Assembly: GCF_040438885.1 (NCBI RefSeq)
Contig: NZ_CP159218.1
Coordinates: 2,790,001-2,854,000 of the forward strand
Direction of reading: 5' to 3'
Source of the DNA: Nakamurella sp. A5-74
GTDB lineage: Bacteria; Actinomycetota; Actinomycetes; Mycobacteriales; Nakamurellaceae
DNA: 64,000 nt
Below the pieces are notes generated by a model. The model was not told the DNA's origin. It saw only the letters and a list, made by a program, of their open reading frames with translations, and ran no database searches. This document shows positions 1 to 64,000 of this stretch, piece after piece. The translations under genes and the position numbers were made by a program. Numbering within the stretch: the stretch's first letter is position 1; the number at the start of each line of letters is the position of its first letter.

Positions 1-23
1 GACGGGCAGTACCGTGCGGGTCC

Positions 24-440
24 ATGGAGATCAGAACCCTGCGGCCAGGAGTCGACGAATTGCCCGTGGTCGCCGAGGTCATCGCGCTCTACGACGCCGT
101 CGGCTGGACCGTCTACACCCGGGACGCCGCCGCGCTGCAGGCCGCGATCCGTGGATCGCACCTGGTGATCATCGCGCACGATGGCGATCGGTTGGTCGGG
201 CTGGCGCGCACCCTCTCGGACGGCGCGACCATCTGCTACCTGCAGGACATCCTCGTGCACCCCGCGGCGCAGGGCTGCGGCGTCGGTCGCCTGCTGCTGG
301 ACCGGGCGCTGGAGCTCTCCGCGGATCTGCGGCAGTTCGTCCTGCTCACCGATGACGACGACGCGCAGCGAGCGCTCTACCGCTCCGCCGGTCTGGTGCG
401 GTCGGACTCAACCGGTCTGCACGCGTACCTGCGCCCCTGA
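24..440 (+). CDS. GNAT-family N-acetyltransferase
   Basis: This 138-residue protein has the GNAT fold pattern. The acetyl-CoA pyrophosphate loop region reads LVHPAAQGCGVGRLLLDRAL around residues 77-96, matching the family's Q/RxxGxG/A motif (here QGCGVG). A late ALYRSAGL segment is the usual GNAT C-terminal alpha-4 signature. It should transfer an acetyl group from acetyl-CoA to an amine, but the substrate cannot be read from sequence. The ATG start sits 24 bases into the window, so promoter context is cut off. Its 3' end overlaps the end of the convergent VanZ-like gene by about 95 bases, which suggests the VanZ tail has drifted past its functional end. Confidence 0.85.
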   Translation: MEIRTLRPGVDELPVVAEVIALYDAVGWTVYTRDAAALQAAIRGSHLVIIAHDGDRLVGLARTLSDGATICYLQDILVHPAAQGCGVGRLLLDRALELSADLRQFVLLTDDDDAQRALYRSAGLVRSDSTGLHAYLRP

Positions 441-867
441 CCGCGCGGCGCAGCCACCACCGGGCCGCAAGGACCCCGAGGGCCGCGCCGCTTCCGTTGG
501 CGATCACGTCGCGCCAGTCACCCACGCGGTGTGCGTCCAGGGAGGCCTGGGTGAGCTCGGCCGCCGCCGAGAACAACAGCCAGCCGGTCACCTGGACCCA
601 CCACGGGCGCCGGGGCCAGCCGAGCACCGTGAGGAACCCGAGCGGCAGGAACATCACGACGTTTGCCAGGAACTCGACCGTGCCGAACCCCAACCAGGTC
701 GGCAGACCGCGTGAGTGCAGCCGCTCGAACCAGGCCTGCAGAGCGTTCTGCGAGGCGGCGGCAGGCCGGGTCGGCCACAACAGGATGAGCAGCACAGCCG
801 CGAGCACCACCATCAGCAGCACTCGCGCCACTGTTGCTCGTCGATCCGTCCAGCGGGTCCGGATCAC
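346..867 (-). CDS. VanZ-like membrane protein
   Basis: The protein is about 173 residues. It has an N-terminal transmembrane segment (RVLLMVVLAAVLLILLWPT), a second hydrophobic block with the VanZ-typical sequence EFLANVVMFLPLGFL, and the conserved ELTQ and RVGDWRDVIANGSGAALG segments. VanZ relatives sit in the membrane; VanZ itself gives low-level teicoplanin resistance, but most homologues have no known role. I chose the GTG at 867 because it overlaps the stop of the upstream amidohydrolase as GTGA, indicating coupled translation. The last 30 or so residues are Arg-rich and overlap the convergent acetyltransferase gene. A longer reading start at 1008 lies inside the amidohydrolase and is unlikely. 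Confidence 0.75.
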   Translation of the reverse strand: MIRTRWTDRRATVARVLLMVVLAAVLLILLWPTRPAAASQNALQAWFERLHSRGLPTWLGFGTVEFLANVVMFLPLGFLTVLGWPRRPWWVQVTGWLLFSAAAELTQASLDAHRVGDWRDVIANGSGAALGVLAARWWLRRAVRGAGTRADRLSPTAPDRRSGRALAARRRHR

Positions 868-1961
868 GAGCGTGCGGACCCGTCGATGCTGCGTCCTGCG
901 CGGATCACCATCGGCTCGTGCAGAGCGGAAGGATCCGCCGCCGGATCCCGTGGGTAGATCACCAGATCCGCGCTGGCCCCGGCGGTGGGGAGCGCCAGCT
1001 CCAGCCACTCCCGCGCGGCAGTGGATGCGGCCAGCAGGGTGCCGCGCATGCCCAGCACTCCCCCGCCGGCGATCGCCATCGCCTGCAACTCGTCGACGAT
1101 CCGTCCGTGCTCGACAAACCCGCCGGCATCGGTGCCGGCGTGCACCTGGACGCCCGCCTCGATCAGCGCACCGAACGTCTCCTCCCGGCGCTCGTGCAGA
1201 TCGCGCATGTGCTTGGCGTAGGCCGGGTACTTCTCGGCCGCGTCGGCGAACATCGGGAAGTTGTCGACGTTGACCAGCGTCGGGACGACGTGGACACCGC
1301 GCCGCACCACCTCGTCGATGGTGTCGTCAGTGAGGCCGGTGCCGTGCTCGAGGCAGTCGATCCCTGCGGCGAGCAGATCGGGGATCGCGTCTTCGGCGAA
1401 GACGTGCGCCGTCACCCGGGCACCGCCGGCGTGTGCGGTGTCGATCGCCTCCCGCAGCACCTCGGCCGGCCACAGCGGAGCGAGGTCACCGATGCCGCGG
1501 TCGATCCAGTCGCCGACCAGTTTGATCCAGCCGCCGCCGTACCCGACCTGTCTGGCCACCTCGGCGGGCAGCTCGGCGGGATCCTCCAGGTCGACACCCA
1601 GACCGCGGATGTAGCGCTTCGGCCTGGCCAGGTGTCGGCCGGCGCGGATCAACACCGGTAGGTCGTCGCGGCCGACCAGCGGCCGGGTGTCCAGCGGTGA
1701 GCCGCAGTCGCGGATGGCCAGCACTCCGGTCGCCAGGTCGTCGCGGGCCTGCTGCTCGGCGGTCGGCAGATCGACGACACCCGCCGGCGAATAGCCCACG
1801 TGGCAGTGCGCGTCCACCAGCCCTGGCAGGGTCCAGCCGTCGAGTTGTTCCGCCCCGGCGACCGGCTCGTCGGTGAAGACGCCGCCGGCGATCCAGTACT
1901 CGACCTGGTCGCCGGTCCCGGCATCGTGGCCGACGACGTGCCAGCTCTGCTGCGTGCTCAT
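864..1961 (-). CDS. Amidohydrolase (imidazolonepropionase-like)
   Basis: This is a 365-residue metal-dependent hydrolase of the amidohydrolase superfamily. The metal-binding residues appear in the right order: HxH in LVDAHCHVGYS (about residue 50), a candidate lysine in WIKLVGDW, histidines in ARVTAHVFAED and CLEHGTGL, and the catalytic aspartate in VHAGTDAGG. The C-terminal part returns to the small beta domain (ASADLVIYPRDP). Such enzymes hydrolyse amide or amine bonds of cyclic or aryl substrates, and the specific substrate is unknown. The ATG at 1961 begins MSTQQSW; upstream in-frame sequence is low-complexity and not protein-like. It is translationally coupled to the VanZ-like gene by a GTGA overlap. 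The 428 bases upstream contain a tandem repeat rather than a gene. Confidence 0.85.
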   Translation of the reverse strand: MSTQQSWHVVGHDAGTGDQVEYWIAGGVFTDEPVAGAEQLDGWTLPGLVDAHCHVGYSPAGVVDLPTAEQQARDDLATGVLAIRDCGSPLDTRPLVGRDDLPVLIRAGRHLARPKRYIRGLGVDLEDPAELPAEVARQVGYGGGWIKLVGDWIDRGIGDLAPLWPAEVLREAIDTAHAGGARVTAHVFAEDAIPDLLAAGIDCLEHGTGLTDDTIDEVVRRGVHVVPTLVNVDNFPMFADAAEKYPAYAKHMRDLHERREETFGALIEAGVQVHAGTDAGGFVEHGRIVDELQAMAIAGGGVLGMRGTLLAASTAAREWLELALPTAGASADLVIYPRDPAADPSALHEPMVIRAGRSIDGSARS

Positions 1962-2059
1962 CGGTCCATTCTGACTCCCCGCGGCCGGGCGCGGACGGTC
2001 ACCCGTCGCCCCTCGCACCCGCAGGAGCGGACGACCTCGCACACTCCTCCCCCGGCGTT

Positions 2060-2365
2060 GCCCTCGCACCCCGGCGCATTCCCGATCGTCACCTGTGGGC
2101 CCAGATCACCCCGCTGACGACAGTTGAGCATGCGCCGGGAGGATCAGCATGCGCCGAGCAGACGGGCATGCCCCGAACCGGCCCCTCGCACACCGCGCAT
2201 TCCCGATGGTCGGCTGCAGGCATGGAACGACCCGCTGACGACAGATGAGCATGCGCCGAGCAGACGGGCATGCGGCCGAACCGGCCCCTCGCGCACCGCG
2301 CATTCCCGATGGTCGGCTGCAGGCATGGGAACGACCCGCTGACGACAGATGAGCATGCGCCGGGC
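2060..2365. repeat. Degenerate intergenic tandem repeat, about 2.7 units of 104-121 bp
   Basis: The gap between the amidohydrolase and ffh (1962-2389) contains no gene but a repeated block. Its landmarks are CCCTCGCACACCGCGCATTC, then a segment around GATGGTCGGCTGCAGGCATG, then CCGCTGACGACAGATGAGC followed by ATGCGCCG and GACGGGCATGC. The CCGCTGACGACAG landmark occurs at 2111, 2232 and 2336, giving spacings of 121 and 104 bp. The first copy is the most diverged and carries an extra GATCAGCATGCGCC segment. GCATGC palindromes recur within each unit. All six frames give only Arg/Ala/Ser-rich shadows, so it is not coding. Function is unknown. Confidence 0.8.
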
Positions 2366-2389
2366 CGAGGAGCAACGCGAGAAGCGCTG

Positions 2390-3967
2390 CTACTTCTTGG
2401 GGAACTGGAGCTTGCTCGGGTCGAAGTCGGCTGGCAGGTCGTCGAGTGAGAACCCGCCGGGCATCTTGCCGCCGCCGGCAGCACCGGCACCGCCGGGGAG
2501 CTGCGGCATGCCGGGCATCCCGGGAGGCAGCTGGCCGAGCCCCGGGAATCCGCCGGGCATTCCCTTCATCTTCGGCGGCGTCGGACCGCGGCCGGAGACC
2601 TTGCCCTTCTTGCCCTTGCGTCCCTTGCTGGAGCGCTTGGTGGCGGAGGCGGCCCGCCGAAGTCCGAACTGACCAGCCATCGACGACATCATCTTGCGGG
2701 CCTCGAAGAACCTGTCCACCAACGAGTTCACCCCGTTGACGGTCGAGCCCGACCCCTTGGCGATCCGCTGCCGACGGGAGGCGTTGATGATCTTCGGGTT
2801 GGCCCGCTCCTGCGGCGTCATCGACTGGATGATCGCAGCCGTCCGGTCGACATCCTTGTCGTCGACGTTCGCGAGCGCGTCCTTCATCTGACCGGCACCC
2901 GGCAGCATGCCCAGGATTCCGCCGATCGGACCCATCCGCTTGAGCATCTGCATCTGCTGCAGGAAGTCCTCGAGGGTGAAGTCGTCGCCGGCCAGCTTGG
3001 CCGCCATCGCCTCGGCTTCATCCTGCTCGAAGACCTGCTCCGCCTGCTCGATCAGCGACAGCATGTCGCCCATCCCGAGGATGCGGGAGGCCATCCGGTC
3101 GGGGTGGAAGACGTCGAAGTCGGCGAGCTTCTCACCGGTGGAGGCGAACATGATCGGCGAACCGGTGACCTGCCGCACCGACAGCGCGGCGCCACCGCGG
3201 GCGTCGCCGTCGAGCTTGGTCAGCACCACACCGGTGAAGCCGACGCCGTCACGGAAGGCCTCTGCCGTGTTGACGGCGTCCTGACCGATCATCGCGTCGA
3301 GCACGAACAGGATCTCGTCCGGCTGGACGGCATCGCGGATGTGTGCGGCCTGCGCCATCATCTCGGTGTCGACGCCCAACCGGCCGGCGGTGTCGACGAT
3401 GACCATGTCGAACTGTTTCGTCCTGGCCTCGGCGATGCCGGAACGTGCGACTGCGACCGGGTCGCCGACCCCGTTGCCAGGTTCGGGGGCGAACACCGTG
3501 ACGCCCGCCTGCTCGCCGACCACCTGCAGCTGGGTCACGGCGTTGGGTCGCTGCAGGTCACAGGCGATGAGCATCGGCGTGTGACCCTGGCCCTTGAGCC
3601 ACAGCGCCAGCTTGCCGGCGAGGGTGGTCTTACCGGCACCCTGCAGACCGGCCAGCATGATCACCGTCGGCGGCGTGCGCGCGAACTCCAGCCGCCGGGT
3701 CTCGCCACCGAGCAGCGTCACGAGTTCATCGTTGACGATCTTGATGACCTGCTGGGCGGGATTCAGCGCCTGCGAGATCTCCGCCCCGGAAGCCCGCTCC
3801 TTGATCGCGGCGATGAACTGCCGGACCACCGGCAGCGCGACGTCGGCCTCCAACAGGGCGATGCGGATCTCGCGACAGGTCGCGTCGATATCACCTGGGG
3901 ACAGCCGGCCTTTGCCGCGCAGGCCGGAGAGAACTCCGGAGAGGCGGTCGGAAAGAGTCTCGAACAC
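2390..3967 (-). CDS. ffh: Signal recognition particle protein Ffh
   Basis: Ffh is the SRP54 GTPase that, with 4.5S RNA, binds signal sequences emerging from the ribosome and hands them to FtsY at the membrane. The 525-residue protein shows the N domain (FETLSDRLSGVLSGLRGKG), the GTPase P-loop GLQGAGKTTLAGKLA near residues 107-121, DTAGR, TKLDGDARGGAALS, and a Met-rich M domain (FLQQMQMLKRMGPIGGILGMLPG). It ends in a Lys-rich segment followed by a Gly/Met/Pro-rich tail. The GTG at 3967 is chosen because it starts exactly at the conserved FETL helix. It lies 10 bases downstream of glnD, so it is probably the last gene of the amt-glnB-glnD-ffh run. Confidence 0.97.
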   Translation of the reverse strand: MFETLSDRLSGVLSGLRGKGRLSPGDIDATCREIRIALLEADVALPVVRQFIAAIKERASGAEISQALNPAQQVIKIVNDELVTLLGGETRRLEFARTPPTVIMLAGLQGAGKTTLAGKLALWLKGQGHTPMLIACDLQRPNAVTQLQVVGEQAGVTVFAPEPGNGVGDPVAVARSGIAEARTKQFDMVIVDTAGRLGVDTEMMAQAAHIRDAVQPDEILFVLDAMIGQDAVNTAEAFRDGVGFTGVVLTKLDGDARGGAALSVRQVTGSPIMFASTGEKLADFDVFHPDRMASRILGMGDMLSLIEQAEQVFEQDEAEAMAAKLAGDDFTLEDFLQQMQMLKRMGPIGGILGMLPGAGQMKDALANVDDKDVDRTAAIIQSMTPQERANPKIINASRRQRIAKGSGSTVNGVNSLVDRFFEARKMMSSMAGQFGLRRAASATKRSSKGRKGKKGKVSGRGPTPPKMKGMPGGFPGLGQLPPGMPGMPQLPGGAGAAGGGKMPGGFSLDDLPADFDPSKLQFPKK

Positions 3968-3977
3968 GCCTTGCAGG

Positions 3978-6311
3978 CTATCCCGCCGCGGCGTCGGGGT
4001 CGGTCTCCGCCACCGCCGCGACCACATGATCGACCAGCATCCGGGCCCGGATCCCGCTCAGCGGGCCCCGCTCCGGAGCGGTCTGGAGATACAGCACGTC
4101 GACTGCTTCGGCGCCGCGGGTCTCGACCATCGCGCGCCGGATGCTGTACCCGGCATCGGCGATCGACCGCGCTGCCGTCGCCAACAGCCCTGGGGTGTCG
4201 TGCGCACGGATCTCCAGCACGGTCGCCCCTTCCGAAGCACCCTCGACGATCGAGATCCGGGGTGCGGCGAAGGTTCCGCGCCGACGGGAACGCTGTCGTC
4301 TCAGGACGGCAGCCCTGGCCGCAGACGCATCGTTCAGCGCACCGGTCACCGACGAGCGCAGGGTGTTCGCGTCGGGCAGTTCGCCGAACTCGGGGGCCAC
4401 CGACCACACCAGCAGCGCCATCGGCTCCTCGGTGTGCACCACCGCCGACCTGATCGTGAGCCGCAGTGCGGTGAGTGCGACGGCCACATCGGCGACCAGC
4501 CCCACCCGGTCCGGCGCAACGACGGTGATCTCCGGCTCGTCGGTCGCGTCCGTTCCGATGGTGACGGACACGACGCCGGCGTCCAAGAGTGCGCGCTCCC
4601 GTGCAGTCACCGATCGTGCACCGGTGGCCGGCCAGCCCTGCAGCGCCGCGCGGGCCCGCGCGGCCAGGGTGGCGACCTGACGAGCCCGCCACTCCGACCA
4701 GGCGGCCGGACCGGCGGCCAACGCATCAGCTTCGGTGAGCGCCTCCAGCAGATCGAGGGTGCCGGCGTCACTGATCGCGTCGACGACGAGCGCGATGGTG
4801 GCCGGATCGTCCGGGTCACGGCGCGGGGCGGTCTCGGCGAGCAACAGATGATGACGGACCAGGGTGACGAGCACCTGGGTGTCGGACTCCCCCAGACCCA
4901 GGCGGCGGCAGATCGGCACCACGAGTTCGGCGCCGGCGACCGAGTGGTCACGTCCGGTTCCCTTGCCGACGTCATGGAACAGGGCCGCCAGCAGCAACAG
5001 ATCAGGACGGGTGACGCTGCGTACCAGCCGGGATGCCTCCACGGCGGTCTGCACCAGGTGACGATCGACGGTGTAGAGGTGGACCGGGTCGTGTTGCGGC
5101 ATCGACCGGAGCCGTTCCCACCCGGGGATGAGGGCGCTGACCAGACCTGCCTGGTCGAGTGACTCCCAGACCTGGACAAGCTCCGCCCCCGAGCCGAGCA
5201 GCCGCAGCAGGGCTTCCAGCGCGGCCGGCGGCCAGACGTCCGGCAGCGGCGGGCAGATCCGGGCCAGCCGGGCCAGGGTGGCGGGGGCAGCCGGGATACC
5301 GGCCTGCGCGGCCGCGGCTGCCACCCGCAGCGGCAGGACCGGGTCGTGGGCCGGGTCTGCGGCCCTGGCCAGCACCGCTTCACCGTCCTGCTCGACCACG
5401 CCCTCGGCGAGCGGCCGACGGTCCGGCCGGCCCTCGGCGACGGGTGAATCGGTGAGTGCCCGGCGGACCCGGTGCCAGGTGAGGTCGATCGCGAGATCGA
5501 CGGTGCGCCCGATCGCGGCCAGCCGGCGCAACAGGTCGTCCCGGCCCTCCAGGCCGAGCATGGTTGCGATCGCGTCCTGGTCCTGAGCCTGCAACCGGTC
5601 GGTGGCCCGCCCGGTGACCAGGTGCAGCGCGTCGCGGATCTCCAGCAGTTCCCCGCGGGCCTCCTCCAAGCCCTGGTGCGGGCAGTCGGCGACCCAGGAG
5701 GCGGCGACAGCACGCATCACGACCATGTCGCGCAGACCACCGCGGGAGTTCTTCAGATCACCGGCCGCGGCGAAAGCGAGGTCGCCGGAACGATTCCAGC
5801 GTTCCTTGCACATCTCCAGCAGCAACGGCAGGCGCTCACGGGCATCCGCCCGCCAATCGGCCAGTACCTTGCGCCGCAGAGTGGCACCGAGCTCGGCGTC
5901 ACCGGCGATGTGCCGGATGTCGAGGATTCCCAACAGGTCTGCCAGATCGGACCTGGCCACCTGACGGGCTCCGCCGACCGAACGGACCGCGTGGTCGAGT
6001 CGTACCTTGGAATCCCAGATCGGGTACCAGAGCCGCTCGGCGATCATCTCGGCATACGCCGCAGGCGTTTCCGAGGAGTGCAGCAGCACCAGATCGACAT
6101 CCGACTGCGGTGACAGCTCTCCCCTGCCGTATCCCCCGACCGCCACCAGTGCCACCCCACCGACGGTGACCCCGGCATCGACAGCCAGTTCACCCAGCCA
6201 TCCGTCGGTGAGGCGGGACAGTGCCCTGCTGCGGGCCGGTCCCGACATCGGGGACCGGCCCAACAACGCGGCGCGTAGATCGGCGTAGGAATCCCCGACG
6301 TGCGTTGGCAT
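3978..6311 (-). CDS. glnD: PII uridylyltransferase / nitrogen sensor GlnD
   Basis: GlnD is the nitrogen sensor that nucleotidylates PII under nitrogen limitation and removes the group when glutamine is high. In actinobacteria the modification is reported to be adenylylation. The 777-residue protein has the nucleotidyltransferase motif GGYGRGELSPQSDVDLVLL (residues 59 onward, with Asp pair 71/73). An HD domain follows (ALFHDVGKGTGRDHS). Two C-terminal ACT domains (APDRVGLVADVAVALTALRL and AHDTPGLLATAARSIADAGY) are expected to bind glutamine. The ATG at 6311 (MPTHVGDSYADLRAALL) fits the family's start; the longer frame to 6452 overlaps PII. It follows glnB by 61 bases and precedes ffh by 10. 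Confidence 0.95.
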   Translation of the reverse strand: MPTHVGDSYADLRAALLGRSPMSGPARSRALSRLTDGWLGELAVDAGVTVGGVALVAVGGYGRGELSPQSDVDLVLLHSSETPAAYAEMIAERLWYPIWDSKVRLDHAVRSVGGARQVARSDLADLLGILDIRHIAGDAELGATLRRKVLADWRADARERLPLLLEMCKERWNRSGDLAFAAAGDLKNSRGGLRDMVVMRAVAASWVADCPHQGLEEARGELLEIRDALHLVTGRATDRLQAQDQDAIATMLGLEGRDDLLRRLAAIGRTVDLAIDLTWHRVRRALTDSPVAEGRPDRRPLAEGVVEQDGEAVLARAADPAHDPVLPLRVAAAAAQAGIPAAPATLARLARICPPLPDVWPPAALEALLRLLGSGAELVQVWESLDQAGLVSALIPGWERLRSMPQHDPVHLYTVDRHLVQTAVEASRLVRSVTRPDLLLLAALFHDVGKGTGRDHSVAGAELVVPICRRLGLGESDTQVLVTLVRHHLLLAETAPRRDPDDPATIALVVDAISDAGTLDLLEALTEADALAAGPAAWSEWRARQVATLAARARAALQGWPATGARSVTARERALLDAGVVSVTIGTDATDEPEITVVAPDRVGLVADVAVALTALRLTIRSAVVHTEEPMALLVWSVAPEFGELPDANTLRSSVTGALNDASAARAAVLRRQRSRRRGTFAAPRISIVEGASEGATVLEIRAHDTPGLLATAARSIADAGYSIRRAMVETRGAEAVDVLYLQTAPERGPLSGIRARMLVDHVVAAVAETDPDAAAG

Positions 6312-6372
6312 CTCGGCGTCCTCGCTGTGTGACTTCAGTTCCAGTGCTTCGTACGACTGCGGGTGACCGGGG

Positions 6373-8141
<1,769 letters not shown>

Positions 8142-8241
8142 CAAGCCTCCAGGCCTGGTGTGGGTGGCGGAACGGCGCGAAGCCGTCAGCCGGTGACCTG
8201 ATCACCGTGGTCGGGAGGTGTTGCGGTGGATGAGCGTTCGT

Positions 8242-8289
8242 GTTTCCGGGTGATGAACTAGGACCCGGAATGTGTTTCGGTCAGATGAC
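8242..8289 (-). promoter_or_regulatory. Candidate GlnR-type site upstream of amt
   Basis: Read on the minus strand, two elements of the form TCAT-N6-GAAAC lie upstream of amt at 8274-8289 (GTCATCTGACCGAAAC) and 8242-8257 (TTCATCACCCGGAAAC). The actinobacterial GlnR box is built from gTnAC-N6-GaAAC units, so each half is a partial match with a perfect GAAAC. The spacing between units is 16 rather than the usual 6 bases, one extra helical turn. Position and target fit nitrogen control, but this is inference from motif likeness only. Confidence 0.35.
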
Positions 8290-8374
8290 GGGGATGTCCC
8301 GTCGGTGTGACGCAGCCCTCACTACAGAGCCGTTGGCGCAGTGAACCCGTTGTGGGCCAACGGATCCGGCAGGA

Positions 8375-9856
8375 TCAGTCGCCCAACAGGGCGTCGACGA
8401 ACGCGCCGGCCTCGAACGGCGCCAGATCGTCCGGTCCTTCACCCAGGCCGACGAGCTTGACCGGCACACCGAGTGCCCGCTGGACGGCGACCACGATGCC
8501 GCCCTTGGCCGTGCCGTCGAGCTTGGTGAGCACGATGCCGGTGATGTCGACGACCTCGGCGAAGACGCGGGCCTGCACGAGCCCGTTCTGGCCGGTGGTC
8601 GCATCGAGCACCAGCAGGACCTCGTCGACCTTCGCCTGCTTCTCGACGACTCGCTTCACCTTGCCGAGTTCGTCCATCAGCCCGGTCTTGGTGTGCAGCC
8701 GGCCTGCGGTGTCGATCAGCACCGCGTCGGCGCCGTCCGCGATGCCGCGCTTGACCGCATCGAAGGCGACCGCGGCCGGATCGGTCCCGGCCGCAGCGCG
8801 GACGACGGTGGCACCGGCGCGCTCCCCCCAGGTCTGAAGTTGATCGGCGGCAGCTGCCCGGAACGTGTCAGCGGCGCCCAGCACGACCGACCGGCCACCG
8901 GCGACAAGCACCCTGGCGAGCTTGCCGGTGGTGGTGGTCTTGCCGGTGCCGTTCACACCGACGACGAGCACCACCGACGGGCGGCCGTCGTGCGGCAGCG
9001 CACGGATGCTGCGGTCCATCGTCGGATCAACGGCCTCCACGAGCACCCGGCGCAGCAGGGCGCGGGCGCCGGCTGCGTCGGCGACACCGTGGGCGGCGAC
9101 CTCGGCGCGGAGCTTCTCAGCGATCTCTGCGGACGACTGCGAGCCGAGGTCGGCCAGCAGCAGGGTGTCCTCGACGTCCGTCCAGGAGTCCTCGTCCATC
9201 GTGCCGGCGCCGAGCAGGCCGAGCATCGAACGACCGAAGGCGTTCTGCGACCGGCTCAGGCGGCCGCGCAGTCGGTTGAGCCGGCCGTCCGCCGGCGCGA
9301 TCTCATCGACCTCGGTGTCGGTTACCGGCGGAGTCTCCAGGTCGGCAACCGGGGCGGGCTCGACCGGTGCCGGCTCGGGCTCGGGCGCCGGTTCGGGCTC
9401 TGGCGCCGGCTGCAGTTCGGGTTCGGGCTCTGGCGCCGGCTGCAGTTCGGGTTCGGGCTCCGGTGCCGGCTGCGGCTCGGGCTGCGGCTGCGGCTGCGGT
9501 TCGGGCTCGGGCTGCGGTTCGGGCTCGGGTTCGGGTTCGACGACGACCGGCACCGGCTCGGCAGCCTCAGTGGGCTCGCTCGGCGCCACTGTGATCGGCT
9601 CCGGGCCGGCCGGCGGTCGATCCAGGATCGACGTCCCGGATCCCCCGCCGTCAGAGAAGGAGATCGAGCCGCCCGCCTTGTATCCGCCGCCGCGGGGACG
9701 CTCGGGCGCGATGGTCTTCTCGACGGTCGACGCCTCGCCGGGGGTCAGCGAGACGCGTCGACGCTTGGCCAGCACCAACCCCACCGCGAAGACGACAGCG
9801 AGCACGACGATGACGGCGATGAGGATCCAGATCCAAGTGGGCACGGACGTCATCAT
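8375..9856 (-). CDS. ftsY: SRP receptor FtsY
   Basis: FtsY is the membrane-associated GTPase that receives the SRP-ribosome complex. The roughly 493-residue protein begins with a hydrophobic anchor ([20 protein letters not shown]). A long acidic, Pro/Glu/Gln-rich linker with repeated PEPEPE and [10 protein letters not shown] units follows (about residues 95-180). Then come the N domain and the SRP GTPase domain with [36 protein letters not shown] and [12 protein letters not shown]. The start is the ATG at 9856 (a second ATG follows at 9853); upstream sequence in frame is not FtsY-like. It is about 230 bases upstream of amt on the same strand and may have its own transcript. The linker repeats explain the low-complexity DNA at about 9360-9540. 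Confidence 0.95.
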
Positions 9857-10103
9857 CCCAAACCTCGGCCCGGCTGGAGAACCGTCAGTGCACCGCGGGG
9901 TGCCGCACGGGCGGCATCCCGACTCCCTCGTCGTTCGATCGGCGGAGATGTTCCGCCCAGGGACAGCGCACCCTCGTCGACACCACGCCCGGACCAGTTT
10001 CATCCAGGTGAACGAACTTCGTCCGGGATCGAGGTCTTGAGCGCTGTCCGTTCGGTGGGGTGTGCAGGCCGGTGACATGGTGGTGGTTGCTGTCGGCTCC
10101 GGG

Positions 10104-10616
10104 TCAGGCGTTGGTCCATCCCATGCCCCACAGATCGGTGTCTGTTGGTTCGCCGGCTGCCGCAGCGAACGCTTGCAAGGCCGGAATCAGCGCGGCGCTC
10201 TGCTTCAGTGTCATGGTCTCGCGCAGGCGCAGCAGTAGTTGCTCCAACGCTTCTCGGCGTCGTTCCATGACGCCCTCCACGAGGTGTCGACCGGCGGTTG
10301 TCAACGTCAGGTCCAGTTGACGGCGGTTGTCGGGATCCTGGGCCCGCACGATCAGGCCCTTGGCCTCCAGTCGCACGCAGAGCCGACTGGCTCTGGTCAG
10401 GTGCAGATCTGTGAACTCCGCGAGCTCGGACAGCGACACCGATCCGCGGCCGGCGATCACGACCAGTGCCCGGATGTGCAGCAGGTCGGCGACGTCCTGG
10501 ACCGCGGCGATTGACCGGGCGCTGATGGCCACCAGCACTCGACTTGCGGCCATCAGAGCAGCTACGCCCTCATCGTCTGAGGTGTCACCCGCAGGCCTCG
10601 CCGATCGATCGATCAT
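10104..10616 (-). CDS. MarR-family transcriptional regulator
   Basis: This 170-residue protein has the MarR winged helix-turn-helix. The recognition region is [20 protein letters not shown], and the wing is [20 protein letters not shown] with the DxRxxxLxLT signature. The dimerisation helices flank it. MarR proteins usually repress a neighbouring gene and release DNA on binding a small molecule. Here the divergent neighbour is a CaCA-type cation exchanger, and a perfect 10-base palindrome sits in the 70-base gap between them. The ATG at 10616 is chosen because the longer frame to 10832 would run into the divergent gene. Confidence 0.85.
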
Positions 10617-10642
10617 CCGACGAGTGTCACCGAGACGCTTGC

Positions 10643-10652
10643 GTTGCGCAAC
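10643..10652. promoter_or_regulatory. Candidate MarR operator palindrome
   Basis: GTTGCGCAAC is a perfect 10-base palindrome, 26 bases upstream of the MarR gene start and 35 bases upstream of the cation exchanger start. It is embedded in further TTGCG/CTGTTGC sequence. MarR proteins bind short palindromes in such divergent gaps. The assignment rests on position and symmetry alone. Confidence 0.4.
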
Positions 10653-10686
10653 TGTTGCGGCGTAGACATGCGTCAGGACAGGACCG

Positions 10687-11781
10687 GTGTGGAAGCGCAC
10701 CGGGAACGGAGGCGGTCGGGTGTCCTCGTGGCCATCGCTGGTGTTGCTGCTGATGTTCCTGGTGTCGGCGGCTGTCATTTGGGGTGCTGGGATCAAGCTG
10801 TCGGAGTACACCGATGTGCTGGCTGAGCGCATGCACCTCGGTCAGGCCCTCGGCGGCGTGGTGCTCCTCGCGGTGGCGACGAATCTGCCGGAGATCGCGA
10901 TCACGGTCAGCGCCGCCATGTCCGGCGACGTGGAGGTGGCGGTCGGCAACATCCTCGGTGGGATCGCCCTGCAGACCGTCGTGCTCGTGCTGATCGACGC
11001 GTTCGGCACGCGGGAACGGAAACCGCTGACCTACTTGGCAGGCAGTCTCACCCTGTTGGTCGAGGCCGCCCTGGTGATCGCCGTCCTGTGCGTGGTGGTC
11101 GCCGGCAGCCAATTACCGGCCGATCTGATCGCCCTCCGGCTGACCCCGGGCCCCGTGCTCATCCTCGTCCTGTGGGTCGTGGGTCTGGGGCTCATCAGTG
11201 GCCCGGGCAGCCGACTGCCCTGGACCGACCGGGGCGAGGCCCCGGGCAGTCAGCAGAAGCCCCGCGGCCATTCCCGTACTGCCACCGAGCAGCGGGCCTC
11301 GGCCCGCAAGATCAGCACGACCAGAGCTGCCACGGTGTTCGGCGTTGCCGCACTGTTGACTCTCGGTGCGGGTGTCGTGATCGAGCGAAGTGGTGAAAGC
11401 TTCTTCGGCAACCTCGGGTTGTCCGGGATCCTTTTCGGGGCCACCGTTCTGGCCGCGGCGACGTCGCTGCCCGAGGTGTCCACCGGCCTCGCGGCGGCAC
11501 GCAGCGGCGACTACAAACTCGCCATGGGCGACATCTTCGGCGGCAACGCCTTCCTGCCTGTGCTTTTTCTGCTTGTCACCCTGATCAGCGGTAAAGCCGT
11601 CCTTCCGCAAGCGCAGGCCGCCGACATCTATCTGACAGCCCTCGGCGCACTGCTGACCCTCGTCTACCTGCTCGGCCTGCTGTTCCGGCCCCGCCGGCAG
11701 GTCCTGCGGATGGGGGTGGACTCGCTGACGGTGCTCGTTCTGTACGCCCTGGGCGTCGTCGGTCTGATCGCGCTGCAATGA
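10687..11781 (+). CDS. Sodium/calcium exchanger-family (CaCA) membrane protein
   Basis: This 364-residue protein has two homologous halves, each with an alpha-repeat typical of cation/Ca2+ antiporters. The first contains ATNLPEIAITVSAAMSGDVE followed by VAVGNILGGIALQ. The second contains ATSLPEVSTGLAAARSGDYK followed by LAMGDIFGGNAF. About ten hydrophobic helices are visible, with a hydrophilic loop near residues 170-210 between the halves. It should exchange a cation against Na+ or H+, though the ion cannot be deduced. The GTG at 10687 gives the annotated start, and a GTG at about 10720 is an alternative. It is 61 bases upstream of the molybdopterin oxidoreductase and probably co-transcribed with it. 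Confidence 0.8.
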   Translation: MWKRTGNGGGRVSSWPSLVLLLMFLVSAAVIWGAGIKLSEYTDVLAERMHLGQALGGVVLLAVATNLPEIAITVSAAMSGDVEVAVGNILGGIALQTVVLVLIDAFGTRERKPLTYLAGSLTLLVEAALVIAVLCVVVAGSQLPADLIALRLTPGPVLILVLWVVGLGLISGPGSRLPWTDRGEAPGSQQKPRGHSRTATEQRASARKISTTRAATVFGVAALLTLGAGVVIERSGESFFGNLGLSGILFGATVLAAATSLPEVSTGLAAARSGDYKLAMGDIFGGNAFLPVLFLLVTLISGKAVLPQAQAADIYLTALGALLTLVYLLGLLFRPRRQVLRMGVDSLTVLVLYALGVVGLIALQ

Positions 11782-11842
11782 CCCCCGGATTACGGCAGAG
11801 CGTCGAACTCAGCCCGAACCACAACCACCAGAAGGAGCTTCC

Positions 11843-14362
11843 ATGACCGATCGCATCGCAGACATCTGGGGACAGCGGACGCCGCACGCGCGAGGGACGG
11901 TCTGGCCGGCCCGGGTGGACGAACATCTGGAGGCCGGCCTGACCGGAGCCGACGTCGACCGGTGGGTGCAGAGTGCGTGCGTGCTGTGCAGCAACGGTTG
12001 TGGCTGCGACATCGCGGTGAAGGACGGCCGGATGGTCGGTGTCCGGGGCAGGGCCACGGACGTGGTCAACCACGGGCGGCTCGGTCCCAAGGGCCTGTAT
12101 GGCAGCACCCCATGGGCGTCCTCCCCCGACCGGCTGACCAGGCCCCTGATCCGGGAGAACGGTCGGCTTGTCGAGACGGACTGGCCGACAGCCATGGGCC
12201 GCATCGTGGCCCGCTCGCAGCAGCTGCTCGCCGAGAAGGGACCGCTCAGTCACGGCTTCTACACCACCGGGCAGATGTTCATCGAGGAGTACTACACCCT
12301 CGGCGTCTTGGGCAAAGCCGGCCTCGGAACGCCCCACATGGACGGCAACACCCGCCTGTGCACAGCCACCAGCGCCGCCGCGTTCAAGGAATCATTCGGG
12401 GCGGACGGCCAACCTGGGTCCTACACGGACATCGAGCACTGCGATGCGATTTTCCTCTACGGCCACAACATGGCGGAGACGCAGACCGTCCTGTGGATGC
12501 GCATCCTGGACCGCACCCGCGGCGAGGACCCGCCCGCCATCGTCTGCGTCGACCCCCGACGGACCCCGGTCGCTGAGGAAGCTGAACGCACCGGCGGCGT
12601 CCACCTGGCGCCCAGGGTGGGCACCAACCTGGCCCTGATGAACGGGCTCACCAGGGAACTGCTGAGCAACGGCTGGTACGACGAGACCTGGGTGCAGGAA
12701 CACACCATCGGGCTGGCCGAGCTGCGCGCCGTGGTGGAGCCCTACACCCTGACCGCGGTCGCCGAGATCTGCGGTGTCGACGCCGACGAGCTCGCGCGGG
12801 CGGCCCGACTGTTCGGGACCAGCGAGAACGTGCTGTCCACCGTCCTGCAGGGTTTCTACCAGTCCCACCAGGCGACCGCTGCGTCCGTCGCTGTGCACAA
12901 CCTGCACCTGCTGCGCGGCATGATCGGCCGGCCCGGGGCGGGAATTCTGCAGATGAACGGGCAGCCCACAGCGCAGAACAACCGCGAATGCGGAGCCGAC
13001 GGCGACCTGCCCGGTTTCCGGAACTGGGACAACCCGGCCCACGTGCAGGAGCTGGCCGACCTGTGGAACGTCGATGTCGCCACCATCCCGCACTGGGCGC
13101 CACCCACCAACGCCATGCAGATCTTCGGCTACGCCGAGGACGGCACCATCGGTCTGCTGTGGATCTCGGCGACCAACCCGGCGGTGTCCATGCCCGAATC
13201 CGCCCGCATCCGCAAGATCCTCGGCGGCGACCAGTGCTTCGTCATCGTCCAGGATCTGTTCCTGACCGAGACAGCGCAGTACGCGGACGTCGTCCTGCCG
13301 GCAGCCGGGTGGGGGGAGAAGACCGGAAGCTTCACCAACGTCAACCGCACGGTGCACCTGTCGGAGAAGGCTGTCGACGCGCCGGGTGAGGCGAGGACCG
13401 ACTTGGAGATCTTCCTGATGTACGCCGACGCCATGGACTTCCGGGACAAGGACGGAGCGCCCCTGATCAGGTGGCGGACCCCCGACGCGGCGTTCGACGC
13501 GTGGCGGGAAGCCACCCGCGGTCGCCCCGTGGACTACACCGGACTGTCGTACGAGAAGCTGCGCGGCCCGACCGGCATCCCGTGGCCGGTCAACGAACAG
13601 GCACCGGAGGGCACGGACAGGCTGTACACCGATCCGATATTCCCCACTTCCACCGAGCAGTGCGAAACCTACGGTCACGACCTGCTGACAGGTGCCTCCG
13701 TCACCGAACAGGAACACCGCGCGATGGCACCCGCGGGGCGGGCCTTCTTGAAAGGGTGCGCCTACACCCCGGCGCACGAACTGCCCAGTGAGGCGTACCC
13801 ACTGCTGTTCACCACCGGTCGCACCGTCTACCAGTTCCACACCCGCACCAAGACCGCCCGGTCACGCTCCCTGCGGGAGGCGGCGCCGGACGCCTGGGTG
13901 GAACTGAATCCGACTGACGCCGAGCGCCACGGCATCAGTGAGGGCGATGTGGTGCGGGTCGAATCACCACGAGGGGCGATCGAGGTCAAGGCGCGGGTCG
14001 GACAGGTGATGCCCGGCGCCGTGTTCGCGCCCTTCCACTACGGCTCCTGGGATCTCGCGGACGTGACCCCTGCCAGCCAGTCGCGGCAGGCCAACGAACT
14101 CACCATGACCGTGTGGGACCCTGTGTCCAAGCAGCCCTACTTCAAGACCGCGGCCTGCCGCGTCACCAAGATCGCAGACGGTACCGGTCCCTCCCCGGCC
14201 CCCACCACGGCTGCATCCGCACCGGTCCGTGGGCACCTCCCCCCGACGCAGGGCGGCAGTCCGACCAGCAGCCGACTCGTCGACACACCGCGCTATCCGA
14301 ACGACCCGTCCCAGGACACCGCAGGACCTGCACCCACCGAGACGATCGCCGGGAGACTCTGA
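11843..14362 (+). CDS. Molybdopterin oxidoreductase (nitrate reductase/formate dehydrogenase-like), with altered Fe-S motif
   Basis: This is an 839-residue catalytic subunit of the bis-MGD molybdoenzyme family. It has the N-terminal iron-sulfur motif (Cys46, Cys49, Cys53 in ACVLCSNGCGCDIAV), but the position of the fourth ligand, C-X27 later, is Gly81 (HGRLGPKGLYG). An extra Cys55 is nearby. The Mo ligand appears to be Cys173 in GNTRLCTATSAAA. The C-terminal molydopterin-binding domain is intact (LLFTTGRTVYQFHTRTKT and FAPFHYGSWD), followed by a Pro/Thr-rich tail of about 60 residues. An AAGGAGC ribosome site precedes the ATG. No NAD- or ferredoxin-reductase subunit is adjacent, so electron donor and substrate are unknown. 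The stop overlaps the next gene's ATG by one base. Confidence 0.85.
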   Translation: MTDRIADIWGQRTPHARGTVWPARVDEHLEAGLTGADVDRWVQSACVLCSNGCGCDIAVKDGRMVGVRGRATDVVNHGRLGPKGLYGSTPWASSPDRLTRPLIRENGRLVETDWPTAMGRIVARSQQLLAEKGPLSHGFYTTGQMFIEEYYTLGVLGKAGLGTPHMDGNTRLCTATSAAAFKESFGADGQPGSYTDIEHCDAIFLYGHNMAETQTVLWMRILDRTRGEDPPAIVCVDPRRTPVAEEAERTGGVHLAPRVGTNLALMNGLTRELLSNGWYDETWVQEHTIGLAELRAVVEPYTLTAVAEICGVDADELARAARLFGTSENVLSTVLQGFYQSHQATAASVAVHNLHLLRGMIGRPGAGILQMNGQPTAQNNRECGADGDLPGFRNWDNPAHVQELADLWNVDVATIPHWAPPTNAMQIFGYAEDGTIGLLWISATNPAVSMPESARIRKILGGDQCFVIVQDLFLTETAQYADVVLPAAGWGEKTGSFTNVNRTVHLSEKAVDAPGEARTDLEIFLMYADAMDFRDKDGAPLIRWRTPDAAFDAWREATRGRPVDYTGLSYEKLRGPTGIPWPVNEQAPEGTDRLYTDPIFPTSTEQCETYGHDLLTGASVTEQEHRAMAPAGRAFLKGCAYTPAHELPSEAYPLLFTTGRTVYQFHTRTKTARSRSLREAAPDAWVELNPTDAERHGISEGDVVRVESPRGAIEVKARVGQVMPGAVFAPFHYGSWDLADVTPASQSRQANELTMTVWDPVSKQPYFKTAACRVTKIADGTGPSPAPTTAASAPVRGHLPPTQGGSPTSSRLVDTPRYPNDPSQDTAGPAPTETIAGRL

Positions 14363-14835
14363 TGCCTCACGTTGCAACGTATGTCCGCCTCGCCCACCGC
14401 GGCGAGCAGACCCTGGCCGACTCCTTCCGACTGGTGGGCCAAGCCTTCGCAGCTGAAGCCGACGTCTTCCACACCTGCACGATGCTGGCAGGCATGAGTG
14501 ACAAACACGTAGCCCGAATGGATCCGATCGCTCACCGGTACGAGCAGGACGGAGTGGGCGATGACGTCACAGAACCTGATCGGTTGCACGTGGACGGGTT
14601 GGAAGATGCTCGGGAAGGCCAGATCGGGTTGTTGCGAGACTTGCAGGACCTGTACGTGCTGGCCACATTCGTGCAGACCACCTGGACCGTGCTCGCTCAA
14701 GGCGCTCAGGGCCTCCGCGACAAGGACCTGCTGCAACTGGCCACCGACGCAAACACCGAGACGTCGCAGCAGCTGGCCTGGCTGAACACCCGGATGAAGG
14801 CGGCCGCGCCCCAAGCGCTGATCGTTGCGCCCTGA
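14362..14835 (+). CDS. Conserved hypothetical partner of the molybdopterin oxidoreductase
   Basis: This 157-residue, mostly helical protein starts at an ATG overlapping the oxidoreductase stop (TGATG), so the two are translationally coupled. It has no signal peptide or membrane segment. Two amphipathic helix pairs are visible: AHRGEQTLADSFRLVGQAFA with EADVFHTCTMLAG, and LYVLATFVQTTWTVLAQGAQ with LQLATDANTETSQQLAWLNT. The pattern resembles a four-helix bundle (ferritin-like), but I cannot confirm metal ligands. From memory of similar gene pairs in mycobacteria it travels with this oxidoreductase type; a maturation or electron-transfer role is inference. Confidence 0.65.
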   Translation: MPHVATYVRLAHRGEQTLADSFRLVGQAFAAEADVFHTCTMLAGMSDKHVARMDPIAHRYEQDGVGDDVTEPDRLHVDGLEDAREGQIGLLRDLQDLYVLATFVQTTWTVLAQGAQGLRDKDLLQLATDANTETSQQLAWLNTRMKAAAPQALIVAP

Positions 14836-14861
14836 ACCCTCCGTACGGGCTGTGCCTCCGG

Positions 14862-14972
14862 TACCGCAGATGTACGACGAGATCCATGATCAAGACCGAC
14901 ACCGCTACATGGTCGACCAGATCGCTGCCGAGTTCGGGGTCACTCGGCCCACCATCTATCCGCAGCGTGCCG
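14862..14972 (+). pseudogene. C-terminal fragment of a serine resolvase
   Basis: The reading PQMYDEIHDQDRHRYMVDQI then AAEFGVTRPTIY matches the C-terminal helix-turn-helix region of the resolvase remnant at 23239-23837 (RQMYDETDDQGRHRSTVAQI, ATEFGVTRPTIY). Only about 37 residues remain; the catalytic domain is absent. It sits directly between the intact oxidoreductase operon and a decayed amidinohydrolase gene, at the left edge of the accessory stretch. Confidence 0.75.
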
Positions 14973-14994
14973 CCGAGGCGGATCTGTATCGAAA

Positions 14995-15522
14995 GTGGTT
15001 CCGCACCAACAAGATCGTGACTACCACCTGCCCAATGCCCGCAACGAGGTAGACGGTGATATTGCCGTCGTCGGCGACGTCGTGCTGGCCGGCACCGGTC
15101 ACCGCACCGAACCGGCGGCCCATCGGGGAGGCGGCAGCGGCGCTGGGCCGCGAGGTAATCTCGCTACAGCTCTGCGACCCGCACTGCCACCACCTCGACG
15201 TGGCGCTGTTCGCGTTGCACGACAACAACATCGCCAACCCGCCCGAAGTTTCGACCAGCAGAGCAGAATGGACCTGGCGCGGCGATTCCCGGACGCGATC
15301 ATCGTCGACCGCGCCAATGCCGACGGGTTCGGACTGAACTCGGTGTCCGACGGTGTGAACGTCGTCGTCGAGCACATGACGTAGGGGCTCATCACCCAGT
15401 TGACGGCAACCGGCTACGACCCACACCCGACCGATCTGTCGGAGCTGCACAGGGCCGGATGCGGCGCCAAGTGCGGTACCCAGGAGATCCGCCGGCCGCC
15501 CGTCACCCCCCTCCAATCTTGA
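14995..15522 (+). pseudogene. Decayed dimethylargininase/amidinotransferase-family gene
   Basis: Fragments of an N-dimethylarginine dimethylaminohydrolase-type (pentein fold) protein are spread over two frames. DGDIAVVGDVVLAGTGHRTE comes first, then EVISLQLCDPHCHHLDVALF with ALHDNNIANPPE, then MDLARRFPDAIIVDRANADG with FGLNSVSDG, an in-frame TAG at 15382-15384, and [20 protein letters not shown]. The second segment carries the catalytic-histidine region (HHLD) and the last one the SELH...CxTQE region where the nucleophilic cysteine normally lies. At least two frameshifts and one stop break it, and the N-terminus is missing. An intact enzyme would hydrolyse methylated arginine or a related guanidino compound. 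Confidence 0.75.
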
Positions 15523-15770
<248 letters not shown>

Positions 15771-16109
15771 CGACACCCACCCCGCAGCCACCCCCGGGCA
15801 GACCCGGCAGTCAGGCACTACACCCTCGATTGTGAAGCGCCCCAATACGTACTGATGGAGACCGCCGGAAACTCCGTTCGAGGGACAGTCCCGTCCGGTG
15901 GCGGCTCTGCTGAACACGCTCGGCCCTGGGCGCCGACGTGCCGAATGGCCAAGTTCTTCGGCACCCTTGGTGCGCGCCGCACGGCATCTGTCACTACCGG
16001 GGGTGCCGAAGGGTTTCGTCGAATGGCGCCTCATTCGAAGGCGACATGCCCGACCGTGTCAGCGGTTCCGCCCGAGAAGGCGATCGCTGAAGGTGCGGGG
16101 GCGGGTGGC

Positions 16110-16238
16110 TCAGGGTTCCGGTATGTGTCCGGGGCAGCGGTCGGCGCGGGGGACCTTGCGCATCACTTGGTCGACGTGTTGTCCGCATCCGGCCCAGGTG
16201 GTCTTTCCGCATTTCTTGCAGTGCACTGCTCGGCACAT
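16110..16238 (-). CDS. 42-residue Cys-rich small protein
   Basis: The reading MCRAVHCKKCGKTTWAGCGQ followed by HVDQVMRKVPRADRCPGH is a small protein with five cysteines and three histidines, including a CxxC knuckle. This suggests a zinc-ribbon-like metal site. I recognise the MCRAVxCxxCGKTTWAGCGQH pattern as recurring in many actinobacteria as an uncharacterised small protein. A GGAGC lies nine bases before the ATG at 16238. It stands alone, upstream of no obvious partner, and its stop is clean. Function is unknown; nucleic-acid or metal binding would be a guess. Automated gene finders often miss it because of its length. Confidence 0.7.
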   Translation of the reverse strand: MCRAVHCKKCGKTTWAGCGQHVDQVMRKVPRADRCPGHIPEP

Positions 16239-16327
16239 CCAGGGGCTCCTTGTTCGTGGGAGGAACGACGGCGGTTCTCCGCGCTGTCGTCGTGCTCGGG
16301 AGGATCGGTCTCCGGGTGCGGTCGGGA

Positions 16328-17758
16328 TCAGTGCTGTGCGGAGGCCGGGGTCGCGTCCGTGAGCCCCTGCTCGACGGCGTTGTCGAAGTCGTCGTCGATC
16401 AGGACGACGTCGCGGCCGGCGCGGGCGAGCAGGCTGGCGGCGATGGAGGACCGGAATCCGGACGCGCAGTGAACCCACAACCGGCCGGCGGGTAGGTCGT
16501 CGAGGTGCTGCAGCAGGGAGTGCAGCGGCTGATGGGCGGAGCCGGTGATGTGGTTCTCGGCCCGTTCGTCGTTACGACGCACGTCCAGAATTACCTGGCC
16601 GGTCGAGTCGTGCTGGTGATGCTCGCTGTGCGGGTGGTGATGGCCGTGGTCCAGGCCGAGGCTGTGGGTGGCTTCGGCGAACGTCACCCGCGGGTAGCTC
16701 GCGAGATGACCGGCGGCCAGCTCGTCGATGTCGCCGACAGCTGCACCCTCGGGGTGGTCGATGCCGATCCTGGCCAACTGTCGCTGCGCGTCGGTGATCT
16801 GCTCGGCGCTCTCACCCAGGAGGGTCAGGTTGTCACCCCAGGGCATCAGCCAGCCCAGGTAAGTGGCGAACTGTCCGCCCAGAGCGATGCTCACGGTCCC
16901 TTCGACGTGCGCGGCGGAGTACGCAGTGCGTTCCCGGAGGTCGACGACCCATTCGCCGGCAGCGATTCGCTGGTGCAAATGCTCGGGATCGACCTGTTCC
17001 GGCGCCGACAGGTCCATCGGGCCGGGCCCCTGGCGATTCAGCGGGGCCATGTGCGCGTAGTAGGCAGGGTAGGCGGTGAGGTTGGCGATGAGGCCCGCCA
17101 CGAACGTTTGCTCATCCTGGGTTGTCAGAGCATCGTTTCGGGTCCGCTCCTTTCCGATGGTGCTGGCATCACCACCGGTTGCGGAACCCGACGAGCAGAA
17201 GGAACCGAAACCGTGGGTGGGATACACCTGCACGTCGGCATCCAGGAGTTCGGACAGTCGCCGCGCCGAGCGGTACTGGGCGTGGGTGAGTTCCTCGGTG
17301 CGCGCCGGGTCGATCAGGTCGGTGCGACCCACCGAACCGAAGAGCAGCGAGCCACCGGTGAAGACGGCTCCCGGATCCTCGGAACCGATCTCTTCGATGT
17401 GGTAGGCGAGGTGGGTGTCGGTGTGGCCCGGCGTGGCGATCACGGTGACCTTGAACCGTCCGGCCTCCATGACGTCTCCGTCGTGAGCGGGCGTGCGGTC
17501 GAAGGACACCGTGTCGGCGCCGGAGAGCACGTACTGCGCTCCGGTCTGCCGGGCCAGCAGGTACCCGCCGGTGACGTAGTCGTTGTGCACATGCGTCTCC
17601 AACACCATGACGCAGCGGACGCCCCGATCGGACAGGATCGCCTCGATGCGATCAATGTCCCGCTGCGGGTCGATCACGATGGCGGTCGTGTCGTCTGCGA
17701 CCACGTAGCTGCGATCACCCAGCTCGCTGGTGTCCACCACATCGACGGTCATCGTCAC
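16328..17758 (-). CDS. MBL-fold hydrolase fused to rhodanese domains (persulfide dioxygenase-like)
   Basis: This 476-residue protein combines an N-terminal metallo-beta-lactamase domain with C-terminal rhodanese domains. The MBL motif is ETHVHNDYVTGG (His56, His58, Asp60), with a second metal histidine in ATPGHTDTHLAYH (His112) and YPTHGFGSFCS further on. The first rhodanese-like module (about 250-350) lacks a clear catalytic cysteine. The last one has VHCASGFRSS with the active-site Cys near 438, after a His-rich linker (HGHHHPHSEHHQHD). Such fusions oxidise glutathione or other thiol persulfides to sulfite and handle sulfane sulfur. It is divergent from a GntR regulator, a rhodanese and a TauE exporter, which supports a sulfur role. 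Confidence 0.85.
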   Translation of the reverse strand: MTMTVDVVDTSELGDRSYVVADDTTAIVIDPQRDIDRIEAILSDRGVRCVMVLETHVHNDYVTGGYLLARQTGAQYVLSGADTVSFDRTPAHDGDVMEAGRFKVTVIATPGHTDTHLAYHIEEIGSEDPGAVFTGGSLLFGSVGRTDLIDPARTEELTHAQYRSARRLSELLDADVQVYPTHGFGSFCSSGSATGGDASTIGKERTRNDALTTQDEQTFVAGLIANLTAYPAYYAHMAPLNRQGPGPMDLSAPEQVDPEHLHQRIAAGEWVVDLRERTAYSAAHVEGTVSIALGGQFATYLGWLMPWGDNLTLLGESAEQITDAQRQLARIGIDHPEGAAVGDIDELAAGHLASYPRVTFAEATHSLGLDHGHHHPHSEHHQHDSTGQVILDVRRNDERAENHITGSAHQPLHSLLQHLDDLPAGRLWVHCASGFRSSIAASLLARAGRDVVLIDDDFDNAVEQGLTDATPASAQH

Positions 17759-17791
17759 GGGAAGTTCCTCTCGTCGGTGAAACCGGGGTGC

Positions 17792-17821
17792 TGTACGGTA
17801 CGAACAGCTAATGTCCGTACA
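17792..17821. promoter_or_regulatory. Candidate GntR operator in the sulfur module
   Basis: Between the divergent MBL-rhodanese and GntR genes lie two perfect 7-base arms, TGTACGG (17792-17798) and CCGTACA (17815-17821), separated by 16 bases. A further GTACG repeat lies inside. The element overlaps the ATG at 17811, which argues against that upstream codon as the GntR start. Placement between both promoters would allow control of both transcripts. Confidence 0.45.
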
Positions 17822-17894
17822 TTACGTTTTGAAGGTGCGAATGGCAACGAGGGGCTCGCGGGCACGTCCGCAGCCGGCACGAGAGGTGACCGAG

Positions 17895-18689
17895 ATGAGC
17901 GATGCCGACGGGGCCGGTTCGACCCGTGACCTTCCGGGCGCCGGTCCGCTGTGGTCGAAGCTGCGTGTCAATCTGGAGAACCGGCTGGCCGAGGGCGACT
18001 TCAACGACGCCTTTCCCGGTGAGCTCGCCCTGGCCCGCGAGTACGGGCTGAGTCGGCACACGATCCGAGAAGCGTTGCGCGGGCTACGCCGTGACGGACT
18101 GGTGACCGCGGCCCGCGGACGTACCTCCCGGGTCGCGGAGACCGCCATCGAGCAACCCATGGGGGCGCTCTACAGCCTGTTCACCTCGGTGGAGTCGGCC
18201 GGTATCGAGCAGTACAGCCACGTCCGACGCCTGGACATCCGCACCGACAAGGACGCCGCCGCACATCTGGGTATCGCTGAGGACACCCCACTCGTCTACC
18301 TCGAACGACTCCGCATGGCCGACGACGAACCCCTGGCCGTCGACCGGGTGTGGCTGCCCGCCACCCGCACCCGGCCCTTGCTGGATGCCGATTTCGGCCA
18401 CACCTCCTTGTACGAGCAGCTCAGGATCAGCTGCGGTATCCGGCTCACCGGAGGGCGAGAGCGGATCCGGGCCGTCGTCCCCACCGCCTCGGAACAGTTG
18501 CTGCTGGGCTGCCCTCCCGAGGTCGCCGCACTGGCCGTGGACCGGTTGGGGTGCGCCGACGGCGAAGCTGTCGAATGGCGCCAGACCCTCATTCGCGGCG
18601 ACCGATTCAGCCTCACCGCCCAATTCACCCCGCACACCTACAGGTTCGGAAACACCGACCCGACAGCACTCGAAGGAGAACCCAGATGA
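17895..18689 (+). CDS. GntR/UTRA-family transcriptional regulator
   Basis: The 264-residue protein has an N-terminal GntR winged helix (LWSKLRVNLENRLAEGDFND, then LALAREYGLSRHTIREALRG and LRRDGLVTAARGRTSRV) and a C-terminal UTRA ligand-binding domain (VYLERLRMADDEPLAVDRVW and SLYEQLRISCGIRLTGG). The HutC-like type usually represses neighbouring catabolic genes until a small metabolite binds. Here the neighbours handle reduced sulfur, so the ligand may be a sulfur compound; that is inference. I chose the ATG at 17895, preceded by AGAGGTG. The ATGs at 17841 and 17811 are alternatives; the last lies in the candidate operator. The stop overlaps the next start by four bases. Confidence 0.8.
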   Translation: MSDADGAGSTRDLPGAGPLWSKLRVNLENRLAEGDFNDAFPGELALAREYGLSRHTIREALRGLRRDGLVTAARGRTSRVAETAIEQPMGALYSLFTSVESAGIEQYSHVRRLDIRTDKDAAAHLGIAEDTPLVYLERLRMADDEPLAVDRVWLPATRTRPLLDADFGHTSLYEQLRISCGIRLTGGRERIRAVVPTASEQLLLGCPPEVAALAVDRLGCADGEAVEWRQTLIRGDRFSLTAQFTPHTYRFGNTDPTALEGEPR

Positions 18690-19033
18690 GCGCTCCCGAT
18701 CAGTCCCTGAACAACATCGCCCCCGATGTGGCCGCCCGCCTCATCGACAACGGGGAAGCACGGCTGCTCGACGTCCGGGAGGACGACGAGTGGCAGGCCG
18801 GTCACAGTCCCTCGGCGATCCACCTCCCACTGGGGCAACTCGACCCCGCGGAAGTGGCCGATGACCTACCCGTTATCACCGTCTGCCGATCCGGGGGCCG
18901 CTCGGCGAAGGCCGCCGCCGCACTGGCCGCCGCCGGCCACCGGGTAAGCAACCTCGAGGGAGGCATGCGGGCCTGGTCGGCCGCCGGGCTCCCCGTCCGC
19001 ACCGACGACGGCTCACCCGGGAGTGTGGTGTGA
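18686..19033 (+). CDS. Single-domain rhodanese (sulfurtransferase)
   Basis: This 115-residue rhodanese has the expected order: substrate pocket ARLLDVREDDEWQAGHSPSA, IHLPLGQL, and the active-site loop VITVCRSGGRSAKAA with the catalytic Cys. It ends with NLEGGMRAWSAAGLPV. It moves sulfane sulfur between thiol acceptors. The ATG at 18686 overlaps the GntR stop and has AAGGAG upstream. Its stop overlaps the GTG of the TauE gene. The chain gntR, rhodanese, tauE is therefore one operon. Confidence 0.9.
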   Translation: MSAPDQSLNNIAPDVAARLIDNGEARLLDVREDDEWQAGHSPSAIHLPLGQLDPAEVADDLPVITVCRSGGRSAKAAAALAAAGHRVSNLEGGMRAWSAAGLPVRTDDGSPGSVV

Positions 19034-19902
19034 CTGTTTGGATCGCGCTGGGCCTCGGTGTGCTCATCGGAGCATTTCTGGGAGCCCTCGGCGGCGGCGG
19101 CGCCATCCTGACGGTCCCCGCCCTGGTGTATCTGTTGCACCAGACCGCGCAGGATGCCACCACCAGCAGCGTCATCATCGTCGGCGCCGCAGCAGTCACC
19201 GGCATGATCGGCTACGCCCGCAGCGGACACGTCCGCTGGAGGCTCGGGCTGGTGTTCGGTGCTGCAGGCATCCTCACCGCCTACGCCGGCACCGCCCTCG
19301 ACCGGCAGGTCGACCAGCACTGTCTGTTGATTGGCTTTGCCGCCGTCACGCTCGCCGCCGCCACCGCCATGCTGCTGCGCTCCCCGACTCGTACCGAGGT
19401 CAGCGCCGAGCCGGTCCCTGTGACTGCCGGCACCGCGCCGATCCCACTCGTCGGCGACACCGCTGGCGATCCACCCGCGGCTGGCGTCAGCACCGACCCG
19501 GCACTGCCAGGATTTCCTCGATGGTTCGCGCGACCGGCCGTGAAGATCATTCTGGCCGGACTTGGGGTCGGATTCCTCACCGGTTTCTTCGGCGTGGGCG
19601 GCGGATTCGTCATCGTCCCCGCCCTGGTGCTGCTGTTCGGCCTACCGATGCCGGTGGCGGCGGCCACCTCGTTGCTGATCATCGCGGTCAACTCGGTGGT
19701 GTCCCTCGCCGCCAGAGTGAGCACGGCACATTTCAACTGGTCGATCATCGTGCCGTTCACCATCGCCGCCATGACGGCTTCCCTCGCCGGCAAACTCATC
19801 GCCGGCCGACTGCCGGACAAGATCCTCACCCGCACATTCGCCGTCCTGCTCATCGCGATCGGCGTGTTCGTCGCGGTTCAGAACATCACCCAGCTCGCCT
19901 GA
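19030..19902 (+). CDS. TauE/SafE-family sulfite or sulfonate exporter
   Basis: This 290-residue membrane protein has about eight hydrophobic helices in two halves. Each half starts with the family's Gly-rich motif: GVLIGAFLGALGGGGAILTV near residue 9, and LGVGFLTGFFGVGGGFVIVP near residue 178. A hydrophilic Pro/Thr-rich loop (about residues 118-160) joins them. TauE/SafE proteins export sulfite, sulfoacetate or related anions. Next to a persulfide-oxidising MBL-rhodanese and a rhodanese, sulfite export is the most economical reading. The GTG start overlaps the rhodanese stop. Confidence 0.85.
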   Translation: MTVWIALGLGVLIGAFLGALGGGGAILTVPALVYLLHQTAQDATTSSVIIVGAAAVTGMIGYARSGHVRWRLGLVFGAAGILTAYAGTALDRQVDQHCLLIGFAAVTLAAATAMLLRSPTRTEVSAEPVPVTAGTAPIPLVGDTAGDPPAAGVSTDPALPGFPRWFARPAVKIILAGLGVGFLTGFFGVGGGFVIVPALVLLFGLPMPVAAATSLLIIAVNSVVSLAARVSTAHFNWSIIVPFTIAAMTASLAGKLIAGRLPDKILTRTFAVLLIAIGVFVAVQNITQLA

Positions 19903-19962
19903 TCACCATCACCCGATGCTCACCCGAAACCGACCATGCACCAACATCTCTGAGGAGAAACA

Positions 19963-20320
19963 TGACTTCCAACGCCGACCGGGCTTCTGGCGTGCGGTCG
20001 GGCCCTCGCATGACTGCACCTGCTCCGCAAGGCGGGTGACCTGCGCGGCGTCTCATAGGAGAACCGAACTGGCCACGGTCACTGCTATGGCTATTGCCGC
20101 GACCCTGCGCAACTATGGTGATGTCACCCTGACCGACCAGCTGCAGGAAGCGTTGAACAGCCGATCAATCATCGACCGGGCCATCGGCATCATCGTTGCC
20201 ACCCAACACATCTCGCCAGTAGAGGCGTTCACCGCTCTGCGTAAACAATCGCAGAACGGCAACACTCGACTGGCAACGATCGCGCGACAACTGGTCGACG
20301 GCTACACCCAGGCTGACTGA
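19963..20320 (+). pseudogene. Degraded GAF-ANTAR regulator
   Basis: The C-terminal part is an ANTAR RNA-binding domain: QLQEALNSRSIIDRAIGIIV, then EAFTALRKQSQNGNTRLATI and ARQLVDG. Just before it, RTELATVTAMAIAATLRNYG matches the last helix of a GAF domain. Upstream pieces ADRASGVRS and LLRKAGDLRGV, in other frames, look like GAF fragments, so the N-terminal half is broken. An ATG at 20087 could still make a 77-residue ANTAR-only protein. A strong AGGAG precedes an ATG at 19963 that opens only a 25-codon frame. GAF-ANTAR proteins act by antitermination at tandem RNA hairpins. Confidence 0.6.
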
Positions 20321-20336
20321 GATCCGCAGTGTGAAC

Positions 20337-20370
20337 GGCTGCGGGCGCACGCTTTTCGACTCCCGCAGCC
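20337..20370. terminator. Stem-loop with perfect 9-bp stem after the ANTAR remnant
   Basis: GGCTGCGGG (20337-20345) pairs perfectly with CCCGCAGCC (20362-20370) across a 16-base loop, 17 bases after the ANTAR stop. There is no U-tract, so it would be a weak or Rho-assisted terminator, or simply a hairpin. The following bases to 20689 hold no gene I can recognise. Confidence 0.35.
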
Positions 20371-20689
20371 CCGACGCGACCCAACCCGGGATCAGACGGC
20401 ACCGTGCACCCGAGTACCCCTTCAGCTCGGCATCTCACACGCACCCGAGATGAGCGTCGACTTACCTCAGTGGGTCCGCCTCTCAGCACCAGCGCACCAG
20501 CGCCCCTGGCAACCGCCATCGGTGGACCCCCTCCCCGATGGCAACACGGCGCCCGGCGCTGATACGGAAACGATCTTGAGCTCAGCCGGTCAACGCATCA
20601 TGCCTGACACAACGATTGTCTCGTAGCGGCTTTCCTGACCTGCAGTCGCGTCCGACACGAAGGGCCCTTCGCTGAGCAGCTGTAGGTAG

Positions 20690-20868
20690 GCCTCGTTCTG
20701 ACTGATCTGCTGCGGCGACCAGTCCCAACCCAGCTGCACCTCGACCACCCGACGCAGATCACAGCCGCCGACAGCTTCGATGCCTTCGGCCGCCGACCAC
20801 GATCGAACGCAGCAGCATCGGCCACCCCGGCCCGATACCGACCGGCACCACCGTTGCGAGTGACGGTT
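20690..20868 (-). mobile_element. IS30-family transposase fragment (frameshifted)
   Basis: Minus-strand segments TVTRNGGAGRYRAGVADAAA, FDRGRRPKASKL and, in another frame, DLRRVVEVQLGWDWSPQQIS line up with the helix-turn-helix and linker region of IS30 transposases (R-NGG-YRA...RPK...VxxxLxxxWSPQQI). A frameshift separates the halves, and the catalytic DDE part is absent. It abuts an IS3 fragment with almost no gap. Confidence 0.65.
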
Positions 20869-21054
20869 CTCGACCTCTCCTGGGATGATCTGGCCGAGGC
20901 TGAATGCCGCCGACGCCGGTGGTAGATGACCTCGATCCACGAGCCGACAGCGGCGGTTGCCTCTTCGCGGGTGGCGAACTGGTGCCGCCGGTAGAACTCG
21001 GTCTTGAGCGACGACCAGAACGATTCCTGCTACGCGTTGTCCCAGCACCCCAGT
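20869..21054 (-). mobile_element. IS3-family transposase C-terminal fragment
   Basis: The minus strand reads GCWDNA, a stop, QESFWSSLKTEFYRRHQFAT, REEATAAVGSWIEVIYHRRR and RHSAS. This is the end of the IS3 orfB integrase domain, which contains the last catalytic Glu in the region NAxxESFWxxLKxE. The TAG inside the motif and loss of all upstream sequence make it inactive. It ends 23 bases before the DUF1330 gene's stop. I could not find terminal inverted repeats. Confidence 0.7.
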
Positions 21055-21077
21055 GACGATCCGACGAGGCCCCTCGG

Positions 21078-21371
21078 TCAGTCGATGCCTTCGACGATGC
21101 GGAAATCGCGCTCGACCCCGTCGGAAAGGATGCTCAGCGCCTCTTGGTAGGCCGCACTCTCGCGCACCGCGACGGCCTGCTCGAAGCTGTCGAACTCGAT
21201 CAGGACGGTGCGCTCGGCGATTCCGGCATCATGCGCCACGACCCGACCGCCACGGACAAGGACCCGACCACCCCCGGCCTTGACGGCCGGAGCGGCCAGT
21301 TTGTTGTAGGCAGCCAACTTCTCAGGGTCTGAAATGCTGCGGTAGGCGCTGACCCAGTAGCCCTTGGGCAT
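21078..21371 (-). CDS. DUF1330-family protein
   Basis: This 97-residue protein is typical of DUF1330, a small dimeric alpha/beta barrel fold: GYWVSAYRSISDPEKLAAYN, GGGRVLVRGG, RTVLIEFDSFEQAVAVRESA and YQEALSI. The biochemical role of the family is unknown. A perfect GGAGG lies nine bases upstream of the ATG at 21371. It is divergent from an HxlR regulator with a clear inverted repeat between them, so it is probably that regulator's target. Confidence 0.85.
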   Translation of the reverse strand: MPKGYWVSAYRSISDPEKLAAYNKLAAPAVKAGGGRVLVRGGRVVAHDAGIAERTVLIEFDSFEQAVAVRESAAYQEALSILSDGVERDFRIVEGID

Positions 21372-21478
21372 GGAACCTCCAGTGTTGGATGACAGTGCAT
21401 GTCGTCGTCGTAAGGGATGCCGGCGGGACGATCCACGGTCGCTTCGGAATCCGAGGCGCGGGTTGAGGGTGGCATGCT

Positions 21479-21494
21479 TTGCTTTCAGAAGCAA
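21479..21494. promoter_or_regulatory. Candidate HxlR operator
   Basis: TTGCTTTCAGAAGCAA is a perfect inverted repeat (six-base arms, four-base centre). It lies 10 bases upstream of the HxlR gene's ATG and about 107 bases upstream of the DUF1330 gene. Position in the divergent gap fits autoregulation by an HxlR dimer. Confidence 0.5.
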
Positions 21495-21504
21495 TACTTC
21501 TCGC

Positions 21505-21879
21505 ATGGTCAGCATCCCAACCCCCGGTCACCCGGTTCGCGGCTCGACCACCGGACGCCCGATCATGGCGCTGTTCGATCTTGTCGGACGGCGGTGGGCG
21601 CTGCGCGTCGTCTGGGAACTGCTTGACGGTGACGCCACATTTCGCGGACTCGCGCACCGCTGTGACGACGTGTCCTCCAGCGTGTTGCGCGACCGGCTGC
21701 GCGACCTCACGGCCGCCGGGATCGTCGAGCGGGGGGACGGGGGCTATCGCCTCACCGTCGACGGCCGCGAGCTCGTAGAGCTGTTGCGTCCACTCGGGCA
21801 GTGGTCACAGCGGTGGGCTGCGCGTGAGCACTCAGTGGAGAACGGGCACGCCCGCAGCTCGAGCGAGGAGGTCCATTGA
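21505..21879 (+). CDS. HxlR-family transcriptional regulator
   Basis: This 124-residue winged-helix protein has the HxlR pattern: IMALFDLVGRRWALRVVWEL, ATFRGLAHRCDDVSSSVLRD, RLRDLTAAGIVERGDGGYRL and VELLRPLGQWSQRW. Members sense aldehydes, redox signals or drugs, and normally control a divergent gene. The lone N-terminal cysteine used by some redox-sensing members is not present before the HTH. The ATG at 21505 lies just downstream of the inverted repeat; the upstream in-frame extension crosses it and is unlikely. The 289 bases after this gene, before the convergent PAP2 gene, show nothing recognisable. Confidence 0.85.
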   Translation: MVSIPTPGHPVRGSTTGRPIMALFDLVGRRWALRVVWELLDGDATFRGLAHRCDDVSSSVLRDRLRDLTAAGIVERGDGGYRLTVDGRELVELLRPLGQWSQRWAAREHSVENGHARSSSEEVH

Positions 21880-22168
21880 GCTCGGAGGACTGTGCCAAGC
21901 GAGTCCAGGACAGAACCCGGCGCCCCAGAGCACTACTCCGACAGCGACGGCGTGACCACGAACCACAGGGACTACGGAACCCTCCGGCGGGGTGGCTGGA
22001 AAGTCACCGTGACAGCAGGTACTTGCTGGCGCTGATCGTCTGCCAGTCTCGGTGGCAGCTTCAGGCTCCCGCCCGGCGCTGACATCGACCACCTCGAACT
22101 GACCACTTGCTGAGCGGGTCCGACGGCACGAACGGCCGCCGATTTCGGGGGTTCCTGGGTGCTGTCGC

Positions 22169-22960
22169 TCAGCTGATCGGCGGTGTTCGAGCACAGGATC
22201 CGACGGCCCGGGCCGGACGGCACCGGTCCCACGCCGCTGCCGCTGCGATCGAGATCGTCAGCACCAGGACACTCCCGGCCACGTCCAGGACGTAGTGGTT
22301 GCCGGTGGCGACAACGACAGCGACCATGATGACGGGGAACAGCCAGGCAAGGAACGCGAGCCGCGGATACTTGCCGCGCAGCGCCAACCACACGGCGTAG
22401 GCGCACAACGCCGACCATCCGACGTGCAGGCTGGGCATTGCCGAGAAGTGATTCCGACCGTTCGACAGATCGCGCGAGGCGCTGCCCGCGACGTGGTCGT
22501 GTTCGGCCACGATGTCGATGATCCCGGGCAGGGCGAACCGGGGCGGAGACATCGGCACCAGCCAGAACACCAACAACGCCAGCGGCGCCATCGCCAGCAG
22601 GGTGCGGCACAGGGTGCGGTACACATCGGCCCGGAAGAAGAGCAGCCACAGCAACACCCACGCCAGCGGCACGTAGTACAGCCGGTAGTACAGCACCGCA
22701 GCCTGCAACGGCACCGGATGCTCAGCCAGCCAATGGTTGGCTGCCGCCTCGATGTCCAGGTTCAGCCCGCGTTCCACCGATTGCAGGGCGTGTGCGTTCG
22801 CCGCCGCCGCCGCGACGTCCGTGCCCGCAAGGTTGTGCAGCCACGAGAACAAAACCATTGCCACGACCAGACCGGCCAGCTCAGCCGCTGGTCGACGCCA
22901 CCTGCGCCCGGCTCGGCGCAAGGGTCGGCTCAGCTGATCCGACGGTTCGCCGCCGTTCAC
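22169..22960 (-). CDS. PAP2-superfamily membrane phosphatase
   Basis: This 263-residue protein has about six hydrophobic helices. It carries two of the PAP2 motifs: SAMPSLHVGWSALCAYAVWL (the SxxxH motif with catalytic His) and VVVATGNHYVLDVAGSVLVL (the third motif with its His and Asp). The first motif (KxxxxxxRP) is not obvious; MSPPRF near residue 138 may stand in, as in Aur1-type relatives. It probably dephosphorylates or transfers a lipid-linked phosphate at the outer face of the membrane. It lies inside the accessory stretch but is intact, with no operon partner. Confidence 0.8.
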   Translation of the reverse strand: MNGGEPSDQLSRPLRRAGRRWRRPAAELAGLVVAMVLFSWLHNLAGTDVAAAAANAHALQSVERGLNLDIEAAANHWLAEHPVPLQAAVLYYRLYYVPLAWVLLWLLFFRADVYRTLCRTLLAMAPLALLVFWLVPMSPPRFALPGIIDIVAEHDHVAGSASRDLSNGRNHFSAMPSLHVGWSALCAYAVWLALRGKYPRLAFLAWLFPVIMVAVVVATGNHYVLDVAGSVLVLTISIAAAAAWDRCRPARAVGSCARTPPIS

Positions 22961-23130
22961 AACGCCACCATCCTGGCGACGCTACCGAGGCCGGCCAGAG
23001 GGATCGTCTACCGACGCCCGCGACCACCCTCGCCTTCGGGCGACATCACCATCCATAACACTGACCGGCCGCAGGACAACCAGCCTGCCGTCCCTCGTCC
23101 ACCGCCGGCCGGACGTCAGCGAACGCCATC

Positions 23131-23229
23131 GTTTGCGTTACAACCTGGCCCGCCACCCGTCGCAGCAGGTCAAGTTTGTAAAGCAACCCGTGTAGACACA
23201 TAAGTCACGCGCTTGGGGGTTTGCGTTAC
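23131..23229. repeat. 11-bp direct repeat upstream of the resolvase remnant
   Basis: GTTTGCGTTAC occurs at 23131-23141 and again at 23219-23229, the second ten bases before the resolvase reading frame. A TGTAAAGCAAC sequence between them resembles the inverse. Serine resolvases act at multi-subsite res regions directly upstream of their gene, so this may be a res relic. The rest of the gap 22961-23238 holds no gene. Confidence 0.4.
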
Positions 23230-23238
23230 GGTCCGGGC

Positions 23239-23837
23239 TTGCGCATCGGCTACGGCAGGGTCTCCACCCGCGACCAGCACCCCGAAGCGCAGCACGACGC
23301 GCTCACCGCGGCCGGCTGCGAGCAGATCTTCATCGACACGCCTCCGGCAAACTGACCCGCCGACCCCAGCTCGAGCGAGCCCACGCCCGTCGCCGGCCGC
23401 AAGGCGACCAGCTCGTCATCACCAAGCTCGACCGGCTCGGCCGATCGCTCGAACACCTCATCGACCTGTCCCAGGACCTGCACACCCGCGCGGTCGACCT
23501 GGTCGTCCTCGATCAGGGCATCGACACCTCCACCGCCGTCGGCCGGATGTCCTTCCAGATCCTCGGCTCCATCGCCGAGTACGAACACGCCCTCATGCCC
23601 GAACGCACCCGCGACGGCCTCGCCGCCGCCCGAGCTCGCGGCCACACCGGCGGCCAGAAACCCAAGCTCGGCACCCGCCAGGCCCGGGTAGCCCGGCAGA
23701 TGTACGACGAAACCGACGACCAAGGCCGGCACCGCTCCACCGTCGCCCAGATCGCCACCGAGTTCGGCGTCACCCGACCCACCATCTACCGCTACCTGGA
23801 CCAGCAGGCCGAACCGTCGAAAACCGATACCGGGTAG
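23239..23837 (+). pseudogene. Serine resolvase/invertase with a single frameshift
   Basis: The N-terminus [20 protein letters not shown] carries the catalytic serine motif (RVST). It continues [14 protein letters not shown], then shifts frame near 23340 and resumes [59 protein letters not shown], and the HTH ATEFGVTRPTIYRYLDQ. Inserting one base after GACAC restores one continuous frame, so this is a recent or sequencing-type single-base loss. A TTG at 23239 is the likely start. The C-terminal part is closely similar to the fragment at 14862-14972. From 23838 to 24134 no gene is recognisable. Confidence 0.8.
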
Positions 23838-24134
23838 GGATCCGTGACCGGGCGCTCGTGCCGCAGCACACACCAAAAATCGAGATTGTCGTGTTGCTCT
23901 CTCTGATCCCACAGGCCCAGCACGTCCTCGGCTTTGGCCACGCTTGCCCTGGTCTGTTCAAACAGGCCAACTTGGTCCTTGACAGTGCTGCTGAGAAGAT
24001 CGGTCACGAGATCGCTGCGAAGGTGGCCGTTGCCGGTATGCCTGACCCGGGAGTACCGGGTCGACGACGGCAATCCTGAGCTGAGAGGCCGGCGGAGAGC
24101 GTGCTGCTATTGGACGGGAAGAGCAGTTAACTCG

Positions 24135-25334
24135 GTGCGCGGACGAACCTCACGGTTGCCTTGGCTGGCGTTGACGTTGATGGCTGCCGCCGTCTTCGCC
24201 GCAATCACCACCGAGGTACTTCCGGTCGGGCTTTTACCCGTCATCAGCCGGGATCTGGCCACAAGCGAGTCCAACGTCGGACTGCTGGTCTCGGCATATG
24301 CCGTCGTTGTAGCACTCGGTTCGATCCCGTTGGCCGCGTGGCTCGCCCGTTGGCCGCGTCGGACTGTGCTCTGCGCGCTGTTGACGATCTACGCGTTGAG
24401 CAACGCAGTGATGGCCGTCGCCGACGACTACTGGGTCGCGCTGGCGGCGCGGCTGCTGGGCGGGCTGGCCCACGCAGCCTTTTTCGGTGCGGTGTTCGGC
24501 GCCGCAGTGAGCCTCGCGCCCGTCGGCAGTGCCGGCAGAGCGATCTCGTTCGTCGGTGCAGGGAACGTACTCGCGTTGGCGCTCGGCGTCCCGCTTGGAA
24601 CGGCGCTGGGCACCGCGCTGAGCTGGCGGTGGGTTTTCGTGGGCGCCGCGCTGCTGATGGCCGTGCTGGCCGTGCTGGCCCTGCTGGTGCTTCCACCGAG
24701 CCAGTTGGCGCCCGCCCACACCGAGCAGACACCTGTACTCACGGCGGTGCGGAGCCGGCCCATCGCCCTCGTGGCGGCCATGACCGCCTTGCTGACTTTC
24801 GGGCACTTCACGACCTACACCTACATCACCCCGTTGTTGCGGCACGCCGGGATCAACGGCGACCGCGTCAGCCTGGTGCTGCTTGGCTACGGACTGGCCG
24901 GCATTATTGGCTTGGCGCTGTCGAGCCGCGTCGTCGACCGGCGTCCCCAGATCGGGCTGCGATGCGCGATCATCTTGGACTCGACGAGCCTGGTAGCCCT
25001 GGCCATCTTGCCGAGCGTGACCCCCACCGTGATCTGGACTGTGCTCTGGGGACTGTCCTTCGGCGCCCTGCCGACTCTGGTCCAAGCGGTGGCCCTGCGG
25101 GCCGCACCGGGGGCGCCGGACGCCGCCCCAGCGGTGGTCAACTCGATGTTCAATGTCGGCATCGCCGGCGGAGCGCTGTTGGGCGCCCGGGAGGTGGCTG
25201 CCGCCGCCCTTCCGGTCATGGCCCTGACCGGCGCCGTTCTCGTCGCCGGTTCGCTGATCCTGTTGCGGGCCGCCGGCCGACCAACCCGCCCAGCCGACCC
25301 GACCGGGCCCGAGCGGACATCGACGGCCAGCTGA
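24135..25334 (+). CDS. MFS drug/sugar efflux transporter (DHA1 type)
   Basis: This 399-residue protein has twelve hydrophobic helices. The start of DHA1 exporters such as AraJ/YdhP is plain: TTEVLPVGLLPVISRDLATS, ESNVGLLVSAYAVVVALGSI, then the cytosolic loop AAWLARWPRRTVL (motif A position). Helices 4-5 contain FFGAVFGAAVSLAPVGSAGR and ISFVGAGNVLALALGVPLGT (motif C-like). It exports small hydrophobic molecules by proton antiport; the substrate is unknown. I chose the GTG at 24135 because the upstream frame is not conserved-looking. No neighbouring regulator is on the same strand. Confidence 0.85.
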   Translation: MRGRTSRLPWLALTLMAAAVFAAITTEVLPVGLLPVISRDLATSESNVGLLVSAYAVVVALGSIPLAAWLARWPRRTVLCALLTIYALSNAVMAVADDYWVALAARLLGGLAHAAFFGAVFGAAVSLAPVGSAGRAISFVGAGNVLALALGVPLGTALGTALSWRWVFVGAALLMAVLAVLALLVLPPSQLAPAHTEQTPVLTAVRSRPIALVAAMTALLTFGHFTTYTYITPLLRHAGINGDRVSLVLLGYGLAGIIGLALSSRVVDRRPQIGLRCAIILDSTSLVALAILPSVTPTVIWTVLWGLSFGALPTLVQAVALRAAPGAPDAAPAVVNSMFNVGIAGGALLGAREVAAAALPVMALTGAVLVAGSLILLRAAGRPTRPADPTGPERTSTAS

Positions 25335-25492
25335 CCGCACCGCCTGCCCGCTGCGGATCGCAGCCTGCCCCGATTGGAAATGGCCCAGCAGGAACCGACC
25401 GGCGTTGCGGCGGATGTGGAGAACGGACGGTTGTGGACAGCCGCCAGCTCGGGGCCCGGCCCCGTGTGGGACGGGCCCCCTACGTGCCCGCG

Positions 25493-25964
25493 TCAGCAGC
25501 GGGCGGGCGTCGGCGGCAGGACCAGGTCTCCCAATGCACGGACCCGGCTCCAAGTGGTGACCTGCTGCTCATAGGCCTCGCGGTCCAGGGCGACCCAGTA
25601 CACCCGGCCGATCCGGACGACCAGGTTCCCGTCTCGGTTGGAGGCGCCCGAGGTGTCCATGCCACGGGCGAGGACCGCCATTACCGGCTCGGCGGCGATC
25701 CCGGCGGCAACACCGCCGGTGCCGGGCCGCAGGTTCCGGGCGTAGAACGGGGCTCCCTCGGTGATCCAGGCGCCGGCGTAGGTGTTGACTGCCATCAGGT
25801 CGTGCAGGTGAATCAGAGCTGCTCCCGACCCGGACGGTGACGATCGATCCGCGGCCGATGCCGTGGGTGTCGATGGTGACGACCTGACGGCCGGCGAGGT
25901 TGATCGTGGCCGAGATGATCTGCGTGGCGATGCGCTCGGTCATGGTTCCCGGTCCTGTCTGCAT
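25493..25964 (-). pseudogene. Hypothetical protein split by a frameshift
   Basis: The N-terminal frame reads MTERIATQIISATINLAGRQ, VVTIDTHGIGRGSIVTVRVG from ATG 25943 (or 25964). A second frame continues GAALIHLHDLMAVNTYAGAW, ITEGAPFYARNLRPGTGGVA and VVRIGRVYWVALDREAYEQQ to a stop at 25493. Joining them at about 25825 gives a coherent protein of about 150 residues, so the gene looks whole apart from one base. Alternatively, two overlapping short genes exist. I recognise no family. The gaps on both sides (25335-25492 and 25965-26150) show nothing. Confidence 0.5.
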
Positions 25965-26150
25965 CAGCTCGTTCTGCTGATGCGCGGAGGAGGTGTGGGG
26001 GTGGGTGGACTGTCAAGGGCGCAGAGCGGCGCCGGACGAGGTCGCCGATCGGTGGTGACCTGGAGGAGCGCAGCGAGGTGAAGGTCGGCCCGATCGGATG
26101 GGCCGGTCGGGGGTGCGTCCCTTGACCGGGGTCGCTCGACCGGTCAGGGG

Positions 26151-29100
26151 TCAGCGACCGGCACCGTCGAACACCGCGTCGACGACCTTGCGGGCGTGGC
26201 GGGCGGTGCGGCGGTACTCGTCGACGAACTCGCCGGGATCGACCGGGACAGCTCCAGGCAGTCGCACGGACCCCTCACTGTCGGAACCGTCCATCACCCG
26301 CGCGACTGCCCGCAGCGCCGGGCCCTGGCGCGGGATCTGGTCGTCGGGTTTGCCCTTGACCAGGATGATCGCGTTGCGGGTGCGGGTCGCGCTGATCCAA
26401 CCGTCCCGCAGCAGCCGACCCGACCGCGCGCTGATCAGGCCGGCCTGCACCGCGATCTCGATCGCCGGCAGGGTCGACGGCGTCCGAAGGCCCGGCAGCT
26501 CGGCGGCATGCTGCAGCTGCAGCAGCTGCACGGTCCATTCGATGTCGGCCAGGCCACCGGATCCGAGTTTGGTGTTCGTGCTCGGATCCCCGCCCCTGGG
26601 TAGCCGTTCGGTGTCAACCCTTGCCTTGATCCGCCGGATCTCGATCACATCGACCATCGACAGCCCGCCCACGGGATACCGAACCTCGTCGGCGGCCTCG
26701 ATGAACCGCCGACCCAACTCCACATCACCGGCCACCGGCCTGGCCCGCAACAGCGCCTGACGCTCCCACGGCGCGGCGAAGCGCTCCCAATAGCTCCGGT
26801 AGGAGTCCAGCGTGCGCACCAGTCGTCCGTTGCGACCCTCCGGCCGCAGGCCCGCATCGAGCTCCAGTGCTGGGTCGGTGCTGGGTCGGCCGAGCAGCCG
26901 AGCGGTGAGCTCGGCGACCGCGACGCAGCCGGACAGCTGCGCATCGACCTCGTCGGGTCCGGCACCCGCGGAGGGCTCAGCGACGTAGACGACGTCGGCG
27001 TCGGAGCCGTACCCGAGTTCGGCGCCGCCGAGCCGCCCCATGCCGATGACTGCCATCCGTGCCGGATTCACTCCGCGCTCGCTCTCGATCTGGCGCCAGG
27101 AGGCGACGAACGCAGCGGCCACCGTCGCCTGGGCGATCGAAGTGACCCCGGCCATCACCTGGTGCACGTCGAGCAGATGGGTCAGATCGCCGCAGGCCAG
27201 CCTCAGCAACTCGTGGCGACGGGCAGAACGAGCAGAGTCGGCCGCCTCCTGGGCGGTGTTCGCCCGCGCGCTGCGGGCCAGCAGCGCGCCGGCCACCACA
27301 GCGGGATCGGTCGCCACCAAGGCCTTGCCGTCGGCCAGCAGTCGCAACACCTCGGGCGCCTTGAGCAGCAGCTCGCCCACGTACTTGGACTCGCCGAGCA
27401 GCGCGGCCAGGCGGACGGCGACGGCACCCTCGTCGCGCAGAACCCTGAGGTACCAGTGGGTTTCGGCCAACGTCTCGGAGACCCGCCGGTATCCGAGGAG
27501 GCCGGCATCAGGGTCGGACGAGCGAGTGAAGGTGTCGAGCAGGACGGGCAGCAGAGTGCGTTGGATCGCGGCCCGTCGACTCATCCCGGACGTCAGGGCC
27601 TGCAGGTGGCGCACCGCGGTGTTCGCGGTGAATCCCAGTGCTGTCAAGCGGTCTGCGGCGGCCCGCGGCGACAGATGGAGCTCGTCGCCGACGGCACCCG
27701 AGACGTCGGAGGCGCCCGCCGCGGCGACCGCGTTCAGCAGCGGCCGGTAGAACAACTTCTCGTGCAGGCGGCGCACCGTTGCGGCGTGCGTCAGCCGCTC
27801 GGCGGCGAACACCTGGGACGCCGAGTCGGCGCCGATCGCGGCATAACCGTCGGTACGTGCCAGCCACTCCATGTCCTGCTCGTTGTCGGGCAGCAGGTGG
27901 GTGCGGCGCAGTCGCTGCAGCTGCAGACGGTGCTCCGCCCGGCGCAGGAACGTGTAGGCGGCGGCCATTTCGGCGCCGTCCGTCCGCCCGACGTAGCCGC
28001 CGCGGATCAGGTACCGCAGCGCGGAAAGGGTGCCGGTGACGCGCAACCGCTCGTCGTACCGGCCGTGCACCAGCTGCAGCAGCTGGACGGCGAACTCGAC
28101 GTCCCGCAGGCCACCCCGGCCGAGCTTGAGCTCCCGAGCCGCCCTGGCCTCCGGGATGTTCTTCTCCACCTTGCGGCGCATCGCCTGGACGTCCTCGACG
28201 AAGGACGGCCGGCCGGAGGACGCCCAGACCAGCGGTCGGACCGCCTCCAGGAACTCCCGTCCGACCTCGGGGCAGCCGGCCGCCGGTCTGGCCTTGAGCA
28301 GCGCCTGGAACTCCCAGGTCGCGGCCCACCGTCGGTAGTAGCTCAGATGGCTGTCCGGGGTACGGACCAGCGCGCCGGCAGCTCCTTCCGGGCGGAGGTT
28401 GGCATCCACCTCCCACGCGATCTGCTGGCAGATGCGCATCAGCCCGGACGCGAGCTGGGTGGCGGTGGCGAGCATCGCCTGCTCGGTGGGTGCCGCCGTC
28501 CCCTCGGCCGGCGGCACATGGTCGGCGGCGAAGATGACGTCGACGTCGGAGAGGTAGTTGAGCTCCCTGGCACCGGTCTTGCCCATCGCGATGACCGACA
28601 GCCGGCAGGGTGCAGCGCCTGGTGACAGCTCGGCAGCGGCGACCGCGAGGGCCGCCTGCAGCGTCGCATCGGCCAGATCGGTGAGCGCACGTGACACCGA
28701 GGGCAGCGGCACCTGGGCGAGTGTCGCGTCGACGCTGGGGGCCAGGTCATGGGCCGCGATCAGGACCAAGCGGTCCCGGTAGGCGCGTCGCAGCGCGGTC
28801 ACGGCTGCTGGTCCGGTGATCGCGGCACGCTCCCCCTCGGTGCCGGTGCAGCGAGGGGCGTCGGGTGCCAGACCGACTGCGGCGCCGAGCATCCGGCGGG
28901 TGTCGGCCTGACGCACCAGGGCCACGGTCAGCGGTTCGTCCTCCAGGTGCACCCACGAGTCGGGGTGCGCGACCAGATGATCGCCCAACACCGTCGAGCC
29001 GCCGAGCACTCCCAGCAGCCTGGCTCGAAAGCCTCGGTCGGAGAGCAGCGCGGCGCGCAGCGACTCAGGCCCGTCCTGCCCGCCGCCCGGAGCCGACTCA

Positions 29101-29303
29101 TCCAGCGCAGCGATCAGCCGCGCGAGTGCATCGACCGCCAGCTCCGGTCGTCCCGCCCTGGACAGGACGCCCAGAGCGGGTTCGGCGCCGACCACCACCC
29201 CGCCGTCCGCATCGGCCAGACCTGCCGCGAGCAGACTCGACCGGACGCGCGCGGTGTCGGGCAGCCCATAGCGGATGGTCGCCCTGGCAAGGGGGCGACT
29301 CAT
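26151..29303 (-). CDS. glnE: Bifunctional glutamine synthetase adenylyltransferase/deadenylase
   Basis: GlnE attaches AMP to glutamine synthetase to switch it off when nitrogen is plentiful, and removes it under limitation. The 1050-residue protein has the usual two nucleotidyltransferase domains. The N-terminal deadenylase has VIAMGKTGARELNYLSDVDV with its Asp pair near residue 255. The C-terminal adenylylase has VIGMGRLGGAELGYGSDADV near residue 755. Both are followed by the typical RLRPEG (DANLRPEG, DAGLRPEGRNGR) and LGRGGLRDVEF/LGSGGLADIEW segments. The ATG at 29303 overlaps the stop of the upstream amidotransferase by four bases. Its partner PII/GlnD genes are 20 kb away in this window. 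Confidence 0.97.
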   Translation of the reverse strand: MSRPLARATIRYGLPDTARVRSSLLAAGLADADGGVVVGAEPALGVLSRAGRPELAVDALARLIAALDESAPGGGQDGPESLRAALLSDRGFRARLLGVLGGSTVLGDHLVAHPDSWVHLEDEPLTVALVRQADTRRMLGAAVGLAPDAPRCTGTEGERAAITGPAAVTALRRAYRDRLVLIAAHDLAPSVDATLAQVPLPSVSRALTDLADATLQAALAVAAAELSPGAAPCRLSVIAMGKTGARELNYLSDVDVIFAADHVPPAEGTAAPTEQAMLATATQLASGLMRICQQIAWEVDANLRPEGAAGALVRTPDSHLSYYRRWAATWEFQALLKARPAAGCPEVGREFLEAVRPLVWASSGRPSFVEDVQAMRRKVEKNIPEARAARELKLGRGGLRDVEFAVQLLQLVHGRYDERLRVTGTLSALRYLIRGGYVGRTDGAEMAAAYTFLRRAEHRLQLQRLRRTHLLPDNEQDMEWLARTDGYAAIGADSASQVFAAERLTHAATVRRLHEKLFYRPLLNAVAAAGASDVSGAVGDELHLSPRAAADRLTALGFTANTAVRHLQALTSGMSRRAAIQRTLLPVLLDTFTRSSDPDAGLLGYRRVSETLAETHWYLRVLRDEGAVAVRLAALLGESKYVGELLLKAPEVLRLLADGKALVATDPAVVAGALLARSARANTAQEAADSARSARRHELLRLACGDLTHLLDVHQVMAGVTSIAQATVAAAFVASWRQIESERGVNPARMAVIGMGRLGGAELGYGSDADVVYVAEPSAGAGPDEVDAQLSGCVAVAELTARLLGRPSTDPALELDAGLRPEGRNGRLVRTLDSYRSYWERFAAPWERQALLRARPVAGDVELGRRFIEAADEVRYPVGGLSMVDVIEIRRIKARVDTERLPRGGDPSTNTKLGSGGLADIEWTVQLLQLQHAAELPGLRTPSTLPAIEIAVQAGLISARSGRLLRDGWISATRTRNAIILVKGKPDDQIPRQGPALRAVARVMDGSDSEGSVRLPGAVPVDPGEFVDEYRRTARHARKVVDAVFDGAGR

Positions 29304-30022
29304 GGCGTGACCAGCGGAAGCCTCGTCCCCGCTCCGGCCGCCCCACGGCGTAGACCGACGAAGCGGTGGGCGGCGTCGCGCCAGACGAAGCCCATGTTTT
29401 CCTCGGCCTCGTCGAGCTCGGGACCCAGCCGACCGGACAGACCTTCCGCCTCAGCCCACGCCCGGAGCGTCGCCGCGCCGGCTTCGATGTGGAACTGGAA
29501 ACCCCAGGCCTTCGGGCCGATCCGGAATGCCTGGTTCAGATACCCGGTACCGGCCATCAACAACACCGCGCCCGGCGGCAGGGTGCTGATCACGTCGAAG
29601 TGGCAGTGCATCACATCCGGCGTCATCGGCGTGGCAAGCAGCAGTGGATCCTGTTCCGCCGCATCACGTTTCGCGGTGAGGTAGGCGCCGACCTCCGGTC
29701 CGTCCGCACCCGGTCCGACCACGCCGCCGGTCGCAGCCGCCAGCAACTGCGCGCCCAGACAGATCCCCCAGGTCGGGGTGCCGTCGGCGACCGCGGCAGC
29801 GAGCAGAGCGCGGGTCGCCGGCAGCCACGGAGCCACCTCGTCGTCATGGGCGCCCATCGATCCACCCAGTGAGATGAGCCCGTCGAATGCCGTGGTGTCG
29901 GCAGGGACCTGCTCGCCCAGATCTGCGCGGACGATCTGCAGCTCGGCGCCTGCCTCGACCAGCCACTCCCCCAGCCGTTCCGGACCGTCGTCCGGATCAT
30001 GTTGCAGCACAACAATCTTCAC
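29300..30022 (-). CDS. Class I glutamine amidotransferase-like protein
   Basis: This 240-residue stand-alone GATase1 domain starts MKIVVLQHDPDDGPERLGEW. It has the oxyanion strand DGLISLGGSMGAHDDE, the nucleophile elbow TWGICLGAQLLAAATGG with catalytic Cys, and the catalytic His in GFQFHIEA. Such proteins resemble GMP synthase-type amidotransferases but often act alone, for example on gamma-glutamyl compounds. The GTG start overlaps the stop of the exonuclease gene, and its stop overlaps glnE, so three genes are translated as one unit. Its link to GlnE is contextual only. Confidence 0.85.
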   Translation of the reverse strand: MKIVVLQHDPDDGPERLGEWLVEAGAELQIVRADLGEQVPADTTAFDGLISLGGSMGAHDDEVAPWLPATRALLAAAVADGTPTWGICLGAQLLAAATGGVVGPGADGPEVGAYLTAKRDAAEQDPLLLATPMTPDVMHCHFDVISTLPPGAVLLMAGTGYLNQAFRIGPKAWGFQFHIEAGAATLRAWAEAEGLSGRLGPELDEAEENMGFVWRDAAHRFVGLRRGAAGAGTRLPLVTP

Positions 30023-31014
30023 GATCCCACCCCCGCGGCGCTCGATCCGGCACCGGAGCTCCCGTCGATGGTGGCGATCACCGGTGCATGGTCGGAAGCG
30101 CCGGTGCCCTTGCGTTCCTCGCGGTCGATGTGAGCGTCCGCCACCTCGTTCGCCACGGTCGGCGAGGCCAGCAGGAAGTCGAGCCGCATGCCGCGGTTCT
30201 TCGGGAACCGCAGTTGCGTGTAGTCCCAGTAGGTGTAGACACCCGGCGAGTCGGTGAAGGGGCGCACGACGTCCACCAGCCCGGTCTCCAACAGCGCGGC
30301 GAACGCCTCGCGCTCGGGCGGGGTGACGTGGGTGCGGCCCCGGAAGTACTCCATCGACCAGACGTCTCCGTCGCGTGGTGCGATGTTGAAGTCGCCGCCG
30401 ATCAGCATCCTGGCCAGCGGGTCGTCCAACAGTCGAGCTGCCACGTGTTCGCGCAACGCGGCCAGCCAGGCCAACTTGTAGTGGTAGTGCGGGTGATCGA
30501 TCTCCCGGCCGTTGGGGACGTAGATGCTGCTCACCTCGATACCGGCGCAGCGAGCCGTGATGGCTCTGGCCTCCTGGACCGGTGGCTCACCGAAGGACGG
30601 CATGCCGGGGAACCCGAACTGCACGTCCTGCATACCGACCCTGGAGATGATGCCGACGCCGTTCCACTGGTCCAGGCCGTGCTGGGCGATCTCGTAGCCG
30701 AGCGCCTCGATCGGGCCCACGGGGAACACACCGGAGCGGACCTTGGTCTCCTGCACCAGCAGCACGTCGACATTCCCGCGCTGCAGGAACTCCACCAGTC
30801 GCTGCATCCGGGCGCGGACCGAGTTGACGTTCCACGAGGCGATCCTGATCGGACCTGTCGGCGCGGAGCGTGTCGGTGCGGAGTCTGGCCGTGCGGCGTC
30901 TGGCCGTGCGGAGTCTGCTGGTGCGGAGTCTGCCGGTGCGGAGTCTGTCGGTGCGGGGGGGTCGCCAGTCGCTGAGCCGGCGAACAGCTGCCACGACGGA
31001 TTCTCGGAACTCAC
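30019..31014 (-). CDS. xth: Exodeoxyribonuclease III with repeat-rich N-terminal extension
   Basis: The catalytic part is a full EEP-fold AP endonuclease/exonuclease: RIASWNVNSVRARMQRLVEF, DVLLVQETKV (metal Glu), SSIYVPNGREIDHPHYHYKL, IGGDFNIAP, and GTGASDHAPV (catalytic Asp-His). It excises abasic sites and degrades DNA 3' to 5'. Usually such proteins begin at the RIASWN strand. Here the nearest start is a GTG at 31014, adding about 56 residues that include imperfect DSAPA/DSARP repeats encoded by 15-base tandem units (30860-30955). The extension is probably disordered. The gene overlaps the next by four bases. Confidence 0.9.
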   Translation of the reverse strand: MSSENPSWQLFAGSATGDPPAPTDSAPADSAPADSARPDAARPDSAPTRSAPTGPIRIASWNVNSVRARMQRLVEFLQRGNVDVLLVQETKVRSGVFPVGPIEALGYEIAQHGLDQWNGVGIISRVGMQDVQFGFPGMPSFGEPPVQEARAITARCAGIEVSSIYVPNGREIDHPHYHYKLAWLAALREHVAARLLDDPLARMLIGGDFNIAPRDGDVWSMEYFRGRTHVTPPEREAFAALLETGLVDVVRPFTDSPGVYTYWDYTQLRFPKNRGMRLDFLLASPTVANEVADAHIDREERKGTGASDHAPVIATIDGSSGAGSSAAGVGS

Positions 31015-31050
31015 CCACCCATCCTGACAGAGCGGGTTACCGTGACCGGT

Positions 31051-31278
31051 ATGTATCCGGGCATCCAGGTCGACCCCCAGACCCACGCACTGCTGCAGCA
31101 GATCAAGGTGCGGCAGCGCATTGCGCTGGTGACAGGCCTCGTGCTGGCCGTCGGGGTGATCGTCGCGCTGGTGGTCTGGCCGGACGAGATCCGCGCTGGC
31201 GTGGTGACCGGTGCGAGTGCGGTCTGGCGCTTCCTGCAGTTGCTGCTCAGCGGACAGTTCTTCGGCGGAGCCGGCTGA
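31051..31278 (+). CDS. Small single-pass membrane protein
   Basis: This 75-residue protein has a polar N-terminus (MYPGIQVDPQTHALLQQIKV), one clear transmembrane helix (IALVTGLVLAVGVIVALVVW) and a second weaker hydrophobic stretch near the C-terminus (AVWRFLQLLLSGQFFGG). It is divergent from the exonuclease gene and ends nine bases before the convergent dnaE2 stop. A GTG at 31042 is an alternative start. I do not recognise the family. Confidence 0.6.
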   Translation: MYPGIQVDPQTHALLQQIKVRQRIALVTGLVLAVGVIVALVVWPDEIRAGVVTGASAVWRFLQLLLSGQFFGGAG

Positions 31279-31286
31279 TCCTGCTC

Positions 31287-34200
31287 TCATCGGAAGTCCC
31301 GCGACGGCATCGAGACCAGCAGGTCGATCGCGGCGATCCGGTCCGCCAGCACCGACAGCGCTCCCCCCGACGGCGCTCCTCCACCGGCGGGGCGCACCCC
31401 ACCTGAGCGTTCGACCACGCCGCGGACCAGCAGCGACGGCGCCGTCCTGGCCACCCGCCGGTAGCGCACCCACAACGCCTGCGGACAGATGATGTTGAGC
31501 AGCCCGGTCTCGTCCTCCAGATTGATGAACACCACCCCGGAGGCGGTCGCGGGACGTTGCCGATGGGTGACCATCCCGGCGACCATCACCCTGGTTCCGT
31601 GTTCGACGGCGAAGACCCCGGCGGCGCTGTACGCCCCGAGCGCGTCGAGCCGGGCCCGGGAGAACTCGGTCGGGTAGGTGACGGGTGAGATCCCGGTGGC
31701 GGCGATGTCGGCCAACGTCAGCTCCAGGTCACTCATCCCCGGCAGGGTCGGCGCCTGCAAGCCGACCACCATTCCCGGGAGTGACCCGCGGTGCTCTCCC
31801 GCTGCGGCACCGGCGGCCCAGAGCGCATGTCGCCGTACCTCACCTGGGGACAGTGGCGCCTCCGGACGGGCAGCCGTTCGTCCGGAACCGGTCCCGGACC
31901 GCTGCCGGGCCACCACGGAATCCAGCGCGCCTGCGGTGGCCAACGATTCGGCCTGTTCCGCCGTGAGGGTGACCCGGCGGGTCAGGTCGGCGATCCCGCT
32001 GAAGCCCTCCGGTGGCCTGGCGGCGACGATCCGCTGCGCCAACTCGACACCGATCCCCCGCACCTCGTCCAGACCCAACCGGACCGCGAACTCGCCGGAG
32101 GACGGCAGGTTACGCCCACGGGAGTCGGCGAGCGGGACATTGGGCGTCCGTGGGATCGCTGGGATCCCGACCCGTGGCGGGTCCTGCACGGGTTCGAGAT
32201 CGGCCGTGGCGCAGGAGGCGTTCACGTCCGGGCGGCGGATCTGCACGCCGTGCCTGCGGGCGTCGGCGACCAGGCTCTGGGGTGAGTAGAAGCCCATCGG
32301 CTGGGCCCGCAGCAGGGCGGCGCAGAACGCCGCCGGGTGGTGCAACTTCAGCCAGGACGAGTAGAAGACCAGGGCGGCGAAGCTGAGCGCATGGGATTCG
32401 GCGAAACCGAAGTTGGCGAAGGCGAGCAACCGCTCGTACACCCGGTCGGCGATCGCACCGGTGATGCCGTGTTCCTTCGCCATCCCCTGGTACAGCAGCA
32501 CTTTGAGCTTCTCCATCTTCGCCGCCGAGCGCTTGGAACCCATCGCCCTGCGCAGCTGGTCCGCCTGCCCTGCATCGAAGCCGGCCACGTCGATCGCCAG
32601 CTGCATCAGTTGCTCCTGGAACAGCGGGATGCCCAGCGTCTTCTCCAGCGAGTTGCGCATCGCCGGATGGTCGTATGTCACCTCCTCCTCGTCGTTGCGC
32701 CGACGGATGTAGGGGTGCACCGAACCACCCTGGATCGGCCCGGGACGCACCAGCGCCACCTCGACCACCAGGTCGTAGAAGCGCCGCGGTTTCAGCCGGG
32801 GCAGGGTGGCCATCTGCGCCCGCGACTCGACCTGGAACACGCCGATCGAATCGGCCCGCTGCAACATCTCGTAGACCGCCGGCTCCTCCAGATCCAGGTG
32901 TGCGAAGTCGATCTCGATCTTCTCCCGGCTCCCGATCAGCTCGTCCGCGTAGTGCAGCGCCGAGAGCATGCCGAGCCCGAGCAGGTCGAACTTCACCAGA
33001 CCGATCGCGGCGCAGTCGTCCTTGTCCCACTGCAGCACCGACCGGTTCTCCATCCGCGCCCACTCCACCGGGCAGACCTCGGCGATCGGCCGATCGCAGA
33101 TCACCATGCCGCCGGAATGGATCGACAGGTGCCGCGGGAAGTCCTGCAGCTGGGCGGCCAGATCCAGTACCGGCGGCGGGATCGGATGCTCCCCCGGGTC
33201 CGACAGTTGTTGTTCCGCCAGGGGTGTCCAGCCGTCGAGCTGCTTGGACCAGGCGTCCTGCTGACCTGGTGAGTGGCCCATCGCCTTGGCCATGTCGCGG
33301 ACGGCCATCCGCGGCCGGAAGGTGTTGACGTTGGCCACCTGCGCTGCATGATCGCGGCCGTACTTGGAATAGACGTACTGGATCACCTCCTCCCGGCGAT
33401 CGGATTCGATGTCGAGGTCGATGTCGGGTGGGCCGTCCCGTTCCGGTGCCAGGAACCTCTCGAACAGCAGCGCATAGCGGACGGCATCGACGTGGGTGAT
33501 CGCCAGGGCGTAGCAGACCGCAGAGTTGGCGGCACTTCCCCTGCCCTGGCACATGATTCCGTGGCGCCGACAGAACTTCACGATGTCGTCGATGATCAGG
33601 AAGTAGCCGGGAAAATCGAGCTGCGCGATGACCGCCAGCTCGTGCTCGATCTGCCGGTAGGCATCGGGGCTCTCCGCCGGGGTGCCGTACCGGTCGGCGG
33701 CGCCGGCCATCGTCAGGCTCCGCAGATGACTGTTCTCGTCGTCGCCCGGGGGGACGTCGAACAGCGGCAGGTTCGGTGCGACCAGGGTGAGGTCGAAGGC
33801 GTGCTGTTCGCCGATCTCGAACGCCGTCCGGACGGCGGCCGGGTACCGCGCGAACAGGGCAGCCATCTCGGCCCCCGACCGCAGATGCGCACCAGGACCC
33901 GACGGCAGGTGGGAATCGGCCTCGTCCAGGCTGCGCCGGGCCCGGACGGCTGCCATTGCCGTCCCCAGCCGGCCGGCGCCGGGGGCCGTGTAGTGCGCCC
34001 CGGTGGTGGCCACGACCGGCAGTCCGTACCGCGCGGCCAGCACTGCCAGCTGGTCGTTGTCCTCGTCGTCGGTGGCGGCGAGCGTGGTGGTCAACTCGAC
34101 CAGCACCCGGTCCCGCCCGAACAGCTCCAGCAGGCTGCGCAGCGCCGCCTCTGCCGCCTCGGGACCACCGGCGGCCAGCGCGCGCCGCACCCGACCCTTG

Positions 34201-34871
34201 CGGCAACCGGTGAGCACCGTCCAATGGCCGGACGCCTCGGCCAGGGCCGGCAGGTCGTAGAGCGGACGCCCCTTCTCACCGCCGGCCAGATGCGCCCTGC
34301 TGATCTGCCGGGACAACCGGCGGTAGCCCTCCTGGCCGCGGGCCAGCACCAGCAGGTGCTCCCCCACCGGGTCCGGGACGCCCAGCTGGGGTACCGGCAG
34401 ATCGAGTGAGAGCTCGGATCCGTAGAGCGTCTGCAGGTCGGTGCCGGCGGCGGCCTCGGCGAAGCGGACCACACCGTAGAAGCCGTCGTGGTCGGTGAGT
34501 GCCAGCCCGTTCAGCCCCAGCCGCAACGCCTCCGACACCAACTGCTCCGGGGTGGACGCCCCGTCCAGGAAGCTGAACGCCGAATGGGCGTGCAGTTCCA
34601 TGTACGGCACCCGGGTCTGCAGCAGGTCCTCATCGATGCGCACCGGTGTCCGATCGACGAAGTCCTGCCGGTGGAACGACTGCGGGCCGAGCAGGTCCGG
34701 ATGCGGACGCACCTCCTGCGGCTGACCTTCCGGCGGATGGTCCTGCGCCGGCAGCCACTCCGAGGGACGGAACGAGGTGGTGCGGATCGCTCCGACGCCG
34801 GGCCGCGGCGGCTTGCCGGAGAGCGCGCGTTCCAGGTCGGCCCAGGGCACGATCGGGTTGGAGAAGCCCAT
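31287..34871 (-). CDS. dnaE2: Error-prone DNA polymerase DnaE2
   Basis: DnaE2 is the SOS-induced C-family polymerase that copies damaged DNA together with ImuA' and ImuB. The 1194-residue protein opens MGFSNPIVPWADLERALSGK, as DnaE2 proteins do. It has a PHP domain (YMELHAHSAFSFLDGASTPE), the polymerase acid residues in DGPPDIDLDIESDRREEVIQ, FVKFDLLGLGMLSAL-type fingers sequence (LVKFDLLGLGMLSALHYA), the HhH region, and an OB fold near the end (GVFAVEHGTRVMVAGMVTHR). The ATG at 34871 overlaps the imuB stop as ATGA, so both are made from the same LexA-controlled message. A longer frame to 35255 lies inside imuB and is not used. Confidence 0.97.
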   Translation of the reverse strand: MGFSNPIVPWADLERALSGKPPRPGVGAIRTTSFRPSEWLPAQDHPPEGQPQEVRPHPDLLGPQSFHRQDFVDRTPVRIDEDLLQTRVPYMELHAHSAFSFLDGASTPEQLVSEALRLGLNGLALTDHDGFYGVVRFAEAAAGTDLQTLYGSELSLDLPVPQLGVPDPVGEHLLVLARGQEGYRRLSRQISRAHLAGGEKGRPLYDLPALAEASGHWTVLTGCRKGRVRRALAAGGPEAAEAALRSLLELFGRDRVLVELTTTLAATDDEDNDQLAVLAARYGLPVVATTGAHYTAPGAGRLGTAMAAVRARRSLDEADSHLPSGPGAHLRSGAEMAALFARYPAAVRTAFEIGEQHAFDLTLVAPNLPLFDVPPGDDENSHLRSLTMAGAADRYGTPAESPDAYRQIEHELAVIAQLDFPGYFLIIDDIVKFCRRHGIMCQGRGSAANSAVCYALAITHVDAVRYALLFERFLAPERDGPPDIDLDIESDRREEVIQYVYSKYGRDHAAQVANVNTFRPRMAVRDMAKAMGHSPGQQDAWSKQLDGWTPLAEQQLSDPGEHPIPPPVLDLAAQLQDFPRHLSIHSGGMVICDRPIAEVCPVEWARMENRSVLQWDKDDCAAIGLVKFDLLGLGMLSALHYADELIGSREKIEIDFAHLDLEEPAVYEMLQRADSIGVFQVESRAQMATLPRLKPRRFYDLVVEVALVRPGPIQGGSVHPYIRRRNDEEEVTYDHPAMRNSLEKTLGIPLFQEQLMQLAIDVAGFDAGQADQLRRAMGSKRSAAKMEKLKVLLYQGMAKEHGITGAIADRVYERLLAFANFGFAESHALSFAALVFYSSWLKLHHPAAFCAALLRAQPMGFYSPQSLVADARRHGVQIRRPDVNASCATADLEPVQDPPRVGIPAIPRTPNVPLADSRGRNLPSSGEFAVRLGLDEVRGIGVELAQRIVAARPPEGFSGIADLTRRVTLTAEQAESLATAGALDSVVARQRSGTGSGRTAARPEAPLSPGEVRRHALWAAGAAAGEHRGSLPGMVVGLQAPTLPGMSDLELTLADIAATGISPVTYPTEFSRARLDALGAYSAAGVFAVEHGTRVMVAGMVTHRQRPATASGVVFINLEDETGLLNIICPQALWVRYRRVARTAPSLLVRGVVERSGGVRPAGGGAPSGGALSVLADRIAAIDLLVSMPSRDFR

Positions 34872-36610
34872 CAGTCGTACACCCCCTCGAGCACCCAGCG
34901 GGCTGCGCCCCGGGTGGGGCCGTCGGCGGGGAGGAAACCGAGCAACAGCGCCGAACCGTCGGCGCACAGCACCTGGATCCGGGCCGCGCAACCGGCCGGT
35001 GCGGCCACCAGTTGGTGCACCGGAACCGCTGCCTCCCACCACCTCTCGTCGAACAACCAGGGTCCGGCCCAGGCCACGATCTCCCGCTCGCCGACCGCAG
35101 CGGGCTCGGCGGTCAACCGACCCCGACCGGTGAGCACCACAGGTGCGTCCCCGGCATCGGTGAGGGTCACCGGCAGTCTCGCTCCGGGCCGGCCGGCACC
35201 GGACGGGACGACATCCAGCACCACCGGTGACGGTGCCGGCAGTGCGCCCGGCCACGGGGCATCGGGGTCGCGGGCCGGGACCCGTTCGTCACCCCAGCTG
35301 ACCATCGTGACCCGGTCCCTGGCCGTCCGGCCGCCCGAGAGCACCGGGGTGAGCACCGACTGCGGCCCCAACAGTCCCTGGATGCGGGCGAAGGCCCAGC
35401 CGGCGCGATGGTCATCGTCGCCGTCGGAACCCCAGAGGCCGTACTGGATCCGGCCGGCGTCGATCGCCTCGACGGGTTCCAGGACGAGGGCGGTGATACC
35501 GCTGACGCCGTCCCCGTCCCACGGCGTCGCGTCATCAGCGGGAACGACTGCTGCGCCGGGCTTCGGGGGTCGTGCTGCCTGCACGGCGCGGGCGGTCAGC
35601 CAGCCGTCGAGCTGCCAGCGGAGCCGATCCGCGGTGGCTGCTGCGGTGAGCGGTCGGGCGGCCCGCCAGGTGCGGTGGGCAGGCGGTCCGTGGGTGAAGT
35701 GCGCGGTGATGGTGAGCCGGCTGCAGGCCAGGCCCGCAGCGGCGAGCCCGGCGTGGAACCGCTCGGCCAGCGCCCTGGCCAGGAAGGCCGCGGTGTCGAC
35801 CCGGTGCAGCGGCGGGTCGCACTCCTGCTCCAGGGTGAGGTCGGTGGGCAGCAACCGACGGGAGACACCGCGATCGCCCTGTCCGGAGGCCAGCCGATGA
35901 GCGGCCACCCCGTCCCGTCCGAAGCGGGTCGCGACCCGTTCCGCCGGGAGCGCCGCCAGGTCGCCGGCCGTCCGGATCCCCAACCGCTGCAACAGGTTCA
36001 CCAGATCGCTACGGCCAGCCGGAGCCAGCACCTCCTCCCGGGCGAGCTCCACGATCGGCAGCGCTGCACAGAACGCGCGATCACCACCGACGGGCACGAT
36101 CCGCTGTTGCCGGGCGGCCAGCACTGCCACCTCGAGTTCGTCGGCGACGCCGATCCGCGCCTCGACGTCGAGCGCCTCCACCACGTCGACGATCCGTTCG
36201 GCGGCGCGCTGCTCGTCGCCGAAGTAGCGTCGCGGACCGCGGGCCGCAACCGCGACCAGACCCGGACGCAGGATCTCGATCCCCGGTACGAGCTGCTCGA
36301 CGGCGGTGGCGATCGGTTCGAACATCCGACCGGCCACGCCGGGCAGATCACCGCCCAGATCACCGGTGAGGGCGAACACGACTAGCCCGGGGCAGCGCGA
36401 CTGTGCCTCTCGCCGCCGCATCCCGATCCGCACCCCTTCGTGGCGGGCGGCCGCGGTGCAGACCATCACCCGGTTGGCCCGGAAGACCGCCACCGGCTCG
36501 CTCGAGGGGACCCCCGCCTGCCGGGCCGCCGCCACCGCCGGCCAGTCGGGACACCACAGCACCAGGGTGCGTCGATCCGCTCCCTGCCGCGCTTGCTCCG
36601 CTGGTGTCAT
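34871..36610 (-). CDS. imuB: ImuB, Y-family polymerase-like mutasome subunit
   Basis: This 579-residue protein has the fold of Y-family polymerases (RTLVLWCPDWPAVAAARQAG at the N-terminus, RIGMRRREAQSRCPGLVVF, LGIRTAGDLAALPAERVATR in the thumb). It lacks the catalytic acidic triad: the usual DMDAFFASVE position reads LWCPDWPAV and the SIDE position reads LVAVAARGPRRYF. ImuB is known to be a non-catalytic hub that links the beta clamp, ImuA' and DnaE2. The ATG at 36610 is 12 bases from a perfect LexA box. dnaE2 follows with a four-base overlap. Confidence 0.93.
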   Translation of the reverse strand: MTPAEQARQGADRRTLVLWCPDWPAVAAARQAGVPSSEPVAVFRANRVMVCTAAARHEGVRIGMRRREAQSRCPGLVVFALTGDLGGDLPGVAGRMFEPIATAVEQLVPGIEILRPGLVAVAARGPRRYFGDEQRAAERIVDVVEALDVEARIGVADELEVAVLAARQQRIVPVGGDRAFCAALPIVELAREEVLAPAGRSDLVNLLQRLGIRTAGDLAALPAERVATRFGRDGVAAHRLASGQGDRGVSRRLLPTDLTLEQECDPPLHRVDTAAFLARALAERFHAGLAAAGLACSRLTITAHFTHGPPAHRTWRAARPLTAAATADRLRWQLDGWLTARAVQAARPPKPGAAVVPADDATPWDGDGVSGITALVLEPVEAIDAGRIQYGLWGSDGDDDHRAGWAFARIQGLLGPQSVLTPVLSGGRTARDRVTMVSWGDERVPARDPDAPWPGALPAPSPVVLDVVPSGAGRPGARLPVTLTDAGDAPVVLTGRGRLTAEPAAVGEREIVAWAGPWLFDERWWEAAVPVHQLVAAPAGCAARIQVLCADGSALLLGFLPADGPTRGAARWVLEGVYD

Positions 36611-36622
36611 GCATCGAGGCTA

Positions 36623-36638
36623 TCGAACAGGTGTTCGA
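36623..36638 (-). promoter_or_regulatory. LexA (SOS) box of imuB-dnaE2
   Basis: TCGAACAGGTGTTCGA matches the actinobacterial/Gram-positive SOS box (TCGAAC-N4-GTTCGA) with perfect arms. It is centred about 20 bases upstream of the imuB ATG. LexA repression relieved by RecA after DNA damage is the expected control. Confidence 0.92.
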
Positions 36639-36679
36639 ACAAACAATCGCCTGATCAGGGGATCTCGGTCCACTCCGGT

Positions 36680-36735
36680 GTTCGATCCAGCATGTTCGAT
36701 CCAGCACGTTCGACCCAGCGTGTTCGATCCGACGC
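36680..36735. repeat. Four tandem 14-bp units carrying the LexA half-site GTTCGA
   Basis: GTTCGATCCAGCAT, GTTCGATCCAGCAC, GTTCGACCCAGCGT and GTTCGATCCGACGC follow one another without gaps between the imuB promoter and the end of the TetR gene. Each starts with GTTCGA, the right arm of the LexA box, but no TCGAAC partner is present. Just before them, GGGATCTCGGTCCACTCCGG (from 36659) resembles the dispersed repeat at 53.6 and 48.3 kb. Confidence 0.8.
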
Positions 36736-36754
36736 CGCGAGCTGCCGCGACAGG

Positions 36755-37405
36755 TCAGCGACGCCGCTGGGCAGCCACAACCGGGGTGGCGCAGCTCGTC
36801 AACAGGGGAAGCATGCGCCGCACCTGCTCGACCAGTCGGTCCAGGTGCAGCCCGTCGGGTTCCCGTTGATGGCCCAGCAGAGCCTGCAGGAAGATCCCGT
36901 CGAGCATGCCGTAGGCCTCGTCCCGGTCGATGACCAGTGACACGTCGGCCAGTTGTGCGTAGCGCACGAGCACCCGCCAGATCATGTCGGCCAGGGAGCC
37001 GTCGATCTGGGTCACCGCGTCCTTGAGCGCCGGCTCGAACATGCTCTGCGAACGCAGGTCGTACCAGAGCCGATGTATCGGCGCCTCGTCGACGATCGTC
37101 TCGCGGAGCTTGTCGGTGAACCCCTGCACCAGCTCGTCAGGGGTGTTCGAATCGGCGACGACCTCGTCGTACCGGGTCACACAGCTGGCCTTGTAGTACT
37201 GCACGCAGTAGACGATCAGATCCAGCTTGTCGGCGAAGTAGTAGTGCACGACCCCATGGGTGAACTCCGAGTGGCTCGCCATCTCCCGCAACGAGAACTT
37301 GGCATACCCGAGCTCGCCCAGGGTGCGCAGCGCAGACTCCGCCAGTGCGCGACGACGTACGTCGTGCTTGTCGACCGGGTTGGGGCGGACACGCGCGAGA
37401 GCCAT
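36755..37405 (-). CDS. TetR-family transcriptional regulator
   Basis: This 216-residue protein has the TetR helix-turn-helix (ALAESALRTLGELGYAKFSL, REMASHSEFTHGVVHYYFAD, KLDLIVYCV) and a C-terminal all-helical ligand domain with the BetI-like segment RLWYDLRSQSMFEPAL. It is divergent from an SDR dehydrogenase followed by a ligase and an LLM oxidoreductase, so it likely represses that set. The gap (37406-37558) has two TTGACA elements 22 bases apart at 37475 and 37497 on the SDR side. The ligand is unknown. Confidence 0.87.
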   Translation of the reverse strand: MALARVRPNPVDKHDVRRRALAESALRTLGELGYAKFSLREMASHSEFTHGVVHYYFADKLDLIVYCVQYYKASCVTRYDEVVADSNTPDELVQGFTDKLRETIVDEAPIHRLWYDLRSQSMFEPALKDAVTQIDGSLADMIWRVLVRYAQLADVSLVIDRDEAYGMLDGIFLQALLGHQREPDGLHLDRLVEQVRRMLPLLTSCATPVVAAQRRR

Positions 37406-37558
37406 CAGCCACCTCCTCCGGATCGTTCCTGCCGGGGCAGCCTATCGGACACCCACCGCGCAACCGACCTTTTCTTGACAACCGTCCGGAGAAATCTTGA
37501 CACTCGGCCAGAGCGGGTCCAGAGTGACCTGCACCACGCCGAAGCAAAGGAGCTCAGC

Positions 37559-38353
37559 ATGTTGACCACGGATCTGTCCGGTCGTATCGCCCTCGTCACC
37601 GGAGCTGCCCAAGGGCTGGGAGAAGCCATGGCACATGCCCTGGCCGACGCCGGCGCCACCGTCGCGGTGGCCGATCTGCAGGACGAGCGTGGTGCCCAGG
37701 TCGCGAGCGCGCTCGGCGCCGACCACGGCTTCTTCCACCTCGACGTCACCGACGACTCCTCCTGGGAGACAGCGGTTTCAGCAGTGACGGAACGTTTCGG
37801 TGGCCTGGACGTGGTGGTGAACAACGCGGGCCTGGAGATCACCGACCTGATCGTCGATCTCGATGCGGCGAAGGCGCTGAAGATGGTCGAGGTCAACGTC
37901 ATCGGTACGGCGCTCGGCGTCAAGCACGCCTTCCGCGCCATGCGGCCCGGCGGCGCAGCAGGCAAGGGAGGCGCCGTGGTCAACATCGCCTCGGTCGCCG
38001 CGAACATCGCGTTCCCGTCCATCGCGCTGTACTCGGCCAGCAAGTCCGCCATCGACCGGTTGACGCGGGTGGCCGCCATGGAGAGCGGCAAGCTCGGGTA
38101 CGGCGTTCGGGTCAACTGCGTCTACCCCGGTCTTGTCGGCAACGAGATGGGCATCGGCCTGGCCAACGACGTCACCGGTCTCGGCCTGTTCCCGTCGGTG
38201 GAGGAGGCCGTCGGTGCGGTGATCGGTCTGACCCCGTCCGGCCGACTCGCTGAGCAGGAGGACATCGCCGACGCCGTCGTCTTCCTGGCCTCCGACCGGG
38301 CCAAGTTCATCAACGGCGCCGGCCTCCCGGTCGACGGCGGCATGGGCATGTGA
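37559..38353 (+). CDS. Short-chain dehydrogenase/reductase
   Basis: This 264-residue classical SDR has the Rossmann motif VTGAAQGLGEAMAHALADAG, NNAGLE after strand 4, and the catalytic Ser-Tyr-Lys set (NIASVAAN and YSASKSAIDRL). The C-terminal PVDGGMGM is typical of 3-alpha/20-beta hydroxysteroid dehydrogenase-like members. The acidic residue after strand 2 (VADLQ) suggests NAD(H). AAAGGAG precedes the ATG at 37559. It is the first gene of a plus-strand set with a CoA ligase and an F420-type oxidoreductase. Confidence 0.88.
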   Translation: MLTTDLSGRIALVTGAAQGLGEAMAHALADAGATVAVADLQDERGAQVASALGADHGFFHLDVTDDSSWETAVSAVTERFGGLDVVVNNAGLEITDLIVDLDAAKALKMVEVNVIGTALGVKHAFRAMRPGGAAGKGGAVVNIASVAANIAFPSIALYSASKSAIDRLTRVAAMESGKLGYGVRVNCVYPGLVGNEMGIGLANDVTGLGLFPSVEEAVGAVIGLTPSGRLAEQEDIADAVVFLASDRAKFINGAGLPVDGGMGM

Positions 38354-38374
38354 TCGGGCGGCCCGATCCGGACC

Positions 38375-38484
38375 GTTGCTGACGACCCGTGTTGCTGACG
38401 ACCCGTGTTGCTGACGACCCGTGTTGCTGACGACCCGTGTTGCTGACGACCGTGTTGCCGAAGGACCGTGTTGCCGAAGGACCG
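38375..38484. repeat. Tandem 16-bp repeat between SDR and ligase genes
   Basis: GTTGCTGACGACCCGT is repeated five times from 38375 (the fifth one base short). It is followed by two copies of a variant, GTTGCCGAAGGACCGT, to 38484. The array ends 21 bases before the ligase ATG. It would lie in the leader of the ligase message; in frame it encodes only Leu/Thr/Arg repeats. Copy number probably varies among strains. Confidence 0.9.
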
Positions 38485-38505
38485 AAACCTGCTGCGGAGA
38501 CGACG

Positions 38506-40035
38506 ATGTCGCTGACGTTCTACCTCGACAAGGGCGCGTCCCTGGATGCCGAAGCGCCGTGTCTGACGCTGGACGAGGCGTCGCTGACCTACCGCGAGGT
38601 CGTCGACCTCTCGTATGCGGTGGCCAGGGCGTTGCGACGGTCCGGGGTCGCACCGGGTGAGAAGGTGGGCATCCTGTCGGCGAACCATCCGAGGTCCTTC
38701 GCGTGCGTCTTCGGCATCTCCCGGGCCGGCGCGGTGTGGTGCCCGATCAATCCGCGCAACGCCGCCGGTGAGAACGCCGACCTGCTGGACCTCTTCGACT
38801 GCACCACCGTCGTCTACCAGCCCGCGTTCGAAGCGCTGATGGCGCAGATCGCACCGCGCCTGCCGAAGGTCACGACCCTGGTCCGCCTCGGTGACGGCGA
38901 CGAGCTCGCGGTGGGATTCGACGACTGGCTGGCCGGCGCGGCCAACGACCCTCCGGTGGAGGCCGCACCACCCGAGGACGTCGCCGCCCTGGTCGGCACC
39001 GGCGGCACCACGGGACGGCCCAAGGGGGTGATGCTCACCGGCCGCAACCTGGAGACGATGACCGCGATCGTGCTGATGCGCTACCCGTTCGAGGGTCGAC
39101 CCCGCTACCTCGCGCTCGCTCCGCTCACCCATGCGGCGGGAGTGCTGTGCTTCCCGATCCTGGCGCTCGGCGGGGAAGTCGTGATCATGGATCATCCCGA
39201 CGTCGGGCACTTCCTGGAGCTGATCGAGCAGCACCGCATCACCCACACGTTCCTGCCGCCGACCCTGATCTACATGGTGCTGGGCCATGAGAGCCTGGAG
39301 CGCGTCGATCTGTCGTCGCTGCAATGCTTCTGGTACGGCGCGGCGCCCATCTCGACCGATCGGCTGGCCGAAGCACTCGAGCGCATCGGGCCGATGGCGC
39401 AGCTGTTCGGGCAGTCCGAAGCCCCGATGATGATCTCCACCCTGTCGCCCGCGGAGCACCGCACCCCCGACGGCGCGGTCGCGACCGCGCGGCTGTCCTC
39501 CGCAGGTCGTCCCTCACCGCTCGTCACGGTCGCGGTCCTGGACGACCACGGCCACCCGGTGCCGTCCGGGCAGCGCGGCGAGATCTGTGTCCGCGGCTCA
39601 CTGGTGATGGCCGGGTACTACCGCAATCCCGAAGCCACGGCGGAGGTCTCGGCGCACGGCTGGCACCACACCGGCGACATCGGCTACCTCGACGGCGACG
39701 GTTTCCTGTTCATCGTCGACCGGGCCAAGGACATGATCATCACCGGCGGATTCAACGTCTACTCCGCCGAGGTGGAGCAGGCCCTGATGGCCCACCCCGC
39801 CATCCGGGACTGCGCCGTCATCGGCCTACCGGACGAGAAGTGGGGTGAGCGGGTCAGTGCCGTGGTCCAGCTCGAACCCGGCGCCGAACTCGATGTGGCG
39901 CAACTGATCTCGTTCGTCAAGGGCCGCATCGGCAGTGTCAAGGCCCCCAAGGAGATCGTGGTCTGGGCCGATCTGCCCCGGTCGACCGTCGGGAAGATCC
40001 TCAAGGCCGACATCCGCAGCACTCTCACCCAGTGA
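38506..40035 (+). CDS. AMP-dependent acyl-CoA synthetase/ligase
   Basis: This 509-residue adenylate-forming enzyme has the AMP/ATP loop LVGTGGTTGRPKGVMLTG (about residue 166). It also has the A4-A5 region FWYGAAPISTDRLAEAL, GQSEAPMM in place of the usual YGxTE, WHHTGDIGYLDGDGFLFIVD, the hinge RAKDMIITGGFNVYSAEVEQ, and the C-terminal PRSTVGKILK lysine. It would activate a fatty or aromatic acid with ATP and CoA. The ATG at 38506 follows GGAGA; an upstream in-frame ATG at 38437 falls in the tandem repeat. Neighbours (SDR and LLM oxidoreductase) suggest lipid or ring-compound catabolism. Confidence 0.9.
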   Translation: MSLTFYLDKGASLDAEAPCLTLDEASLTYREVVDLSYAVARALRRSGVAPGEKVGILSANHPRSFACVFGISRAGAVWCPINPRNAAGENADLLDLFDCTTVVYQPAFEALMAQIAPRLPKVTTLVRLGDGDELAVGFDDWLAGAANDPPVEAAPPEDVAALVGTGGTTGRPKGVMLTGRNLETMTAIVLMRYPFEGRPRYLALAPLTHAAGVLCFPILALGGEVVIMDHPDVGHFLELIEQHRITHTFLPPTLIYMVLGHESLERVDLSSLQCFWYGAAPISTDRLAEALERIGPMAQLFGQSEAPMMISTLSPAEHRTPDGAVATARLSSAGRPSPLVTVAVLDDHGHPVPSGQRGEICVRGSLVMAGYYRNPEATAEVSAHGWHHTGDIGYLDGDGFLFIVDRAKDMIITGGFNVYSAEVEQALMAHPAIRDCAVIGLPDEKWGERVSAVVQLEPGAELDVAQLISFVKGRIGSVKAPKEIVVWADLPRSTVGKILKADIRSTLTQ

Positions 40036-40094
40036 TCCGTTCCGACCGTTCCTGCCAGTTCCCGCCAGTTCCGCCACAGAGAAAGAGGACGTCC

Positions 40095-41087
40095 ATGGAT
40101 CTCGCCCTGTACCTGCCGAACTTCCGCGACAAGATCTCGCTGAAGGAGCTGGAGGACCTGACGCAACTGGCGGAGGACCTCGACTACGAATCGGTCTGGA
40201 CCCTCGACCGCATCATCGTGCCGGAGTCCTCCGACCGCGCCGAGATGGAGTACGCGTTCGGCATGATGCACGAGTTGCCCAAGCAGCTGCCGGTGTCCTC
40301 GCGCGGAGAGTTTCTCCAGGGGATGCCGTTGATCCCGTGGCTCGCGTCCAAGACCAGCAAGGTGCGGATCGGCATGAGCATCATCGACACGCCGTACCGC
40401 TCCCCCGGGGTGCTGGCTGCGGAACTCGCGACCATCGACCATCTCTGCGAAGGACGGCTGAACGTGGCCGTCGGCTCCGGCTGGATGCCGGAGGAGTTCG
40501 CCGCGGCCAGCGCGACGCATCTGTTCCCGCGGCGGCATGCGCACGTGCGGGAGACGATCGAGATCATGCAGGGCATCTGGACGAACGACGTGTTCGAGTA
40601 CCACGGCGAGTTCGCCGATTTCGGACCCAGCGGTTTCGGCGCGAAGCCGGTGCAGCAGCCGCACCCGCCCATCTACTTCAGCGGACTCAAGGATGCCGGG
40701 CGCGCCGCGAAGCGGGTGGCGAAGTACGGCCTGGCCGGCTGGATCGGGATCCAGGACTCGCCCGAGGAGATCGCCCAGTGGCGCGCCGGGATCCAGCGCG
40801 AGCTCGAGGCACTCGACACCGCTCGCACCATCGACGACCTGGACATCTGCACCATGATCTGGACCGTGATCACCGATGTGGACGTCGACCAGACACCGGC
40901 CGGCAAGGCCTCCAACCTGCTCGTCGGGTCGCAGGGCCAGGTCACCGACATGCTGAAGCGCTACCGCGAGGCCGGGTTGACCAAGGTGCTCATCTGGCCG
41001 CCCTTCGCCGACGTCCCCACCGCCAAGACGATGGACGACATGAAGCGGCTCAAGGAGGACATCCTGCCGAAGGTGGAGGCGGGCTGA
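40095..41087 (+). CDS. LLM-class (F420/FMN) flavin-dependent oxidoreductase
   Basis: This 330-residue bacterial-luciferase-like TIM barrel starts MDLALYLPNFRDKISLKELE. It shows LAEDLDYESVWTLDRI, TSKVRIGMSIIDTPYRSPGV, ATIDHLCEGRLNVAVGSGWM and the family's EEFAA segment. The N-terminal form resembles F420-dependent mycobacterial enzymes, but FMN use cannot be excluded. AGAGGA precedes the ATG at 40095. It follows the ligase by 59 bases on the same strand and closes the cluster; a GC-rich stem-loop follows its stop. Confidence 0.85.
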   Translation: MDLALYLPNFRDKISLKELEDLTQLAEDLDYESVWTLDRIIVPESSDRAEMEYAFGMMHELPKQLPVSSRGEFLQGMPLIPWLASKTSKVRIGMSIIDTPYRSPGVLAAELATIDHLCEGRLNVAVGSGWMPEEFAAASATHLFPRRHAHVRETIEIMQGIWTNDVFEYHGEFADFGPSGFGAKPVQQPHPPIYFSGLKDAGRAAKRVAKYGLAGWIGIQDSPEEIAQWRAGIQRELEALDTARTIDDLDICTMIWTVITDVDVDQTPAGKASNLLVGSQGQVTDMLKRYREAGLTKVLIWPPFADVPTAKTMDDMKRLKEDILPKVEAG

Positions 41088-41121
41088 GCCCGGGTGAGCG
41101 TGGACTCAGCCACCCCGGGCT
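41087..41121 (+). terminator. Putative terminator after the LLM gene
   Basis: AGCCCGGG (41087-41094) pairs with CCCGGGCT (41114-41121), extended by a further GTG/CAC with one bulge. The stem begins on the last base of the stop codon, between two convergent genes. There is no U-tract, as is common in high-GC actinobacteria. Confidence 0.5.
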
Positions 41122-41148
41122 GACCGCTCCCGGGTCGGGTCGCCTCCG

Positions 41149-42030
41149 TCAGCGGTCAGTGCGCTTCGGCCGCCGGGGGATGAAGAACGCGACGCGGTCC
41201 TGGTAGCCGCGGTAGCCGGGACGATCCGCCATCCGCCGTTCGGTGCGTTTCGCGCCGGTGGCGAAGATGAGCAAGTAGCTCATCAGGCCCGGCGCGGGCA
41301 CCGTCAGCAGCCCTGGCGCCGATGCCGCGGCAGCGAGGAACGCGCCGTCCCAGACGACGGAGTCGCCGAAGTAGTTCGGGTGGCGGGACCAGCCCCACAG
41401 ACCGGTGTCGAGGATGTCGCGCTCCGTGCTCCTCTTCTCGTCGCTGCTCTTGTCCTTCTCATCGCGCTCGGCCTGCTGCTGCTTGAACACCGTCTTCTGG
41501 TGGTCGGCCAACGCTTCGATCACCGCACCGGCCGCCATCACGCCAAGCCCGATCGGGAACAGCACCTTGCGACCGGACTTCGGCAACCGGCTCGCTGCAG
41601 CGAGCTGGATCGGGGCGGCGACGAGCAGCTGACTGAGCCCCTGCGCCACGAACACCTTGTTGATGACGCCGAACGTCGAAGCGCCCTCGAGGAACTCGGT
41701 GTACCGAGCGTCCTCGGAGTCGCTGCGCCGCAGTCGCTTCGTCATCTGCCAGTCCAGTCGGGCTGCCCACCCGGTGACGCCGGCGGCCAATGACCACCGC
41801 CGGACCACATCGCCCTTACCCACCAGTGCAACGGTGATGGCCACGGCCGCAAGCCCCGGACCCCAGACCCCGTCCGCGTAGTCACGCCGACCCGTCCGCA
41901 GCGCGACCGTCGCCGTGCCCGCCTGCAGCACCGTCACCACTGCCGCGGACGCTCCTGCCACCCGCCCCAGGTTCTTCCAATCGACCAACGATTTCCGCAC
42001 TGTCGTCTCCTCGTCCGCTCCGCCGTCCAT
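41149..42030 (-). CDS. DUF1295 steroid-reductase-like membrane protein
   Basis: This 293-residue protein has several hydrophobic helices and the DUF1295/5-alpha-reductase-like C-terminal signature DTGLWGWSRHPNYFGDSVVW, followed by MSYLLIFATGAKRTERRMAD and PGYRGYQDRVAFFIPRRP. These match the NADPH-binding region of steroid 5-alpha-reductase and ICMT-type enzymes, though most members are uncharacterised. A charged stretch (ADHQKTVFKQQQAERDEKDK) forms a cytosolic loop. It is convergent with the LLM gene. The 262 bases upstream (42031-42292), before the apbE stop, hold nothing recognisable. Confidence 0.8.
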   Translation of the reverse strand: MDGGADEETTVRKSLVDWKNLGRVAGASAAVVTVLQAGTATVALRTGRRDYADGVWGPGLAAVAITVALVGKGDVVRRWSLAAGVTGWAARLDWQMTKRLRRSDSEDARYTEFLEGASTFGVINKVFVAQGLSQLLVAAPIQLAAASRLPKSGRKVLFPIGLGVMAAGAVIEALADHQKTVFKQQQAERDEKDKSSDEKRSTERDILDTGLWGWSRHPNYFGDSVVWDGAFLAAAASAPGLLTVPAPGLMSYLLIFATGAKRTERRMADRPGYRGYQDRVAFFIPRRPKRTDR

Positions 42031-42292
42031 CAGGACGGCACTGCAGAGGCCTTACCCGGCCGACGGTTCCGTCACGCCCTGCCGTCTCAGCGTGCGGAGG
42101 TCGATGCGACTGCGTCGGTCACCTCGCTCCATTCGATCAGCGGCCGTCCAGGCTCGTGCGCCCACATCTGCAGGTCGATACCCGCCACGATGCTGATCCC
42201 TGGGCGGCCCACCTGCCCTTCGGCGTCGTGACCGGTTGGACCGTGCTGGTATTCGCGTCCACTTCGGTCGGGTCTGTTGTGCTTGAGCGTTT

Positions 42293-43102
42293 TCAGGCCG
42301 AGCACACATCGTCGATGTGCTGATGGGCGATCCGGTAGCCGTTCGCCAGCGCGGACGGGCACCGCGACAGCGCGGTCGGGTCCAGGAAACACACGGTCGC
42401 CCAGACATCCGCCCAGGCGAGGTTCGGGCCGGTGACGGTGATGCTGCCGCGCTGCCGGCTGGGTCCGCCGGTCCGCGGATCGTGGATGTGCGCCCCCCGC
42501 GCGGCGGTACCCGAGCTTGCGGCGGCTCCCCGCAGCATCGGAAGCGTGCCCCACAGCCGTCCGGGTCGGTCGGGGTTCTCCAACCCGATCGTCCATGGCG
42601 ACCACAGCGGTGATCGTGGCATGACACCCCTCCCGGTGTCGCACAGGATGTCGCCGCCGGCACCGATGACGAACGCGAGTTCCGGGGCGAGACGGAGGTG
42701 GTTGACCGCTCGTTCGACGGCCCACCCCTTGACGATGCCTGTGGGATCCCACCCGGACGTCCCGTCCGGACCGGTGAGTTGATCGACGAACAAGCCGCCG
42801 GTCGACCGGGTCGCGATCTCGCACAGTGTTCGCACTTCGGCGAGCCAGGGATGCGCGTCGCGAGGATCCAGAGCGCCACTCCTGATCCGCATCAGCTCAC
42901 TGTCCGACCGCCAGACACTGAACACCTCGTCGACCCGTCGCAGATAGCCGAACACGTTGCGCACCAGAGCATCCAAATTGCGGGTCGCGTCCGCGCCGTC
43001 GTCGGAGAACAGTCGCCGAACCCGCAGCGAGACCGGCAGGCCCATGACCTGCTCGACCCACACCCGTTCGACGACCTGACCTCGGTCGAGCGCGGCCGTC
43101 AC
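42293..43102 (-). CDS. apbE: FAD:protein FMN transferase (ApbE family)
   Basis: ApbE-type enzymes split FAD and attach FMN to a threonine of a target protein outside the cytoplasm or in it. The 269-residue protein shows RRVDEVFSVWRSDSELMRI, DPTGIVKGWAVERAVNHLRL (the key DPTGIVKG motif), FVIGAGGDILCDTG, and AASSGTAARGAHIHDPRTG with the catalytic HDPRTG. No signal peptide is visible at this start. The GTG at 43102 overlaps the stop of the FMN-binding gene as GTGA. Its substrate is thus almost certainly the FMN_bind protein encoded just upstream. Confidence 0.88.
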   Translation of the reverse strand: MTAALDRGQVVERVWVEQVMGLPVSLRVRRLFSDDGADATRNLDALVRNVFGYLRRVDEVFSVWRSDSELMRIRSGALDPRDAHPWLAEVRTLCEIATRSTGGLFVDQLTGPDGTSGWDPTGIVKGWAVERAVNHLRLAPELAFVIGAGGDILCDTGRGVMPRSPLWSPWTIGLENPDRPGRLWGTLPMLRGAAASSGTAARGAHIHDPRTGGPSRQRGSITVTGPNLAWADVWATVCFLDPTALSRCPSALANGYRIAHQHIDDVCSA

Positions 43103-43642
43103 AGGTTCGCCTGGTCGACGGCTGATTGCAAGCTCTGCAGATACCCGTCGGAGGTGTAGGTGGCGCCGCCGACCATGCTGATGTTCGCGCTCTGCGCGTC
43201 GACCGTTTCCTGGTTGAGCGTGGGGATCGCGTAGTCGTTGATCTCCTGGTCGCGGGTGGTCGTTGTACGGGTACTCCAGGGCGGTGGCCGCGGTGATCTT
43301 GCCGTCCTGCACCGTGATCTGGACCTGGACCGGCCCGTAGCGGGTGTCTGCGGCAGCACCGGTGAACGTTCCGGAGGCCGCAGCCGCCTCGGCGGTGGGA
43401 GAACCGGTCGATGGAGTGCTCGTCGCCGGGACTGTTCCGTCCGCGTCGGCGGTGACCGTCGCGGTGACGGTGGTCGTCGAGCCGGCGGTGGTGGTCGAGC
43501 CGGCTGTCGACGGACGCGCCGCGGCCGGGGTGCTGATGGATGGCGGGGTCGCAGCCGCCTCGGTGTTCGTGGAGGTGTGGTAGCTGAACAACAGGATCAG
43601 GACGGTCGCGGTACTGAGCAACCACCAGGTGATCTTCTTCAT
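43099..43642 (-). pseudogene. Membrane-anchored FMN-binding (flavinylated) protein with a frameshift
   Basis: The N-terminus MKKITWWLLSTATVLILLFS is a signal anchor. A Thr/Ala-rich stalk (residues 30-90) leads into an FMN_bind domain: RYGPVQVQITVQDGKITAAT, ALEYPYN. The frame then shifts near 43260-43275 and continues DQEINDYAIPTLNQETVDAQ, SANISMVGGATYTSDGYLQS, LQSAVDQANL. The GATYTS motif is where ApbE attaches FMN. Both halves are well conserved, so the break could be a real mutation, a sequencing slip or a programmed shift. Without shifting, the first frame runs on into the apbE frame with no stop. Function: extracytoplasmic electron carrier, likely served by the adjacent membrane reductase. 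Confidence 0.75.
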
Positions 43643-43711
43643 CGTCGGTCCTTCTGGCTGGTGGGACTGTGGCTGGTGGTGCTGTGACCGGAGGAGCTGG
43701 CGCGGCGTCGA

Positions 43712-45196
43712 TCAGTAGCCGAACTGCTCGTCGTGCACACGGTCGGGCGGAACTCCGGCCGCTCGCGCTGCCCGGTGAACGGCCTGCATCCAGGCGGGAG
43801 CCCCGCAGAGATACACCTCACGTTCCGCGACATCGGGACACAGGTGCAGCAGCGCTTGGACGTCGGTGAGATGCGCAGCCGGCTGCGGTAGCCAGCTGGC
43901 ACGGCCGTCGATGCGTCGGCCGGCGACCCGCAGGTAGTCCGCTCCGGCGCGGCGGGCGACCTCAGCCGTCTCCGCCCCGAGCGCTGCCTCGGCATCGGAG
44001 CGGACGCGGTGCACGACCATCACGTCACCCGGTTGCTGCTCGAGGCCCTGCAGCAGGGACAGCATCGGGGCGATGCCGATGCCGGATCCCATCAACAGCA
44101 CCTTGCGCTGGGTGCGCACACCCGGGTGCATACGTCCGTACGGCCCCTCGATGAGGACCCTGGTGCCGGGACGCAGGTGCGTCAGGCGAGCGGTGCCCTC
44201 CCCCACGATCGCAGCGGTGAACCGCAGGGACCGCCCGTCGGGTGCCGCCGAGAGGGAGAACGGGTTCGCGCGGGACCAGCCGCGCCGGGTCAGGAAACGC
44301 CACTGGAAGAACTGCCCCGGTTGCACCGGCAGCGCGGCGATCCCGGGCCCGGAGACCGTCACGGACACCGCGCCTGGGCCCTCCGGGCGGACGTCCACGA
44401 CACGCACACCTGCACGCAGGGAACGGACGAGAGGCACAACGATCCGCCACACGATGACGGGGCCGGCGCAGACCGCGTACAACGACCACCAGAACACCGT
44501 CGCAACGCGTGAGGCGAGGAAATCATTGCCGGTCCAGAGTTGGTGCGGCAGCGCCAGTCCTACGCCCACATACGCGTACAGGTGCAGCAGGTGCCACGAC
44601 TCGTACTTCAGCTTCCGTCGAGCCCACCGGGCGGAGGTGGCAACGACCATCAACAGGGCGATCGTCCCGGCGACGGCCAGCAGGATTCCTGGGTAGTTCA
44701 CGACGAGGTCGACGATCGTTCCCCACAGCCCGAGCGGCCCGGTGGCTGCGTAGCCGAGGGTGACCAGGACGATGTGGACCATCATCAAGGTGAATGAGGA
44801 GATGCCGATCAGTCGATGCGCCATGGCCAGTCGGTCCTGACCCCAGGACTGCTCCACGATGGGGACCCTGGCCATCATGAACACCTGGGCCAGCAGAAGT
44901 GCTGACGCGAGCAGGCCGCTGAGGCACGCGATCGAGGTCAGCGCGGAGCCGAGCGATCCGGTCAGATCCGTGATCGCGGCGTTGCTGAGCCAGAGCGCAG
45001 TCACTGCGACGAGAACCAACCACAGCGATCCTGCGGTGAGGTCGCGGAACCAGGAGTGACCGGAGCACCGACGACGGCCGCGCATCACCGGCGACCGATC
45101 GTCGTACCCGGCGCGCCCGGTGCACTCCACGATTGGCATCTGGGAATTCGGTCCGGGCGACGTCGACCGGTTCTCGGTCACGACGGAAGTTGTCAT
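43712..45196 (-). CDS. Ferric-reductase-like membrane flavoprotein (ferredoxin reductase family)
   Basis: This 494-residue protein has six or so membrane helices with candidate haem-ligand histidines (MAHRLIGISSFTLMMVHIVL and YESWHLLHLYAYVGVGLALP with HQLW). A cytosolic reductase module follows: FAD-binding SRANPFSLSA, NAD(P)-binding KVLLMGSGIGIAPMLSLLQG, and the C-terminal DVAEREVYLCGAPAWMQAVH. It should move electrons from NAD(P)H across the membrane. With the FMN-binding protein and ApbE directly downstream, it forms a flavin-based transmembrane electron-transfer unit. The ATG at 45196 (MTTSVVTENRST) is chosen; the longer start at 45268 is less convincing. Confidence 0.85.
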   Translation of the reverse strand: MTTSVVTENRSTSPGPNSQMPIVECTGRAGYDDRSPVMRGRRRCSGHSWFRDLTAGSLWLVLVAVTALWLSNAAITDLTGSLGSALTSIACLSGLLASALLLAQVFMMARVPIVEQSWGQDRLAMAHRLIGISSFTLMMVHIVLVTLGYAATGPLGLWGTIVDLVVNYPGILLAVAGTIALLMVVATSARWARRKLKYESWHLLHLYAYVGVGLALPHQLWTGNDFLASRVATVFWWSLYAVCAGPVIVWRIVVPLVRSLRAGVRVVDVRPEGPGAVSVTVSGPGIAALPVQPGQFFQWRFLTRRGWSRANPFSLSAAPDGRSLRFTAAIVGEGTARLTHLRPGTRVLIEGPYGRMHPGVRTQRKVLLMGSGIGIAPMLSLLQGLEQQPGDVMVVHRVRSDAEAALGAETAEVARRAGADYLRVAGRRIDGRASWLPQPAAHLTDVQALLHLCPDVAEREVYLCGAPAWMQAVHRAARAAGVPPDRVHDEQFGY

Positions 45197-45392
45197 TCGT
45201 CCACTGTCGACCTCGTTGCCTTCCGGGCACTGTGGCTTTCCTGAGTGCTCCCTGTGAGCGTGGACCACGGGTGGCTCGGGCGCTCACACGCTGGATCTGG
45301 TGACCATGGCATTCCTGTCTGCGGACGTCGGACATGGTGGTTGAGTGCTCGATGCGCCGGGTTGCACGGGCACGCCCGCGCCGAGCGGACGG

Positions 45393-46050
45393 TCAGAATG
45401 CGAACACTTCCTCGTGCAGCTGACGAGCCGGCAGCCCCAGCTGCTGCAGTGAGCTGCGCACCGCACGGGCCAACGGCGGTGATGCGCACAGATACACATC
45501 GCTCTGCGCGAGTTCAGGAACGAGGCGGTGCAGGTCCGCCGGCGTGATCTGGTTGGCCGGATGGGACGAGGGGCCGATCAGCCACACGATGCGGGCGCCG
45601 CGGCGCCGTGCAATGGCTTCCAGCTCGTCGTGGAACACGACCTCCTGCGGGGCAGACACCCTGTTCAGCAGCGTGAGTGGTCCCGGAACCTCGATCGTCT
45701 CGAAAAGTGCGCGCATCGGGGTGATCCCGACGCCACCGGCAATGAGCACCACCGAACTACGGCGCCGACGGTGAGCTGTCATCGACCCGGATGGTCCCTC
45801 AGCGAACACCAGCGTGCCCGGTCTCACGGCCTGCACCCGGCTGCTGCCATCGCCCAGGGCCTTGACGGTGATGCGCATCCGATCACTGCGGCGTGGCGCC
45901 GACAAGGAGAACGGGTGGGCACTGCGCCACAGCCGGCCGTCGACGAAGCGCCATCGGAAGAACTGACCCGACTCGCCGCCGAGTTCATCCAGGTGTCTGC
46001 CGCACCTGACGATGCTGATCGCCTCGACCCGGAGCCTACGAACAGGACCG
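45393..46050 (-). pseudogene. Truncated paralogue of the ferric-reductase-like protein
   Basis: The minus strand carries RLRVEAISIVRCGRHLDELG, GESGQFFRWRFVDGRLWRSA, HPFSLSAPRR (FAD site), VVLIAGGVGITPMRALFETI (nucleotide site) and SDVYLCASPPLARAVRSSLQ, ending LHEEVFAF. This is the reductase half of a protein paralogous to the 43712-45196 gene. The membrane domain is missing or in broken frames; a hydrophobic LRLPGLIAATVGTVLFVG remains in another frame near 46070. The nucleotide-binding half may still be translated from an internal start. The gap to the GH3 gene (46051-46308) shows nothing else. Confidence 0.65.
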
Positions 46051-46308
46051 TGCCGACGGTGGCAGCGATCAAGCCCGGCAACCGGAGTACCTCAGCCAGA
46101 GCGGTGAACGGACCCCACCCCGCGGGACGCGGCCCACGACTGGACAGCGGCACCACGCGGAAGCCGCGCGAACCGGCCCGGCGTACTGGTGGAGCTCGTC
46201 GGCTCACAGAAGTCGTCGCCAGTGAGCGATTCTCAGCTTCCGAGGCGGAGAAACGTTCACTGGAGACGGGTTCTGTGAGCTGAGACGACGGGGACCTTGC
46301 GGATCAGC

Positions 46309-48153
46309 TCACCAGCTCAGGCCGTGCCCGATCGGGTAGAGGGTGGAGCCGTCTGCGGCGGGGATCGCTACGGGCAGCTTCCCCTTCGGCTCCACAGCGC
46401 CGGAGATCACCGCGACCACCGACTCCAGCGACACCGTCTTGGTGCCGTAGGTGGCCAGGTTGGTGGTTGCGGTGGGATATGAGGCGATGTCGTACGGGTT
46501 GCGGGTGGCGACGGTGATCACCGAGATCCCGCTGTCCTGCAACGCCTTGACGAGCTTCGCCTGCCCGGCGGAGGAGGCCGCGTTGTAGGTCAGAACCACT
46601 GCGGCGTCCTGCCCGGCCGCAGCGGCTACGGCCGCGGCGATCTCGGCGTCGGTCGGGTTGGTTCCCACCGCCGCGATCGACGGCACGGCGCCGCGGGCGG
46701 TGAAGGCATTGGCCACCGTCGTCCTGGACGTTGCGTTGTACCCGGTGACCAGGATCTTCTTGCCGGACGGAGCCAACGGCAGCACCGCGGAATCGTTGCG
46801 CAGCACGGTGATCGAGGCATCAGTGGCCTGCGCCACGCGCTTCAGGCTCGCCTGGGTCCCGACCACCTTGTCGACCTTCTTCACATCGACGAACGGGTGG
46901 GTGACGGTTCCGTTGCGCCACTTGAGCAGCAGCACCCGGCGGAGCGACTCGTCCAACCGGCGCTGGGTGATCTCGCCGGACTGCACCGCGTCGAGGACCC
47001 CGTTGTAGGCGACGTCCAGCTTGGGCGGATCGAGCAGGATGTCGACGCCGGCCTTGAGCGCCAGCACCGGAACCCGGTCGTCGCCGTACTTGTCGCGCAC
47101 ACCCTGCATGTTCAGCGCGTCGGTGACCACGACGCCGCGGTATCCGAGCTCGCCGCGCAGGATGTCGGTGATGATCGTCCTGGACAGCGTCGACGGATCA
47201 CCGGAGGAATCCAGCGCTGGGACGATGATGTGCGCCGTCATGATCACGTCGACGCCGGCCTTGATGGCGGCGACGAACGGCGGCTTGTCGATCCTCTCCC
47301 ACTCCTGACGGGTGTGGGTGATCACCGGGATACCGGTGTGCGAGTCGACGCTGGTGTCGCCGTGACCCGGGAAGTGTTTGACGGCCGAGGAGATCCCGGC
47401 GTCGCGCTGGTAGCCGGTGATCTGTGCGGCGACCATCTCGGACACGGCTTTCGGATCGGCGCCGAAGGATCGCACGCCGATGATCGGGTTGGCCGGGTTG
47501 ATGTTCACGTCGGAATCGGGGGCGAAGTTCTGTCGGACACCGACGGCGGCGAGCTCACGGCCCTGGATGGCGGCCAGGTCGCGGGCGACCGTGGTGTCAT
47601 CGGTGGCGCCGATGGCCATCGAACCGGGGGTCTGGGTGGCCGGTTCGAGCATCCGGGTGACCAGGCCGCCCTCCTGGTCGATCGACATCAGCAGCGGTAC
47701 CCCGGCACCGGAACCGAGCGCCGTGCGCTGCAGCCCGTTGGACAGTCCGGCCGCCTGGACGGGGTTGTCGACGTTGTGTGCCCAGGAGAAGTAGAGGACA
47801 CCGCCGAGGTGGTACTTCTGCACCACCTCGCGAGCCGTGGCGACTCCGAACTCCTTGGTGTTGTTGGCATCCGAGGTGTCGGCATCACTGCCGTAGACGT
47901 GGGTCGAGAACAGCTGCCCCACCTTCTCCTCGGTGCTCATCGACCGGATGACCCGTTCGGCCCACAGCCGACCGAGCAGATCGCTCCAGGACGAGCTCGT
48001 GGTGGCGGGCGTCTGCATCGCAGCCACCGGAGCCGCAGAGACTGCTGGGACGAGCAGCAGCGAGCCGAGCAGGGCGATCAACGCAGCCAGGGCCACCCCT
48101 ACCCGACGTGCCAGTGGTCCGGAGTGCAGAAAGGAACGTCGAGGGTTCGCCAT
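46309..48153 (-). CDS. Secreted glycoside hydrolase family 3 (beta-N-acetylglucosaminidase-like)
   Basis: This 614-residue exported protein has a signal peptide (RRVGVALAALIALLGSLLLV, PAVSAAPVAA). The GH3 N-terminal barrel shows GVPLLMSIDQEGGLVTRM, SSAVKHFPGHGDTSVDSHTG with the NagZ-type catalytic His loop, and the nucleophile in GYRGVVVTDALNMQGV. A C-terminal alpha/beta sandwich follows (KKILVTGYNATSRTTVANAF), longer than minimal NagZ. It probably trims N-acetylglucosamine residues from cell-wall or other glycans outside the cell. The ATG at 48153 begins MANPRRSFL; upstream in-frame sequence lies in a duplicated intergenic block. Confidence 0.9.
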   Translation of the reverse strand: MANPRRSFLHSGPLARRVGVALAALIALLGSLLLVPAVSAAPVAAMQTPATTSSSWSDLLGRLWAERVIRSMSTEEKVGQLFSTHVYGSDADTSDANNTKEFGVATAREVVQKYHLGGVLYFSWAHNVDNPVQAAGLSNGLQRTALGSGAGVPLLMSIDQEGGLVTRMLEPATQTPGSMAIGATDDTTVARDLAAIQGRELAAVGVRQNFAPDSDVNINPANPIIGVRSFGADPKAVSEMVAAQITGYQRDAGISSAVKHFPGHGDTSVDSHTGIPVITHTRQEWERIDKPPFVAAIKAGVDVIMTAHIIVPALDSSGDPSTLSRTIITDILRGELGYRGVVVTDALNMQGVRDKYGDDRVPVLALKAGVDILLDPPKLDVAYNGVLDAVQSGEITQRRLDESLRRVLLLKWRNGTVTHPFVDVKKVDKVVGTQASLKRVAQATDASITVLRNDSAVLPLAPSGKKILVTGYNATSRTTVANAFTARGAVPSIAAVGTNPTDAEIAAAVAAAAGQDAAVVLTYNAASSAGQAKLVKALQDSGISVITVATRNPYDIASYPTATTNLATYGTKTVSLESVVAVISGAVEPKGKLPVAIPAADGSTLYPIGHGLSW

Positions 48154-48196
48154 GTGTAAAAAACTAACGTGAACGTGACGGGACGGCAATAGACAC

Positions 48197-48408
48197 GCAC
48201 CCGGCGCCGCCCGGACTCGACATCGCAGGGGTTGGTCGATGATCGGTTCCAGCGGGACGAGAGCGGGGACGGGATCTCGTCTCCTTCGTCGCTCGATCAC
48301 CGCGCACCCGGCGCCGCCCGGACTCGACATCGCAGGGGTTGGTCGATGATCGGTTCCAGCGGGACGAGCGGGGACGGGATCTCGTCTCCTTCGTCGCTCG
48401 ATCACCGC
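48197..48408. repeat. Intergenic tandem duplication of about 105 bp
   Basis: A block starting GCACCCGGCGCCGCCCGGAC at 48197 is repeated almost exactly from 48303. The second copy is two bases shorter (GACGAGCGG for GACGAGAGCGG). Each copy ends with GGGATCTCGTCTCCTTCGTC and GCTCGATCACCGCGC, related to the repeat at 53.6 kb. It fills most of the 283-base gap between the GH3 gene and imuA'. A short GCGCACC triplication follows at about 48408-48430. Confidence 0.9.
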
Positions 48409-48436
48409 GCACCGCGCACCGCGCACCGGGCACCGA

Positions 48437-49426
48437 TCACGCCGGGAGCGCTGCCCCCTGCGCCACGATTTCCGCCTGCTGGCCCGGGCCACCGACGGTG
48501 AACGGTCGACCTGGCAGCATCGCCACCGTGCCGTCGCGTCGTCCGGACAGCCGCAGCACACCACTGCGCGCGCGGCCGAACCGTCTGCCCTCGACCGTGA
48601 TGGCCAGGTCCCGATCGATCAGCCGTCCGTGCCCGTTGCCCAACCCGCTCCAGCGGGACGCCTGCGCGGTGATCACCAGATCGGCACCCGGCCAATCGCC
48701 GGCCACCAACAACACCGCTCCGCTCGTGCGGAGCCGTCCCCGCAGGACCCGCACCCGCGCGGGTGGGACGGCAGCTCGGGGAGCCCCGGCGACGATCACC
48801 TCGACACCGTCGGCGAGCACCGAGATCACCTGCAGCGCATCGTCTCCCGGGTCGGGCACCACCGCCAATCGGTCCAGCGAGACCCCCAGTTCGGCGGCCG
48901 CGAGCAGGCCGAGCTCCGGGACACCCACCAGGGCCGCCCAGCGAGCTCCGCCGGCGACCACTGCGCCGTCACCGCCCTGGATCGCTGCCACCAACGACAG
49001 CAACAGGCTGGAGCCTCCCCCACCCACCCCGCCGGAGCGGATCCCGACCACCCCACCGCGCGGCACACCGCCGTCGGGGAGCAGCGCGCCGAGCGGACCA
49101 CTCACCGGAAGGATCGTCGACCCGACCCAGGAGGCGCGTCCGACGGTCCGGCCGGGCTCGGCGCCCACCCGCCCGAGCTCCGCAGTCACCAGCCCGAGTT
49201 CGGCACCCCCAGGACGCCCTGCATCCCCGGCAGGGGTGTCGGTCCGCTGCGGGAGGATGTCGTCCGTCGCGGTCCGCGCGCGATGCACGGCGGCCCCGGC
49301 CGCACCCCAGCCGAGGGACACGCCAGGATGAGCGGTCTCCAGCGAACGACGCAGACCGGCGATCACCTCGTCACGCGTCAGGCCCGGGGTCACCGCAGCG
49401 CGAACCTCGGCACGTGAATCGAACAT
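48437..49426 (-). CDS. imuA': ImuA'-like mutasome protein
   Basis: This 329-residue protein resembles the RecA-like ImuA'/SulA-related partner of ImuB and DnaE2 in actinobacteria. Features include a degenerate nucleotide loop RSGGVGGGGSSLLLSLVAAI near residue 130, WAALVGVPELGLLAAAELGV, SLDRLAVVPDPGDDALQVIS and a C-terminal beta-rich end (GTVAMLPGRPFTVGGPGQQA). The Walker A lysine is absent, as expected for a non-ATPase adaptor. The ATG at 49426 lies inside a perfect LexA box, so translation may be leaderless or begin further in. It is 10 bases after hisH on the same strand, and far from imuB-dnaE2. Confidence 0.75.
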   Translation of the reverse strand: MFDSRAEVRAAVTPGLTRDEVIAGLRRSLETAHPGVSLGWGAAGAAVHRARTATDDILPQRTDTPAGDAGRPGGAELGLVTAELGRVGAEPGRTVGRASWVGSTILPVSGPLGALLPDGGVPRGGVVGIRSGGVGGGGSSLLLSLVAAIQGGDGAVVAGGARWAALVGVPELGLLAAAELGVSLDRLAVVPDPGDDALQVISVLADGVEVIVAGAPRAAVPPARVRVLRGRLRTSGAVLLVAGDWPGADLVITAQASRWSGLGNGHGRLIDRDLAITVEGRRFGRARSGVLRLSGRRDGTVAMLPGRPFTVGGPGQQAEIVAQGAALPA

Positions 49427-49434
49427 GTGTTCGA
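49419..49434 (-). promoter_or_regulatory. LexA (SOS) box overlapping the imuA' start
   Basis: TCGAACATGTGTTCGA has perfect TCGAAC/GTTCGA arms, as at 36623. The central ATG on the minus strand is the predicted imuA' start codon, an unusual overlap. The box ends three bases before the hisH stop. Confidence 0.9.
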
Positions 49435-49436
49435 TA

Positions 49437-50072
49437 CTAGAGAGAACGCACCCATCTGGACAAGAGCTCGGCGCCCGCATCACCGGACTTCTCCGGGTGG
49501 AACTGGGTGGCCACCAGCGGGCCGTTCTCGACCGCAGCGACGAAGGCGTCGCCGCCGTGCTCCGACCAGCTGACGGCCGGCTCCGGGAACGGCGGCGTCA
49601 CCTCGAGCTCCCAGCGCCGCGCGGCGTAGGAGTGCACGAAGTAGTAACGGGTATCCGGGTCGATCCCGGCGAACAGCGTCGAGCCGGTGCCGGGCGTGAC
49701 GGTGTTCCAACCCATGTGCGGAACCACAGACGCCTGCAGTCGCTCCACGGTGCCCGGCCACTCGCCGGCGCCCTCGGTCTGCACGCCGTGCTCGACGCCG
49801 TGTTCGAACAGGATCTGCATCCCCACACAGATGCCCAGTACCGGTCGGGATCCGGCGAGACGTCGGCCGATGATCCGCTCACCCCGCACCTGCAGCAGGC
49901 CGGCCATGCACGCCGCGTAGGCGCCGACGCCCGGTACCACCAGGCCGTCAGCCTGCAGAGCCGCGTCGAAGTTGCCGGTCACCTCGACCTCCGCGCCAGT
50001 GCGCTGCAATGCCCGGCGGGCAGAGGCGAGGTTGCCGGAACCGTAGTCGAGCACGACCACGCTAGGGGTCAC
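49437..50072 (-). CDS. hisH: Imidazole glycerol phosphate synthase, glutaminase subunit HisH
   Basis: HisH supplies ammonia from glutamine to HisF in histidine synthesis. The 211-residue class I amidotransferase has [32 protein letters not shown], the nucleophile loop [15 protein letters not shown] and the catalytic His-Glu in [14 protein letters not shown]. The GTG at 50072 overlaps the hisB stop (GTGA). hisA and hisF, its usual followers, are not downstream here; imuA' is. Confidence 0.95.
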
Positions 50073-50668
50073 AGCACACCCTTGGTCGAGGGAATGCCAC
50101 TGATCCTCGGGTCGGGTTCCACCGCCTGCCGCAACGCACGGGCGACGGCCTTGAACTGCGCCTCGCAGATGTGGTGCGGATCGCGGCCGTGGATCACCCG
50201 CACGTGCAGGGCGATCTGGGCGTGGAAGGCCAGCGAGTCGAAGACGTGCCTGTTCAGCACCACCGGGTAGTTGCCACCCACGACGGCACTGATCGCCGCG
50301 TCGGGTTCGCCGACGTGCACGCTGAACGGACGCCCGGAGACGTCGACGGCGGCGTGGGCGAGGGTCTCGTCCATCGGGATGAAACTGTCGCCGAAGCGGC
50401 GGATCCCCGCCTTGTCCCCCAGCGCCTGCCGGATTGCCTGACCGAGCACGATCGCCACGTCCTCGACGGTGTGGTGGGCGTCGATGTCGACGTCACCCTT
50501 CGCCTGCACGGTCATGTCGAACGCACCGTGCACGCCGAACGCGGTCAGCATGTGGTCGTAGAACCGGACGCCGGTGTTGATGTCGACCTGGCCGGTGCCG
50601 TCGAGGTCGATCTCGACCACCACGTGCGATTCGGAGGTCTTGCGCTCGATCTGCGCGATGCGGCTCAT
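50069..50668 (-). CDS. hisB: Imidazoleglycerol-phosphate dehydratase
   Basis: HisB removes water from imidazole glycerol phosphate in the sixth histidine step. The 199-residue protein starts [20 protein letters not shown]. It has both metal-binding repeats ([13 protein letters not shown] with [14 protein letters not shown], and [20 protein letters not shown] with [15 protein letters not shown]). An in-frame ATG at 51004 that overlaps the hisC stop would add a 112-residue disordered extension encoded partly by a 15-bp repeat. I prefer the ATG at 50668 with AGGGA upstream, since it begins at the family's first strand. Confidence 0.95.
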
Positions 50669-50694
50669 CTGGTCCCTGTTCGATGTCGGAGGGT

Positions 50695-50771
50695 TCGCTG
50701 TCGGTGTGGTCGCTGTCGATGTGGTCGCTGTCGGTGTGGTCGCTGTCTGTGCGGTCGCTGTCGCGGGTCGG
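50695..50771. repeat. Tandem 15-bp repeat upstream of hisB
   Basis: Five units close to TCGCTGTCGGTGTGG lie at 50695, 50710, 50725, 50740 and 50755 (the last diverged), within the 325-base gap between hisC and hisB. In the hisB frame they would encode Thr/Ala pentapeptides. The unit resembles the 15-bp repeat in the exonuclease III gene at 30860-30955 (GTCGGTGCGGAGTCT). The remainder of the gap (50772-50993) has no gene of its own. Confidence 0.85.
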
Positions 50772-50993
50772 ACTGTGGGACGGTCCGGTGTCCACGTGCT
50801 CGCGGAGAGCGTGGGTCCGGACTCGAGGTCCGAGTCCGTCGGGGCGGCGTGCCTGCGTCGAGATCCTACGGGGGACGGCAGGGAGCCGGCGGCCCGCTGC
50901 CCGGGAAGCTGGCCCGCAGCGATGGACTGATCGCCCGCAGGGGCGGGCTCGGGATCGCGAACCGGATCAGCGTCCGTCCGCGCACCGAGCAGA

Positions 50994-53503
<2,510 letters not shown>

Positions 53504-53569
53504 GGAAGTCCTCGACTGTGGAGGGGACGGGATGGGAGCGCGAGCACCGGTGCCCACCCTTTCAGGGTA

Positions 53570-53697
53570 GGACGCCGCAGCAGTGGCCCGGACCGCGGGA
53601 TCTCGACCCACTCCGTTCGCTCGATCAGCGTCCGGGGTTGGACGCCGCGGCAGCTGTCCGGACCGCGGGATCTCGACCCACTCCGTTCGCTCGACCG
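53570..53697. repeat. Two-copy direct repeat with the GGGATCTCG element
   Basis: GGACGCCGCAGCAGTGGCCC followed by GGACCGC and GGGATCTCGACCCACTCCGT then TCGCTCGA occurs at about 53570-53625 and again at about 53640-53695 with few changes. The GGGATCTCG-to-TCGA core also appears in altered form at 36659, 48271 and 48376. It lies between hisD and an acetyltransferase and is non-coding. Confidence 0.85.
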
Positions 53698-53737
53698 ACG
53701 TCGGACGATCGGTGCACAGGGGTGCGGTCGGTCGTGC

Positions 53738-54352
53738 TCAGGCGAGCTCCGGGTGTCCCCGGTGAACCGACCACTCCCGCGCCAGGATCGACATCACGAT
53801 CTCGTCGGTCCACACCTCGCCGTCGGCGGCCAGGTAGCGGAACGCATCCCGCCTGGTGCCCTCGACCACGAAACCGACCTTGCGGTAGGCGCGGATCGCA
53901 CGCGGGTTGTAGGCGTACACGCCCAACTCGATCCGGTGCAGATGGATGTGTTCGAAGCCGTACCCGACGGTCAACCGGATCGCTTCGGTACCCAAGCCGC
54001 GATCACGGCCGGACGGGCCGAGCAGGATCCGGAAGTTCGCGCTGCGCGCCACCGGGTCCCAGTCGTTGAGCACCGACTCGCCGACCGGCTCGTCGGTCGC
54101 CGCGTCGACGATCACCAGGTCGAGTCGACCGTCGATCCCGGCCCGGGAGGAGTACCACTGCACGATCTCCTCGGTGGGCTGCAGGGGGAAGGCCGCCGCC
54201 TCGACCGCACTGGTGACGGAACCGGTGAAGCGCAGCAGTTCCTCATCGGCCAGCAGCTGGGCGATCGGCCAGGCGTCCTCCCTGACCGGAGGGCGGAGCA
54301 CGACCTTGTCTCCCTGCAGGGTCGGCTTCGGGAGCCAGGGCGAGGCGGTCAT
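53738..54352 (-). CDS. GNAT acetyltransferase (RimJ/RimL type)
   Basis: This 204-residue protein is of the RimJ/RimL group: VVLRPPVREDAWPIAQLLAD, NFRILLGPSGRDRGLGTEAI (acetyl-CoA loop RGLGTEA), RLTVGYGFEHIHLHRIELGV and YNPRAIRAYRKVGFVVEGTR. Members acetylate protein N-termini or small amines. The ATG at 54352 begins MTASPWLPK. It is 129 bases downstream of nadC on the same strand, too far for clear coupling. Confidence 0.88.
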   Translation of the reverse strand: MTASPWLPKPTLQGDKVVLRPPVREDAWPIAQLLADEELLRFTGSVTSAVEAAAFPLQPTEEIVQWYSSRAGIDGRLDLVIVDAATDEPVGESVLNDWDPVARSANFRILLGPSGRDRGLGTEAIRLTVGYGFEHIHLHRIELGVYAYNPRAIRAYRKVGFVVEGTRRDAFRYLAADGEVWTDEIVMSILAREWSVHRGHPELA

Positions 54353-54481
54353 GGCTCCCACCCTGCCCTGGCGAGCGCCCACTGTCGACGTCTTGGGCGG
54401 CCTGTCACTCGACCTGCAGCATCCGGCGGCGAGTTCGTGACGACCGGAGATCGTCGACGAGGTCGCGGGCGTGCCGCAGGA

Positions 54482-55390
54482 TCACGCCGAACCTGCGGCG
54501 TCCGACGTCGTGTCGAGCGTCAGGTCCAGACCGAGGTCGAGGCTCGGCGCCGAGTGCGTCAGACCGCCAACGGCCAGGAAGTCGACACCGGTCTCGGCAT
54601 AGGCCCTGGCGACCTCGAGGGTCAGCCCGCCGGAGGACTCCAACCGGGTCCTCGGGTCCCGCTCCCGGGTGATCCGCACGGCTGCTGCGGTCTCGGACGG
54701 GCTGAAGTTGTCCAGCAGGATCAGCGGCACCGCATGGCTGAGCGCTTCGCGCAGTTGATCAAGGGTGTCCACCTCGACCTCGAGGAAGATCTCGGGGTCG
54801 AGCGTCCGGACCGCGGTGATCGCAGCGCCGATCGATCCCGCTGCCACCACGTGGTTGTCCTTGATCAACGCCGCATCGCCCAGACCCATCCGGTGGTTCA
54901 CCCCGCCACCAGCCACCACCGCCCGCTTCTGGAGCGCACGCAGTCCCGGCAGTGTCTTGCGGGTGTCGCGGATCCGCGCGCCGGTACCGGCCACCGCCTC
55001 GACCCAGGCGCGCGTGAGGGTGGCGATGCCCGACAGGTGGGTGACCAGGTTGAGCGCAGTCCGTTCCGCCGTCAACAGCGCTCTGGTGGGGCCGCTGACG
55101 ACCAGCGCCGGCACCCCGGCTGCCAGCCTGGCCCCTTCGGGAAGGATCGACCGGACTTCGATCGACGGGCCGCCCACCGCCCGGAACACCTCGACTGCGG
55201 CGCCGACCCCGGACAGCACACCAGCGACACGTGGCGTCAGCGCGGCCACCGCGACAGCGTCCTGGGGAACTGTGGCCAGCGTGGTGACGTCCGGCCCGTG
55301 CCGCAGGTCCTCCTCGAGCGCGACCTCGATCACCCTGCGCAGGTCGTCTGCGTCCTCGAGCACGTCGTGCATCGTCGGTCCGCCGCTCAT
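54482..55390 (-). CDS. nadC: Nicotinate-nucleotide pyrophosphorylase (quinolinate PRTase)
   Basis: NadC makes nicotinate mononucleotide from quinolinate and PRPP. The 302-residue protein shows ALEEDLRHGPDVTTLATV, ERTALNLVTHLSGIATLTRA, IRDTRKTLPGLRALQKRAVV, GGGVNHRMGLGDAALIKDNH, EIFLEVEVDTLDQ, LILLDNFSPSE and LESSGGLTLEVARAYAETGV. The ATG overlaps the nadB stop by four bases. It is the last gene of nadABC. Confidence 0.96.
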   Translation of the reverse strand: MSGGPTMHDVLEDADDLRRVIEVALEEDLRHGPDVTTLATVPQDAVAVAALTPRVAGVLSGVGAAVEVFRAVGGPSIEVRSILPEGARLAAGVPALVVSGPTRALLTAERTALNLVTHLSGIATLTRAWVEAVAGTGARIRDTRKTLPGLRALQKRAVVAGGGVNHRMGLGDAALIKDNHVVAAGSIGAAITAVRTLDPEIFLEVEVDTLDQLREALSHAVPLILLDNFSPSETAAAVRITRERDPRTRLESSGGLTLEVARAYAETGVDFLAVGGLTHSAPSLDLGLDLTLDTTSDAAGSA

Positions 55391-56982
55391 ACCGGAACCG
55401 CCGGCCGGAGGGCGCCGATCTCGAGTTCGTCGTCTGCCGTCAGGGTCAGCGAGATCGGTTGCGCCCAGGCAAGTCTGCGCTCGGGGAAGTCGAGTCGGAC
55501 GTGAGCACCGCGCGATTCGGTCCGGGTGGCCGCGGCCGTCACCACCAGCCGGGCGACGAGCGTGATGTTCGCCGCTTCCACCGATTCCCGACTGACGCGG
55601 GCGCCGGGATCGGGGCGAGGAAAGAGCACCTGGGCCAGCGACGTCGCGTCCCTGCCGATCCCGACCCGCTTGCTCATCGACCGCTGCAACTGCCCCACCG
55701 CGGGCGGATCGACGGTGCGCGGCTGGGGAACGGCGATCGGTTCGCCCAGCGGCACCGGGTTCTCGACGATGTCCGCCGCTGCTCGCTCCCCCATCACCAG
55801 ACCTTCCAACAACGAGTTGGACGCCAACCGGTTCGCGCCGTGCAGCCCCGTCCTGGCCACCTCCCCGACGGCGTAGAGCCGGTTGATCGTGGTGCGGCCC
55901 TGCAGATCCGTCCACACTCCTCCGCACTGGAAGTGTTCCGCCGGCGCCACCGGGATCAACTGCCGCTGCGGGTCGACACCCGCCGCGGTGCACGCCGCGG
56001 TGATCGTCGGGAACCGGCGCGCGAACCCTTCGACGGCACGGGCGTCAAGAAAGACGTGATCGTCGATGCCGCCGGGGTTCTCGGCCATCCGCCGGGTGAT
56101 CGCCAGTGAGACCACGTCCCGCGGAGCGAGATCGGCCAGCGGGTGGACACCCGTCATCACCCGACGGCCGGCCCCGTCCACCAGTACGGCCCCCGCACCC
56201 CGCACCGCCTCGCTGACGAGCGGTCGCTGCCCGGCGAGCCCACCGTCGGTGAACAGCACGGTCGGGTGGAACTGGATGAACTCGAGGTCGGCGACCTGCG
56301 CTCCGGCGCGCAGCGCGATGGCCACCCCGTCGGCGGTGGCAACCGGCGGGTTGCTGGTCGCCGCGTAGAGCTGTCCGCAGCCACCGGTCGCCAGCACCAC
56401 CGCGCCGGCACGGATCAGACCGACGCGCCCGGATGGAGCGAGAACCGTGACGCCGCAGGCACTGCCGGCGACATCGGTGACGACGTCCAGCGCCAGGTGG
56501 CCGGCCAGCACGGCCGGCATACCGGTCGCCGCCAGCAGCGCCCGCTCCACCTCGGCGCCGGTCGCGTCGCCGCCTGCGTGGATGATCCGGTCCGCATGAT
56601 GCCCGCCCTCGCGGGTGCGCAGCAGCGCCCCCGGATCGCCGGGCCCGGACGGAGCGAGGCTGTCGAAGACCGCACCCCGCGCGCGGAGCCGGGCAACCGC
56701 AGCGATCCCCTCGGTGACCACCGCCGCAGCCACGACAGGATCGGTGAGGCCGGCCCCGGCCACCACGGTGTCGTGCAGATGGGCGTCGATGGTGTCACCG
56801 GTCGCCGCATCGACCACGGCGATCCCGCCCTGGGCCCAGCGGGTACTGCCGGCCTCGGGAGCGTCCTTGGTGATGATCACTACCCGGAGTCCGGCGGCTG
56901 CTGCATCGTGGGCCGCCGTCAGTCCGGCGACTCCCGACCCGACGACCACGACGTCGACGTGCGCATCCCACATGGTTCTCAC
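55387..56982 (-). CDS. nadB: L-aspartate oxidase
   Basis: NadB oxidises L-aspartate to iminoaspartate for quinolinate synthesis. The 531-residue flavoprotein has the FAD fold [33 protein letters not shown], the active-site region [36 protein letters not shown], and the C-terminal [20 protein letters not shown]. The GTG at 56982 overlaps the nadA stop (GTGA); an ATG at 56973 is a close alternative. Confidence 0.95.
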
Positions 56983-57974
56983 TCACCCGTTCCGGGGGTA
57001 CCGATCGCGATCATCCGCTCGACGGAGGCCCGGGCCCGGGCGGCGATCGCCGGATCGACGTGCACCTCGTCGGTGCCCTCGCGCAGGCTTCGCAGCAGCT
57101 TCTCGGGGGTGATCATCTTCATGTACTTGCACGACGCCCGCTCGTTGACCGGGCGGAAGTCGACGCCGGGCGCGGCCTTGCGCAGCTGGTGGATCATCCC
57201 GATCTCGGTGGCGACCAACACGGCGCCGGTTTTCTTGCCCTGCGCCGCTTTCACCATGTCGCCGGTGGAGAGGATCTTCACCCGGTCGGCGGCGACCACC
57301 CCGGTTCCGGCCAGGTAGAGCGCACTGGTCGCGCAGCCGCACTCCGGGTGCACATACAGCTCGGCCTCCGGATCGGCCGCCGCCTTGGCGGCCAGTTCGG
57401 CGCCGTTGATGCCGGCGTGGACATGGCACTCACCGCCCCAGACCTGGATGTTGTCGCGCTTCAACACCCTGCGCACGTGGGCGCCGAGGAACTGGTCGGG
57501 ACCGAACAGCACCGGGGTGTCGGCCGGGATGGACGCGACCACCTCGACCGCGTTGGAGGACGTGCAGCAGATGTCGGTCTCCGCCTTCACCGCGGCTGTG
57601 GTGTTGACGTAGCTGACCACCACCGCCCCGGGGTTCTCGGCCTTCCAGGCGCGTAGCTCGTCAGCGGTCAACGAATCGGCGAGCGAGCAGCCGGCAGCGG
57701 CGTCCGGGATGAGCACGGTCTTGTCGGGCGCGAGGATCTTCGCGGTCTCGGCCATGAAGTGCACCCCGCAGAAGATGATGGTCGTCTGCGGCGTCTCGGC
57801 CGCGATCCGCGACAGCTGCAGGGAGTCCCCCACGAAGTGGGCGGCATCCTGGATCTCGGGCGACTGGTAGTTGTGGGCCAGCACCACTGCGTCCTTGGCC
57901 TCGGCGAGCTCGTGGACCAGATCGCGGAGCGAGGGCGCGGTGCCGGTCCGGGTGCTCTCTGCGGTGAGAGTCAT
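56979..57974 (-). CDS. nadA: Quinolinate synthase
   Basis: NadA condenses iminoaspartate with dihydroxyacetone phosphate using a [4Fe-4S] cluster. The 331-residue protein shows [51 protein letters not shown] (cluster Cys96), [19 protein letters not shown] and [10 protein letters not shown]. The ATG at 57974 starts MTLTAES and has GGAGGAATCG just before it. It leads nadA, nadB, nadC and is divergent from nrtR. Confidence 0.96.
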
Positions 57975-58059
57975 GCGATTCCTCCTGCTGCAGCGACGAT
58001 CCGCTCCGGCACACTGCGGGCGGACTGAGATTCCCACTACCCGGCCTGTTCTCCGGGGG

Positions 58060-58082
58060 GTTTTCGACTTATGATCGGAAAC
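58060..58082. promoter_or_regulatory. Candidate NrtR operator
   Basis: GTTTTCGA (58060-58067) and TCGGAAAC (58075-58082) form an inverted repeat with one mismatch around a seven-base centre. It ends at the base before the nrtR ATG and is 86 bases upstream of nadA. NrtR repressors bind imperfect palindromes upstream of NAD genes, and the place suits control of both sides. Confidence 0.5.
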
Positions 58083-58775
58083 ATGACCGAGTCTAACACC
58101 ACCCTGGTTCGTGTCGAGGTGCTCGCCGTCGTACTGGCTGTGCGTCCGATCACTCGGCAGGTGGAGATCCTGCTGTGGCAGCGGGGCCGCGATCCGGAGT
58201 CGGGACGCTGGGCGCTGCCCGGTGGGACACTGCTGCCCGCGGAAACGGTGGACGAGTCGATGGCCCGTCAACTGGCCCAGAAGGTGGATCTGACCCGGGT
58301 CGCGCACCTGGAACAGATCGGGGTCTTCTCCGCCCCTGACCGCTCCCCCGGTGTGCGGTCGGTGGCCACCGGATTCCTCGGGCTCGTACCGGCCCACGAG
58401 GACCCGGATCTACCCGCGGACACCGGATGGCATCCGCTCGACCGACTGCCGCCGATGGCCTTCGACCACGCAGAGATCGCCCAGCGGGCGCGGCACCGCC
58501 TGCGCGGAAAGTTGAGCTACACCAACATCGGGTTCGCGCTCGCACCGCGCGAGTTCACCCTCAACGCTCTCAGCAGGATCTACCGCGCGGTACTGGGGCA
58601 CGAGGTCGACGCAACCAACCTGCAACGCATCCTCACCCGCCGCGGGATGCTCGCACCGACGGGTACCAGGGCGGCGCCCGGCCCGGCAGGCGGCCGACCT
58701 GCTGCGCTCTACCGCTTCACCGTCACCGAGTACCGGGTGACGGATCCGTTCGCTGCCTTCCGTCCCCCGGAGTGA
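58083..58775 (+). CDS. nrtR: NrtR-type Nudix transcriptional regulator of NAD synthesis
   Basis: This 230-residue protein pairs an N-terminal Nudix-like domain ([40 protein letters not shown]) with a C-terminal winged helix ([37 protein letters not shown]). The Nudix box lacks the full REUXEE set, so it senses rather than hydrolyses, as NrtR does with ADP-ribose. Being divergent from nadABC fits the known role of NrtR as NAD-biosynthesis repressor. The ATG at 58083 is preferred over an in-frame ATG at 58071 that lies in the palindrome. Its end overlaps the convergent DUF2567 gene by 53 bases. Confidence 0.88.
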
Positions 58776-59622
58776 CCGAGGGACCGGGGCCGACCGAGGG
58801 ACCGGCACCGATTGTGGGACCGGGACCGACCGACGGCCCGGGAGCGACACCGAAGTCGCGGGTCGGGGGTCGGTCGGGGTGGAACCCCTGCGCAGACCCG
58901 GCTTCGGGCGAGTGCCGGCCGTGGGTCAACGCGCCGGCCCCCACGACCACCGGGATGGGCGCCGTGATCGGGTCGCCCGAGCGGTCGGAGGGCACTGATC
59001 CGTCGAAGGGCACCGTTCGGTCGTCAGGCGCTGATGGGTCGCAATGTGCTGCTCGGTCGGAAGGGACAGTCGATCCGAGATCCTGCGTGGAGTGGAGCCG
59101 CGGTCGACCGAGATCGGGATCGCTGTGCCAGGCCGCCGTGAGCACGTAGACCACCGCGGCAACCCCGGGGGCGATCACCACCGCCCAGCGGCTGATCGAC
59201 GCCGGCATCTCCACCAGGGTGGGCGTCGTGACGCCGTTGGCCGCGACCACCGCCGGATCGACACCGCCGCGGACCAGGTGGCCGACCAGCAATCCGAGCG
59301 CCGACCCCGCGGCCAACGATCCGATCAGCACCAGCACCATCGGGACACCGCGGGCGAAGCGGATCTGCCACGCCGCGACTGCTGTCACGGCGCCGACGAC
59401 CAGCGCGCCGAGCGTGAAGAAGGCGATCGAGGTGAACCGGAAGTACGACTCCAACGGCAGCGACAGCGCCTGACCCTGCGGGAGGTCCGGGGTCTGCGGG
59501 TACACGATCCACTGCTGCTGAGGAGTCAGCACGATCCACAGGGCCGAGGCGCCCAGCATGGCGATCGCGGCCACCGCTGCCACCCCGAGGTGCGCGATGG
59601 CGAGCCTGCGCTGCATCCTCAC
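58723..59622 (-). CDS. DUF2567-family membrane protein
   Basis: This 299-residue protein has four hydrophobic helices in its first 185 residues (LGVAAVAAIAMLGASALWIV, TSIAFFTLGALVVGAVTAVA, VPMVLVLIGSLAAGSALGLL, WAVVIAPGVAAVVYVLTAAW). A long, disordered tail follows, ending in [18 protein letters not shown]-type repeats encoded at 58790-58850. DUF2567 is an actinobacterial family of unknown function. The GTG at 59622 overlaps the dnaE1 stop; an ATG two codons on is an alternative. Confidence 0.75.
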   Translation of the reverse strand: MRMQRRLAIAHLGVAAVAAIAMLGASALWIVLTPQQQWIVYPQTPDLPQGQALSLPLESYFRFTSIAFFTLGALVVGAVTAVAAWQIRFARGVPMVLVLIGSLAAGSALGLLVGHLVRGGVDPAVVAANGVTTPTLVEMPASISRWAVVIAPGVAAVVYVLTAAWHSDPDLGRPRLHSTQDLGSTVPSDRAAHCDPSAPDDRTVPFDGSVPSDRSGDPITAPIPVVVGAGALTHGRHSPEAGSAQGFHPDRPPTRDFGVAPGPSVGPGPTIGAGPSVGPGPSVTPGDGRQRTDPSPGTR

Positions 59623-62600
59623 GCGAGGCAGTCCACGCCGAGCAGTGCCTTCAGGTCACCCATCAGCGCCGAGGTCGGCGTCACCCGGAAGGCGTCGTCG
59701 AGTCGCACGGTGGTCTGCTTCTGTCCGTTCATCAACAGCAAATGTACGGCGGTCGGGCCGGTGTGCTGGGCGAGCACCTCCTTGAGCCGGTTCACCACCG
59801 GCGGAGTGCAGCGAACCGCCGACAACCGCACCTGGAGCGGACCGCGATCGGTCGAGAGATCGAGGTCGGGGACGGTGATCGACTGTGCGTGCAACGACAG
59901 CCGGTCGTCGCTGCGCGCCACCCTGGCCTTGACCAGCACGATGGCGTCCTCCGCGAGCTGCATCGCGTAGTCGGCGTAGACCCGGGGGAAGAAGGCGATC
60001 TCGACGCCGCCGTTGAGATCCTCGAGAGTCGCCGATGCCCATGGGTCGCCGTTCTTGGTGACCCGGCGCTGCAGACCGGTGAGAATGCCACCGATGGTGA
60101 TCATCGCGCGGTCGGGCACCGTCCCGTCCAGGATGTCGGGCAGCGAGGTGTCGCTCTGGCTGCTCAGCAGCTGCTCGAACCCGGCCAACGGATGCCCGGA
60201 GACGTAGAGCCCCAGCATCTCCCGCTCGAAACCGAGTCGCAGCTTGGTGTCCCACTCGGTGTCCGGGATCGCCACGGTCATCCCGCCACCGACGTCCTCG
60301 GCGGACAGGTCGCCGAACAGGTCGAACTGACCGGCCGCCTCGGCCTTCTTCACCGACAGCACGGCGTCGATCGCTTCCGCGTGCACCATCAGCAGACCCT
60401 TGCGTGGGTGACGCATCGAGTCGAACGCGCCGGCCTTGATGAGCGACTCGACCGTCTTCTTGTTGCAGACCGTCGCATCCACCTTGTCCAGGAAGTCGGA
60501 GAAGTCGGAGAACTTCCCTTGTTCCTTGCGCGCCCTGGTGATCCCGATGACCGCGTTGGTCCCGACGTTGCGGATCGCAGCAAACCCGAACCGGATGTCG
60601 GTACCGATCGGCGTGAAGTTCTTCTCGGACTCGTTGACGTCCGGCGGCAGCACGATGATCCCCCGCGACCGACACTCGGCGAGGTAGATCGCCATCTTGT
60701 CCTTGTCGTCGCCGACGGACGTCAACAGGGCGGCCATGTACTCGGCCGGGTAGTTGGCCTTGAGGTACGCCGTCCAGTACGAGATCAACCCGTACGCGGC
60801 CGAGTGCGCCTTGTTGAAGGCGTAGTCGGAGAACGGCAGCAGGATGTCCCACAGCATCTTGACGGCCGCTGCGGAGAAACCCCGAGAAGCCATCCCCTGC
60901 GCGAAGCCCTCGTACTGCTTGTCGAGCTCCGACTTCTTCTTCTTGCCCATCGCCCGGCGCAGGATGTCGGCCTGACCGAGGGTGAACCCGGCGACCTTCT
61001 GCGCGATCGCCATCACCTGCTCCTGGTAGACGATCAGACCGTAGGTCTCGCCCAGGATCTCGGCCAGCGGCTCGGCCAGTTCGGGATGGATCGGGACGAC
61101 CGGCTTGCGGCCGTTCTTGCGGTGCGCGTACTCGTTGTGCGAGTCGGCGCCCATCGGTCCCGGTCGGTACAGCGCGCCGACCGCGGAGATGTCCTCGAAG
61201 TGGTCCGGCCGCATCGAGCGGAGCAGCGCACGCATCGGACCGCCGTCGAGCTGGAAGACGCCGAGCGTGTCGCCCTTGGCCAGCAGCTCGAACGTCGCCG
61301 GGTCGTCGAGTGAAAGATCCTCCAGGACAACGGTTTCACCGCGGTTCGACTGGATGTTCTCCAGCGCGTCGTCGAGGATGGTGAGGTTGCGCAACCCCAG
61401 GAAATCCATCTTGATCAACCCGAGCTTCTCGCAGGTCGGGTAGTCGAACTGGGTGATGATCGCGCCGTCCTGCGGTCGCATCATGATCGGGATCAGGTCG
61501 ACCAGCGGATCGCTGGACATGATGACGCCGGCCGCGTGCACACCCCATTGACGCTTCAGACCTTCCAGGCCCTTGGCGGTGTTCACCACCCGCTCGACCT
61601 CGGCGTCCGACTGCACCAGATTCCGGAACTCGGTGCCCTCGTTGTAGCGGTCGTGGGTCGGGTCGAAGATCTTCGACAGCGGGACGTCCTTGCCCATCAC
61701 CGGTGCGGGCATCACCTTGGTGATGCGGTCGCCCATGGAGAACGGGTAGCCGAGCACGCGCGAGGCATCCTTGACGGCCTGCTTGGCCTTGATGGTGCCG
61801 TAGGTGACGATCTGGGCCACCCGGTCGTCACCGTACTTCTCAGTGACGTAGCGGATCACGTCGCCGCGCCGGCGCTCGTCGAAGTCGACGTCGAAGTCGG
61901 GCATCGAGACACGGTCGGGGTTCAGGAACCGCTCGAAGATCAGCCCGTGCTGCAACGGGTTCAGGTCGGTGATGCGCATGGCGTAGGCGACCATCGAGCC
62001 GGCGCCCGAGCCGCGACCGGGGCCCACCCTGATGCCGTTGTTCTTGGCCCAGTTGATGAAGTCGGCGACAACGAGGAAGTACCCGGGGAAGCGCATCTGG
62101 GTGATGACGTCGACCTCGTAGTCGGCCTGCGTCCGCACCTCGGCCGGCACCCCGTCCGGGAACCGGAACGCGAGCCCGAGGTCGACCTCCTTGATGAACC
62201 AGCTGGTCTCCGATTCCCCGTGCGGCACCGGGAATCTCGGCATGTACGAGGCGTCCTCGTCGAAGCTCGTCGAGCACCGCTCGGCGATCAGCAGCGTGTT
62301 GTCGCACGCCTCCTTCAACTGGTACTTGCCCTCCCACAGCTGCCGCATCTCGGCCGGCGACTTGAGGTAGAAGTCCCGGGCGTCGAACTTGAAACGGTTC
62401 GGGTCATCCAGCGTGCTGCCGGACTGCACACAGAGCAACGCCTCGTGCGAGTCGGCGTCCGCCGGGTCGGTGTAGTGCAGGTCGTTGGTCGCGATGGTCG
62501 GCAGAGAAAGATCCTTCGACAGCCGCAGCAGACCCTCGATGACCCTGGTCTCGATGCCCAGGCCGTGGTCCATCAGCTCGACGAAGTAATTGCCCTCCCC

Positions 62601-63146
62601 GAAGATGTCGCGGAACTCCGCTGCGCTCTCGGCCGCCTTGGCGTAGTTGCCGATCCGCAACCAGGTCTGGATCTCGCCCGAAGGGCAGCCGGTGGTGGCG
62701 ATCAGTCCCTGCGCATACTCCGACAGCAGCTCCCGGTCGGCGCGCGGCTTGAAGTAGTAGCCCTCGATGGAGCTTCGGGACGCCAACCGGAACAGGTTGT
62801 GCATGCCCTGCTGGGACTCCGACAGCAGCGTCATGTGGGTGAACGCTCCACCGCCGGAGACGTCGTCCTCACCGCCGGATGCCCACTTGACCCGCTCACG
62901 CGACGAGCGGTGCGTGTTCGGGGTGACGTACGCCTCCATGCCGATGATCGGCTTGACGCCTGCGGCATTGGCCTTGGAGTAGAAGTCGTAGGCGCCGAAG
63001 ACGTTGCCGTGGTCGGTCATCGCCAGGGCGGGCATCCCCATCTCGGCGGCCCGGCTGAACAGGCTGCCCAGGCGGGCGGCCCCGTCCAGCATCGAGTACT
63101 CGGTGTGTACGTGCAGATGGACGAAGGAGTCATTCGAAACGGACAT
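59619..63146 (-). CDS. dnaE1: DNA polymerase III alpha subunit
   Basis: DnaE1 is the main replicative polymerase. The 1175-residue protein has a PHP domain (FVHLHVHTEYSMLDGAARLG, ALAMTDHGNVFGAYDFYSKA) and the polymerase acidic residues in RVSMPDFDVDFDERRRGDVI. It also has GRGSGAGSMVAYAMRITDL, LIKMDFLGLRNLTILDDALE, the HhH region, an OB fold (RAMITIGGILTGLQRRVTKN) and a C-terminal domain. The ATG at 63146 (MSVSNDSFVHLHVHTEYSML) is clear; the longer frame to 63581 is not conserved. It is larger and more typical than the DnaE2 at 31-35 kb. Confidence 0.97.
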   Translation of the reverse strand: MSVSNDSFVHLHVHTEYSMLDGAARLGSLFSRAAEMGMPALAMTDHGNVFGAYDFYSKANAAGVKPIIGMEAYVTPNTHRSSRERVKWASGGEDDVSGGGAFTHMTLLSESQQGMHNLFRLASRSSIEGYYFKPRADRELLSEYAQGLIATTGCPSGEIQTWLRIGNYAKAAESAAEFRDIFGEGNYFVELMDHGLGIETRVIEGLLRLSKDLSLPTIATNDLHYTDPADADSHEALLCVQSGSTLDDPNRFKFDARDFYLKSPAEMRQLWEGKYQLKEACDNTLLIAERCSTSFDEDASYMPRFPVPHGESETSWFIKEVDLGLAFRFPDGVPAEVRTQADYEVDVITQMRFPGYFLVVADFINWAKNNGIRVGPGRGSGAGSMVAYAMRITDLNPLQHGLIFERFLNPDRVSMPDFDVDFDERRRGDVIRYVTEKYGDDRVAQIVTYGTIKAKQAVKDASRVLGYPFSMGDRITKVMPAPVMGKDVPLSKIFDPTHDRYNEGTEFRNLVQSDAEVERVVNTAKGLEGLKRQWGVHAAGVIMSSDPLVDLIPIMMRPQDGAIITQFDYPTCEKLGLIKMDFLGLRNLTILDDALENIQSNRGETVVLEDLSLDDPATFELLAKGDTLGVFQLDGGPMRALLRSMRPDHFEDISAVGALYRPGPMGADSHNEYAHRKNGRKPVVPIHPELAEPLAEILGETYGLIVYQEQVMAIAQKVAGFTLGQADILRRAMGKKKKSELDKQYEGFAQGMASRGFSAAAVKMLWDILLPFSDYAFNKAHSAAYGLISYWTAYLKANYPAEYMAALLTSVGDDKDKMAIYLAECRSRGIIVLPPDVNESEKNFTPIGTDIRFGFAAIRNVGTNAVIGITRARKEQGKFSDFSDFLDKVDATVCNKKTVESLIKAGAFDSMRHPRKGLLMVHAEAIDAVLSVKKAEAAGQFDLFGDLSAEDVGGGMTVAIPDTEWDTKLRLGFEREMLGLYVSGHPLAGFEQLLSSQSDTSLPDILDGTVPDRAMITIGGILTGLQRRVTKNGDPWASATLEDLNGGVEIAFFPRVYADYAMQLAEDAIVLVKARVARSDDRLSLHAQSITVPDLDLSTDRGPLQVRLSAVRCTPPVVNRLKEVLAQHTGPTAVHLLLMNGQKQTTVRLDDAFRVTPTSALMGDLKALLGVDCLA

Positions 63147-63344
63147 GGTCGAGCCACCGGCTCCTTCCTCCTGCGGTACTGCTGGCGTGGACTCATGGTG
63201 CGTCCGGGGGTCTCGCACGCGGCGAAAGTCCGTTCTATCACCGTCCGCCGACACCCACCGACCAGCACACGCCCACCCGCGGCAGGGCGCCCGCGACACA
63301 CCGCGCGACACCCCGCTCGGCGGCTCACCCGGTAGGTTCGCCGG

Positions 63345-64000
63345 GTGAGGTCGACGCCGCCGGGTCAGCCCGGTCATTCCCCCGCGAGCCGGCCCCTTCC
63401 CGACGTGATCGATCTCCGATTGCTGGCCGCGTTGACCGGTGCGGGCGGATCGGTCGGGCTCCCTCACGCGGCCTGGAATGCCGGGATCGCGCAGGCCGAT
63501 GCCGCTGCCCGACTGGTCCAGCTCGCCGAGTCCGGATTTCCGCTGCGGCTCGTCGTCGAGGGTGACGCCCGGCTGCTGCACCAGGTGATCGAGCGCGGTC
63601 CGGTGGTCGGTGCTCCGCCCACTCCACCGACCAACGCATCTCCCGCCCCGGGTTCTTCGGAGTCCGCGCCGGCCGCGGCCACCTGGGGGCTGCCGGGATC
63701 TGGGGCGTGGGCCCGCCGCGACCCGTCAGCGGTGCCGTCCGCGACCCGGCCGGCGCAGGATGCCGACGACGCACCGACGTCTCCCCGTCCGTCGACTCCT
63801 CCGTCGGTCGCTGCTGGACAACCGCAGCGCACCGTCGGACTTGCCGACGAACACCTGTCGGTGACGGTGTCGCAGATCGTCGACCCGGCGACGGACGTGC
63901 TCACTGCTGCCGGCTACGTCCTGGATCCGGCCGAGCGGGCGGTGTTGGTTCACAGCGTGATCGCCAACCACGGCCCGGCCGCGCACGACTGCCTGCCGGA
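63345..64000 (+). CDS. Unidentified protein, 5' part only
   Basis: An open frame from a GTG at 63345 runs without a stop to the window edge (218 codons). Near the start, VIDLRLLAALTGAGGSVGLP and HAAWNAGIAQADAAARLVQL suggest a winged-helix-like domain. A Pro/Ser/Ala-rich linker (residues 95-165) and a second folded segment (LSVTVSQIVDPATDVLTAAG, YVLDPAERAVLVHSVIANHG) follow. It is divergent from dnaE1 across 198 bases that presumably hold both promoters. I do not recognise the family; the 3' end is missing. Confidence 0.55.
   Translation, partial: MRSTPPGQPGHSPASRPLPDVIDLRLLAALTGAGGSVGLPHAAWNAGIAQADAAARLVQLAESGFPLRLVVEGDARLLHQVIERGPVVGAPPTPPTNASPAPGSSESAPAAATWGLPGSGAWARRDPSAVPSATRPAQDADDAPTSPRPSTPPSVAAGQPQRTVGLADEHLSVTVSQIVDPATDVLTAAGYVLDPAERAVLVHSVIANHGPAAHDCLP

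Follow-up and report, generated by a model that had tools for sequence, protein, structure and literature searches.

MsrQ-like flavinylation clusters are the closest described relatives of the locus studied here. According to the sections of Meheust et al. (2021; PMC8238504) consulted here, they are broadly conserved in Actinobacteria, with 1797 clusters in 1468 genomes, and 1437 MsrQ-like clusters have a NAD-binding domain. The same sections describe a filter for a secreted or lipidated component and propose iron reduction for the MsrQ-like clusters with a VIT1 transporter. The window, i.e. the whole 64,000-nucleotide stretch analysed, comes from the 4.75 Mb, single-contig genome of Nakamurella sp. 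A5-74. Its flavin-transfer locus shares with those clusters a PF01794 membrane protein, which in the clusters often has a C-terminal PF00175 domain, an FMN-binding gene and apbE. Our main reading, to which we give a probability of about 0.58, is that the window holds a second copy, in the course of decay, of an actinobacterial MsrQ-like flavinylation module. The locus comprises the following features.

45393..46174, reverse strand: RED2, remnant of a second reductase (homology to the reductase of locus L032 in genome G014; tblastn)
43712..45196, reverse strand: RED, membrane reductase with Ferric_reduct (PF01794) and a C-terminal NAD-binding domain (PF00175) (Pfam)
43099..43642, reverse strand: FMN-carrier gene, broken (tblastn, GC3, HMM)
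42293..43102, reverse strand: apbE, predicted FAD:protein FMN transferase (Pfam PF02424)
41149..42030, reverse strand: DUF1295 membrane protein, the neighbour on the downstream side (Pfam PF06966, 153.9 bits)

The carrier stop and the GTG start of apbE share the letters GTGA, a 4-nt overlap that is present as first described. In an intact module, cytosolic NAD(P)H would reduce FAD in the C-terminal part of the reductase, and electrons would traverse the membrane via two b-haems held by four conserved histidines and pass to the FMN domain of a stalked, membrane-anchored carrier outside. ApbE would supply this FMN, transferring it from FAD to the threonine of the SGATYT motif of the carrier. The direction of electron flow is likewise a prediction, as is the outside acceptor, for which ferric iron is a candidate, as published for some related clusters. 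No VIT1 domain was found by Pfam among the window neighbours scanned. The route from NAD(P)H through the reductase to covalent FMN outside, as originally predicted, fits the module type and equals the MsrQ-like model in the consulted sections of PMC8238504, but is not supported for this copy, which as sequenced encodes no intact carrier.

Conservation of the three-gene order

To place the locus, strong matches to RED were collected in the genus outside the window. They occur at 13 loci, and reductase, carrier and ApbE stand side by side at 12 of them, namely at a paralogue in the same genome (L027) and at 11 loci in nine other genomes. The thirteenth locus (L029), also in this genome, has the strong reductase match without carrier and ApbE. 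We also compared 77 named actinobacterial loci, i.e. the best 80 of at least 335 by carrier similarity, not a random sample, minus three duplicates (L041, L042 and L053). A reductase was adjacent in 76, an ApbE in 69, and all three genes were together in 69. ApbE was counted as adjacent when its domain began no more than 150 bases before or 400 bases past the carrier stop; for the reductase, its end had to lie at most about 1.3 kb ahead of the point where the carrier domain ends. L029 and L028 had also been left out of the count, and restoring L029 gives the genus figure of 12/13; the RED2 homologue of L032 was counted together with its trio. The three-gene order, which the original prediction expected to recur across genomes, is therefore conserved far beyond chance.

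Several arrangements depart from the plain trio. Among the named loci (best 80 of at least 335), eight lack an adjacent ApbE: L057 lies on a 3.8-kb contig, and L048, L051, L065, L078, L100 and L117 are among those with reductase and carrier but no adjacent apbE. Sixteen Streptomyces loci among the same best 80 of at least 335 have two reductase-carrier pairs in tandem followed by one apbE (L050, L054, L055, L058, L060, L063, L066, L070, L071, L076, L087, L088, L093, L095, L105 and L108). The ApbE adjoining L040 scores 51 bits and belongs to a divergent type. The locus labelled 'Acidobacteria bacterium UBA2994' cannot be told from that of Microbacterium sp. K24 by its HMM scores and N-termini (L052, L053) and is probably a misassigned contig.

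The frame break in the FMN carrier

The anchor and first half of the window carrier are in the frame of the ATG at 43642, with MKKITWWLLSTATVLILLFSYHTS as the N-terminal anchor sequence, and the half with GGATYTS is in another frame, the switch lying near 43255. Using the intact paralogue's carrier as tblastn query, residues 1-146 were found at 43642-43268 and residues 151-201 at 43254-43102, in different frames, and the carrier HMM pieces 1-142 and 142-194 fall in different ORFs. The break site has 4 bases where homologues have one codon. We also computed GC at third codon positions (GC3) in 150-base windows. In the first frame it is 0.78-0.92 for the windows that begin between 43702 and 43387, drops to 0.38 at 43252-43103 (another frame has 0.92 there), and is 0.74-0.92 inside apbE, in the first frame again. 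Across the low-complexity linker (43567-43328) the third frame is also high, at 0.78-0.88, and GC3 is little informative there. Codon bias is thus kept on either side of a single break. The second half alone scores 21.5 bits with Pfam FMN_bind against a cut-off of 22, and six-frame genome searches with PF04205 (FMN_bind) gave no carrier match at the window locus.

The prediction of a GATYTS motif in a signal-anchored protein therefore stands for its parts, as anchor and GGATYTS are both there, but not for the whole, as they lie in different frames and do not form one protein. The window motif is GGATYT, with glycine at a position that is Ser or Thr in all 106 related carriers (named loci being the best 80 of at least 335); in these, [ST]GAT.[TS] occurs 102 times, and SGGT and SGAS twice each. 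Lacking an intact gene for it, the window copy, as sequenced, is unable to make an anchored FMN carrier and has probably lost its function.

The genes on both sides look sound. RED scores 66.1 bits with PF01794 and 24.4 bits with PF00175 (cut-off 22), in agreement with the haem/FAD/NAD(P) membrane reductase predicted directly upstream, and its ORF has a possible start up to 45268. MsrQ itself, the methionine sulfoxide reductase subunit, was rejected as an identity for RED, which reaches 35.4 bits against a threshold of 130 for NCBIfam NF003831 and is only a relative. The window ApbE carries DPTGIVKG and HDPRTG, as had been noticed, and scores 82.9 bits with PF02424 against a curated cut-off of 25.6, making it a predicted FMN transferase; NCBIfam gave no match for it or for the intact carrier. 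Five histidines are kept in 95% or more of 103 reductases (RED among them; named loci from the best 80 of at least 335), and RED has all five, four of them in the membrane region or at its edge. Judged by sequence, the conserved histidine pairs of the membrane region probably bind haem. At columns conserved at 95% or more in this comparison (named loci, best 80 of at least 335), RED deviates at 3 of 55 and the window ApbE at 1 of 28, and no decay was found in either gene by this measure. With RED and ApbE undecayed and codon bias continuing beyond the break, the break is either very recent or not real.

Remnant reductase, intact paralogue and rival readings

RED2 lies 2.1 kb upstream of the carrier break. 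Its FAD/NAD part is retained, and its membrane part is mostly deleted and partly in another frame: tblastn with the 434-residue G014 homologue matches residues 226-434, with a further weak match in another frame to residues 81-151 (34%, E 2e-5). RED2 is 66% identical over 209 aa to this intact reductase of L032, its closest homologue among the loci fetched, which is whole there and located upstream of a reductase-carrier-apbE trio. In L032, an apparent regulator-kinase pair (by sequence reading) sits between the RED2 homologue and RED, whereas the window is without such a pair.

Profile searches of the window's own genome found three ApbE genes and a single PF04205 carrier, the one belonging to the intact trio at 2.41 Mb. 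This trio (L027) lies 0.42 Mb from the window locus, with the reductase at locus positions 5346-6830, the carrier at 6850-7461 and apbE at 7458-8249. It shares with the window the gene order, the 4-nt carrier/apbE overlap and a reductase that is 44% identical, but its carrier is intact and it is preceded by genes that look, on reading the sequence, like a response regulator and a histidine kinase. No second reductase was found in the 14-kb L027 stretch. The third ApbE of the genome (L028, G000:C1:4040000-4052000) is leaderless and near a distantly related reductase, and no PF04205 carrier was detected at that locus. Since the genome has an intact trio elsewhere and the carrier is broken here, the window locus looks like a decaying second copy, and the intact paralogous trio most likely does the module's job. 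The original prediction had overlooked the frame break, the decayed RED2, the intact paralogue and the absence of an export signal on ApbE.

The genus context suggests how the locus arrived. imuB is present in 17/17 genus genomes. We compared imuB with 1.5-kb flanks in the 16 genomes other than this one: a GH3 gene lies 0.9 kb away in two (G008 and G001, which have the best ImuB scores of the genus genomes), an imuA-like match lies 0.2-0.7 kb from imuB in four (G006, G011, G014 and G016), and neither is seen in ten. G008 and G001 gave no FMN_bind match and no strong reductase match (none in G001; one at E 9e-4 in G008). In the window, a 9.7-kb block with the trio separates imuA, named by sequence reading and without a Pfam match, and the GH3 gene from imuB. 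As GH3 is close to imuB in G008 and G001 without FMN_bind or a strong reductase, the trio block looks like a lineage-specific insert, and its gain in this lineage would be the simplest reading. The polymerase III alpha-like/imuB pair (31287-36610) is about 12 kb from the imuA-like gene (48437-49483), with the GH3 gene and the trio block between them. Two repeats were also seen in the window: about six copies of a 16-base tandem repeat at 38375-38474, between the SDR gene and the AMP-ligase ORF and overlapping the start of the latter, and a 103-base direct repeat at 2142-2362 in two copies matching at 95%.

The break could instead be an assembly or sequencing error, in which case the window would encode a functional second trio and RED2 alone would be a pseudogene. 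We regard this as a serious competitor, though clearly below even odds. It agrees with the conserved residues retained in RED and ApbE and with the codon bias maintained on both sides of one break. Moreover, two of 81 adjacent ApbE genes (L064 and L116; named loci from the best 80 of at least 335) are split, with pieces 362 and 445 bases apart in different frames, so breaks of such a kind occur, real or not. Against it stands the motif glycine in place of the Ser/Thr of 106/106 relatives (best 80 of at least 335), and the decay of RED2 exceeds what a single error could explain. In the other neighbouring genes scanned (ImuB, DNA polymerase III alpha-like, SDR, AMP-ligase, luciferase-like, GH3 and DUF1295), the Pfam domains each lie in one uninterrupted frame. 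The decay of RED2 could, on the other hand, be independent, next to a functional trio.

Two further readings take the break as real and the locus as productive. The anchor frame is stop-free through the carrier into apbE, and the resulting 449-aa ORF might encode a fusion of the anchor and half the carrier to ApbE, which would export ApbE and hold it on the membrane. Similar long frames run from carrier to apbE in the intact loci L031, L033, L037 and L038, GC3 marks 43252-43103 as coding in the other frame, and in the 106 related carriers (best 80 of at least 335) the anchor leads in frame to the FMN domain rather than to ApbE, all of which makes such a product very improbable. Programmed frameshifting at the break could also yield a carrier, in line with the codon bias of both halves, yet 106/106 related carriers (named loci, best 80 of at least 335) keep anchor and carrier in a single frame and no slippery site was recognised at the break; we find this hardly credible. 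A decaying second copy is thus the reading we prefer. By itself the window locus adds little, being a broken copy of a module whose kind is already known.

Leaderless ApbE and the site of flavin attachment

The ApbE proteins of these trios raise the question of where FMN is attached. Leaders were scored by the peak hydropathy over 17 residues close to any start codon, a crude measure, as it keeps the highest value among many starts; for ApbE, the starts considered began 120 bases ahead of the carrier stop. All 106 carriers (named loci, best 80 of at least 335) have an anchor, with scores of at least 1.71 and a median of 2.21. No clear hydrophobic leader was found at the ApbE N-terminus in 81/81 carrier-ApbE pairs (named loci, best 80 of at least 335), with a maximum of 1.64 and a median of 0.83. 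In the two ApbEs at 1.63-1.64, the peak reads as the first strand of the domain itself, and 12 near-full-length genus ApbE matches (one beside L040) score at most 1.29. As controls, ApbE of E. coli K-12 and six of its neighbours were scored: ApbE, OmpC, NapA and Mqo reach 1.97, 2.14, 1.73 and 1.65, and AlkB, Ada and RcsB 0.60-1.07. The margin is thin, with Mqo (1.65) and NapA (1.73) set against the ApbE maximum of 1.64 in the pairs. As a further control we took eight plasmid ApbEs from the 30 matches listed of 538 records, and three have a leader (L179, L186 and L185). That of L185, whose annotated start is 78 codons upstream of the matched domain, was missed, so the any-start rule can overlook distant leaders. 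In the window, the hydropathy measure, used in place of a signal-peptide predictor, shows ApbE without its own leader and the anchor on the broken carrier.

We therefore propose tentatively, at a little short of even odds, that in actinobacterial MsrQ-like systems a leaderless ApbE, often in translational overlap, flavinylates the carrier in the cytosol before its passage through Sec. Tat was rejected as a general route of carrier export, as Arg-Arg precedes the core in 69/106 carriers and KR, KK, RK or no basic pair in 37/106 (named loci, best 80 of at least 335). An EetB-type FAD exporter (PF07456) was found in 0/17 genus genomes. The consulted part of PMC9973259, however, places eetB, the gene of an FAD-export subunit, beside some MsrQ-like systems, which counts against cytosolic flavinylation. 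If the proposal is true, an FAD exporter would no longer be needed and the scheme would differ from that of a periplasmic ApbE; a chain already bearing flavin would have to go through Sec, and the question of how FAD reaches an outside ApbE would fall away. The pattern in 81/81 pairs (best 80 of at least 335) could thus matter more than the window locus.

Known systems offer partial parallels. According to the consulted part of PMC12052999, the majority of ApbEs are secreted and some are cytosolic, e.g. that for a soluble fumarate reductase in Klebsiella. Truncated NqrC was flavinylated by a truncated ApbE expressed in the cytosol, so the reaction is possible there. In the text consulted, we met no description of the ApbEs of actinobacterial MsrQ-like systems as cytosolic. 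An exported carrier with a leaderless ApbE differs from the known cytosolic cases but may not be unique. Three PepSY-linked apbE genes on alphaproteobacterial plasmids (L181, L183 and L184) resemble the trio in that ApbE is leaderless and its gene overlaps that of an upstream membrane protein, although this protein belongs to a different family. Leaderless ApbE beside a membrane protein is thus not confined to Actinobacteria, which weakens the novelty of the pattern. As for the window copy, a PF01794 membrane protein gene adjoins the apbE/FMN-binding genes and RED has the C-terminal NAD-binding domain that is usual, though not obligatory, in MsrQ-like systems; an intact anchored FMN-binding carrier is lacking in the window and present in the paralogue L027. 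We accordingly file the window copy as a broken member of the MsrQ-like flavinylation systems, which differs from the clusters described in the consulted sections of PMC8238504 by its broken carrier and its extra, decayed reductase.
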